This document shows, one piece after another, positions 1 to 43,736 of a stretch of DNA of 43,736 nucleotides. The notes below the pieces were generated by a model that ran no database searches, was not told where the DNA came from, and was given only the letters and a program-made list of their open reading frames with translations. The translations under genes and the position numbers were made by a program. Source of the stretch: Tannerellaceae bacterium (GTDB lineage: Bacteria > Bacteroidota > Bacteroidia > Bacteroidales > Tannerellaceae). Every line of letters starts with the position of its first letter. Position 1 is the stretch's first letter. The stretch spans positions 1 to 43,736 of the forward strand of contig JAISWO010000008.1 of the NCBI GenBank assembly GCA_031271045.1, written 5' to 3'.

Positions 1-842
1 ACAACCATCACAGGCACTTTGATTGTGGCAATCACATCGCGCCAATCCCTTGCAAGATGTTCGCTCATGAGCCTTCCCAACATTTTCTGCCTGACGGACG
101 GATTGGGGTTAGGATTCAGGAAATTAAACATATTACGTTCGCGGTTGCCGAAATTGCTCGTATATGTTCGCATTTCTTCGTCTGTCCAGGATGGGTCAAC
201 AAGCAGGCAAGGAGGTTCGTCTCCCAGGATATACTTGATCACTTTGGACTGTCCGTAAATAGAGAAATAACACCAAGCGACGGAATTACCCATTGAATGT
301 CCAAATAGATGAAACCTGTCGATTCCTTCATGTTCCATCATTTCTTTAGCATCTGTTGCCAAGCGTTCAATATGATGCCCATACTCCGGCGAATCCGACT
401 TGCCCACCCAGCGGTAATCGAGGCAATAGATGGCGTATTTATCCTTAAGCCCGTCATAAAACCTGTCAAATCCGGCCGCTTCCTGTCCGAAACCCGGAAG
501 AACTACGATTGGGGTGCCGGAGCCTGCCGCGCGGTAATGTAAACGAACGCCGTCGGAGGTAGTGAAATACCGGTCTTCATCTGTCGCCTTGTTTGTTTGA
601 GCTTGAACATTGGAATATCCGGACAGGTACAGTGCAATAAATGTTACTCGCAATAAGAATGATAAACGGTCACCCACACCACAACTCGAACCGAAAGCCG
701 ACGGTTGGGGATTGTCATCTCCCGAACCACAGGATGAACCGGCAAATACCGGCTGATTGACGCCCATAAAACTTTGGACGCTACAACGGATAGTATACCT
801 ACCGGCATTTATCCATTCATTCAAAAAAATCAAATTTCTCAT
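1..842 (-). CDS. Alpha/beta hydrolase, exported, 3' end outside the window
   Basis: The minus strand is open from an ATG at 842 to the window edge, so the C-terminus is missing. The translation has the alpha/beta hydrolase layout: a beta-hairpin start (FTTSDGVRLHYRAAGSG), an oxyanion-type strand (PIVVLPGFGQEA) and a nucleophile elbow GHSMG near 283-300, where Ser is the expected catalytic residue. Before the mature domain is a hydrophobic stretch (LSFLLRVTFIALYLSGYSNVQAQ) that looks like a signal peptide, so the enzyme is probably periplasmic or surface-located. The start is uncertain. ATG 842 fits a promoter about 35 bp upstream but adds some 55 residues before the signal peptide; a GTG near 678 would put the signal peptide at the N-terminus. 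The substrate cannot be told. The gene is divergent from an HxlR regulator, which may control it. Confidence 0.75.
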   Translation of the reverse strand, partial: MRNLIFLNEWINAGRYTIRCSVQSFMGVNQPVFAGSSCGSGDDNPQPSAFGSSCGVGDRLSFLLRVTFIALYLSGYSNVQAQTNKATDEDRYFTTSDGVRLHYRAAGSGTPIVVLPGFGQEAAGFDRFYDGLKDKYAIYCLDYRWVGKSDSPEYGHHIERLATDAKEMMEHEGIDRFHLFGHSMGNSVAWCYFSIYGQSKVIKYILGDEPPCLLVDPSWTDEEMRTYTSNFGNRERNMFNFLNPNPNPSVRQKMLGRLMSEHLARDWRDVIATIKVPVMV

Positions 843-875
843 GTCATTTTAAATTTTAATTAGCACTATCGTTAC

Positions 876-898
876 CAAAAGTATTTTTGTTACATTTG
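876..898. promoter_or_regulatory. Back-to-back Bacteroidetes -7 elements
   Basis: TACATTTG at 891-898 on the + strand and TACTTTTG at 883-876 on the - strand both match the Bacteroidetes -7 consensus TAnnTTTG. They point away from each other and sit 7 bp apart. One would serve the HxlR regulator (start 1010), the other the hydrolase (start 842). No convincing -33 TTTG was seen for either. A regulator bound here could act on both genes. Confidence 0.45.
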
Positions 899-1009
899 CG
901 CCGTAAAAGTACGGTGGGTAATTTTATTATGCAAGAGGTAACTAATTAGTAATGAGGTTACAAAAAGGTTAGTATTGTTGGTTTTTAATGCGATAAAAGC
1001 GAAAAAAAG

Positions 1010-1372
1010 ATGAAAGAATTTTTACATGAGGGCACTTGTCCTATCCGCGACATCCTCAGCCGGCTTGGCGACAAGTGGTCATTGCTGGTTTTGGTAACCC
1101 TGAGCGCAAACGGTACGATGCGTTTCAGCGACATTCAAAAGTCTATCGGCGATATTTCGCAACGGATGTTGACGGTTACTTTACGCTCGTTGGAAGCCGA
1201 CGGGTTGGTGGTCAGGAAAATATATCCCGAAGTGCCGCCGCGTGTTGAATATTTCCTGACTCAAAAGGGACATTCACTCCTGCCGCATCTCGACAATCTT
1301 GTAACGTGGGCGGTAGAAAACATGCAGGAGATTGTGGCTTCACGAAAAAGGTACAATGAGAAAGAGGAGTGA
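1010..1372 (+). CDS. HxlR-family winged-helix transcriptional regulator
   Basis: The 120-residue protein is a typical HxlR (DUF24) regulator. It has the family's N-terminal Cys (TCPIRDILSRLGDKWSLLVL), the recognition region (FSDIQKSIGDISQRMLTVTL) and the wing (DGLVVRKIYPEVPPRVEYFLT). Length is normal for the family. HxlR proteins bind DNA as dimers and often respond to electrophiles or redox stress; Cys near residue 10 is the position that senses in some members, but that role is only inferred here. It is divergent from an exported hydrolase, a common arrangement for a local regulator and its target. Confidence 0.9.
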   Translation: MKEFLHEGTCPIRDILSRLGDKWSLLVLVTLSANGTMRFSDIQKSIGDISQRMLTVTLRSLEADGLVVRKIYPEVPPRVEYFLTQKGHSLLPHLDNLVTWAVENMQEIVASRKRYNEKEE

Positions 1373-1480
1373 GGTCGCCGGATTGTATTTTGAGGAGAAT
1401 AAGCGATATGTTTCGTTTATGTCATTACAGATCAATAAAATTTCCGGCAAGGTTACAGTTTTTTGATACCTGATATAATC

Positions 1481-1642
1481 TTATTTATTTTCAATTTTCA
1501 CCTCTGTTCCATTAACCTTAATCACTCTTTTTTCTTTGAATAAAAGCAGTTTATCCAAATATTCCTTACGCTCCATCCATTTTTCATCCGGCGAAGGCGT
1601 AAAGGATATTATCAAAACTGTATTTTTTGCATGTTTTGATAA
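1481..1642 (-). pseudogene. Orphan C-terminal coding fragment
   Basis: A minus-strand frame of 53 codons runs from just after a TGA at 1643-1645 to a TAA at 1481-1483. It contains FTPSPDEKWMERKEYLDKLL and then FKEKRVIKVNGTEVKIENK. Composition is protein-like (Lys/Glu-rich, charged end), but no sensible start codon exists apart from an internal Met. It may be the tail of a gene cut when the adjacent mobile element (1.6-4.3 kb) arrived. I do not recognise the family. The rest of the 1373-1607 gap shows nothing. Confidence 0.3.
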
Positions 1643-1643
1643 T
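1608..1643. repeat. 10-bp perfect inverted repeat, possible operator
   Basis: ATTATCAAAA (1608-1617) and TTTTGATAAT (1634-1643) are exact reverse complements separated by 16 bp. The right arm covers the -33 TTTG of the promoter that reads into the mobile-element genes, so a protein bound here could block it. It may equally be the edge of the inserted element. Confidence 0.45.
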
Positions 1644-1666
1644 CATCTTTTATCCGTATATTTTTG
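1635..1666 (+). promoter_or_regulatory. Promoter of the HTH-helicase-primase operon
   Basis: TTTG at 1635-1638, a 20-bp spacer and TATTTTTG at 1659-1666 match the Bacteroidetes TTTG-N19-21-TAnnTTTG promoter closely. Transcription would start near 1671-1673, exactly at the foot of a terminator-like hairpin. Confidence 0.55.
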
Positions 1667-1668
1667 TG

Positions 1669-1705
1669 GCTACTATTCACAAATCGAATAGTGGCTTTCT
1701 TTTTT
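1669..1705 (+). terminator. Terminator-like hairpin at the very 5' end of the leader
   Basis: GCTACTATTC (1669-1678) pairs with GAATAGTGGC (1686-1695) with one wobble position and a 7-nt loop, followed by TTTCTTTTTT (1696-1705). This is intrinsic-terminator geometry. Because it starts at the predicted transcription start, it may stop most transcripts after about 35 nt, act as an attenuator, or yield a short RNA. A role as terminator of upstream readthrough is also possible. Confidence 0.5.
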
Positions 1706-1748
1706 ATATGCCTGCAAGGAAAGAAAGTTTTACACAGGCAGGCATATA
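1705..1748 (+). promoter_or_regulatory. Second leader hairpin before the HTH gene
   Basis: TATATGCCTGC (1705-1715) and GCAGGCATATA (1738-1748) form a perfect 11-bp stem ending 9 nt before the ATG at 1758. The stem would lie over the ribosome landing zone, so translation control is plausible. With the preceding hairpin it makes a compact two-hairpin leader. Confidence 0.5.
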
Positions 1749-1757
1749 CATAAATAT

Positions 1758-2072
1758 ATGATAAACCTATTATCAATTATTCAAAACGAGAAAGCCAACA
1801 TCAAGTTGGAGATTACAGGTGAAGATTTATTAGTGTTTTCTAATGACCTGATCAACCGGGCAAAATCCGAACTATCTATTGAGATTGCAGAAGCTCGTAA
1901 AGAGCGTTATCTCACGAAAGAAGAGGTAAAGGGTATTTGCGGAGTATGTGATGCCACGCTTTGGCATTGGAACAAAAAAAATTACTTGAAAGTCATTAAA
2001 ATTGGCAACAAGGTACGCTATCGTATGTCGGATATCCGGCGGATTCTGGAAGAAAAAACCCCAAATCATTAA
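1758..2072 (+). CDS. Excisionase-like helix-turn-helix protein of a mobile element
   Basis: The 104-residue protein has an N-terminal helical region (1-48) followed by a HTH_17/MerR-like excisionase domain (about 50-98): YLTKEEVKGICGVCDATLWH, then IGNKVRYRMSDIRRI. Proteins of this type open the replication/excision modules of Bacteroides mobilizable transposons and related integrated elements, where they act as DNA-bending excision factors or as repressors. It is followed 4 bp later by the helicase gene, so the two are co-transcribed. The leader has a clear promoter and two hairpins. It is a good candidate for autoregulation through the upstream inverted repeats, though that is inferred from position only. 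Confidence 0.8.
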   Translation: MINLLSIIQNEKANIKLEITGEDLLVFSNDLINRAKSELSIEIAEARKERYLTKEEVKGICGVCDATLWHWNKKNYLKVIKIGNKVRYRMSDIRRILEEKTPNH

Positions 2073-2076
2073 GCCC

Positions 2077-3285
2077 ATGAAAAAAGAAAACGATTCAGGT
2101 TGCTATATCCGTGTCGGCACAACCCTTTACAAGATAGTCCGACGTCCGCTTATCAGTGGTGATTTCATTGAAGAACGCCAGATATGGAATTACGAAACGC
2201 TTCGTCAGGATCATTCCAAGGATTTCATCTCGCAGATTGAGAAGTATGACGGTTTCTGTTCCGTACCCGACCATATCCATTACAGACGTACCATCGGTAC
2301 GTTCCTGAACAGGTATGATCCTGTAAACTACCAACCTACAGCAGGAGATTGCCAGTTGACGCTGAAGTTCTTCCGCCATATTTTCGGTGAACAGTTAGAG
2401 ATGGGACTGGACTATATTCAGTTACTCTATCTTAAACCCTTGATAAAGCTCCCCATCATATTGTTGGTTTCCGTTGAGCGCAACACAGGTAAAACGACGT
2501 TCCTGAATTATCTCAAAGCCATCTTTGCCGGCAACATGACGTTCAATACGAACGAAGATTTCCATAGCCAATTCAATTCCGACTGGGCACACAAACTGCT
2601 GGTTGGCGTGGACGAAGCCTTACTCGACAGGCGTGAAGACTCCGAACGGATCAAGAACCTGAGCACGGCGCTCTCCTATAAAGCGGAAGCCAAAGGAAAG
2701 GACAGATATGAGATTGATTTCTTTACCAAATTTATCTTGTGTTCCAACAATGAACACTGTCCCATTATCATTGAGCCGGGTGAAACGCGCTATTGGGTGC
2801 GTAAAATCCATACGATAGCAGAAAAGGACGTGAAAATGCTGTCGAAGCTGAAGAAAGAAATTCCTCAATTCCTGTATCTTTTATTAAACAGGGAATTAAG
2901 CTCCCGACAGGAATCTCGTATGTGGTTCAGGCATGATTTGCTGGTCACGGATGCCCTCCGCAAAATCATTACCTATAATCGAGGAAAGGTTGAGATTGAA
3001 ATGTGCCATCTTATTTCCGAACTCATACAGATAAAGGAATTGGAGGAGTACAAATTTTCGGTCAATGACATGCTCGGTATGCTGAAGCGTCTTTCCATCC
3101 AGACGGAAGCCAATCAGATACGGAAGATCCTGCAGGAGAAATGGAAATTGTCACCCAAACCGCCTACCTATTATACCGCTTATTTGTTCGGGTTCAACGG
3201 AGAAATCCAAACCATTCCCGATCGGGTGGCAAGGGTCTATTGTGTCACTCAAAGACAATTGGACGAAATCATGTCAGCCTGTTAG
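2077..3285 (+). CDS. Primase-helicase (DUF5906/SF3-like ATPase) of a mobile element
   Basis: The start at 2077 (MKKENDSGCYIRVG) is preferred over an upstream ATG at 2002 because it avoids a long overlap with the HTH gene, giving 402 residues. An ATPase core is visible: Walker A SVERNTGKTTFLNYL, Walker B LLVGVDEALLD and a sensor strand FILCSNNE. This matches the virulence-associated E/DUF5906 helicases that phages and mobilizable elements use to unwind their origin. It sits between an excisionase-like gene and a CHC2/Toprim primase, which is the usual replication cassette. No frameshift is apparent, so it may still be functional although integrase and mobilisation genes are absent nearby. Confidence 0.8.
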   Translation: MKKENDSGCYIRVGTTLYKIVRRPLISGDFIEERQIWNYETLRQDHSKDFISQIEKYDGFCSVPDHIHYRRTIGTFLNRYDPVNYQPTAGDCQLTLKFFRHIFGEQLEMGLDYIQLLYLKPLIKLPIILLVSVERNTGKTTFLNYLKAIFAGNMTFNTNEDFHSQFNSDWAHKLLVGVDEALLDRREDSERIKNLSTALSYKAEAKGKDRYEIDFFTKFILCSNNEHCPIIIEPGETRYWVRKIHTIAEKDVKMLSKLKKEIPQFLYLLLNRELSSRQESRMWFRHDLLVTDALRKIITYNRGKVEIEMCHLISELIQIKELEEYKFSVNDMLGMLKRLSIQTEANQIRKILQEKWKLSPKPPTYYTAYLFGFNGEIQTIPDRVARVYCVTQRQLDEIMSAC

Positions 3286-3337
3286 GTCAATAAACCGATT
3301 TATAACACTTATCAGACCTAACAAAATTCTTATAAAA

Positions 3338-4210
3338 ATGACATTTGAAGAAATAAACAAGATGCCTATCCGGGAGTATTTAGCAGGATTGAATTACCAA
3401 CCGGCCAAAGAATACGGTTATTATGGCATGTTCCGTTGTCCGTTCCGCGACGACCGGAACGCAAGTTTCAAAGTGGATTATAGCCGGAATCTGTGGTATG
3501 ACTTCGGAATAAATGAAGGAGGCAGTTTCATCGACCTTATAATGAAATTGGAAAACTGTACATTCAAAGAAGCTGTTAACCGATTTGAAGGAAAATGTGC
3601 AGACATACGAATAAACAAATCTGCAAACATTTTTCTTTCACCGGTTGAACAGGAACGGATAAACTCAGTTATAGACATTTTCCAAGTCACGCATCCTCAA
3701 TTAATTGTTTGGCTTCAGGAGCGGAAGATTGAACCGAACCTGGCAAACCTGTATTGCAGGGAAATACATTACCGGAACCGGGGTAAGGATTATTTCTCCA
3801 TCGGCTTCGGGAACGACAAAGGAGGATATGAATTGAGCAGCCCTTCCGGCTTCAAAGGATGTATCCCACCGAAAGATATTACCACTATCTCAAACAACCG
3901 GGATGTTTGTCTGGTCTTTGAAGGCTTTTGGGACTTTTTGTCGTACCTTGCCTTGCAGAAAGCCGGGAAGACGAAACATGACGTTGCCATTCTCAATTCA
4001 GTCGCCAATGTTCAAAAAGCATTGCCGTTTCTCAAAACCCACCGGGAAGTGTATACTTATCTGGACAACGATAATGCCGGAGTAATGGCAACTCAGGTGA
4101 TCCGGAAAGCTTGCATAACTGTCTTTGACCGGTCGGTACGGTATGCCGGATTCAAAGATCTAAACGATTACTTGAGGAACAAACCGGTAGTCACAAAAGA
4201 TATTGATTAA
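3338..4210 (+). CDS. CHC2-zinc-finger/Toprim DNA primase of a mobile element
   Basis: Start 3338 (MTFEEINKMPIREYLAGL) is chosen over 3242, which lies inside the helicase gene. The 290-residue protein has an N-terminal CHC2-like domain (MFRCPFRDDRNASFKV, then NLWYDFGINEGGSFIDL), though the zinc ligands appear incomplete, as is common in plasmid and transposon primases. A Toprim domain follows, with the glutamate motif LVFEGFWDFLSYLAL and the DxD-type motif YLDNDNAGVMA. It would make primers for element replication. It ends the cassette, and a long hairpin follows directly. Confidence 0.8.
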   Translation: MTFEEINKMPIREYLAGLNYQPAKEYGYYGMFRCPFRDDRNASFKVDYSRNLWYDFGINEGGSFIDLIMKLENCTFKEAVNRFEGKCADIRINKSANIFLSPVEQERINSVIDIFQVTHPQLIVWLQERKIEPNLANLYCREIHYRNRGKDYFSIGFGNDKGGYELSSPSGFKGCIPPKDITTISNNRDVCLVFEGFWDFLSYLALQKAGKTKHDVAILNSVANVQKALPFLKTHREVYTYLDNDNAGVMATQVIRKACITVFDRSVRYAGFKDLNDYLRNKPVVTKDID

Positions 4211-4215
4211 AGAAG

Positions 4216-4285
4216 GCAGAAAATGAGAGCGTAAGAGGAGAAATATTTCTTGTCCTTAAAATATTTCTCCCTCTCATTTGTCTGC
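4216..4285. repeat. 70-nt nested hairpin at the right end of the mobile remnant
   Basis: Two nested inverted repeats share a centre. The outer arms are GCAGAAAATGAGAG (4216-4229) and CTCTCATTTGTCTGC (4271-4285). The inner arms GGAGAAATATTT (4237-4248) and AAATATTTCTCC (4259-4270) are perfect over 12 bp. No T-run follows, so it is not a standard terminator. It could be a transcript-ending structure, an element end, or a small non-autonomous repeat. Confidence 0.6.
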
Positions 4286-4316
4286 ATAAATAGAGAATAA
4301 CATAAAACGATCAACA

Positions 4317-4595
4317 ATGAATGTCGTATATATCAGTATCGGAATAGTAATCTCACTGTGGATTTTCGGCAACCTGCACCGCAGGCGGAAGCGTAGGGGG
4401 AAAATCATCCATGTTGTTGAAAATCATTGTACCGGATGCCGGCGTTGCATCAAAAGATGCACGCGCAGCGTTTTGGAAATGATAGAAGATGAAACCGGAA
4501 TACATGCCACAGTGAAATATCCCGGCAAGTGCACCGCCTGCGGCGACTGCCTGGGTAAGTGCAAATTCAATGCTTTGAAATTAATCGAACGGTAA
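4317..4595 (+). CDS. Membrane-anchored 4Fe-4S ferredoxin-like protein
   Basis: The 92-residue protein has one N-terminal membrane helix (VVYISIGIVISLWIFGNL), a positive cluster (HRRRKRRGK, which suggests the rest is cytoplasmic), and two full ferredoxin motifs CxxCxxCxxxC (CTGCRRCIKRC and CTACGDCLGKC). It should carry two [4Fe-4S] clusters and pass electrons at the inner face of the membrane. Partner enzymes are not encoded nearby. It is 19 bp from the next gene and probably in one operon with the small membrane protein and the ECF sigma factor, so a role in redox sensing or response is an inference. Confidence 0.8.
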   Translation: MNVVYISIGIVISLWIFGNLHRRRKRRGKIIHVVENHCTGCRRCIKRCTRSVLEMIEDETGIHATVKYPGKCTACGDCLGKCKFNALKLIER

Positions 4596-4614
4596 CATTA
4601 AAAATGAAATAGTT

Positions 4615-4956
4615 ATGAAAAGAAGTTTGCATATCACCTGGCATTTATTGTTAGGATTAGCCGCGGTAGGCGGATTCGGCGGCATCGTACAGTTGCTGTG
4701 GAACGCTTTGCTACCGCAGATTCTCGGAATCGCTACCATTAGCTTTTGGCAGGCATTGGGATTATTTGCGTTGTGTCGTATTTTGTTCGGCAGTTTTGGA
4801 GGCAGACATTGGATGGGTCATGCTCACACTCATTTTCACAACAACATTATCCGTGAAAAATGGATGAGCATGACGCCCGAAGAACGCAAAAAGTTTATCC
4901 AAAACCGCCATCATTTCAATCATGGTTTTAACCAGGAACCTGAAAAGATAAATTGA
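4615..4956 (+). CDS. Small His-rich membrane protein of unknown function
   Basis: The 113-residue protein has two predicted membrane helices (about 9-32 and 42-60) and a hydrophilic tail rich in His (WMGHAHTHFHNN, then NRHHFNHGFNQ) with the phrase MTPEERKKF, which resembles parts of periplasmic metal-stress proteins of the Spy/CpxP type. Metal binding is therefore conceivable but not shown. The stop codon is 1 bp from the start of the sigma factor gene, so translation is likely coupled. It could work as the sigma factor's membrane partner, since no classical anti-sigma gene is present. Confidence 0.6.
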   Translation: MKRSLHITWHLLLGLAAVGGFGGIVQLLWNALLPQILGIATISFWQALGLFALCRILFGSFGGRHWMGHAHTHFHNNIIREKWMSMTPEERKKFIQNRHHFNHGFNQEPEKIN

Positions 4957-4957
4957 C

Positions 4958-5524
4958 GTGACGGAGGTAAACAACGACAACATCGAGAAACTGATTGCAG
5001 AATATCAACCGCAGATCAAATCCTTTATCCGCAAACGAGTAGAGAACAAGGAAGATGCGGAAGATATTCTGCAAGACGTTTTTTATCAATTCGTAAAAAC
5101 AGTCCATACCTCCATGAATCCGATTGAACAGGTAGCGGCATGGCTGTATCGCGTGACAAAACATACGATTATCAATCATGGAAAAAAGAGGCATGAAAAA
5201 ACGTTCGCTTACCCGAACAATGAAAGTGACGAAGAGATACTAAAAGATTTTTCAGACGTTCTGTTCAACAACGAAGTTGCGCCTTCACCCGAAACGGAAT
5301 ATCTGCGCTCATTGGTTTGGACAGAATTAGAAAACGCCCTTGCAGACCTGCCTCACGAGCAGCGTGCAATTTATGAACTAACAGAATTTGACGACATACC
5401 CATAAAAAAAATCGCCCAAACAACCGGCGTTCCCATTAACACATTACTTTCGCGAAAACACTATGCCGTATTGCATTTACGCAGACGGATGAAGCAATTG
5501 TATTATGAAGTCCTTTACTTGTAG
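4958..5524 (+). CDS. ECF-type RNA polymerase sigma factor
   Basis: The 188-residue protein has region 2 (AEYQPQIKSFIRKRVENK, then EDAEDILQDVFYQFVKT) and region 4 (LADLPHEQRAIYELTEF, then IPIKKIAQTTGVPINTLLSR). It would direct RNA polymerase to a small regulon. The start is a GTG one base after the upstream stop codon; an internal start is unlikely because region 2 begins at once. A FecR or other anti-sigma gene would normally follow, but here the next features are a repeat array and dinB. The co-transcribed ferredoxin and His-rich membrane protein are thus the best candidates for signal input. Confidence 0.85.
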   Translation: MTEVNNDNIEKLIAEYQPQIKSFIRKRVENKEDAEDILQDVFYQFVKTVHTSMNPIEQVAAWLYRVTKHTIINHGKKRHEKTFAYPNNESDEEILKDFSDVLFNNEVAPSPETEYLRSLVWTELENALADLPHEQRAIYELTEFDDIPIKKIAQTTGVPINTLLSRKHYAVLHLRRRMKQLYYEVLYL

Positions 5525-5548
5525 ACAAACCATACAAATAATAATGCT

Positions 5549-5639
5549 GCACACGATCGTTGTGTAGCATTGCACACGATCGTTGTGTAGCGTTGCACAC
5601 GATCGTTGTGCAGCGTTGCACAACAACGTTGTGCAATTC
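5549..5639. repeat. 23-bp palindromic repeat array (four units)
   Basis: Units begin at 5549, 5572, 5595 and 5618. The first three are nearly identical (GCACACGATCGTTGTG, then a variable tail); the fourth (GCACAACAACGTTGTGC) is diverged but remains palindromic. Each contains GCACA...TGTGC around CGATCG or AACGTT. The array lies between the sigma gene and the dinB promoter. It could be an operator cluster or a repeat of the same class as the other arrays in this window. Confidence 0.8.
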
Positions 5640-5665
5640 GTATCACACTCACGCTGTACTATGCT

Positions 5666-5673
5666 TATCTTTG
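5666..5673 (+). promoter_or_regulatory. -7 element of dinB
   Basis: TATCTTTG matches TAnnTTTG and ends 7 bp before the dinB ATG (5681). Transcription would begin at or next to the start codon, giving a leaderless or nearly leaderless mRNA. No clear -33 was seen. Confidence 0.45.
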
Positions 5674-5680
5674 TAGCGCG

Positions 5681-6757
5681 ATGCGGAAAATCATACACAT
5701 TGATATGGACGCCTTCTACGCCTCTGTCGAGCAGCGGGATTTCCCCGAATACCGGGGCAAGCCGCTGGCCGTAGGTCATCCGGAAGCGCGAGGAGTGGTA
5801 GCAGCAGCCAGCTACGAAGCCAGGCGCTATGGCATACGGTCGGCCATGCCGTCGAAGATCGCCCTCAGGAAATGCCCCCACTTGATCTTCGCTCCTCCCC
5901 GCTTTGAAGTATACAGGGAAGTATCTGCCCAGATCATGGACATTTTCCAGGAATATACCGCCCTGGTAGAACCTTTGTCTTTGGACGAAGCCTTCCTGGA
6001 TGTGACGGAGAATCATAAACAGATGGCCTCCGCCACGCTTATCGCCAGGGAGATCAAACAACGCATCACCGAACAGACCCGCCTGACGGCCTCTGCCGGC
6101 GTTTCCTTCAATAAGTTCCTGGCCAAGATAGCGTCGGATTACAGGAAACCCGATGGATTGTATGTCATCCGTCCGCAGGAAGCGGAAGCCTTTGTCGAAT
6201 CATTGGAGATTGAGCGTTTCTTCGGCGTCGGCAAGGTGACGGCCCAGAAGATGCACCGGATGGGTATTCATACCGGAGCAGACCTCAAGCTCTTTAGCGA
6301 AGAACGTCTCGTGCAGCATTTCGGAAAGGCCGGACATGCGTATTACGAGAATGCCCACGCCATCGACAACCGGGAGGTCAATCCTCACCGGGTACGCAAA
6401 TCCGTCGGAGCCGAGAATACGTTTGAAACAGACCTGGAGGCCTCCATAAAGATGACCATGGAGCTCTATCATATCGCCCGCAAGGTGTGGGAACGCATCG
6501 AGGAGGACCGGTTTTACGGACGCACCATCACGTTGAAGATTAAATATATGGATTTTGAAATCATTACCCGCAGCCGGAGCCTTCCTTCGCCCGTCAACCA
6601 CTTCCGCATCTTCTGGGATACGGCCAAAGAGATGCTCAGCCACATTGATACCGACAAAAAAAAGGTACGCCTGATGGGACTGAGCATCAGTCATAATGAA
6701 GACGATGCACCATTCCCGCCAGGCGGTATCCAGTTGAAATTGGAATTTAAAGATTAA
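5681..6757 (+). CDS. dinB: DNA polymerase IV (Y-family translesion polymerase)
   Basis: The 358-residue protein begins MRKIIHIDMDAFYASVEQRD, with catalytic D8 and steric-gate residues F12-Y13. The second acidic motif SLDEAFLD supplies D102 and E103. The helix-hairpin-helix region (FFGVGKVTAQKMHRMGI) and the little-finger domain follow in normal order and length. It copies past DNA lesions with low fidelity. The chosen start is the conserved one; an upstream ATG at 5606 lies in the repeat array. The gene ends convergently with the V-ATPase K subunit gene, overlapping it by 4 bp. No SOS box was recognised; the 23-bp palindrome array upstream is the only visible regulatory candidate. Confidence 0.95.
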   Translation: MRKIIHIDMDAFYASVEQRDFPEYRGKPLAVGHPEARGVVAAASYEARRYGIRSAMPSKIALRKCPHLIFAPPRFEVYREVSAQIMDIFQEYTALVEPLSLDEAFLDVTENHKQMASATLIAREIKQRITEQTRLTASAGVSFNKFLAKIASDYRKPDGLYVIRPQEAEAFVESLEIERFFGVGKVTAQKMHRMGIHTGADLKLFSEERLVQHFGKAGHAYYENAHAIDNREVNPHRVRKSVGAENTFETDLEASIKMTMELYHIARKVWERIEEDRFYGRTITLKIKYMDFEIITRSRSLPSPVNHFRIFWDTAKEMLSHIDTDKKKVRLMGLSISHNEDDAPFPPGGIQLKLEFKD

Positions 6758-7197
6758 AGCGTACCTGAAACCAGAATAACGACCAACAGAGACAAGATCG
6801 CGTACAATTCAGGGAATACAGCCATCACCATCGTCGCACCAAACACATTATGTCCGGCTCCAATGGCGGTAATACCATTGGCGCAAACCTGTGCCTGACG
6901 GATGGAGGAATAAACCCCGGAAATACCCATCATGATGCCCGAACAAAAGATAGCGCAAGCTTGAAGCATCGTAATACCCGGAATAAGAAAGGGTGATACC
7001 ATAAAATAAGCAACGAAACCGTATAATCCCTGCGAACTTGGCAGAGCGCTGAGTGCAATATAGGTACCCAGGGCATCCGGATTTTTCTTCATTGCGCCAA
7101 CCACTGCATTTCCACAAATCGTTACTCCCAGAGCGCTGGCAACAAACGTGCCTCCTGTCAAAATAGCGACACCGATATAAGCTAATAAAATTTCCAT
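6754..7197 (-). CDS. ntpK: V-type ATPase subunit K (rotor ring proteolipid)
   Basis: The 147-residue protein has four membrane helices formed by two tandem hairpins, the form found in V-type rings. The ion-carrying Glu is E130 (VFPELYAIL). Measured from it, L52, S55, Q56, Y59 and Q101 fall at exactly the spacings of L61, T64, Q65, Y68, Q110 and E139, the Na+ ligands I recall for E. hirae NtpK. The motif SSQGLYGF corresponds to its TQGLYGF. Na+ transport is therefore more likely than H+ transport, as an inference. It is the last gene of the leftward operon, 41 bp after subunit I. Confidence 0.92.
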   Translation of the reverse strand: MEILLAYIGVAILTGGTFVASALGVTICGNAVVGAMKKNPDALGTYIALSALPSSQGLYGFVAYFMVSPFLIPGITMLQACAIFCSGIMMGISGVYSSIRQAQVCANGITAIGAGHNVFGATMVMAVFPELYAILSLLVVILVSGTL

Positions 7198-7238
7198 AAA
7201 TGATTGTTGTTAATTTAGTACTTTATTTAATTTGTTTT

Positions 7239-9059
7239 TTATGCTTTTTTGAATGGTGAATATTCTTTCCCTCCTCCTTCAAATTCGGAGTTCTTATAGT
7301 ATTCAACAAATATAAGACGCACCGGATGCACCAATGAGCTGATGGTACACAGGCCGATATTCAATCCGTGACCGACCAGGAGGATGATGAGCATGATCGG
7401 TATGCGGGCTACAAGCGGCAGACCGGCCGTCATATCTACCCCCAGCATATTAAAGACGCCACCCAGAATACCTCCCGTCAGGCCGATCGCATATAAACGA
7501 ATATACGACAGCGTGTCTCCCAACATACCGGAGGCGGTATTGTAGGTAATCCAAAGCCCCGACCCAAAATTGAGGAAGACGTTCTTCCCCGGCGAATTGT
7601 AGAGGAAGGCCAGCAAGGCGCCTGCAATGGCTACGCCGTAACAGGCATACACCATTGTCTGCGGAAGCTGTATATCCAATACCGGCAGTCCGAATACCAA
7701 CAGCAGGGATACGATGATAAACACCCACGCCCAGGGGGCAATACTGTATTTGACACCCTTCTGCACCTTTGTCTTATAGGCGGCAACGCATTTGCCGAAG
7801 ACAATATGCACCAGACCGACAATGATGGCTATCTTCATTAGGTTATCGCTGCTCAGGAAGTAGTCTTTCACCGCCTTAAAGGCCGGTACATCCACCAGGG
7901 CGACGCCAAAGAACGTCCCCGTCAGTATTCCGATGATGATGGTTGTCCCTCCCAGGTATTGGAAGAGCGAAAGGATGGGACGCATATCCGGGCTGACTTT
8001 CTTCTTCAGGAAAGTACAGGCCAACAGCACCAGCAGGCCATAGCCTCCGTCGCCAAAACAAAGCCCGAAGAACAGCATAAAAAAGGGCGCCAGCAGCGGC
8101 GTAGGGTCTAACTCCGTATAGTTGGGGAGCGAGAACATGCGCGTGATAGGCTCGAAGAGGCGGGAGTAACTGTTGTTCTTCAGCTTGATGGGAACCGGGT
8201 CGTTTTCCTCTGTTTCTAATTGCCGGAAGAAATAACCTTGCTTGTCCAGCTCCGTTTCCAGGTTTTGGGTCTGGTCTTTGGTTGTCCAGCCTTCCAGGAA
8301 CATCAGCCTGTGGTCGGCTTGCTGCTCGGTCTGTACCTGCACGTTGGCATAGTTAAAATCATCTTGCAGGCTTCTGTCGAAAGCCTCCAGCGTGTTATAC
8401 TCCGAGGCGGCCAGTTCCTTCAGATTATCGTCTGTATGCTTGATATTATCCTGCAATTGCTGATAGGCCGTATGGAGCGCTTCCAGTCCCCTGTCGGGCA
8501 TTTTCGAGCGTTCGGCTTCGATGTCGACCGGCTCGTCTTCCTTGGTTACGGTAACGAAATAGCTGACGGATTGCACATTGTTTACTAAGAAAGCATTGTA
8601 TTCATTTACCCATGCCGGTTCGAAACGGGCTGTCGGACAGTTGAAGAATGTAACGACATAGCCGGCTTCTTTCAGGTTGTTGATGGTGGTATAGCTAAAG
8701 TCCCCCCACAACTCCATATATGTCATGTCTTTCAGCAATAGCTGTTTTTCGACCAGAAGCTGCGCTTTCTTTTCCTGAAGTATTTCGATCTTCTCTACCA
8801 GCCGCAAACCTTCGGCTTTGGAAAGATCTCCGGCGGGCAGGAGGACAGCGTCTTTGCTTTCATCATTCAGCCGTTTGAGGTCCTTCAGTAAGGCCTGTAC
8901 CCGTTTCCGGTCGGTCAGCATTTTCTGAAGTTCGGCACAGCCGGCGATCGGTTTCGTCTGCTTCACATGCACCACTCCCAGGTCGCGCAGGGTGTGAAGG
9001 AAGTTATCATACTCTTTATGATATACCATAAAGGCATATTTCTGCATCGGCACAATCAT
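7239..9059 (-). CDS. ntpI: V-type ATPase subunit I (membrane stator)
   Basis: The 606-residue protein has a soluble coiled-coil N-terminal half (1 to about 315) that joins the peripheral stalks. The C-terminal half has about seven or eight membrane helices, starting at PLLAPFFMLFFGLCFGDGGYG. The conserved segment DTLSYIRLYAIGLTGGILGG carries the Arg expected next to the rotor ring, where it drives ion release. Length is normal for bacterial subunit I. Its start overlaps the end of subunit D by 4 bp, so the two are translationally coupled. Confidence 0.93.
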   Translation of the reverse strand: MIVPMQKYAFMVYHKEYDNFLHTLRDLGVVHVKQTKPIAGCAELQKMLTDRKRVQALLKDLKRLNDESKDAVLLPAGDLSKAEGLRLVEKIEILQEKKAQLLVEKQLLLKDMTYMELWGDFSYTTINNLKEAGYVVTFFNCPTARFEPAWVNEYNAFLVNNVQSVSYFVTVTKEDEPVDIEAERSKMPDRGLEALHTAYQQLQDNIKHTDDNLKELAASEYNTLEAFDRSLQDDFNYANVQVQTEQQADHRLMFLEGWTTKDQTQNLETELDKQGYFFRQLETEENDPVPIKLKNNSYSRLFEPITRMFSLPNYTELDPTPLLAPFFMLFFGLCFGDGGYGLLVLLACTFLKKKVSPDMRPILSLFQYLGGTTIIIGILTGTFFGVALVDVPAFKAVKDYFLSSDNLMKIAIIVGLVHIVFGKCVAAYKTKVQKGVKYSIAPWAWVFIIVSLLLVFGLPVLDIQLPQTMVYACYGVAIAGALLAFLYNSPGKNVFLNFGSGLWITYNTASGMLGDTLSYIRLYAIGLTGGILGGVFNMLGVDMTAGLPLVARIPIMLIILLVGHGLNIGLCTISSLVHPVRLIFVEYYKNSEFEGGGKEYSPFKKA

Positions 9060-9673
9060 TGGGCAACCTCCTGTTCTTTTATTTTACGTCTTTCCTGGTT
9101 GGTACGCATAATCTTCTGGGAGGCTTTGGAGAGGCTTTGCTCGTCTTCCATATACCTCTTGACCTTCCGTATGGCATCTTTATAGCCGGGGATCTGCACT
9201 TTTTCGAAGAGGTTGACTTTTTGGGTTGTCTTTTTTCTCGCGTGCTCCAGTAGCTCCAGCTTCATTTGCGAAAATTCAGCTTCAATGCCGGTACGCGCAA
9301 GCCCTTTCAGCAATTCGACCCCATCGGTTACCCATAGCGGAGTGTTGAAGAGGCTGTAAGGAAGGATCTCGAAGTCTATCTTTTGCAGTACCGGGACGAT
9401 TACACCGGCGATTTTCTTTGTGGAGAGCGTTACGTCCTTGACGCTTATCAGGTCGGGAGTAAATTCGTTCCACAAGGCCACCATGTTTTCGTAGCTGCGT
9501 ATTTCGTTTTCAAGCCGGAGTTCCAATTTCGTCGATTCATCTTTTGTACGGGTCACTTCCATACGCAAGGCGCTTTCTTTGCTCTTGATCGTAGGCAGCG
9601 CGCGTTCACGCACCTTCAGTTGCTTTTCTAATGCCTGAAGCGACGTCTTATTGTATTGAAACTTGATTGCCAT
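9056..9673 (-). CDS. ntpD: V-type ATPase subunit D (central shaft)
   Basis: The 205-residue protein is almost wholly helical. It starts MAIKFQYNKTSLQALEKQLK and ends with a long basic helix (SQKIMRTNQERRKIKEQEV), as in the family, where the N- and C-terminal helices form the coiled-coil rotor shaft inside the A3B3 head. It lies 3 bp after subunit B and overlaps subunit I by 4 bp. Confidence 0.9.
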   Translation of the reverse strand: MAIKFQYNKTSLQALEKQLKVRERALPTIKSKESALRMEVTRTKDESTKLELRLENEIRSYENMVALWNEFTPDLISVKDVTLSTKKIAGVIVPVLQKIDFEILPYSLFNTPLWVTDGVELLKGLARTGIEAEFSQMKLELLEHARKKTTQKVNLFEKVQIPGYKDAIRKVKRYMEDEQSLSKASQKIMRTNQERRKIKEQEVAQ

Positions 9674-9676
9674 TGT

Positions 9677-10996
9677 TTAGTTTCTCCAGTATTTATCCAC
9701 CAGTTCCTGCTTGATGTTTACTTCGGCAGGCGTAAAGTATTTCGCAAAGAGCTCCCATGCCACATCAAGCATCTCGGTTGTATTGAGATTCACGTCGATA
9801 GCGAGGAGTTTGTCGGAGTAATCTTTGGCAAAGGCTAACGTCCGGTTGTCGTAATCCGTCAGGTCGAAACCGTTCTCCAGCTTGGTTTTTGCATTGGCGG
9901 CGTCAGCATAAAGGCGGACGGCGGCATTCATCACCTGGGGATGATCCTGGCGGGTCTTTTTGCCGGTAACGAGTTGTTTCAGGCGGCTCAGAGAACGGAA
10001 GGGGTCAACGATGACCTTACCGATATCGCTGTCGCGACGGAGGTATAGCTGTCCTTCGGTGATATATCCTGTATTATCCGGCACGGCATGAGTAATGTCG
10101 CCTCCCGAAAGGGTGGTCACAGCGATGATGGTAATTGAGCCTCCGTCGGGGAACTGCACGGCTTTTTCGTATATCTTCGCCAGGTCCGAATAGATGGAGC
10201 CGGGCATGGAGTCTTTCGACGGGATCTGGTCCATGCGGTTCGATACGATGGCCAGCGCATCGGCATAGTTGGTCATATCGGTGAGGAGCACCAGCACTTT
10301 CTCGTTTTTCTGTACTGCGAAGTATTCGGCAGCCGTGAGCGCCATATCGGGGATGAGCAGGCGTTCCACAGAAGGGTTCTCGGTGGTATTGATAAAGCTC
10401 ACGATACGGTCGAGGGCGCCGGCATTGCTGAATGTGTTCTTGAAAAACAGGTAGTCATCGTTTGTCATACCCATACCGCCGAGGATGATCTTATCCGATT
10501 CGGCACGCAGGGCTACGAGGGCCATCACTTGGTTGAACGGTTGGTCGGGGTCGGCAAAGAAGGGAATCTTTTGCCCGGTCACCAGCGTATTGTTCAGGTC
10601 GATACCGGCGATACCGGTAGCGATGAGTTCCGAGGGTTGTTCGCGTCTGACCGGGTTCACCGACGGACCGCCGATTTCTACTTCTTTTCCGTCTATTTCG
10701 GGGCCTCCGTCAATGGGGTCGCCATAGGCGTTGAAGAAGCGGCTGGCTAATTGTTCGCCTACTTTCAGCGTAGGCGCTTTTCCCATGAATACGACCTCTG
10801 CGTTGGTAGGGATGCCTTCCGTTCCGGAGAATACTTGCAGAGTGACTTCGTCGCCGATGATCTTTACTACCTGAGCCAGCTTCCCGTTTACCGATGCCAA
10901 TTCGTCGTATCCTACGCCTGTTGCTTTGAGCGAGCAGGTTGCTTTCGTAATCTGGGTAATCTTTGTATATATCTTTTGAAATGCTTTTGTTGCCAT
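9677..10996 (-). CDS. ntpB: V-type ATPase subunit B (non-catalytic head subunit)
   Basis: The 439-residue protein follows the B-subunit layout: a beta-barrel N-terminus and a nucleotide-fold core lacking a classical GKT P-loop (TGQKIPFFADPDQPFN replaces it). It keeps the interface segments VLLTDMTNYADALA and RRDSDIGKVIVDP. It alternates with subunit A in the head and completes the nucleotide sites. It is 15 bp downstream of subunit A. Confidence 0.95.
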   Translation of the reverse strand: MATKAFQKIYTKITQITKATCSLKATGVGYDELASVNGKLAQVVKIIGDEVTLQVFSGTEGIPTNAEVVFMGKAPTLKVGEQLASRFFNAYGDPIDGGPEIDGKEVEIGGPSVNPVRREQPSELIATGIAGIDLNNTLVTGQKIPFFADPDQPFNQVMALVALRAESDKIILGGMGMTNDDYLFFKNTFSNAGALDRIVSFINTTENPSVERLLIPDMALTAAEYFAVQKNEKVLVLLTDMTNYADALAIVSNRMDQIPSKDSMPGSIYSDLAKIYEKAVQFPDGGSITIIAVTTLSGGDITHAVPDNTGYITEGQLYLRRDSDIGKVIVDPFRSLSRLKQLVTGKKTRQDHPQVMNAAVRLYADAANAKTKLENGFDLTDYDNRTLAFAKDYSDKLLAIDVNLNTTEMLDVAWELFAKYFTPAEVNIKQELVDKYWRN

Positions 10997-11011
10997 AACT
11001 GTATATCCTCT

Positions 11012-12772
11012 TTATTTTTCTTTTCGCTCTTTCAGTAGGTTGTCCAACTGTTCGTTGAATTTATAAAACTGTTCACTCTTATAGGCAGCGTAGTTCATCT
11101 GCTTGAAGACGTTGATCATGTTTTTGAAGAAGTCCATGACCTCGATAAACGTATCGAACTTGAAGTTGGCGCGGCAGATGTCGACCACTTTATCAAGCAT
11201 AAACTCTTGCCTGTCCAGCGGCGTTACGGCGTCGACATCGTCGAAGGCATCTTGCTGGAGGATGACAAAGTCGATCAGTTCCGATTTCCAGAAGGTGATA
11301 TGATAGTCTACCGGCACGCCGTCGTCCCCCAGGATGTTGATTTGTTCGGATATTTCTTTACCGCGCAGCATACGGGTTTTTATTTCGTTCACCTTTTCTA
11401 TCCAGGAAGGAGAGATATGTTGGGCAATGTACTGCTGAAATTCAGGATATTCCAGGTATTTGGAATAACTGTCGATGGGGTTGATGGCGGGGTAGCGTTT
11501 GCGGTCGGCGCGTTCCTGTTCGAGTGCATAGAAGCAGCGGGCTACTTTCTTTGTGTTTTCCGTAACCGGTTCTTTCAGGTTACCGCCGGCGGGTGATACG
11601 GTACCAATGAAGGTAACGGATCCGGTTGCTCCGTTGCTTAGTTCTACGTAGCCTGCGCGGGCGTAGAAGTTGGCAATAATGGCGGAGAGGTCCATTGGGA
11701 AGGCGTCCGGTCCGGGGAGTTCTTCCAGGCGGTTCGACATTTCGCGCAAGGCTTGCGCCCAGCGGGAGGTGGAGTCGGCCATCAGGAGCACCTTCAGTCC
11801 CATGCTGCGGTAATATTCGGCAATTGTCATGGCTGTATATACGGAAGCTTCGCGGGCGGCTACGGGCATATTGGATGTGTTGGCAATGATGATTGTGCGT
11901 TCCATCAGCTTTCGTCCGGTGTGGGGATCGATCAGGTGGGGGAATTCGGCAAAGATTTCCACGACCTCGTTGGCGCGTTCTCCGCAGGCGGCGATGATGA
12001 CGATGTCGGCTTCCGCTTGTTTGGAGATAGCGTGCTGCATCACTGTTTTTCCTGTTCCGAAGGGGCCGGGGATAAATCCGGTTCCTCCTTCGACGATCGG
12101 GTTGACGGTATCGATGGTCCGCACGCCGGTTTCGAGTAGTTTATATGGACGGGGTTTTGTGGTGTAGCAGGTGATGGCTTTTTTCACCGGCCATTTTTGT
12201 GTCATAGTTACTTTCACGTCTTTCCCGTCTTCACCGGTCAGGATGGCGATGGTATCGGCAATGGTATATGAGCCTTCGCTGGCCAGTGTTTTGATGGTAT
12301 AGGTTTTTCCTTCCAAGACGAAGGGTACCATGATCGTATGGGGTTGGAAATTTTCGTCCACTTCGCCCAGCCAACTTCCGGCTTTTACTTTGTCGCCAAG
12401 GCTGGCTAAGGGTTTGAAGTTCCATTTCTTATCATTGTCTAAGGCGAAGGTGTATTCGCCTCTTCGGAGGAAGACTCCTTCCATCTTATCCAGGTCGTTT
12501 TGCAGACCATCGTAGTTGCGCGAGAGCATACCGGGTCCTAAAATGACTTCCAACATGTGTCCTTCAAATTCGGCTTCGTCGCCGACCCGCATACCGCGCG
12601 TACTTTCGAACACTTGCACAAAGGCATTCTGTCCGATCACTTTGATCACTTCCGACATCAGCTTTACGCCTCTGACGGAAATGTAGCAGATTTCATTCTG
12701 AGAAACCGGTCCATCCACCTCTAAGGTCACCAAATTGGAGACGATTCCTTTTACTATTCCTTTCGTAGCCAT
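11012..12772 (-). CDS. ntpA: V-type ATPase subunit A (catalytic)
   Basis: The 586-residue protein has a beta-barrel N-terminus, the non-homologous bulge domain typical of A subunits (about 115-190) and the P-loop GPFGTGKT at 236-243. The catalytic region includes GERANEVVEIFAEFP and LMADSTSRWAQALREMSNRL. It hydrolyses or makes ATP at the A/B interface. It is 2 bp downstream of the DUF2764 gene in the same operon. Family knowledge supports both pump and synthase directions; the sequence does not settle which is used. Confidence 0.96.
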   Translation of the reverse strand: MATKGIVKGIVSNLVTLEVDGPVSQNEICYISVRGVKLMSEVIKVIGQNAFVQVFESTRGMRVGDEAEFEGHMLEVILGPGMLSRNYDGLQNDLDKMEGVFLRRGEYTFALDNDKKWNFKPLASLGDKVKAGSWLGEVDENFQPHTIMVPFVLEGKTYTIKTLASEGSYTIADTIAILTGEDGKDVKVTMTQKWPVKKAITCYTTKPRPYKLLETGVRTIDTVNPIVEGGTGFIPGPFGTGKTVMQHAISKQAEADIVIIAACGERANEVVEIFAEFPHLIDPHTGRKLMERTIIIANTSNMPVAAREASVYTAMTIAEYYRSMGLKVLLMADSTSRWAQALREMSNRLEELPGPDAFPMDLSAIIANFYARAGYVELSNGATGSVTFIGTVSPAGGNLKEPVTENTKKVARCFYALEQERADRKRYPAINPIDSYSKYLEYPEFQQYIAQHISPSWIEKVNEIKTRMLRGKEISEQINILGDDGVPVDYHITFWKSELIDFVILQQDAFDDVDAVTPLDRQEFMLDKVVDICRANFKFDTFIEVMDFFKNMINVFKQMNYAAYKSEQFYKFNEQLDNLLKERKEK

Positions 12773-12774
12773 AT

Positions 12775-13659
12775 TTATTTTTTATTGTTTCTTTTAAATT
12801 CTTCCAAGACATTATTGCTGCCCTTCTTCATGGCGCCTACCAGTTTTCTGAAGTTCTGTTCTCCGGAGGTTTTGTCGAGCGTTGCCCAGCGTTCCATTAT
12901 TTCCAATTTCAGGAGGTAGACCAGCAGGTTCTCGATGTCGAAGGTTTGATAGATGGTTGTTTCTTCGAGCCATTCCCATTTGAGGAGGTCTACTTTCTTT
13001 TCGCGCAGCAGGAGGTCGTTTTCTTCGGCGATGCGCAGGAGGGCGGGGAGGTATTCCAGCGTGTCGGGCAGGTCGAAGTCGCGTGCGGTGGAGGTGCGGA
13101 GCTTTTGTGCGGTGGGGTTGTTGCCGACGATGTAGGCGGTTTTATCCCATTTATACTTCCGGCAGGTGAGGGCTATGAGTATATTCTTGATGTTGAGATT
13201 CAATTCGAACCATCCGGCGATGAATTTGTTCGCGCTTTTCATGGCGTAGGCGTAGTAGAGCGCCGACAGGTAGTCTTCCCAGGGAACGGGTGGTTTCTCG
13301 TCTTTTTCTTTCGCTGCTAGGAGGGTGCGTGCGAAGGTTTCAAAGTAGGGAGGGAACCGTTTGTTTTTGTTTTTAAAGGGTTTTTCTTCCTCTTTTTCGT
13401 TTTTCAAACCTTCGAGGAGTTCGTTCAATTCTTCGTATGTGAATCTTCCTCTTGTATCCGGGTCATAGCCGGGGTGTTGTATTTGCTCGAGCAGGTTTTC
13501 GTTGTCGAACTTCAGGGTAAACAGGTTGAGCAACCGGGCGTCGGCTCCGGACAGGTAAGGGCCTGTTTCTTCCTTGAATCCGGCGACGGTATAGGGCAGT
13601 TTGCTATCGTCAAACGAGATGTTGGGAAGTCCTGCTATTAAGTAATAGTATTTACTCAT
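12775..13659 (-). CDS. DUF2764 protein of the V-ATPase operon
   Basis: The 294-residue, helical, charged protein starts MSKYYYLIAGLPNISFDD and has no enzyme motif. Proteins of this family sit between E and A in the V-ATPase operons of Bacteroidetes, and I recall the same position for unnamed genes in chlamydiae and spirochaetes. Classical subunits C and F are missing from this operon, so this protein may replace the C subunit that links the rotor to the membrane ring. Its N-terminal phrase YYYLIAGLP resembles the start of C subunits, which supports that idea weakly. It overlaps the end of subunit E by 8 bp. Confidence 0.8.
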   Translation of the reverse strand: MSKYYYLIAGLPNISFDDSKLPYTVAGFKEETGPYLSGADARLLNLFTLKFDNENLLEQIQHPGYDPDTRGRFTYEELNELLEGLKNEKEEEKPFKNKNKRFPPYFETFARTLLAAKEKDEKPPVPWEDYLSALYYAYAMKSANKFIAGWFELNLNIKNILIALTCRKYKWDKTAYIVGNNPTAQKLRTSTARDFDLPDTLEYLPALLRIAEENDLLLREKKVDLLKWEWLEETTIYQTFDIENLLVYLLKLEIMERWATLDKTSGEQNFRKLVGAMKKGSNNVLEEFKRNNKK

Positions 13660-14251
13660 CTTTGAACAGTAGTTCTACTAATTGTGGACGGAGGAAGTCT
13701 TTAAAGAAGGATACGAATTCGTCTTCTCCGAAGGTTACTTTGTAGGAACCGTCGGCGGGAACGATCGTAAAGGAGGTGTCTTTGCCACCGACTTTTTCTA
13801 TTTTCACTCCTTTGTTGAGCAGATCTTTGGCATTGGCTTCGAAGTATTTTACGAGCGTTTCTGCTTCGGCGGTCTGGATGGTCAGGGCTTCGTTTTTCAC
13901 CCATTCGGCGGCGATGGTCAGTATAACTTTCCGGATGTATTCTTTGTCTTGGGTGACGGCTTTTACGTTGGCCGATGCGACGTGATTGGTTATCAGGTTT
14001 GCGACTTCGCTTTTCAATGCTTCCACGGCTTGAACGGCATAGAGCTTGAGTTCGGCTTTCGTATTCTTTTCCAGTTCAGCCGCTTGCTTGCCGGCGGCGG
14101 CGACAATACGTTGGGCCTCTGCGTTGGCTTCGTTTACGATGGTCTGTTTCTGTTGGTTAGCTTCCGTGATGATCCGGCTGGCTTCTTCTTTACCTTTCTC
14201 CACTCCTTCGCGGTAGATTTTATCGGTAAGTTCCTGAATTTTTGTATCCAT
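13652..14251 (-). CDS. ntpE: V-type ATPase subunit E (peripheral stalk)
   Basis: The 199-residue protein has a long Ala/Glu/Lys-rich N-terminal helix (about 1-85, for example EKGKEEASRIITEANQQ) and a globular C-terminus ending in SFFKDFLRPQLVELLFKDE. This is the E-subunit pattern: the helix pairs with a partner to form the stalk and the C-terminus caps the head. A separate G/H partner is not encoded here. It is the first gene of the leftward operon; a promoter is visible about 55 bp upstream. Confidence 0.88.
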   Translation of the reverse strand: MDTKIQELTDKIYREGVEKGKEEASRIITEANQQKQTIVNEANAEAQRIVAAAGKQAAELEKNTKAELKLYAVQAVEALKSEVANLITNHVASANVKAVTQDKEYIRKVILTIAAEWVKNEALTIQTAEAETLVKYFEANAKDLLNKGVKIEKVGGKDTSFTIVPADGSYKVTFGEDEFVSFFKDFLRPQLVELLFKDE

Positions 14252-14303
14252 TTTCGTACTTATATGTGTAATTATGGTTATTGTTTTTCATTGTTTACGG
14301 CCA

Positions 14304-14333
14304 CAAAGTTATTGTTTTCTATGGATTGACCTA
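14304..14333 (-). promoter_or_regulatory. Promoter of the V-ATPase operon
   Basis: On the minus strand TAACTTTG (14311-14304) matches the Bacteroidetes -7 consensus. A TTAG with a 19-bp spacer lies at the -33 position. The transcript would begin near 14298, about 45 nt before the subunit E start. Confidence 0.5.
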
Positions 14334-14396
14334 ATTTTAAATGTGAAATGACGTGAAGACTGTTTTTTTTGTTATTCCAACGGTGTTTTTTCTTTG

Positions 14397-14427
14397 TTTG
14401 GCGTATGCCCGGAAGGTTCTATCTTTG
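14397..14427 (+). promoter_or_regulatory. Promoter of the NUDIX gene
   Basis: TTTG (14397-14400), a 19-bp spacer and TATCTTTG (14420-14427) give a textbook Bacteroidetes promoter. It lies inside the reading frame that extends upstream of the NUDIX domain, so the real start is downstream of it. Confidence 0.65.
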
Positions 14428-14442
14428 TGGGCAATAAAAGAT

Positions 14443-14949
14443 ATGGATATGGAAGAAGAATGGTTTCCTTTGGTCGATGAAGCGGGCCATGTGACGGGCA
14501 AAGCGACTCGCAGGGAGTGTCATGGGGGGAGCAGGATGCTGCATCCGGTGGTGCATCTGCATGTTTTTAACGAGGTGGGAGAGTTGTATCTGCAAAGGCG
14601 GCCGGCTCATAAGGATGTCCAGCCTGGAAAATGGGATACTTCCGTCGGCGGACACGTTGGCTGGGGGGAAGTAGTGGAGGACGCCTTGCGCCGGGAGGCT
14701 TGGGAGGAGCTTGGTATGACGGGCTTCAGGCCGGAGTTTATCGGGCGTTATGTCTTCGAATCGGCTGTTGAGCGGGAATTGGTTTATTCCTACCGGACGG
14801 TTTACGGCGGCCTGATCGTGCCCGACGCTTACGAGCTGGACGGCGGACGTTTCTGGATCGCAGGCGAAATCCGGAGTGGCATCGGGAAAAATATCTTTAC
14901 GCCCAACTTCGAGACTGAGTTTCATCGTTTCTTGTCCCCGACCATTTAA
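14443..14949 (+). CDS. NUDIX hydrolase
   Basis: The NUDIX box is complete: GGHVGWGEVVEDALR then REAWEELGM fits Gx5Ex7REUxEExGU. The N-terminal region (WFPLVDEAGHVTGKATRREC) and the segment LHPVVHLHVFNEVGELYLQR are those of the isopentenyl-diphosphate isomerase-like/YfcD NUDIX group, so substrates such as nucleoside or isoprenoid diphosphates are possible. Start 14443 (MDMEEEW) gives 168 residues and is chosen because the promoter ends at 14427; 14353 would begin upstream of it. The coding strand is rich in G (47 G against 22 C in 14461-14580), unlike aspS just downstream, which is C-rich on the same strand. Confidence 0.85.
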   Translation: MDMEEEWFPLVDEAGHVTGKATRRECHGGSRMLHPVVHLHVFNEVGELYLQRRPAHKDVQPGKWDTSVGGHVGWGEVVEDALRREAWEELGMTGFRPEFIGRYVFESAVERELVYSYRTVYGGLIVPDAYELDGGRFWIAGEIRSGIGKNIFTPNFETEFHRFLSPTI

Positions 14950-14962
14950 ATTCCTTACCCGT

Positions 14963-15037
14963 CCGTTCAAACGGCTATCCCATCCAGTCAAACGGGTCGC
15001 TCACCCATTCAAATGAGTAAGGCGCCCGTTGGAACGG
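14963..15037. repeat. 21-bp spaced palindrome array (four units)
   Basis: Four 12-bp near-palindromes start at 14963, 14984, 15005 and 15026, exactly 21 bp apart: CCGTTCAAACGG, CCAGTCAAACGG, CCATTCAAATGA and CCGTTGGAACGG. Between the first and third unit both arms change together (CGTT/AACG to CATT/AATG), and in the fourth the centre alone changes. Spacing equals two helical turns. The array fills most of the gap between the NUDIX gene and aspS. Confidence 0.75.
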
Positions 15038-15140
15038 AAGATCAGGCATCGTCATTGTTTGCCGGTCCCATTCGTTATAGAGCCGATTTTTTTCCGTAAA
15101 TTCGCGGCATTATTTTTCAACGATAACATATATAATATAA

Positions 15141-16895
15141 ATGTATAGAACAAAAACGTGTGGCGAACTGCGGGCTTCGGATGCGGAGCAGACCGTCACC
15201 CTGGCCGGGTGGGTGCAGAAAAACCGTCGGATGGGAGGAATGACCTTTGTCGACGTACGCGATCGGTATGGCATTACCCAGTTAGTGTTTAACCAGGAGA
15301 TCAACGCCGGCCTCTGCGAACAAGCCGCCAAGCTAGGACGCGAATACGTCATCCGCGTAACAGGCGTCGTGAAAGAACGCTCCAACAAAAACCCGCACTT
15401 GGCCACAGGAGACATCGAAGTCATCGCCACAGAATTAGACGTGCTCAACGCCGCCGCTACTCCCCCCTTCACGATCGAAGACGATACCGATGGAGGCGAC
15501 GACCTCCGGATGAAATACCGCTACCTCGACCTCCGCCGCAACGCCGTGCGCTCCAACCTGGAACTCCGCCACCGGATGACCATCGAAGTGCGTAGCTACC
15601 TCGACAAGCAAGGCTTCATCGAAGTCGAAACTCCCGTCTTGATCAGTTCCACACCCGAAGGAGCGCGCGACTTCGTAGTACCCTCGCGGATGAACCCCGG
15701 ACAGTTCTACGCCCTGCCCCAATCGCCGCAAACCTTCAAACAACTACTGATGGTGTCCGGCTTCGACCGCTATTTCCAGATCGTTAAATGCTTCCGCGAC
15801 GAAGACCTTCGCGCCGACCGCCAACCCGAATTTACACAAATAGACTGCGAAATGAGCTTCGTCGAACAAGATGACGTCCTCTCCCTCTTCGAAGGCATGT
15901 CGAAACACCTCTTCCAAACAATCCGCGGCATCGAAATAACCGGCCCCTTCCCACGCATCACCTGGCACGAAGCCATGCAATACTACGGATCCGACAAACC
16001 CGACATCCGCTTCGGCATGACATTTGTCGAATTAAACCATCTCCTGACGGGAAGCGGATTCGCCGTCTTCGACCAGGCTGCTTACATCGGAGGCATCTGC
16101 GCCCCAGGCGCCGCCAGCTATACCCGCAAACAAATAGATGCCTTGACAGACTTCGTCCGCCGCCCCCAGATCGGAGCCAAAGGACTCGTATATGCCCGCG
16201 TAGAAGCCGACGGCTCCATTCGCTCAAGCGTCGATAAGTTCTACTCCCAAGACGTACTTCAGCAGCTCAAAGAAGCCTTTGCCGCCAAAGCCAGCGACCT
16301 CATCCTGATCCTTTCCGGCGACGACGTCATGAAAACGCGCAAGCAACTGAGCGAGCTCCGCCTCGAAATGGGCAACCAATTAGGACTTCGCAACAAAAAC
16401 ACCTTCGCCCCCCTCTGGGTGACCGACTTCCCTCTCTTTGAATGGAGCGAAGAAGACCATCGTTACTACGCCATGCACCATCCCTTCACCTCCCCCAAGC
16501 CCGAAGATCTCCACCTGCTCGACACCGACCCCGGAGCCGTCCGCGCCAATGCCTACGATATGGTCGTCAACGGAGTAGAAATAGGCGGCGGCTCTATCCG
16601 TATCCACGACAGCGCTTTGCAGAACAAAATGTTCCGCCTGCTGGGCTTTAGCGAAGAACAAGCCGCAGCACAGTTCGGCTTCCTGATGAACGCCTTCCGC
16701 TACGGCGCTCCCCCTCACGGCGGACTGGCATATGGCCTCGACCGCTGGGTATCCCTCTTCGCCGGCCTCGACTCCATCCGCGACTGCATCGCCTTCCCCA
16801 AAAACAACTCCGGCCGCGACGTCATGATCGAAGCCCCCTCCAACATCGCCCAAGCACAATTAGACGAGTTGCACCTCGCCATCACAAACGAATGA
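15141..16895 (+). CDS. aspS: Aspartyl-tRNA synthetase
   Basis: The 584-residue protein has the bacterial AspRS order. An N-terminal OB-fold anticodon domain ([20 protein letters not shown]) comes first. The class II core follows, with motif 2 region [20 protein letters not shown], the bacterial insertion (GAD) domain, and motif 3 [12 protein letters not shown] near the end. It charges tRNA-Asp. Length is normal. It overlaps the Nif3-like gene by 4 bp (ATGA). A weak -7 (TAAATTCG, 15097-15104) lies upstream. Codons end strongly in C, and 16801-16860 has 24 C to 10 G. Confidence 0.97.
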
Positions 16896-17986
16896 ACATC
16901 CGCGAAATCCTCCGGGAAATAGAACAATACGCCCCCCTACCCCTGCAAGAAAGCTTCGACAATGCCGGTGTCCAAACCGGCGATGTGAACCGGACAGCAA
17001 CCGGAGCACTACTCTGCTTAGACGTAACCGAAGCCATCGTGGACGAAGCCATCCGCAAAGGATGCAACCTGATCATTGCCCACCACCCCCTGGCCTTCAA
17101 ACCCTTCAAGTCGCTTACCGGCAAAACCTATGAGGAACGTTGCATCATCAAAGCCTGCAAACACGACCTGGTAATCTATGCCGCACATACCAACCTCGAC
17201 AATGCCAAGGAAGGTATCAACCATTACTTAGGCGAACGCATCGGCCTCCGGGACATGCACATCCTCAGCCCTCAGAAGAATATCCTGTCGAAATTAGTCA
17301 CCTTCGTGCCGCAATCCTTCGCCGAAACCGTCCGTCAAGCCCTGTTCGCAGCCGGCGCCGGCCATATCGGCAACTACGACGCATGCAGTTTCAACCTCGC
17401 AGGCGAAGGTACCTTCCGCCCAGGAGCAAACAGCCAACCCTTCTGTGGTGAGGCCGGCAAACTACATCACGAAAAAGAAATACGTATCGAAACCATCCTT
17501 CCCACCTTCCGGCAAGACGAAGCCATACGCGCCTTACGCTCCGCACATCCCTATGAAGAACCGGCCTTCGACCTCTATCCCCTCAATAACCATTGGGATG
17601 CCGTTGGCTCCGGCATCGTCGGCGAACTGCCCGAAATCGAAGAAGCGCACCCCTTCCTGCTGCGGATAAAAGAACTCTTCGGCCCAGGCTGCGTAAAACA
17701 CTCCACCCCGATGGGAAAGCCAGTCCGCAGAGTCGCCTTTTGCAGCGGCAGTGGCGCCTTCCTGATCCCGGCAGCCATTGCATCAAAAGCAGATGCATTC
17801 ATAACCGGCGAAGCCCGGTACAACGACTTCTACGACGCAGAAGACAACATCCTGCTGGTCGTCATCGGCCATTATGAATCTGAAATATGCACAAAAGACA
17901 TCTTTTATAGGATCATATCAAAAAAATTCCCTACTTTTGCACTGCATCTTTCGAATGTAAATTCAAACCCAGTTAAATATTTATAA
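16892..17986 (+). CDS. Nif3-like dinuclear metal centre protein
   Basis: The 364-residue protein belongs to the Nif3/YbgI family (often labelled GTP cyclohydrolase I type 2 homologue). Metal ligands are visible: HH in [16 protein letters not shown], Asp in [14 protein letters not shown], and the C-terminal HYESE ([14 protein letters not shown]). Between the two halves is the extra domain (about 130-235, [18 protein letters not shown]) found in the long form of the family. The biochemical function is unknown. It overlaps aspS by 4 bp and precedes the zinc-ribbon gene by 1 bp, a trio commonly seen in Bacteroidales. Confidence 0.9.
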
Positions 17987-17987
17987 A

Positions 17988-18749
17988 ATGGCAAAGAAAA
18001 CATCAGTTGAAAAAGAATATACGGTTGAAGACAAACTCTCTACCCTCTATCAACTTCAGTCCATGCTGACCGAAATAGATAAGATCAAAACACTTCGCGG
18101 CGAACTTCCCCTGGAAGTACAAGACCTTGAAGACGAAATTGCAGGCTTGGAGACACGTCTGCACAACTATATGTCCGAAATAAAAGAATACGAAGCCTCC
18201 GTCATGGCGCAACGGAATAGAATACAAGATTCCACAGCCTTGATAGAAAAATACAAAAGCCAGTTGGACAATGTGCGCAATAATCGCGAGTTTGACAACC
18301 TGTCCAAGGAAATCGAATTTCAAGGACTTGAGATCGAATTTTCAGAAAAGAAAATCCGCGAATTCGGCGAATCCATTACCAACAAAAAAGCAGAAATTAC
18401 TCACCTGGCAGAAACCCTGGAAGGACGCAAAGCCGACTTGATTCAAAAACGTGGCGAACTAGAAGAAATCGTATCCGAAACCAAGCACGAAGAAGAAAAA
18501 CTAAGAGAAAAGGCCAAGAAATTAGAAACGGCCATCGATCCCCGCTTGTTGACAGCATTCAAACGCATCCGCAAAGGCGCCCGCAACGGCCTGGCGATCG
18601 TTTATATCCAACGTGACGCCTGTGGAGGATGCTTCAATAAGATCCCGCCCCAGAAACAAATGGACATCAAACTCCGTAAAAAGATTATTGTCTGCGAATA
18701 TTGTGGCCGCATCATGATCGACCCCGAATTGGCCGGAGTAGAGATCTGA
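17988..18749 (+). CDS. Coiled-coil protein with C4-type zinc ribbon
   Basis: The 253-residue protein has a long coiled coil (about 10-185, rich in Glu, Lys and Leu) and a C-terminal zinc ribbon with four Cys (CGGCFNKIPPQ and VCEYCGRIM). This is the DUF164/zf-RING_7 family. Family members have been linked to nucleic-acid or ribosome-related roles, but no precise reaction is known. Its close coupling to the Nif3-like gene suggests a shared process. Confidence 0.85.
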   Translation: MAKKTSVEKEYTVEDKLSTLYQLQSMLTEIDKIKTLRGELPLEVQDLEDEIAGLETRLHNYMSEIKEYEASVMAQRNRIQDSTALIEKYKSQLDNVRNNREFDNLSKEIEFQGLEIEFSEKKIREFGESITNKKAEITHLAETLEGRKADLIQKRGELEEIVSETKHEEEKLREKAKKLETAIDPRLLTAFKRIRKGARNGLAIVYIQRDACGGCFNKIPPQKQMDIKLRKKIIVCEYCGRIMIDPELAGVEI

Positions 18750-18756
18750 CCCCAAA

Positions 18757-20079
18757 ATGTTACCCGCCGTTCGTACGTACATCGACAAACATCACTTATT
18801 ATCCGGAGATAAACCAGTAATAGTGGGACTGAGCGGAGGAAGCGATTCGGTAGCCTTATTGGCAATATTGTCGCGCTTAGGGCATCAATGTATTGCCGCA
18901 CATTGCAATTTTCATCTGCGAAACGAAGAATCAGACAGAGACGCAAGCTTTGCCGGAGATTTTGCGTGTACATTAGGCATACCTTTTTATAAAACAGATT
19001 TCGACACCCGCCGGTACGCATCCCGGAAGCGCATCTCTATTGAAATGGCTGCACGCGAATTACGATACGACTGGTTTGAAGAATTACGACAACAATTGGA
19101 TGCACAAGCAATTGCCGTAGCCCATCATCAGGATGACAGCGTAGAAACATTCCTGATGAACCTAACGCGCGGCACAGGTATCAAAGGATTGAGAGGAATA
19201 CAGCCAAAAAACGGTTTCATTATCCGTCCGCTTCTGGCTACAGGACGGGACGAAATCCTGGCATGGATTGAGCAGGAGAAACTGACTCACGTCACCGATA
19301 GTAGTAATTTGTCGGATATTTATACCCGCAACTTTATCCGCCTCCGGCTATTGCCTTTGCTTGAAAATCTGAATCCGTCAGTAAAAGAAGCCATCGTACG
19401 TACATCCGGACATCTTTCGGACATAGAAACCATCTATCAGTCGGTTATTGAAAAAGCAAGAACAAGCGTGATGAAAGAAAATAATTGCATTTCTATTACG
19501 AAATTACTGCAATTCCCTTCACCGGGAACCATTCTTTACGAGTTGCTTACACCTTTCCACTTCAGCCGCATCGTAACGGAAGATATCTTTTCCTCCTTAC
19601 AGAAAGAATCTGGAAAAACATTCTACTCTCCGACGCACCGGCTGATAAAAGACCGGACATATCTGTTGCTATCACCTATTAAAGAAGCAAACGCTCATTC
19701 ATACACGATAGATATGGAAAATACTCTCTGGCACGGCCCCATAAACCTCTCATTACACAAGATAACTATTGACAAAGAATTTTGCCCGGAAAAAAGCACA
19801 TCTTCCGCTTCCTTTGATTACGATAAAATAGAGTTTCCACTTACGTTACGCACCTGGCGACCAGGCGATTGGTTTGTTCCATTCGGAATGAGAGGTCGCA
19901 AGAAATTGAGCAATTACTTCTCAGACCGCAAATACAGCCTGATAGATAAAGAAAAGACATGGATTTTGTGTAGTGGAGAGGACATTATCTGGATCGTAGG
20001 CGAACGGATTGATGATCGTTTCAAAATAGAAACAACAACAAAAACAGTCTTGTTGATGAAATTTTTTCAGGATGAATAG
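18757..20079 (+). CDS. tilS: tRNA(Ile)-lysidine synthase
   Basis: The 440-residue protein carries the N-type ATP pyrophosphatase P-loop SGGSDS at 26-31. Downstream motifs are ATRELRYDWFE-like (MAARELRYDWFEELR) and VAHHQDDSVETFLMNLTRGTG. The C-terminal part (FPLTLRTWRPGDWFVPFGMR, then KKLSNYFSD) is the TilS C-terminal tRNA-binding domain. It converts C34 of the AUA-reading tRNA-Ile to lysidine and is usually essential. It starts 7 bp after the zinc-ribbon gene. Confidence 0.95.
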   Translation: MLPAVRTYIDKHHLLSGDKPVIVGLSGGSDSVALLAILSRLGHQCIAAHCNFHLRNEESDRDASFAGDFACTLGIPFYKTDFDTRRYASRKRISIEMAARELRYDWFEELRQQLDAQAIAVAHHQDDSVETFLMNLTRGTGIKGLRGIQPKNGFIIRPLLATGRDEILAWIEQEKLTHVTDSSNLSDIYTRNFIRLRLLPLLENLNPSVKEAIVRTSGHLSDIETIYQSVIEKARTSVMKENNCISITKLLQFPSPGTILYELLTPFHFSRIVTEDIFSSLQKESGKTFYSPTHRLIKDRTYLLLSPIKEANAHSYTIDMENTLWHGPINLSLHKITIDKEFCPEKSTSSASFDYDKIEFPLTLRTWRPGDWFVPFGMRGRKKLSNYFSDRKYSLIDKEKTWILCSGEDIIWIVGERIDDRFKIETTTKTVLLMKFFQDE

Positions 20080-20100
20080 CATCGTCTATAAAATATTTTT

Positions 20101-20108
20101 TACCTTTG
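20101..20108 (+). promoter_or_regulatory. -7 element of rho
   Basis: TACCTTTG matches TAnnTTTG, just after the end of tilS. A start near 20114 would give rho a leader of about 150 nt. No good -33 was found. Confidence 0.45.
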
Positions 20109-20131
20109 CGGCAATTACTCCGCAGAGTGTT

Positions 20132-20157
20132 GCTAATTGTTCAAATTAGCTGAACAA
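20132..20157 (+). promoter_or_regulatory. Mutually exclusive hairpins in the rho leader
   Basis: GCTAATT (20132-20138) pairs with AATTAGC (20144-20150). TTGTTCA (20137-20143) pairs with TGAACAA (20151-20157). Both stems are perfect 7-mers, and each uses the loop of the other, so only one can form at a time. No T-run follows either, so this is not a simple terminator. It looks like a structural switch in the leader RNA; an alternative is a DNA operator made of overlapping dyads. Confidence 0.55.
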
Positions 20158-20263
20158 TCCGGTTAAACATCAATAAATAAAAAGACAGACATAACTTAAT
20201 TATGTGCATAACTATTGTGCCCAAGACATCATTACGTAATTCAGATTTACACATTTCTTACAT

Positions 20264-22333
20264 ATGCAGAAATACAATATTCTAGAACTTAACGAAAAAC
20301 TTCTGCCCGAACTACAAAAGATAGCGGGAGAGTTAGGAATAAAAAAGGTTACTTCCTTTAAAAAAGAAGAGCTTGTTTACAGGATTCTTGATGAACAAGC
20401 AATTTCTATTGCCGGGATTCAGGTGGAAAAAGCCAAAGTGAAAGAAGCTCGAAAAGCAAAAGAAAAAGAAGCTCAGAAAGCAGAAAGACAAGCTAAAGCT
20501 CGGAAGAATGTAAAACCTCCTGTAATCAAACAAGAGGATACAAAACCCGCAAAGAATGAAACGGAAAAAGACGAATCAATAGAACAGGATCCTGTTCTAT
20601 CTCAGGTACCAACAGAGATGCCTGCTGTAGAATCAAAGGAAATTACTCCAAGCGTCGGCGCCGGGCAAGAAAAGAAAGTCATACCGAGCCCGGAACGCAG
20701 GAAAAGAAACTATGGAGAGAAGAATGAACGGATAGCGAATGCTCTTGAGTCTGTTGTTTCCGGTGATAAAGAAGAGACTATCCGGGCGGTTGCATCTCCT
20801 TCCAACGAAATTGTGCCCGTCGTCGTTGTGAAAACAATTGAAAAACCGTTGCTGCCTCCCGTTGTTGCAGAACACAAGGATGAAGATGTTGCCGTCGAAC
20901 AAACAACAGTAGAGGAAACAAAAGCGCAAGAGGAAGCGACAACAAAAGAAGAAGAGCTTCTGCCACCACCGCCGGAAGAGAAGAAAAGAATTGTCTTCAA
21001 GCATCCCAGCGCTAATTCATTACTCGACCAGCTATTCCCATTAACGCCTTCTCCGGCAAAATCCGAACAGAAAAAAAATCAAAAAGAACAGAAAGAACAT
21101 GACAATACGGCGGCCCGTCAAAACGGGAAGCAGCCGAATCAACAACAGGCGAATGTAAATAATACGCCGCAGCCCGTCTCTCCACAAGAGAAGATGTACG
21201 AATTTGAAGGTATACTGATAGGGACAGGCGTGCTGGAAATAATGCAAGACGGTTATGGCTTTCTTCGTTCGTCCGATTATAATTACCTGACCTCGCCGGA
21301 CGATGTGTATGTGTCGCAATCACAGATTAAAATGTTCGGCTTACGCACGGGTGATATTGTAGAAGGACCGATCCGTCCGCCCAAAGAAGGCGAAAAATAC
21401 TTCCCGTTGGTGAAAGTTGACCTGATCAATGGCCGTACTCCGGAAGAAGTGCGCGACCGCGTTCCGTTCGATCATTTAACCCCGCTTTTCCCTGACGAGA
21501 AATTTATGCTCACAGCCCGTAAGGCGCCGAAAGTTTACGACCCTATTGCAGTCCGCGTAGTTGATTTGTTCTCTCCCATCGGTAAAGGACAGCGTGGATT
21601 AATCGTTGCACAGCCCAAGACAGGCAAGACGATGCTGCTGAAAGACATTGCCAATGCCATAGCAGCCAATCATCCCGAAGTGTATATGATGGTTCTTCTG
21701 ATAGACGAACGCCCCGAGGAAGTGACCGATATGGCCCGTAGCGTCGATGCGGAAGTAATCGCTTCTACATTCGACGAACCGGCAGACCGCCATGTCAAGA
21801 TAGCCGAAATAGTTTTGAATAAGGCAAAACGGATGGTGGAATGTGGTCATGACGTGGTCATACTCTTAGACTCGATCACGCGGTTAGCCCGCGCTTATAA
21901 CACCGTACAGCCGGCATCTGGCAAGGTTCTCTCCGGAGGCGTGGATGCAAACGCTCTGCAGAAACCCAAACGCTTTTTCGGCGCAGCCCGCAACATTGAA
22001 AACGGAGGCAGTCTGACAATATTGGCAACCGCTCTTACGGAGACCGGCTCCAAGATGGACGACGTCATCTTTGAAGAATTTAAAGGTACCGGTAACATGG
22101 AATTGCAATTAGACCGCAAATTGTCTAATAAACGCATCTACCCGGCAGTCGACATCATTGCTTCCAGTACGCGCCGCGATGATTTGTTGCAGGATGAAGG
22201 CACGGTAAATCGTATGTGGATATTGCGCAAGTATTTATCGGATATGAATTCCATCGAAGCCATGGAGTTTGTAAAGAAACGATTGGAACAGACCTACGAT
22301 AATATGGAATTCCTGGCATCCATGAACGGATGA
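20264..22333 (+). CDS. rho: Transcription termination factor Rho with long inserted region
   Basis: The protein has 689 residues, about 270 more than E. coli Rho. Order: an N-terminal Rho_N helix domain (1-50), a low-complexity charged region rich in Lys, Glu, Pro and Gln (about 55-310), the cold-shock-like RNA-binding domain ([20 protein letters not shown]), and the hexameric ATPase core. The core has Walker [12 protein letters not shown] near residue 450, [12 protein letters not shown], and the Q-loop/R-loop [21 protein letters not shown]. It ends transcription by pulling on RNA. Long disordered insertions are known in Bacteroides Rho, where condensate formation has been reported. The leader carries alternative hairpins, suggesting self-regulation. 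Confidence 0.96.
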
Positions 22334-22337
22334 CGCG

Positions 22338-23315
22338 TTAGTCCCTGTTTGAAAAATACTTCATAAATTGAGCCCGTTCATACATGTTCGGGCTTTTTAT
22401 ATGTGCATAATTGAGCATGCCCTGATACTGTGATAAAGAACGGTACTTTGCCTGATTCATCCATTCCTCGATACAGATTAATATCTGGGAAATGATTTCC
22501 GGGCCATGCGTATAGATGGCGCTGACCATTTGTACGGCAGACGCGCCGGCCAGCAAACATTTCACAACATCTTCCCAATCGTGCACACCCGTGGAGGAAA
22601 CGATGCTGATGTCCGGGATTTTACCGGAGACGATCGCCGTCCAGCGAAGCGTATCGTACAGGTCGGAATGATTACTGAAAACATTTCCGGATACGGTTTG
22701 CAGCGTATGTATGTTGATGTCGGGTTGATAAAAGCGGTTGAAGAGGACGGCGCCGTCTGCCCCGTTTATCTTCAGGGAATGTATCAGAGCCGGGATATTA
22801 TTGAAGGATTTTCCTATCTTCATCACGACAGGTATGGATACGGTCTCTTTTACTTTACGGATAATATTCACATACACGGCATGGCCCGCTTCACAATCAT
22901 GAGTCAGGCTGGTATCCATATAATGAACATTCAATTCGATAGCGTCGGCGCCTGCCAGTTCGATCTGGCGGGCAAATTCAATCCATGCGTCCGCCTTATA
23001 GCAATTGATACTGGCAATAACGGGGATTGTGCAAACGGTTTTTGATTTCTTGATGAGTTCCAGGTACTGAGCCACCTGATGGGCTTTCACATACTCATAA
23101 ATATAATCCGACGCCTCTGGGGAATCCGGTTCATTCAACAAAGAAATGCTTTGCATTTCAATTTGTTCTTCAAAGAGAGATTTCAGGACAACGGCACCTG
23201 CGCCTGCTTTTTCGTACTCTCTGATTTTTTCCGGTGCGGAAGTCAGCCCCGAACTTCCAACGATAAGTGGATTGCGAAGCGTCAACCCGGCGTATTTTGT
23301 CGTTATGTCTATCAT
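22338..23315 (-). CDS. Dihydroorotate dehydrogenase-like FMN protein
   Basis: The 325-residue TIM-barrel protein starts MIDITTKYAGLTLRNPLIVG and follows class 1 dihydroorotate dehydrogenases: VIASINCYKADAWIEFARQ, IELNVHY, IPVVMKIG and DGAVLFNRFYQPD. The C-terminal phosphate-binding region is VSSTGVHDWEDVVKCLLAGASAVQ. The catalytic-loop segment differs from true PyrD, and no pyrimidine gene is near, so a different substrate is likely. Annotation as dihydroorotate dehydrogenase-like protein is safest. It ends 4 bp from the end of rho in convergent orientation, with no terminator visible between them. Confidence 0.8.
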   Translation of the reverse strand: MIDITTKYAGLTLRNPLIVGSSGLTSAPEKIREYEKAGAGAVVLKSLFEEQIEMQSISLLNEPDSPEASDYIYEYVKAHQVAQYLELIKKSKTVCTIPVIASINCYKADAWIEFARQIELAGADAIELNVHYMDTSLTHDCEAGHAVYVNIIRKVKETVSIPVVMKIGKSFNNIPALIHSLKINGADGAVLFNRFYQPDINIHTLQTVSGNVFSNHSDLYDTLRWTAIVSGKIPDISIVSSTGVHDWEDVVKCLLAGASAVQMVSAIYTHGPEIISQILICIEEWMNQAKYRSLSQYQGMLNYAHIKSPNMYERAQFMKYFSNRD

Positions 23316-23635
23316 AATTTAATCTTGAATCACGTTCAGGCAAATGTACACATTTATTTTGTGGCATCCATCAAAAAAATCATGTCTTTGAGCACAGCAT
23401 AAAACAATGACAACAAACTACCACATATCATCTTTTCTCGGCGACGATTTGAGAGCAATGTACGCAGTACAATCCCTTTCCGGCTCCTTGTGAGGGCGCT
23501 TTCTCAATAGCCTATGAGGAGACGGGGGAGAGGTTTATTCGTTGACTTTACGTATCTTTGCAATCTACAAGTTACAAGTAAATGCAATTCGCAACTAAAG
23601 AAGCTCGTAACTCGTAACTAAAAAATAAACATTCA
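23316..23635 (+). promoter_or_regulatory. Intergenic region with metA promoter element
   Basis: The gap between the divergent dihydroorotate-dehydrogenase-like and metA genes holds TATCTTTG at 23553-23560, a good -7 box for metA, with a leader of about 70 nt. The leader includes short repeated motifs (AAGTTACAAG, CTCGTAACTCGTAACT) of unknown meaning. No methionine riboswitch fold was recognised. Nothing else was seen. Confidence 0.4.
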
Positions 23636-24568
23636 ATGCCATTAAACTTACAGAAAAACCTGCCGGCCATTGATCTGCTGAAGAAGGAGCATATATTTGT
23701 GATGGATTCACTGCGCGCTTCGACACAGGACATCAGGCCTCTGCGTGTGGTCGTCCTCAACCTGATGCCGCTCAAGGTGACGACAGAGACCGACCTGATC
23801 CGCCTGCTCAGCAATACCCCCCTGCAAATCGAACTCGACCTGATGAAAATAAAAGGCCATACGCCCCGCAATACACCGGCCGAGCATATGCGTGAGTTTT
23901 ACAAAGCCTTCGACGACCTTGCCGGTACGTATTACGACGGCATGATCGTGACGGGCGCGCCCGTAGAGCAGATGTCGTTCGACAACGTAGGCTATTGGGA
24001 AGAACTGACCGGCATCCTCGATTGGGCCCGTACACATGTGACGTCTACATTATATATATGTTGGGCGGCGCAGGCGGCTCTATACCATTTCTACGGAGTG
24101 CCCAAATATGAACTGCCAGCAAAGAAGTTCGGCATTTTCAGTCACGTCCCGAATGAGCCGCACCTGCCGATCTTCCGCGGCTTTGATGAAGAATTTTATG
24201 TGCCCCACAGCCGGCATACCGAAATCCGTCGCGAAGATATCCTGCGTGTGCCTGAACTCAGACTCCTATCCGAAAGCGTCGATGCGGGCGTCTATATGGC
24301 TATGTCGCGCGGAGGGCGCGAGTTTTATATCACCGGGCATTCGGAATATGCACCGGGAACCCTCGATAGCGAATACCGCCGGGATTTGAACAAAGGCCTC
24401 CCCATTCAAAAACCCCGAAACTACTATCGCGACGACGACCCCTCGCAGGGCCCCCTGGTCCGATGGCGAGGCCATGCCAACCTGCTGTTCACCAACTGGC
24501 TCAACTACTACGTCTACCAAGAAACGCCCTACCGGATAGAAGACATCCGCCACCTGGGTAATCTCTAA
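23636..24568 (+). CDS. metA: Homoserine O-acyltransferase, predicted acetyl-type
   Basis: The 310-residue protein is a complete MetA: catalytic C142 (LYICWAAQAAL), and H235 and E237 in GHSEY. Residue 111, which selects the acyl donor in this family, is Glu (VTGAPVEQM with E111). Glu here is linked to acetyl-CoA use in Bacillus-type enzymes, while E. coli MetA has Gly and uses succinyl-CoA. The enzyme therefore probably makes O-acetylhomoserine for methionine synthesis, although automated labels usually say succinyltransferase. It is followed 2 bp later by the U32 gene. Confidence 0.93.
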   Translation: MPLNLQKNLPAIDLLKKEHIFVMDSLRASTQDIRPLRVVVLNLMPLKVTTETDLIRLLSNTPLQIELDLMKIKGHTPRNTPAEHMREFYKAFDDLAGTYYDGMIVTGAPVEQMSFDNVGYWEELTGILDWARTHVTSTLYICWAAQAALYHFYGVPKYELPAKKFGIFSHVPNEPHLPIFRGFDEEFYVPHSRHTEIRREDILRVPELRLLSESVDAGVYMAMSRGGREFYITGHSEYAPGTLDSEYRRDLNKGLPIQKPRNYYRDDDPSQGPLVRWRGHANLLFTNWLNYYVYQETPYRIEDIRHLGNL

Positions 24569-24570
24569 GG

Positions 24571-26403
24571 ATGAAAACGCGCTCCGTCGAATTACTCTCG
24601 CCCGCCCGCAACTTGACCTGCGGCATAGAAGCCATCAACCATGGCGCCGATGCTGTCTACATCGGCGCCCCAAAATTCGGCGCCCGCGCCGCCGCCAGCA
24701 ATCCGGTCGATGACATCTGCCGCCTCTGCGACCACGCCCACCTGTTCGGCGCCCGCATCTACGTAGCCTTCAATACCATCCTCCGGGAAGAAGAACTGCC
24801 GCAAGCCGAACGCCTCATCCGGCAATTATACGCCGCAGGAGCCGATGCACTCATCATACAGGATATGGGAATCACCCAACTCGACATTCCGCCCATCCCC
24901 CTGCATGCCAGCACACAGACCGACAACCGTACGCCCGAAAAGGTGAACTTCCTCCACTCGGCCGGCTTTTCGCAAGTCGTCCTCGCCCGCGAATTATCGC
25001 TGAACCAGATACGACAGATAGCCAGACAGACAAGCATCGCTCTGGAAGTATTCATCCACGGCGCCCTGTGCGTAAGCTTCAGCGGACAATGTTACCTCAG
25101 CGCCGCCCTCGGCGGACGGAGCGCCAACCGCGGCGAATGTGCCCAATATTGCCGCCTGCCCTATACCCTGACGGATGCCGGGGGGCAGGAAATCGTCCGG
25201 GGGAAGCATCTCCTTTCCCTTGCAGACCTCAACCGATCGGACGAGCTGGAAGCTCTGCTCGACGCCGGCGTCACATCGTTCAAGATCGAAGGACGGCTGA
25301 AAGAACTCTCGTACGTGAAAAACATTACGGCCTGGTACCGCCGGCAATTAGACGCCATCCTGGCGCGTCGCCCCGAATACTGCCGCGCTTCGGCCGGACA
25401 AACTACCCTTGCTTTTGAACCGACGCCCCGGAAGAGCTTCAACCGCGGATTCACGCCCTATTTCCTTCACGGACGTACGCCCTCGATCACCGCCTTCGAT
25501 ACGCCAAAATCCGTTGGCGAGCCGGTCGGAACCGTGAAGGAACGCCAAGGGAATGTCTTCACCCTGGCCGCCGGCGCGGAACCACTAAATAACGGCGACG
25601 GCCTGACGTTCTTCAACGCCCAAGGCAAACTGGAAGGCTTCCGGGTAAACCGGGTCGCCGGCAACCGTGTCTACCCAGCCGAGATGCCCGCTTTGCTTCC
25701 CTTGAATACCCCCCTGTTCCGCAATTACGACCAAGCCTTTGAAAAGCAATTATCCCTCCCCTCCGCCGAGCGCAAAATCGCCGTAGCGATCGCGTTCTCC
25801 GACAATTCCTTCGGCTTCACCCTCCGCCTGACGGACGAAGCCGGAGGATCTGTCAGCCTGGCCGCGCCCTTCCGGAAAGAACCGGCCCGGCTTGACCCGA
25901 AAAACAATATCCTCCGGCAACTGTCCAAAATGGGGAATACCCCCTTCCATGTATCCTCCGCTCACGTATCTATGAGCCGCAACTGGTTCGTCCCATCCTC
26001 CCTCCTGTCGGAAATGAGGCGCCAAGCCGTCGAACGCCTCTGCCTGGTGCGAAAGATCCTGCATCGCCGGGAAGCCGCCTCGTGGAAAAATCCGCCCGCG
26101 CCACTGCCTTTCCCCGAACGCGAACTGACCTACCGCGGCAACGTCTTCAACACGAAGGCCGAAGCTTTCTACCGCATCCACGGAGTAGAAACTGTCGCCC
26201 CCGCCTTCGAGCTTTCCCCGCCGGGGAATGTCCCTTTGATGTTTACCAAACATTGCCTCCGCTACAGTCTGGGATGGTGCCCTTCGCTGCAAAAAAAGGG
26301 TTCTCCCTACAAAGAACCCTTTTACTTGCTGCACAAGCATACGCGCCTGAGGCTGCAATTTGATTGCGACAACTGCCGGATGCTCCTCTTTGCCGCAGAA
26401 TAA
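24571..26403 (+). CDS. Peptidase U32 family protein (RlhA/TrhP-like)
   Basis: The 610-residue protein begins VELLSPARNLTCGIEAINHG and has the U32 signature EVFIHGALCVSFSGQCYLS followed by a Cys cluster (RGECAQYCRLPY), which with later Cys may hold an iron-sulfur cluster. A collagenase-like second domain follows, ending in CDNCRM. Family members labelled as proteases include the RNA hydroxylation enzymes RlhA and TrhP, so RNA modification is as likely as proteolysis. It is co-directional with metA. The last 110 bp contain a terminator hairpin for the convergent flotillin operon. Confidence 0.88.
   Translation: MKTRSVELLSPARNLTCGIEAINHGADAVYIGAPKFGARAAASNPVDDICRLCDHAHLFGARIYVAFNTILREEELPQAERLIRQLYAAGADALIIQDMGITQLDIPPIPLHASTQTDNRTPEKVNFLHSAGFSQVVLARELSLNQIRQIARQTSIALEVFIHGALCVSFSGQCYLSAALGGRSANRGECAQYCRLPYTLTDAGGQEIVRGKHLLSLADLNRSDELEALLDAGVTSFKIEGRLKELSYVKNITAWYRRQLDAILARRPEYCRASAGQTTLAFEPTPRKSFNRGFTPYFLHGRTPSITAFDTPKSVGEPVGTVKERQGNVFTLAAGAEPLNNGDGLTFFNAQGKLEGFRVNRVAGNRVYPAEMPALLPLNTPLFRNYDQAFEKQLSLPSAERKIAVAIAFSDNSFGFTLRLTDEAGGSVSLAAPFRKEPARLDPKNNILRQLSKMGNTPFHVSSAHVSMSRNWFVPSSLLSEMRRQAVERLCLVRKILHRREAASWKNPPAPLPFPERELTYRGNVFNTKAEAFYRIHGVETVAPAFELSPPGNVPLMFTKHCLRYSLGWCPSLQKKGSPYKEPFYLLHKHTRLRLQFDCDNCRMLLFAAE
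26287..26323 (-). terminator. Terminator of the nfeD-flotillin operon, inside the U32 gene
   Basis: Read on the minus strand, AAAAGGGTTCT (26323-26313), an 8-nt loop and AGAACCCTTTT (26304-26294) form a perfect 11-bp stem followed by further T residues (seven T in all). The hairpin lies within the coding end of the convergent U32 gene, so the two mRNAs overlap by more than 100 nt. Confidence 0.7.
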
Positions 26404-26415
26404 GCCGGTGGAAGG

Positions 26416-28017
26416 CTATTCCTTCGAAGGTGCCGGCTGGTCGTCCTGTCCGCTATCGTTATCTTTTATTTTGAGCGAAGCCGGTATCCCGGGAATGGTT
26501 TTCATAATATCTGTCACCGGAGCGATTGAAGAGACCAGTCCGGTAAGCAAATTCGTCAACGTCCCCCCTTGGGATGTATCCATCACGTTGACATTTCCCA
26601 GATGGATATGCTCAAAGGCCTTGACTTGTTCGGCTGCTATTTCTTTCCATTGCTCAACCATTTTCCACTGAATGGCTACCTGCGGGTTGTTTTCGGCCAC
26701 TTTCACCATTGCTTCGAATCCTTCGGCTTGCGCCATGAGCGAGGCTTTTTCGGCAGCCGCCTTGGCGAGTCCTTGCTGTTCGATTACTTTGGCGTGCGCC
26801 AGACCTTCGGCGGTGATAGCTTCCCCTTTTCCTTTTCCTTCGGCGGCGACGGCGTCGGCGTGTCCTTGCGCTTCAATGCGTTGTTGGTTTGCATTTGCTT
26901 CAGCTTCTTTTTCCAATTTCAGTTTGTAGGCTTCGGCATCGATCAGTTTTTGTTGTTTTGCTATTTCAGACGGGACGATTTTCTCGGCTTTCAATGCCGA
27001 TTCGGTGCGTTTGGCTCGGGCATCTTCGGCATCTTTCCTGGCTAATTCTTTGTTCTTTTCAATTTCCGCCTTTGCCCGTTCTTCGGCCGACAAGGCCAAT
27101 CCCTGCGATTCGGCCTTGATCACTTCCAGTTCGGCATTGGAGACGGTTATTTTTTTCGCCGCTTCTATTTCTCCGATGCGGGCCTGCGAATCGTATTGTG
27201 CAACGCTGATGTCTCTGTTTTTCTTTGCTTCGGCTACTTTGGAGTCTCTTTCCGATTCGGCTTGGGCTACGGAAATGCTCTGGTCTCTTTGGGCGTTGGC
27301 GATGGCAATATGTTCCTCCTTTTTTGTTTCGGCCACGGTAGCATTTTTGATTTTCAACTGCTCGGCAACGCGCGTTTCACCCTCGCGTTCGGCGGTAGAG
27401 ATTTCGACATTGGCTTGATTGATGGCCTTTGCCTGGTCTTTCTTTCCTAAAGCAACGATATAACCGGCTTCGTCCCGTATATCTGTGATGTTGATATTAA
27501 TCAGATGCAAGCCGATTTTGCGCAGCTCGCTGTCGATAAGTCCTTTGGCTTTTGCCAGAAATTCGTCGCGGTCGGCGTTCAGTTTTTCAATCGTCATGTC
27601 GGCGATGATGGTTCTCAATTGTCCGTAGACAATATCTTTTACCAGGTCTTCGATTTCTTCCCTTCTCAGATCTAAAATTCTTTCGGCAGCCGCCTGCATG
27701 ACTTCCTGTTCGGTGCTGATACCAACCGTTACGGTGGTCGGTACGTCTACGCGTATGTTCTGGGAGGAAAGCGCTTTTTGCAGATTGCAGTCGAATTGAA
27801 GGGGTTTCAACGACATATAGGCATATCCTTGCAGGACGGGAATCACAAAGGCGGCTCCTCCCTGGATGCATTTAGACGATTTGTTACCGCCTGTTTTTCC
27901 ATAAATGACTAAGATTTCATCCGATTTGCATCTTCTGTAACGGGATAAGATGGCGATGATGGTCAGGATGATGAGACCGACCAATGTTCCGATTAAGGCG
28001 AAAATGTTTGTGTCCAT
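26416..28017 (-). CDS. floT: Flotillin-like SPFH protein
   Basis: The 533-residue protein has an N-terminal membrane segment (IFALIGTLVGLIILTIIAIL), an SPFH domain (about 30-220, GGAAFVIPVLQGYAYMSL) and a long Ala/Glu/Lys-rich coiled coil (about 220-450) with the EA repeats typical of flotillins (EAQGHADAVAAEGKGKGE). The tail is acidic and disordered. Flotillins form large cages on the inner membrane and organise membrane domains. It is downstream of an NfeD-like gene, the usual operon partner, with 23 bp between them. Confidence 0.92.
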   Translation of the reverse strand: MDTNIFALIGTLVGLIILTIIAILSRYRRCKSDEILVIYGKTGGNKSSKCIQGGAAFVIPVLQGYAYMSLKPLQFDCNLQKALSSQNIRVDVPTTVTVGISTEQEVMQAAAERILDLRREEIEDLVKDIVYGQLRTIIADMTIEKLNADRDEFLAKAKGLIDSELRKIGLHLININITDIRDEAGYIVALGKKDQAKAINQANVEISTAEREGETRVAEQLKIKNATVAETKKEEHIAIANAQRDQSISVAQAESERDSKVAEAKKNRDISVAQYDSQARIGEIEAAKKITVSNAELEVIKAESQGLALSAEERAKAEIEKNKELARKDAEDARAKRTESALKAEKIVPSEIAKQQKLIDAEAYKLKLEKEAEANANQQRIEAQGHADAVAAEGKGKGEAITAEGLAHAKVIEQQGLAKAAAEKASLMAQAEGFEAMVKVAENNPQVAIQWKMVEQWKEIAAEQVKAFEHIHLGNVNVMDTSQGGTLTNLLTGLVSSIAPVTDIMKTIPGIPASLKIKDNDSGQDDQPAPSKE

Positions 28018-28040
28018 ATAATTGATGTGTTATTAGTGAG

Positions 28041-28544
28041 TTAAAGAATAGGGCAAACGACATTCCTGTTTCCTGACACTTTTATTTTCTGTCCTTTGGT
28101 CAGGGTGATTCCTGCGGCGCATTTCAGCGTAACCGTAACCGGCCGGCCTTCCAATATGATGAATACTTCGCCGATCTTTGATTGCGCGTCCCAGAAATAG
28201 ACTTCGGCATCCATCTCTTTTATTTCATTTGTATATTTCATGCTTTGCTGGAGTTTTTCAAAGAAAAGTTTGTACAGGTAATACAGTACGGCCATAAAAA
28301 CGATCCCGGTCAATACGCCAAGGCTGGCCGAAGCAAGGCTCAATCCTTGCATGAGCGTCAGCGTCAAGGAAAAGCCTATGGTGAAATGAATAAGTCCTTT
28401 GAAAGAAAGTAAGTCGCTCACGAGGAAGCCGGAGCCTGTGCTCAAGTCGGCATCCATATCCAGGTCGCCAAAGAATACGGAGCCTAATGTACTCAGCAGG
28501 AAGAGAGCTGAGGCTACGATCAAAACAATTACATACCAAGCCAT
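28041..28544 (-). CDS. NfeD-like membrane protein
   Basis: Start 28544 (MAWYVIVLIVASALFLLS) is chosen because a -7 element lies at 28587-28580; a longer frame from 28655 begins upstream of that promoter. The 167-residue protein has three membrane helices and a C-terminal OB-fold (EGRPVTVTLKCAAGITLTKG, then QKIKVSGNRNVVCPIL). This is the short NfeD form that partners flotillins and probably binds their assembly. It lacks the serine-protease domain of long NfeD proteins. Confidence 0.85.
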   Translation of the reverse strand: MAWYVIVLIVASALFLLSTLGSVFFGDLDMDADLSTGSGFLVSDLLSFKGLIHFTIGFSLTLTLMQGLSLASASLGVLTGIVFMAVLYYLYKLFFEKLQQSMKYTNEIKEMDAEVYFWDAQSKIGEVFIILEGRPVTVTLKCAAGITLTKGQKIKVSGNRNVVCPIL

Positions 28545-28579
28545 AAGATTGAATTTTAATGATACAATAGTAAAAGTCC

Positions 28580-28587
28580 CAAAGGTA
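28580..28587 (-). promoter_or_regulatory. -7 element of the nfeD-flotillin operon
   Basis: TACCTTTG on the minus strand matches TAnnTTTG and lies about 36 bp upstream of the nfeD start. A -33 is not obvious. Confidence 0.45.
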
Positions 28588-28618
28588 GGCAAAAAGTATG
28601 AAGTGGATGGATTTGCAT

Positions 28619-28690
28619 AAAAAAAAGATGTCCGCACTTTCACAAGTCCGAACACCTATAACTACAACTTAATTTGTAAAGTTCTATTTT
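28619..28690 (-). ncRNA. Candidate small RNA between gapA and nfeD
   Basis: On the minus strand a -7 element TATGTTTG (28703-28696) is followed by about 40 nt without a reading frame. Then comes a terminator-like hairpin: GTTCGGACTT (28653-28644), loop GTGA, AAGTGCGGAC (28639-28630), with one mismatch and one wobble, then ATC and eight T. This predicts a transcript of about 72 nt. The unit lies between the gapA terminator and the nfeD promoter, so neither gene explains it. The mismatch in the stem and lack of a clear -33 lower confidence. Confidence 0.4.
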
Positions 28691-28816
28691 CGGCACAAAC
28701 ATACGACCTTTTCTTGATACGGAAAAATAAAAGCAAACTTTTTTTGCGGGAAAAGGTGATTTTTATATGTCATTGCATGTTTTTTAACGTTTTTTCGGTC
28801 TCACGGAGTGAAAGGC

Positions 28817-28856
28817 TACAAAAAAACGGCTCACCTTCGTCGAGATGAGCCGTTTT
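28817..28856 (-). terminator. Intrinsic terminator of gapA
   Basis: On the minus strand AAAACGGCTCA (28856-28846), a short loop and TGAGCCGTTTT (28833-28823) form a perfect 11-bp stem followed by T residues. It begins about 20 bp after the gapA stop. Confidence 0.85.
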
Positions 28857-28876
28857 GTGGGTCTGTACGGGGTGGA

Positions 28877-29887
<1,011 letters not shown>

Positions 29888-29943
29888 CTAACTTTTATTG
29901 GGTTTATGAAAACGTTTTATATTAATTTCTTTTTCAACGAGCG

Positions 29944-29951
29944 CAAAGGTA
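29944..29951 (-). promoter_or_regulatory. -7 element of gapA
   Basis: TACCTTTG on the minus strand matches TAnnTTTG. The leader would be about 55 nt. No catabolite or redox operator was recognised. Confidence 0.45.
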
Positions 29952-30076
29952 CGCATGTTTTCCAACTCTTTTGCATGATTCGCTTTAAAAAAATGTAATT
30001 ATCCCCCGTTCTGTTTTGGGTTGCTTTTTTTACGGTTTGGGCTTTTTGTACGAAGCGTTGTGAAGATTTATTTGAA

Positions 30077-30422
30077 TATGGACCCTCCTGCAACTTGCAG
30101 GGGGAAATATATTCCAGTATGGACCCTCCTGCAACTTGCAGGGGGAAATATATTCCAGTATGGATGCTCCTGCAACTTGCAGGGAGAAATATATTCCAGT
30201 ATGGATGCTCCTGCAACTTGCAGGGGGAAATATATTCCAGTATGGATGCTCCTGCAAGTTGCAGGGGGAAATATATTCCAGTATGGACCCTCCTGCAACT
30301 TGCAGGGGGAAATATATTCCAGTATGGACCCTCCTGCAACTTGCAGGGGGAAATATATTCCAGTATGGACCCTCCTGCAAGTTGCAGGGGGAAATATATT
30401 CCAGTATGGATGCTCCTGCAAA
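30077..30422. repeat. 41-bp tandem repeat array (eight units plus a partial)
   Basis: Units start every 41 bp from 30077 to 30405. Each holds the palindrome CCTGCAAsTTGCAGG, where s is C in units 1-4, 6 and 7 and G in units 5 and 8, so those two are the reverse complement of the others at that site. A second imperfect dyad is GGAAATATATTCC. A second variable site is ACCC or ATGC before the palindrome. The unit has no stop codon in any of six frames, so long apparent reading frames across it are artefacts of the repeat. It lies between the gapA and tcdA promoters. Confidence 0.95.
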
Positions 30423-30462
30423 GCTCCGGACAGGATAGAGGCGCAACAATCTGTGGCGGCAG

Positions 30463-30494
30463 TTGGGCGTATCGGCTAAATGTCCGTAACTTTG
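30463..30494 (+). promoter_or_regulatory. Promoter of tcdA
   Basis: TTG (30463-30465), a 21-bp spacer and TAACTTTG (30487-30494) match the Bacteroidetes promoter. It is downstream of the repeat array and 20 bp before the tcdA ATG, which shows the array is not part of the gene. Confidence 0.6.
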
Positions 30495-30514
30495 CCGGAA
30501 AATCAAAAAGAAGG

Positions 30515-31309
30515 ATGGGACTGGAAAAAGGATTGTTTCAAAGAACTGAATTGCTGTTGGGAGACCGGTGGATGCAACGTATCGCAGAGGTAAGGGTGAT
30601 CATATTCGGTGTCGGAGGCGTGGGAAGCTGGTGTGCCGAAAGTTTGATCCGCTCCGGCGTACGGCGCCTGACGATTGTGGATTCGGACCGGATTTGCGTG
30701 ACCAATATCAACCGTCAACTGATGGCTACTACGCAAACCGTGGGACAAGTCAAAGTCGAGGCCCTGAAGAAACGGCTTGCCGAGATCAATCCTCTGGCCG
30801 AAATCAATGCCCTGCAAATGATTTACAGCCGCCAGACCAACGACTCGTTCCAGCTGGAAAGCTATGATTATATCATCGACGCCATCGACAGCCTGGAAAA
30901 CAAGGCGCAACTGATACTTGCCGCCACCGGCACGAAGGCCGTCTTTTTCTCGTCTATGGGTGCCGCGCTCAAGATAGACTCGTCGAAGATACAAGTGGCC
31001 GAGTTCTGGAACGTAAAAGGCTGTCCCCTGGGCGCCGCGCTCAGGCGCAAGCTGAAACGGACGGAACGCCCGGCCCGGAAATTCCTCTGCGTTTACAGCG
31101 AAGAAGTTCTCGACAATAAAGGCCGCGACACAGCCTGCGGCTCCGGAAAATGCCTCTGCCCCAAAGCCCCCGAAGGACCGGGTGACCCGGATCTGGTGAA
31201 CCACGAATGGTGCAGCCTCAAAGCCCGTATCAACGGCACAATGGCGCATACGACCGCTATTTTCGGCTTCACTCTGGCCGGATTAGTGATACAGGACATT
31301 TGCAGGTAA
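30515..31309 (+). CDS. tcdA: tRNA threonylcarbamoyladenosine dehydratase (ThiF/E1-like)
   Basis: The 264-residue protein has the E1-like nucleotide motif VIIFGVGGVGSWCAESLIRS, then LTIVDSDRICVTNINRQL, DAIDSLENKAQLI and a C-terminal Cys-containing segment (ACGSGKCLCPK). This is the TcdA/CsdL form, which cyclises t6A to ct6A at position 37 of ANN-decoding tRNAs using ATP. Start 30515 follows the promoter; the frame stays open far upstream only because the repeat array has no stop codons. Confidence 0.9.
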   Translation: MGLEKGLFQRTELLLGDRWMQRIAEVRVIIFGVGGVGSWCAESLIRSGVRRLTIVDSDRICVTNINRQLMATTQTVGQVKVEALKKRLAEINPLAEINALQMIYSRQTNDSFQLESYDYIIDAIDSLENKAQLILAATGTKAVFFSSMGAALKIDSSKIQVAEFWNVKGCPLGAALRRKLKRTERPARKFLCVYSEEVLDNKGRDTACGSGKCLCPKAPEGPGDPDLVNHEWCSLKARINGTMAHTTAIFGFTLAGLVIQDICR

Positions 31310-31319
31310 TGAAAAATAT

Positions 31320-31336
31320 TGTTTCTTTGTGAAACA
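31320..31336. promoter_or_regulatory. Inverted repeat upstream of rex, possible operator
   Basis: TGTTTC (31320-31325), five bases and GAAACA (31331-31336) form a perfect dyad 21 bp before the rex ATG. It overlaps a -7-like TTTCTTTG and contains TTTGTGAAA, related to the half-site TTGTGAA of Rex operators. Autoregulation by Rex is plausible. Confidence 0.45.
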
Positions 31337-31357
31337 TACATATTAAATACATAAACG

Positions 31358-32014
31358 ATGAACCAAGAAAATACTCCTTCCCTTTGGAAATTACCCGAAC
31401 CGACCCTCCGGCGGTTACCCTGGTATCTCGCTTTCGTGAAACTGCTCAAAGCACGGGGCGAGATCCGCGTATCCTCCACCCAGATAGCCAGAGAAATCGG
31501 CGTAGATCCCAGTCTGGTGGCCAAAGATCTATCCTTTGTAAACGTTTCGGGAAAAACAAGGATAGGATACGAGATAGAAATCCTGATCACCGTCCTGGAA
31601 GATTTTCTTGGCTTTTCCATACAGCACAAAGCGCTCCTGTTCGGCGTCGGAAGCCTGGGAGCCGCCTTGCTGCAAGACTCCGGACTACGGCAATACGGAT
31701 TGCAGATCGTCGCCGGCTTTGATATTCGCGACGAACTGCAAGATACGTCCGTCAACGGGATCCCGGTGTTTCATATCAGCCAATTCCCCGCCCGGCAGCA
31801 AACGCTGGATGCAACCATCGGTATCATAACCGTGCCCGTCGACCAGGCGCAAAAAGTGGCGGATCACATCATTGCCGGAGGCGTCCGGGCGCTCTGGAAC
31901 TTCACACCCTTCCGCATACGCGTACCCGAAGATGTGGTTGTGCAAAATACGTCGATGTATGCGCACCTGGCCGTCATGTTTAACCGGCTCAGCCTCCTGA
32001 ATCACACAAAATGA
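31358..32014 (+). CDS. rex: Redox-sensing transcriptional repressor Rex
   Basis: The 218-residue protein has an N-terminal winged helix (RRLPWYLAFVKLLKARGE, then SSTQIAREIGVDPSLVAKDL) and a Rossmann domain with GVGSLG at 96-101. The C-terminal domain-swap helix is NTSMYAHLAVMFNRLSLL. Rex binds DNA when NADH is low and releases it when NADH rises, controlling fermentation and respiration genes. It overlaps the next gene by 4 bp. Confidence 0.93.
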   Translation: MNQENTPSLWKLPEPTLRRLPWYLAFVKLLKARGEIRVSSTQIAREIGVDPSLVAKDLSFVNVSGKTRIGYEIEILITVLEDFLGFSIQHKALLFGVGSLGAALLQDSGLRQYGLQIVAGFDIRDELQDTSVNGIPVFHISQFPARQQTLDATIGIITVPVDQAQKVADHIIAGGVRALWNFTPFRIRVPEDVVVQNTSMYAHLAVMFNRLSLLNHTK

Positions 32015-32625
32015 AAATCATAGCCGTAGGAATGAACTACGCATCCCACAATAAAGAGATGCAACATGCGTTAAAATTACCGGAACCAACCCTCTTTATG
32101 AAATCCGAATCATCGCTGCTGAAAAACGGGAAACCGTTCTTTATACCCGACTTTTCTTCAGACATTCATTACGAAACGGAGATCGTTGTCAAAATAAACC
32201 GGTTGGGGAAGAATATTGCCGAACGTTTTGCCCGCCGCTATTACAGCGAAATAACCGTAGGAATTGATTTTACGGCGCGCGACCTGCAAAAACAACTCCG
32301 CAACAGCGGACTGCCGTGGGAAATCAGCAAAGCATTCGACAACTCAGCCGCTACGGGCGAATTTATCCCGCTCGAAGAAACCGGAGGCATCCATCACATC
32401 CCCTTCCGGCTCGAAATAAACGGCATCACAGTACAGGAAGGAAATACGGCAGACATGCTTTTCCCAGTAGACCGGATCATCGCTTATGCCAGCCGCTTCT
32501 TTACCCTCAAAATGGGCGACCTCATCTACACCGGGACGCCGCAGGGAGTAGGCCCCGTACAAATAGGAGATCGCCTGCAAGGATATATAGGCGAACGGAA
32601 ATTGTTGGACTTCAATATCAGATAA
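32011..32625 (+). CDS. Fumarylacetoacetate hydrolase-family protein
   Basis: The 204-residue protein is a short FAH-fold enzyme: MKIIAVGMNYASHNKEM, metal ligands in IHYETEIVVKI and VGIDFTARDLQ, and the closing motif DLIYTGTPQGVGPVQIGD. Members hydrolyse or decarboxylate acylpyruvates or oxaloacetate with Mg2+; the substrate here is unknown. It overlaps rex by 4 bp and is 13 bp before porU, so the rex-to-ispF run may be one transcript. Confidence 0.88.
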   Translation: MKIIAVGMNYASHNKEMQHALKLPEPTLFMKSESSLLKNGKPFFIPDFSSDIHYETEIVVKINRLGKNIAERFARRYYSEITVGIDFTARDLQKQLRNSGLPWEISKAFDNSAATGEFIPLEETGGIHHIPFRLEINGITVQEGNTADMLFPVDRIIAYASRFFTLKMGDLIYTGTPQGVGPVQIGDRLQGYIGERKLLDFNIR

Positions 32626-32638
32626 CGAAAATATATAG

Positions 32639-35600
32639 ATGGACTATTGGTTCAGGATATTATACATCGGCTTGTTATGCTGTTCTGTGCACATAGGGGC
32701 GACAGACAGGGACAGCTACGCCCTCCGGTCGGCGCTCGACAGCGCCAAATGGGTGAAAATACAGGTAGAAAATACCGGTATCTACAAAATCACAGACGAC
32801 GACCTGAAGAAAATGGGATTCCCCGATCCGCAGAAAGTATCAGTGCACGGCTACGGAGGCTGGCCGCTCGACGAAGACTTCAGCCAGCCCTATATCGACG
32901 ATTTGCCGGCAACAGCCGTCTACCGGGGAAGCAACTATCTGCTCTTCTACGGAAAAGGAAACGTCAAATGGGAATATGACGCCGCCAACAATACTTTCGT
33001 ACACACCAACAACCCTTATTCCTCCTGTGGCTACTACTTCCTGACCGACAGAGAAAGAAAGGAAATGCAAACCCTCCCCTCCCTCACCGAAGGCGCCTCC
33101 CTGGCCATCAACGCCTACGACGAATACCGGGTGTTTGAGGAAGAATTAGTATCCGTCAACAAATCAGGACGCGAACTCTTCGGACAATCCTTCGCCGGCG
33201 GCGGACAGTATGCGATTTCTTCACCCGTTTTCCGGATCCCCGGCCTGACAAACGAAACCGGAAAAGTCAGCATGCGCTTCATCGCACGCCCCAAATCAAC
33301 GCCCGGAATTGCCACGCTAAGCATCGACGGCCTCCCCCTCCTCAGCATCCATATCCAGGCCGTCAGCAACGACAATGATAACATCTACATCAAAGCCCTG
33401 GCCGGAAATGCCGGCGCCGAATGGACCGGCAATAAAAGCGAAACGCCCCAACTGACAGTCGGCTACAATAAAGCCGGCGACGAAAACGTCCACTTGGACT
33501 ACATCCGCCTCCATGTCAAACGAACGCTCCGCCAATACGGCGAGTACACCTTCTTCCGTAGCCTTGCTTCACAAAACAATGTGTCGCGCTTCGTGATCGG
33601 AAACGCAAACGCCCATACAGTTGTCTTCGACGTGACCGACGGAATCAACCCCAAACAGATGGAAACAAAGCTGAACGGCTCGGAACTCTCGTTCACCATC
33701 CCGGCCGGCCAGCTGCGCGAATTTGTGGCCGTACAAACCGACCAGGCCCTCGCCGGATGGAAAAACGCCGGGGAAGTCCGCAATCAAAACCTCCATGCAC
33801 TCCCGCAAACCGATATGGTCATCATCGCACAGGACGCCCTCCGCAGCCAAGCCGAACGCCTGGCCGAAAGACACCGCACAAACGATAAGCTGAGAGTAGA
33901 AATAGTAACCCCTCAACAGATATACAACGAGTTTTCGAGCGGAACGCCGGATGCAACCGCCTACCGACGCTTCATGAAAATGTTCTACGACCGCGCCACC
34001 CAGGAACAGGATAAACCGAAATACCTCCTCCTTTTCGGAGACGGCGCCTACGACAACCGCCTCCTGACCGCCGGATGGAAGGATCTGCCGACAACCAATA
34101 TGCTCCTGACCTATCAGTCGGACAATTCGCTGAACCAATATTCATACGTAACGGACGATTATTTTGGCGCACTGACGGATGCGCCTTTCGGCGCCGGCGC
34201 CATACAACTGGGCATCGGACGCTTCCCCGTCAGAACGTTGAACGAAGCCACCCTCGCGGTCGACAAAGTATTGGCCTATATCGAGAACGCATCCACCGGC
34301 GCGTGGAAGAACCGGATTTGCTTCGTGGCCGACGATGGCAGCGCGTCGGACGGCTACCGCACGGATCACATGAATTATGCCAATACGCTGGGAGAACGCA
34401 TCCGCGAGGAACATCCCGGATTCCTCGTGAACAAGACATTCTTCGACGCCTACAAGAAAAGCGGATCGAAATATCCCGACGTGCGCCAGAGCATACAGAA
34501 ACAACTGAAAGACGGCTTGCTGGTCATCAATTATACCGGACATGGAAGCGCCGAGAAATGGAGCGACGAAGATGTACTAACCGCCTCCGACATCGCCCGC
34601 TTCTCCTATCCGCACCTCCCTCTCTGGATAACGGCTACATGCGACTTTACCCGTTTCGACGACATCTCCACCTCGGCCGGCGAAGGAGTCTTCCTGCAAA
34701 AAAGCGGAGGAATAGCCATGTTTACAACCACCCGAGTGGTCTATTCCAACAACAACTTCAACCTGAACAACCTCCTGGCCGGCGAACTCTTCAAACGCGA
34801 CAGCAACGGAAATCCCCTCGCCCTGGGCGACGTCATCCGCAAAACCAAAAGCAGCCTGCCGGATATGAACAAACTCAACTTCATCCTCATTGGCGACCCG
34901 GCAATGAAGCTCGCCTATCCTACATACCGGACTCAGGTGACAACCATCAACGGCGCTCCGGTACAGGCCGGCGTACCGGTATCCTTCAAGGCTCTGGAAA
35001 AGATCACCGTGAAGGGAAACATCCTTTCTCCCGGCGGGGAGGTAATAGACGCCGCCTTCTCCGGAACGCTGACCGTAACCGTGCTGGACAGCAAACAAAC
35101 CATCCGGACGCTCGACAACAACCATACCGGCAACCCGTTTGAATATACGGACTATCCCAACACGCTCTACGCCGGGAACGACCGGGTGAGCAACGGCGCC
35201 TTTGAATTTTCGTTCACCGTCCCCAAAGATATATCCTATTCGGGCGATTACGGCATCATGAACCTCTACGCCGCCGCCGACAGCGCAGGAAAAGAAGCCC
35301 AGGGATATTTCAATAACTTCCGGGTCGGAGGCTCGGCCGAACATCCGGAAGAAGACACAGAAGGGCCCGAAATACGGGAATTATTCCTGAACAATGACAG
35401 CTTCCGCGACGGAGCAAAAGTGAACGCAACCCCACTCTTCGTAGCCCGCCTCTGGGATCAGTCGGGCGTAAACATCAGCGGCAGCAGTATCGGACACGAT
35501 ATAATGCTCTCAATAGACAATCAGCCGGCCTGGAGCTACAACCTCAATGCCTATTACCAATGGCTGCCGGACACCGAAGGCGAAGGACGAATCGCCTTCC

Positions 35601-36028
35601 CCATACCGGCCCTGACGCCGGGACTGCATACGGCCGAGTTCAAAGTATGGGATGTAGCCAATAACCCGACCCTGCGCACCTTTACGTTTGAAGTAGCCGA
35701 AGACATCCGCCCGGCCATCACCCAAGTCGTCGCCACGCCGGTTCCCGCCCGCGAAAACATTCGCTTCCTCATCTATCACGACCATCCCGAATCCTCTCTG
35801 CACGTCGGCGTCACAGTCTTCGACATGACCGGCCGCCTCTGCTGGCAAAAGGAAGAAACCGGCACGTCCGCCATGGATGCACCCTACACCGTGGACTGGG
35901 ACCTGAAAAGCCAGAGCGGTGCTCGCCTCCGGCCGGGCGTATATGTGTACCGGGCCGCTATCCGGGACGCCTCCAACCGGAGCGGAGAATCGGTACGGTC
36001 GGGGAAAATCGTACTGCTTGCACAATAA
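32639..36028 (+). CDS. porU: PorU, type IX secretion C-terminal signal peptidase
   Basis: The 1129-residue protein has a signal peptide (FRILYIGLLCCSVHIGATD) and a gingipain-like C25 peptidase domain. Predicted catalytic His is H635 in YTGHGSAEKW and Cys is C668 in TATCDFTRFDD. After this come Ig-like beta domains and a C-terminal region like a type IX sorting domain (RLRPGVYVYRAAIRD, ending GKIVLLAQ). PorU sits on the outer membrane, removes the sorting signal of secreted cargo and links the cargo to anionic lipopolysaccharide. It is followed by porV and ispF, the same order as in P. gingivalis. Confidence 0.95.
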   Translation: MDYWFRILYIGLLCCSVHIGATDRDSYALRSALDSAKWVKIQVENTGIYKITDDDLKKMGFPDPQKVSVHGYGGWPLDEDFSQPYIDDLPATAVYRGSNYLLFYGKGNVKWEYDAANNTFVHTNNPYSSCGYYFLTDRERKEMQTLPSLTEGASLAINAYDEYRVFEEELVSVNKSGRELFGQSFAGGGQYAISSPVFRIPGLTNETGKVSMRFIARPKSTPGIATLSIDGLPLLSIHIQAVSNDNDNIYIKALAGNAGAEWTGNKSETPQLTVGYNKAGDENVHLDYIRLHVKRTLRQYGEYTFFRSLASQNNVSRFVIGNANAHTVVFDVTDGINPKQMETKLNGSELSFTIPAGQLREFVAVQTDQALAGWKNAGEVRNQNLHALPQTDMVIIAQDALRSQAERLAERHRTNDKLRVEIVTPQQIYNEFSSGTPDATAYRRFMKMFYDRATQEQDKPKYLLLFGDGAYDNRLLTAGWKDLPTTNMLLTYQSDNSLNQYSYVTDDYFGALTDAPFGAGAIQLGIGRFPVRTLNEATLAVDKVLAYIENASTGAWKNRICFVADDGSASDGYRTDHMNYANTLGERIREEHPGFLVNKTFFDAYKKSGSKYPDVRQSIQKQLKDGLLVINYTGHGSAEKWSDEDVLTASDIARFSYPHLPLWITATCDFTRFDDISTSAGEGVFLQKSGGIAMFTTTRVVYSNNNFNLNNLLAGELFKRDSNGNPLALGDVIRKTKSSLPDMNKLNFILIGDPAMKLAYPTYRTQVTTINGAPVQAGVPVSFKALEKITVKGNILSPGGEVIDAAFSGTLTVTVLDSKQTIRTLDNNHTGNPFEYTDYPNTLYAGNDRVSNGAFEFSFTVPKDISYSGDYGIMNLYAAADSAGKEAQGYFNNFRVGGSAEHPEEDTEGPEIRELFLNNDSFRDGAKVNATPLFVARLWDQSGVNISGSSIGHDIMLSIDNQPAWSYNLNAYYQWLPDTEGEGRIAFPIPALTPGLHTAEFKVWDVANNPTLRTFTFEVAEDIRPAITQVVATPVPARENIRFLIYHDHPESSLHVGVTVFDMTGRLCWQKEETGTSAMDAPYTVDWDLKSQSGARLRPGVYVYRAAIRDASNRSGESVRSGKIVLLAQ

Positions 36029-36083
36029 AACAAGGACTTACACAGTTTATAGTGACAGAACAAATTAAGAATAGAAAAAAGAA

Positions 36084-37265
36084 ATGGCAAGAATAAACCT
36101 TCTTTATATGACAGCCTGCCTGCTTGCGGCAACCATCACCTCCTCGCAAGCACAAACGGACAAAGAACACTTTGCTCCCATCAACACAGCCGTCCCCTCC
36201 CTCTCCATCGCGCCCGACGCCCGGGGCGGCGCTATGGGCGACAACGGGGTAGCCTCCATGCCCGACATCGCCTCCCAATACTGGAACCCGGCCAAATATG
36301 CCTTCCATTACAGCAACGCAGGCATCGGACTCTCCTACACACCCTGGCTGCGGCGCTTAGTCAACGACGTAGCCCTGGCCTATCTGTCGGGCTTCTATAA
36401 GATAGGGCAGAACGACAACCAGGCCTTCAGCGCCTCCCTCCGCTATTTCACCCTGGGCGAAATACAGCAGACAGCCCAGTATGAAACCATCCCCTACAAT
36501 CGCCTGAACCCATACGAAATGGCCATAGACGTGAGCTACAGCCGCAAACTGTCGGAGCTCTACTCCATGGCCGTCACCGCCCGTTACATCCGTTCCGACA
36601 TGAGCGACCAAAGCGACGAGATGGTACCCGGCAACTCAGTCGCCGCCGATGTCTCCGGCTATCTCGAAAAATACGTCATCCTGGGCAATACAGAAAGCCT
36701 CTGGACCTTCGGCTTCAATGTATCCAACATCGGAACCAAAATCTCGTACGACGGAGGAACAACCAACGACTTTATCCCCACCCTGCTGAAAATTGGTACC
36801 GGACTGCTCTACCCGCTCGACGATTACAACCGCATAGGCTTCTACGCCGACCTGGGCAAGTTCCTCGTCCCCAGCCTGCCCAAGAGCAGGGGAAACACCG
36901 AAGAAGATCAAGCCGAATACGAACGCTTGAAAGAGAAATACAACACCATGTCGTTCATGACCGGAATCTTCACCTCCTTCTCTGATGCACCGGGCGGCTT
37001 CAACGAAGAATTGAAAGAAATCAACCTCTCGTTCGGAGCCGAATACAGCTACAACGACCAGTTCTTCCTCCGCGGCGGTTATTACTACGAAAACCCCTAC
37101 AAGGGTAACCGCCAGTATTTCTCGCTCGGCGCCGGCTTCCGTATGAGCGTCTTCCAGTTAGACGCCGCCTACCTGATCAGCACCGTCCCCAGCAATCCGC
37201 TGGACCAAACTTTGCGCTTCTCCCTCTCCTTCGATATGGACGGCATCAAAAATCTCTTCCGTTAA
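36084..37265 (+). CDS. porV: PorV (LptO), type IX secretion outer-membrane barrel
   Basis: The 393-residue protein has a signal peptide (NLLYMTACLLAATITSSQAQ) and a FadL-like beta-barrel. It has the conserved early segment PSLSIAPDARGGAMGDNGVA, then SQYWNPAKYAF, and ends in an aromatic-rich strand (TLRFSLSFDMDGIKNLFR). PorV binds cargo at the translocon and hands it to PorU. The gap after porU is 55 bp, and its stop shares one base with the ispF start (TAATG). Confidence 0.95.
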   Translation: MARINLLYMTACLLAATITSSQAQTDKEHFAPINTAVPSLSIAPDARGGAMGDNGVASMPDIASQYWNPAKYAFHYSNAGIGLSYTPWLRRLVNDVALAYLSGFYKIGQNDNQAFSASLRYFTLGEIQQTAQYETIPYNRLNPYEMAIDVSYSRKLSELYSMAVTARYIRSDMSDQSDEMVPGNSVAADVSGYLEKYVILGNTESLWTFGFNVSNIGTKISYDGGTTNDFIPTLLKIGTGLLYPLDDYNRIGFYADLGKFLVPSLPKSRGNTEEDQAEYERLKEKYNTMSFMTGIFTSFSDAPGGFNEELKEINLSFGAEYSYNDQFFLRGGYYYENPYKGNRQYFSLGAGFRMSVFQLDAAYLISTVPSNPLDQTLRFSLSFDMDGIKNLFR

Positions 37266-37756
37266 TGCAAAGCATACGCATCGGATTCGGCTATGATGTA
37301 CACGCCCTTGCACCCGACCGCGCCCTGTGGCTGGGAGGCGTCCGGATCGAACACTCGCTGGGACTCCAGGGGCATAGCGACGCCGACGTACTGATCCACG
37401 CCATCTGTGACGCCCTGCTCGGAGCCGCCGGCCTGCGCGACATAGGGTATCATTTCCCCGATACGGCGGGCCGCTACAAAGACATCGACAGCAAGATCCT
37501 CCTGCGCGAAACGATGACCCTCGTCCGCCAAGCCGGCTACGAGCTGGGCAACATCGACGCCACCGTCGCCGCCGAACAGCCCAAACTAAACCCACACATC
37601 CCCACTATGCTGGCGACCCTCGCCGCCGTCATGCAAGCCGACCCCGGCGACCTCTCCATCAAAGCCACCACCACCGAACGCTTAGGCTTCACCGGCCGCC
37701 AGGAAGGCATCGCCGCCTACGCCACTGCCCTGATCTACAAGCCCCGCCCCCACTGA
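37265..37756 (+). CDS. ispF: 2-C-methyl-D-erythritol 2,4-cyclodiphosphate synthase
   Basis: The 163-residue protein shows all IspF motifs: the metal ligands Asp and His in RIGFGYDVHAL, the third in HSDADVLIHAICDALLGAAG, and the C-terminal ATTTERLGFTGRQEGIAAYA. It closes the cyclic diphosphate in the MEP isoprenoid pathway, the route to quinones and the undecaprenyl carrier. It is translationally coupled to porV. Confidence 0.97.
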   Translation: MQSIRIGFGYDVHALAPDRALWLGGVRIEHSLGLQGHSDADVLIHAICDALLGAAGLRDIGYHFPDTAGRYKDIDSKILLRETMTLVRQAGYELGNIDATVAAEQPKLNPHIPTMLATLAAVMQADPGDLSIKATTTERLGFTGRQEGIAAYATALIYKPRPH

Positions 37757-38085
37757 CGAAAGGGAGGTTTCGGCTCCATAAAACATTCATGTAATACGAC
37801 CAGTCCAAAGAGGTTCTGTACACTCGATTGAACTCACCTTTGCAACCGACGCCCTGCGCGATACTTCCGAAGAAAATGGCGACGACGACAGCGGCGGAAC
37901 CGGTATGATAGGGGGTCCGGCGCTACAATCCTATCCATTCACCTGTACACAGGACGTTCGCCCCATATACTGACCAGGCCAGCCCCTGCCTCCTCAAAAG
38001 CGCATGTCGAGCTCCGCAGTCGCCGCTCCGGACAAGCATAAAATAATCCTGAAACAAGAAAAGACCTATTCCAATGACAACGTCC
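37757..38085. other. Intergenic stretch before the 42-bp array
   Basis: No supported gene. A plus-strand frame without start codon (about 37788-37973) reads SVHSIELTFATDALRDTSEE, then an Asp/Gly-rich segment, and stops at TGA. It could be a decayed gene end. The part from about 37975 to 38085 leads into the repeat array. Confidence 0.4.
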
Positions 38086-39660
38086 CTCAATGCGTAACAC
38101 CATCATTTGCCCCATCTTTAAGCGCCACGCAGTGTATGATGCTATCATTTGTACTGCTTTTGTCGCAACACAATGGAAGACAATAGTATTTGACCGAATC
38201 TTGATCGTTGCGCAATGCGAGATATTGCTGTTTCCTTCACCTTTAACAGTCACATAATGCGCAATAGCGTCATTTAGTCTATTTTCAACCGCAACGCATT
38301 GAGAGATACAATCATTTTCTCCATCATTGAATATCATGCAATGCAAACTATTATCGCTTGTCCTGTTTCTAATCGCAACGCAATACGCAACATCATTGTT
38401 TGCCTTATCCCTGATTGTCACACACTGTATGACGCCATCGTTTGACTTATTTTTGATTGACATACAATGCAGAACGTATCACTCGCCCTATCCCTGATAG
38501 TTGCACAATGCGAGATGCTGTCATTTGCCATATTTATAATCGCCACGCAATGCGAAACACAATCGTTTCCTCCATTCCCAATGATCACACAGTGCACGAC
38601 AACGTCGCACTTCTCCATTTTTGACATCATGCAGCATACGATACATTCATTTGCATTATTCATGATCGTTACACAATGCGTAATACTATCGTTTTTCTTG
38701 TTTTCAACCGCGACGCATTGCGAGACATCATCGTTTCATCCATCTTTGAATGTCATGCAATGTGCAACAGTATCGTTTGGCCCATTTTCGACCGTAACGC
38801 ATTGAGGGACACTGTCATTTTCTCCATCTTTAAATATCATGCAATGCAAAACATTATCGCCTGCCATATCCCTAATCGTAACGCAATGCGCAACACCATT
38901 GTTTGTTTTATTTTTGATTGTCATTCAACGCAAGACGCCATAGCTTGTCTTATATCCAATTGCCACACATTATATGATGCTATCGTTTGACCTATTCCTG
39001 ATCGCTACGCAATGCACAATACTATCATTTTTCTTGTTTCCGATCGCAACACATTGCGAGACACCATCATTCCACCCATTTTTAAACATCATGCAACGCG
39101 AAACACCAATGTCTGCCCCATCTTTGACCATTACGCACTATACGACACCATTATATTCCTCTGTTTTTACCGTCACGCATTGCGCGATACCATCATTTGC
39201 ACCATTTCAGATCGCCACATAGTGAACGACACCATCGTTTGCCCTATTTCCAACCGTCACGCAATGCGCGACACCAACGTTTGCCCCATTTTCTAACCAT
39301 CCGCAATGCGCGACACCAATGCTTGCCCTACTTTCTAACCGTCTGCAATGCACGACACCAACGTTTGCCCTGTTTTTGGCCTTCACGCACTACATGACAC
39401 CTTTGTTTTCACCGTTTTTTGCCTTTCCGCATTGCGAGAAGCCTTCATTTTCTTCACTTTTTAACAATCACGCAATACGCGAAACCCTCATTTTTCCCGC
39501 TTTTTAACAATCACGCAATGCGGACGTCGAAAAAATACAGAAAACGATGCCATCACGCAATGCAGACGCCGAAAAAACAGCGAAAACGATACCGTCACAC
39601 AATGCAGACGCCAAAAAACAAGAAAAAACGATCGGAGCACGCAATGCGCGACACCTTTTA
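38086..39660. repeat. 42-bp repeat array, about 38 units
   Basis: Units begin at the motif CGCAATGCG or its variants (TGCAATGCA, CACAATGCG, CGCATTGCG). By direct position count, 31 of 37 steps are exactly 42 bp, and the 22 units from 38546 to 39428 are all in phase. The other steps are 41 or 43 bp. The rest of the unit (ACACCATCGTTTGCCC, then a T-rich stretch) is moderately conserved. Every frame contains stops in the in-phase block, so no single protein is encoded although 14-residue periodic peptides appear in all frames. The last four units have a different, A-rich body. The array fills the gap between ispF and the DUF349 gene. Confidence 0.9.
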
Positions 39661-40034
39661 AAGAACAGAAACGAATACGTCACAATTTGTCTTATTCCAT
39701 ACTGAAGGCACACATGCAGCGACTTTTTTTAATACCAATAAAATTAATGTAACAAGAAAACAGTAAGCAAATGTATCCAACTTCTTCGCCACCTCCACAA
39801 TGGCGTCCTCAAAACAATCTTCCAAAAAGAAGACAACATCTTCACCCGCACCATCCGCGCCCCGGAAGCCCCCATCCCCCCCCCACAAAAAACCTTTCCC
39901 CAGACAACAAAGAAGCAAAATATCCCAACCTGAAAGAAAAAAACAGCATAAAATGCAGCAATCTCAAAATAATTAGCTTAATTTGTGACTTAAATAGGAT
40001 GGAGACATCCTTTCTAATTAATATGCAATCGAAT
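39661..40034 (+). other. Region between the 42-bp array and the DUF349 gene
   Basis: A possible small gene lies at 39800-39976 (58 residues, ATG to TAG), rich in Lys, Ser and Pro: MASSKQSSKKKTTSSPAPSA, then PRKPPSPPHKKP. It resembles basic tails of DNA-binding proteins but has no known domain and no clear promoter. A -7-like TTAATTTG at 39978-39985 may serve the DUF349 gene, whose reading frame stays open upstream to 39771. Confidence 0.35.
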
Positions 40035-42008
40035 ATGACGGACATTCATGAAACTGATTTACCGGTAGGAATCCCCGGTGAACCGGAAGAAACTAAGGCT
40101 CCGGCTATCACGCCGGAAAACACCCCGGAAAACATCCGGGCGGAGGAAAGTATTGTAACAGAGAAAACAACCGAGGAGGCAACAGAAGAAGCCCATGAAA
40201 CCCATGAAACAGAGGCAACCAATGAAGCAGAAAATCTGACAACAGACCCCGACGCTGACCCCGGCGATACCTCCGGAGAAACAACTCCTGTGAATAACAA
40301 TAAGCTGACAAAGGAAGAAATCCTCAAGCAACTGACAGACTTAGTAAATGCCCCAATAGAAACCACCCGCAACGAAGTGGAACTACTCAAGCAAACATTC
40401 CATAAAATTCACAAGTTTGAAGTGGACGAACTGAAAAAAAACTTCATCGAAACAGGAGGTGACGAAAAAAACTTTCGCGCACCCGAAGACGAAACAGAAG
40501 CAAAGATAAAAATCCTCTTGAACCGCTACAAAGAAAAAAAGGCCGTCTTCCTCGCCGAAGAAGAACAAAAAAAAGCAGCCAACTACGCACTCAAACTTCA
40601 ACTCGTCAGCCGCATAAAAGAATTGACCGAAAGCCAGAGCGACTTCAACAAACTGTACAACGAGTTCAAAGAAATCCAACAAAGATGGAAAGAAGCCGGA
40701 CTGGTCCCGCAGGAACACGCCAACGAACTGTGGAAAAACTACCAGACCTACACCGAACGATTCTACGACCTGATCAAAATAAACAATCAGTTCCGCGATT
40801 ACGACTTCAAAAAGAACTTGGACATGAAAACAACGCTATGCGAAGCAATGGAAAAACTGTCAACCGACAACGACACCGTATCCGCATACCATAAACTCCA
40901 AACACTGCACCAGCAATGGCGCGAGATCGGACCCGTCCCCAAAGACCTCAGAGAAGACCTCTGGGCACGCTTTAAAGGAGCATCCAATATCGTAAACAAA
41001 CGGCATCAGGAATATTTCGAAGACCGCAGAACCAAAGAACAAGACAACCTCCACGCCAAAACAGCCATCTGCGAACAACTCGAAAGCATCGACTTCTCCC
41101 AACTGAAAACCTACAAAGACTGGGAAGAAGTCAACGAAGCCGTATACGCCGCACGAGAACAATGGAAAAAACTCGGCTTTGCACCCAAAAAATACAACCA
41201 GAAAATATATGAACGCTTCCGCACCGCCTGCGACATCTATTTCGACCGGAAAGGAGAATACTTCAAGCAAGTAAAAGGAGACATGGGGAAAAACATGGAA
41301 CTCAAAAAAGCCCTGTGCGAAAAAGCAGAAGCCCTCAAAAATAATACCGACTGGAAAGAAACCACCGAAAAACTAATCGCCCTGCGCAAAGAATGGAAAA
41401 CAATCGGAAGCGTCCCCCGCAAACAATCCGATATCCTCTGGAAACGATTCATGACAGCATGCGATCACTTCTTCGAACAAAAAGGAAATAACTTTTCCTC
41501 CCAGAAAAACTCCGAACAAAACAACCTGGAAGCCAAAAAAGAAGTGATCGAAAAAATAAATAACCTGGACGCAACGCTCGGATACAACGAAGCCCTCAAC
41601 CTGCTCAAAGACTGCATGAGCCAGTGGAACGCTGTCGGATTCGTCCCCTTCAAAGAAAAAGACAAAATAAACGCAGAATACCGCGATGCCTTAGACAAAC
41701 AGTACGACCGCCTCAAAGTAGACCAAAGCGACCGCAAAATGCAAACCTTCCGCAGCAACCTCACCGACATCACCGGCGGAGAAAAAGGCAAAGGCAAACT
41801 CTACGGCGAACGCGACAAACTCATGAGATCCTACGAACGTATGAAAACCGAACTGCATACCTATGAAAACAACATCGGTTTCCTCAGCGTATCCTCCAAA
41901 GGCGGCAGCGGACTCGTCAAAGAAATGGAACGCAAAATCGAACAAATCAAAGAAGAAATGGCGCTTATCATCAAAAAAATAGACGCCATCGACGAAAACC
42001 TGGAATAA
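40035..42008 (+). CDS. DUF349 domain protein
   Basis: Start 40035 (MTDIHETDLPVG) gives 657 residues; 39999 and 40023 are also possible. The N-terminal 80-90 residues are acidic and Thr/Glu-rich, probably disordered. The rest consists of repeated DUF349 helical units of about 70 residues, each with a Trp-containing helix pair (EIQQRWKEAGLVP, LHQQWREIGPVPKD, AREQWKKLGFAPKK, LRKEWKTIGSVPRK, CMSQWNAVGFVPFKE), so five repeats can be counted. A C-terminal coiled coil follows. The function is unknown in Bacteroidetes. It is 1 bp from the conserved start of the next protein, suggesting coupling. Confidence 0.85.
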   Translation: MTDIHETDLPVGIPGEPEETKAPAITPENTPENIRAEESIVTEKTTEEATEEAHETHETEATNEAENLTTDPDADPGDTSGETTPVNNNKLTKEEILKQLTDLVNAPIETTRNEVELLKQTFHKIHKFEVDELKKNFIETGGDEKNFRAPEDETEAKIKILLNRYKEKKAVFLAEEEQKKAANYALKLQLVSRIKELTESQSDFNKLYNEFKEIQQRWKEAGLVPQEHANELWKNYQTYTERFYDLIKINNQFRDYDFKKNLDMKTTLCEAMEKLSTDNDTVSAYHKLQTLHQQWREIGPVPKDLREDLWARFKGASNIVNKRHQEYFEDRRTKEQDNLHAKTAICEQLESIDFSQLKTYKDWEEVNEAVYAAREQWKKLGFAPKKYNQKIYERFRTACDIYFDRKGEYFKQVKGDMGKNMELKKALCEKAEALKNNTDWKETTEKLIALRKEWKTIGSVPRKQSDILWKRFMTACDHFFEQKGNNFSSQKNSEQNNLEAKKEVIEKINNLDATLGYNEALNLLKDCMSQWNAVGFVPFKEKDKINAEYRDALDKQYDRLKVDQSDRKMQTFRSNLTDITGGEKGKGKLYGERDKLMRSYERMKTELHTYENNIGFLSVSSKGGSGLVKEMERKIEQIKEEMALIIKKIDAIDENLE

Positions 42009-42051
42009 CATCAGGCTACATTACTATAACCCCGGACATGAAACGGCGGCG

Positions 42052-43200
42052 TTGCAGGATTCGACACACTACACGCCGCCGGACAATGTTCGCGCCATCA
42101 CGAACGACCTGGCCCTCCTCCCCGCCTGGTACGCAGACGAAGGCGATTACGTCCTTATCAACACCCCAAATCCTCCTCCACTCTCCGGCTGCATCCCGGC
42201 AACCCTGCACATCACCCCTCTCGCACGAAAAGACATCAAAGCGCAAGCCGCCCTCCTACCCCGCTTCAAAGCAGCGCCCTGGGGACTCTCGCGCCAAAGC
42301 GTCCGCCTGTTTGACGACTTAAGAAACGAAGGCCTCGCCGTAGACGGACCCGTCTGGAAAGACGAATACAAATCCCTCACAAGTCGCCGGACAGCCGCCA
42401 CCTGCCTGGCCGGAATACAACAATTGCTCCCCGGCGCCAACCTCCCTCTGCCTCCCGTCTTCTTCTCACAACCGGACCATATCGAAGCCTGGCTGCATCA
42501 ACATACCGGCCCTTTCGTGCTGAAAGCGCCCTACTCCTCTTCGGGCAGAGGATTGCTCTGGATCAACGGAAATGAACTGAGCCTTTCCGGACAGAACCGC
42601 ATCAACGGATGGATACGGAAACAAAACGCCGTCAGTATAGAACAAGCCCTGCACAAAGAAACCGACTTCGCCATGGAATTTTATTCCGACGGCAAAGGAA
42701 ACCTTCGCTACGAAGGCCTCTCGCTATTCTCAACCAATCAACGCGGAGCATACCTGGGAAACAAACTGCAAACGCAATCCGCCCTGCGGAAACAACTGTC
42801 AAACTACACCGGAGACGAAGCGCTGAACACCGTACAACAAGCTCTCTCACGCGTACTTTGCGACACCTTCGCCAATTGCTACACCGGATACTTAGGCGTC
42901 GATATGCTCATCTACAACGACAAAGGATCCTTCGCTATCCACCCTTGCGTAGAAATAAACCTGCGCTACACGATGGGCCTGACCGCCATCCGCCTCTTTG
43001 AAAACCACCTCGACCCAAGCGCCGAAGGATTTTTCAACGTCCTCTACGACCGTCTCCCCGGTCGCTCATACGAGCGCCATCTACTGATGCACAAAGCCCA
43101 TCCTCCGGTATTCCGAAACGGCAGGCTACTCCGGGGTTACCTCTCCCTCTGCCCCGTCACTCCCCTGACGCACTACGTCGCCTGCATCCTGGCCTCCTAA
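42052..43200 (+). CDS. ATP-grasp-like conserved protein with unusual start
   Basis: From a TTG at 42052 the protein has 382 residues. ATP-grasp features are a nucleotide-binding strand and loop (FVLKAPYSSSGRGLLWI) and metal ligands at the end (IHPCVEINLRYTMG). The same frame continues upstream with RLHYYNPGHETAAL (42013-42054). This looks like the family's own N-terminus, which I recall as M-[KR]-L-H-x-F-N-P-x-H-[DE] in Bacteroidetes proteins. There is no ATG, GTG or TTG between this segment and the in-frame stop at 41980. The true start may therefore be the ATC at 42010, 1 bp after the DUF349 stop. The substrate is unknown. Confidence 0.75.
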   Translation: MQDSTHYTPPDNVRAITNDLALLPAWYADEGDYVLINTPNPPPLSGCIPATLHITPLARKDIKAQAALLPRFKAAPWGLSRQSVRLFDDLRNEGLAVDGPVWKDEYKSLTSRRTAATCLAGIQQLLPGANLPLPPVFFSQPDHIEAWLHQHTGPFVLKAPYSSSGRGLLWINGNELSLSGQNRINGWIRKQNAVSIEQALHKETDFAMEFYSDGKGNLRYEGLSLFSTNQRGAYLGNKLQTQSALRKQLSNYTGDEALNTVQQALSRVLCDTFANCYTGYLGVDMLIYNDKGSFAIHPCVEINLRYTMGLTAIRLFENHLDPSAEGFFNVLYDRLPGRSYERHLLMHKAHPPVFRNGRLLRGYLSLCPVTPLTHYVACILAS

Positions 43201-43279
43201 GCCATCATTTTATACACAACGACGCCTTTTCGTATAGCACATTCCCCGTTTTGTGCAATGCTCCGTCTATAATAGCCCA

Positions 43280-43287
43280 TACTTTTG
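43280..43287 (+). promoter_or_regulatory. -7 element of the SDR gene
   Basis: TACTTTTG matches TAnnTTTG, 40 bp before the ATG at 43328. No -33 at the right spacing. Confidence 0.4.
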
Positions 43288-43327
43288 GGATGCGGTTCAA
43301 ACGAATAATTAATTAAAACATAATAAA

Positions 43328-43736
43328 ATGGAAAGCAAAATTATTTTAGTAACAGGAGCTTCCGACGGTATCGGAAAAGAAACCGCCAAAACATTGGCAA
43401 AACAAGGACATACCGTCATTGTACACGGTCGTAACCCGCAGAAAACAAAGGCGGCATACGAAGAAATTAAGGCAGAATCGGGAAATGATAAGATTGAATA
43501 TCTGACTGCCGATTTCCTGTCGTTTGCCGAAATCCGGCGTTTTGCCGACAACATCAAGCAGAAGTACGACCACTTGGACGTGCTTGTGAATAATGCCGGA
43601 GCGCAGTTTACTGATAAAAGGGAAACCACAAACGAGGGGCATGAAAAGACGATGGTAATAAATGTTTTCGCACCGTTCCTCCTGACAACACTATTGCTGG
43701 ATTTACTGAAAAAAAGTCCGTCGGCACGGGTAGTGA
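43328..43736 (+). CDS. Short-chain dehydrogenase/reductase, 3' end outside the window
   Basis: The first 136 residues show a classical SDR: cofactor motif TGASDGIG (TGxxxGIG), an Arg after strand 2 (VHGRNPQKT) that suggests NADPH use, DFLSFAEIRRFAD, and the structural motif NNAG (LDVLVNNAGAQF). The catalytic Ser-Tyr-Lys lies beyond the window end. The closest type is the retinol-dehydrogenase-like or WW-domain oxidoreductase-like group. The substrate cannot be told. Confidence 0.88.
   Translation, partial: MESKIILVTGASDGIGKETAKTLAKQGHTVIVHGRNPQKTKAAYEEIKAESGNDKIEYLTADFLSFAEIRRFADNIKQKYDHLDVLVNNAGAQFTDKRETTNEGHEKTMVINVFAPFLLTTLLLDLLKKSPSARVV

Follow-up and report, generated by a model that had tools for sequence, protein, structure and literature searches.

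The window, a stretch of 43,736 nucleotides that represents contig C28 of a Tannerellaceae genome assembly (2.79 Mb, 74 contigs, 88.5% complete), contains a long tandem array between ispF (37265-37756, plus strand; YgbB family, PF02542, E 1.8e-67) and an ORF for a DUF349 protein (39771-42008, plus strand). Counting along this interval gave 38 cores with starts from 38087 to 39641, which confirms that the roughly 38 phase-locked 42-bp units described in an earlier note on this DNA form a real array. The core-to-core step is 42 bp in 33 of 37 cases, 41 bp in two and 43 bp in two, and the longest run in perfect phase comprises 23 cores; the phasing thus stands, but the former counts (31 of 37 steps, 22 units) had to be corrected upwards. 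The direct part of the array (38087-39514, plus strand) consists of about 34 units of 42 bp with the core consensus CGCAATGCG and a spacer of roughly GACACCATCGTTTGCCCCATTTTTGATCGTCA. Unit comparison revealed that the spacer orientation is reversed in the terminal units (39515-39655, minus strand), with the cores still on the 42-bp pitch. The self-match at a shift of 42 is 0.55 over 38086-39660 and the TRF score is 731; no TRF row with a score of at least 100 was obtained in 200 shuffled sequences (40 DUF6261 loci with five shuffles each).

Units of the window array are 68% identical to their consensus (456 departures in 1428 positions, comprising 296 transitions and 160 transversions). Consensus C and G have departed more frequently (0.38 and 0.40) than A and T (0.20 and 0.27), which looks like mutational decay towards A+T. 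Adjacent units match at 58%, the lowest value among intergenic arrays of this genome scored at 150 or more. In neutral sequence, indels amount to about 5-10% of substitutions. Because only 4 of the 37 steps have changed length as against 456 departures, which is few against this share, spacing seems to have been held while the sequence drifted. The core itself is not clearly protected in this copy, since the contrast between core and remaining positions, a check that had been proposed with the earlier note, is not significant (1.05 vs 0.84 bits, p = 0.15). The dyad that core variants were said often to keep is indeed present in the consensus, but covariation between its paired positions in this decayed copy does not exceed that of column shuffles (lowest p 0.059).

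It had also been claimed that no frame stays open. This is correct for the whole block, but within a block of 22 units, picked for being in phase, three of the six frames are nearly open (4, 4 and 6 stops in 307 codons). Adjacent units of this block differ at 360 places. With a transition weight of 1, dN/dS by frame was 0.59-0.83; a weight of 3 gave 0.75-1.15 and a weight of 5 gave 0.82-1.30, with 0.59, 0.75 and 0.82 for frame +1. Given this weakly lowest dN/dS and four stops, frame +1 was not taken as coding. A role as terminator array is likewise unsupported, with one terminator site as compared to 2.0 in shuffles; the promoter scan gave 7 sites vs 4.4 in shuffles. The region where plus and minus units face each other (39160-39680) has an RNA fold with a z of -4.0, equalled by none of 100 shuffles, and there may be an RNA hairpin at this switch of orientation; z is -1.2 for 38060-39000. 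No Rfam match at the gathering score was obtained for five array loci.

Directly 3′ of the array, a remnant of a DUF6261 gene was detected (39740-39867, plus strand; tblastn E 3e-7). It covers about the first 67 codons with an internal gap of 28 codons and can be aligned by blastn to the intact DUF6261 locus L014/L050 (58 bp at 84% and 66 bp at 74%), being closest to L050. The remnant is fused in frame to DUF349, so that the first 84 codons of the DUF349 ORF come from remnant and spacer, and the natural start is probably the ATG at 40023. The remaining part of the DUF6261 gene was not found within the window. On the other side of the array, a 37-bp segment (38024-38060, plus strand) is 86% identical to the 5′ flank of L014/L050, and the window array itself matches the array of the intact L050 locus (67% over 228 bp, E 5e-25). 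Because the 5′ part of the gene persists directly 3′ of the array, the window array is best read as the relic of a DUF6261 array locus. Its partner is DUF6261, neither ispF nor DUF349. The second check proposed with the earlier note was a search for an array at this place in related genomes, whose absence there, together with equal variation of core and body, had been named as refuting. At 30 relative DUF349 loci, no array of 41-43 bp was seen within the 2 kb that precede the DUF349 match (less than 2 kb of sequence was available for seven of these loci). Thus, the position at DUF349 is not conserved but the array class is. Relatives of the DUF349 gene are from Tannerellaceae, Parabacteroides and Tannerella records. 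One of the metagenome-assembled genomes, Ncb351_bin13 (JAISZY records), has two different DUF349 loci (L016, L021), each 68% identical to the query, and may be a mixed bin or contain two DUF349 copies.

Searches with the array itself and with a 22-letter pattern uncovered three further arrays of this sequence family in the same genome, on contigs C72 (L013), C29 (L014) and C63 (L015); the pattern gave 50 matches in this genome as compared to 2 for the reversed control. All four arrays consist of several plus units followed by several minus units, and the core pitch is 41-43 bp across the switch. L014 carries an intact DUF6261 gene (PF19775, E 1.5e-31) immediately 3′ of its array. The pattern was also applied to 117 other genomes (17 from the same genus), each of which gave 0 to 15 matches, in many cases slightly more than its own control, but none has an array of this unit among the matches listed. 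Four genomes were checked match by match (including G004, 10 matches vs none for the control), and only scattered single matches were seen. Judged from the matches listed, this sequence family would thus be confined to its own genome.

The window contains two more arrays. One (30062-30421) has 41-bp units with the core CCTGCAASTTGCAGG and is 92.6-94% identical to a DUF6261-linked array on contig 12, of which it is a satellite. The other (5548-5633) has 23-bp units and resembles, on the minus strand (73%, E 2e-13), an array located 3′ of a gene for a PF14848 HU-type protein on contig 25.

The association between arrays and DUF6261 proved to be general in this genome. All 40 DUF6261 (PF19775) matches were examined with their flanks, and a tandem array, called at TRF weights 2/3/5 and a score of at least 150, adjoins 38 of them (33 on the 5′ side and five on the 3′ side). 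Exceptions are L066 and L070, which have no array at this score. The 5′ arrays are located 227-509 nt before the DUF6261 domain in 32 cases and 1145 nt before it in L201. Array periods are 41-43 bp or the double or triple of this length. When arrays from this genome and from relatives are taken together, the pitch is 40.7-43.0 bp per unit in 59 of 60, the remaining one having 25 bp. In stretches of this genome read with a single ORF caller, an array is present within 500 nt on the 5′ side of 13 of 14 DUF6261 genes, as compared to 27 of 362 other genes (Fisher 4e-13); genes less than 500 nt from the end of a stretch, ORFs lying mostly in an array, and periods of 63 and 138 were dropped from this count. 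For the other genes, the count is 14 of 256 in contigs from the DUF6261 list and 13 of 106 in ten contigs without a match in that list.

The arrays are largely private to their gene, as only 7 of the 703 pairs among the 38 DUF6261 arrays are similar in sequence. Where arrays are similar, the proteins are also more alike (0.54 vs 0.23 of the self score; 0 of 5000 relabellings), so that proteins and arrays diverge together. One of these pairs, L200/L207 (0.97), includes a copy at a contig end; without it the mean is about 0.47, the permutation value being that of the full set. In many cases no more than a few hundred bases separate a PF19775 or PF14848 gene from the start of its contig. This would be expected if arrays break short-read assembly, in which case gene copy numbers would be underestimated.

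DUF6261 was found in 53 of the 118 genomes searched (own genome included), with one to at least 30 matches each. When one locus per genome was inspected, 22 of 29 relatives had a 5′ array at a score of at least 150; in one of these (L236) a 25-bp array on the 5′ side is accompanied by a 41-bp array on the 3′ side. Of the seven relatives where no array was called, five have at most 410 nt of 5′ sequence (L220, L221, L223, L228, L232), L244 has an array with a score of 104, below the threshold of 150, and L241 has none. Loci from three further families of the order (G099, G107, G111) also have an array. The complete genome G037 has at least 29 DUF6261 places, and of 20 loci examined there, 18 have a 5′ array (all except L279 and L284 at the threshold). 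Six gene pairs in G037 share arrays, three of them, among L276-L278, being 98-99% identical. For one G037 protein, a search for orthologues in 25 other genomes of the same genus gave a single match at E <= 1e-30, with 46% identity. In Prevotella nigrescens (NZ_CP082843.1), the annotated start of WP_004367630.1 falls within a palindromic array of 41-bp units (L247, 2712-2894), and the gene probably begins at a later ATG near 2965. MT837725.1, a record from a phage collection that is marked unverified and codes for a distant DUF6261 protein, has no 41-43 bp array, and five viral-contig scans did not detect DUF6261. The pairing between DUF6261 and arrays is thus widespread in Bacteroidales.

Palindromes are a frequent but not a universal property of these arrays. 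In 22 of 61 DUF6261 arrays the consensus unit is palindromic against base shuffles at p<0.05 (three expected) and in 39 it is not; for arrays with longer periods only the first 42 consensus letters were used. Where both arms of a palindrome have changed, the changes are complementary in 40 of 70 cases, compared to 44 of 240 with one arm slid (61 arrays; the reference unit was chosen for its palindrome, the other units were not). Palindrome centres number 202 in DUF6261 arrays vs 48 in shuffles, and of 147 intervals between centres, 84 are 41-42 bp and 26 are 20-22 bp. In two other Tannerellaceae (L039, 6441-7117, and L029, 1740-2170), arrays of 41-42 bp were seen in which the palindrome switches as a whole between units at constant spacing, from TTTCCGGCTTCCGGAAA to TTTCCACTTCGTGGAAA in L039; DUF6261 was not found in the stretches examined around these two arrays.

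A second class of arrays is linked to another protein family. At L217 (1218), a 23-bp array is positioned just 3′ of a gene that codes for PF14848 (HU-DNA_bdg) and DUF4469 domains. All seven PF14848 genes of this genome that exceed the cut-off have an array of 22-23 bp at the stop codon, located between 5 nt before and 41 nt after it. An eighth, weak match to PF14848 (22 bits; L214, 16580-16645, and L315) has its 22-bp array on the 5′ instead of the 3′ side. In relatives, 17 of 29 PF14848 loci have an array of 22-24 or 46 bp within 150 nt on the 3′ side at a score of at least 100, and in four more the array has a lower score or is 171 nt away; the remaining eight include three with at most 162 nt of 3′ sequence and three weak family matches. 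Counting either side of the gene, 21 of 31 PF14848-linked units are palindromic at p<0.05. No similarity was found between the C-terminal part of long DUF6261 proteins and the DUF4469 part of PF14848 proteins. Repeat length thus follows the protein family and not the sequence. Our strongest argument that the protein sets the pitch is that unit length goes with the protein family in arrays of mostly unrelated sequence. Judging by the name of PF14848, DNA binding may be the common theme of both classes.

Not all arrays are adjacent to a gene. Fourteen arrays of this genome that lack an intact DUF6261 neighbour were compared, all with a pitch of 41-42 bp or multiples thereof (those of 21, 23, 63, 138 and 194 bp did not enter the comparison), and a DUF6261-linked array is matched at E <= 1e-4 by 13 of them. 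Three of these 13, namely the window array, L013 and L015, had been found by just this similarity; without them, the count is 10 of 11. The exception, L213, has no DUF6261-linked match and is scored as a 21-bp array as well. For one DUF6261 array of G037, 46 stretches matched, at 22 places other than its own. All 20 of these places that were examined contain a scored array, which matches the master in 18 cases (L298 and L300 being the two exceptions). None has DUF6261 within about 1.5 kb on either side, although the same profile finds all 20 gene loci. The gene context could be resolved for 18 places (11 tandem, 6 divergent, 1 convergent) and is not clearly different from ordinary intergenic gaps (84 tandem, 36 divergent and 20 convergent among 140 gaps from our genome and other relatives). 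The ORF caller read 10 of the 20 G037 arrays as part of an open frame with 110 or more codons, and these frames are taken as spurious. The pattern is that of a master gene plus satellites.

We consider it rather probable that the proteins encoded next to the arrays use these as binding platforms, the window block being the relic of one such locus. A DUF6261 gene is paired with an array of about 41-43 bp units, usually on the 5′ side and usually private to the gene, and we infer that the protein binds the sequence of its own array, probably as dimers on the palindromic cores. A length of 42 bp corresponds to about four helical turns and 22-23 bp to about two. A pitch of four turns would put all cores on one face of the helix, so that a nucleoprotein platform could be built cooperatively. 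It could control the expression of the DUF6261 gene itself and, at satellite arrays, could organise the local chromosome or transcription. The two readings in the earlier note, a binding array and an old expansion that only drifts, are both supported in part. The phasing is not peculiar to this block: mostly unrelated arrays beside DUF6261 genes share a pitch of about 41-43 bp across several Bacteroidales families, as suits the first reading. The window array no longer has its gene and shows the lowest match between adjacent units, as suits the second.

Several observations speak against binding. The units without a significant palindrome, the DUF6261 genes that have no array at the threshold, have it on the 3′ side or have it far from the domain (L201), and the satellite positions, which do not differ clearly from other intergenic gaps, all count against it. 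A DNA-binding domain was not recognised in the DUF6261 proteins scanned (Pfam was searched with one protein, and NCBIfam, PADLOC and PHROGs with three). The weak off-family matches are to BrxA of PADLOC (E 0.0023, one protein) and to a phage single-strand DNA-binding family (E 0.07), and a PDB profile search gave matches at chance level, the best (E 0.045) to a designed protein. Over the first 250 residues, the median pI of 39 proteins is 6.55 and thus close to neutral. Phased arrays of sites with repeated dyads that are read by a protein encoded nearby are known from parS sites and iterons, from which our arrays differ in that one genome has dozens of different ones, each beside its own paralogue.

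The main rival, second-best among the readings but in our view unlikely, is that the arrays are mobile repeats similar to the REP/RAYT system, DUF6261 copying or spreading its own array in trans with the array at the gene as template. The 22 further places in G037 that match one gene-linked array (20 of them examined) and the gene-linked counterparts of 13 of our 14 satellites are as expected under mobility, and a similar pattern of master and satellites is reported from REP/RAYT genomes (PMC3116915). In the parts of that paper available to us, spread of the repeat aided by the protein is proposed, and further likenesses are the palindromic repeats that belong to a single-copy gene and lie on its flanks, dispersed copies of the same repeat, and co-divergence of gene and repeat (PMC3116915). 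A repeat that flanks a gene and is also dispersed in the genome, as is characteristic of REPINs, is thus encountered here, too. However, the RAYT partner is a Y1 tyrosine transposase, whereas none of the scanned DUF6261 proteins matches a transposase or nuclease, the best off-family match being that to BrxA (E 0.0023). The REPIN repeats are described as mostly singlets or inverted doublets (PMC3116915), whereas the arrays reported here are long tandems with a pitch of four turns. Copying alone leaves unexplained why unrelated sequences share the 41-43 bp pitch and why it is 22-23 bp at PF14848 genes.

Other mobile or palindromic repeats show partial resemblance. The MITE BrickBuilt of Porphyromonas gingivalis consists of intergenic tandems of imperfect 23-nt units and has 19 elements (PMC4596501). 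Its unit has the length found in the PF14848-linked class, in contrast to the 42 bp of the window unit, and it is described as one unit sequence with leader and tail and interpreted as a transposable element (PMC4596501). The passages that we could consult mention no cognate gene; as a lead only, an HU-type gene (PF00216) is listed beside BrickBuilt_14 (Table 1 of PMC4596501). GTAG- and CGTC-tagged REPs are also short extragenic palindromes, and the CGTC type is known from Bacteroidetes as well (PMC3733652). The CGTC type, though, has tagged stems of 8-9 bp and occurs mostly as dimers, with clusters being rare, and neither a tie to DUF6261 nor a 42-bp pitch appears in the passages available to us (PMC3733652).

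That the arrays are neutral minisatellites, which originated by slippage, spread by duplication and then drifted, with DUF6261 merely a frequent neighbour, is less probable still. The window array alone might be viewed in this way, as it is without its gene, its units are only 68% identical to the consensus, and its unit does not form an array in 117 other genomes among the matches listed. But neutrality does not account for a pitch that goes with the neighbouring protein family (about 41-43 bp as opposed to 22-24 or 46 bp) nor for the excess of 5′ arrays at DUF6261 genes (13 of 14 vs 27 of 362 for other genes), and even in the window the 4 of 37 steps off 42 bp, against 456 departures in 1428 positions, are below the indel share of 5-10%.

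We give very little credence to an arrangement similar to a type III toxin-antitoxin system, in which a toxin gene would be preceded by an array that represents repeat RNA. ToxIN loci are recognised by such a layout, a gene with tandem repeats directly upstream (PMC8860590), and the facing plus and minus units of the window fold as RNA better than shuffles (z -4.0). In ToxIN, according to the passages accessible to us, the repeats act as RNA and a terminator precedes the toxin (PMC8860590). In contrast, our arrays also occur 3′ of the gene (5 of 40) and at places that lack DUF6261, and their orientation inverts within an array; there was no similarity to toxin families in our scans and no Rfam match in five loci. 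A decayed coding repeat of 14 residues can practically be dismissed: 42 is a multiple of three, there are three nearly open frames and dN/dS is lowest in frame +1 whichever transition weight is used, but at weights 3 and 5 this is only 0.75-0.82 and the frame has four stops, the sister arrays switch orientation, and sibling arrays use units of 41, 43, 22 and 23 bp, which are not divisible by three.

Beyond the reading of the arrays as binding platforms, we tentatively suggest, with somewhat more doubt than confidence, that Bacteroidales carry large sets of distinct protein-array pairs. Each DUF6261 or PF14848 paralogue would read its own palindromic array at a pitch fixed by the family (four or two turns) and would seed satellites, and the pairs would turn over so fast that sister species share neither partner. 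This would amount to a self-diversifying system for chromosome organisation or competition. DUF6261, a family without assigned function that has 40 copies in this genome, gains a concrete partner in the adjoining array. The pairing would also account for a good part of the intergenic minisatellites, and for the fact that many of their unit lengths are near 22-23 and 41-43 bp. Should the proteins bind as proposed, a single cell would contain dozens of naturally distinct protein-site pairs, and chromosome organisation or selfish DNA in Bacteroidales could be viewed in a new way. The pairing is apparently new to the literature: a search for tandem palindromes and related systems, which covered titles and the beginnings of abstracts and few subscription papers, retrieved no such combination of gene and array, and in the same coverage DUF6261 is mentioned only as a table entry of one paper and DUF4469 not at all.

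Arrays with a unit of 21 bp were also observed (L128, 1-246; L133, 8455-8694; L209, 6722-6969; L212, 14310-14614; L213, 18470-18744). Eight genes from their flanks that were scanned share no Pfam family. When compared to the 41-43 bp arrays and to three 23-bp arrays, only L133 and L213 gave a match, and this was to each other. The 21-bp arrays are perhaps a further class of protein-array pairs.
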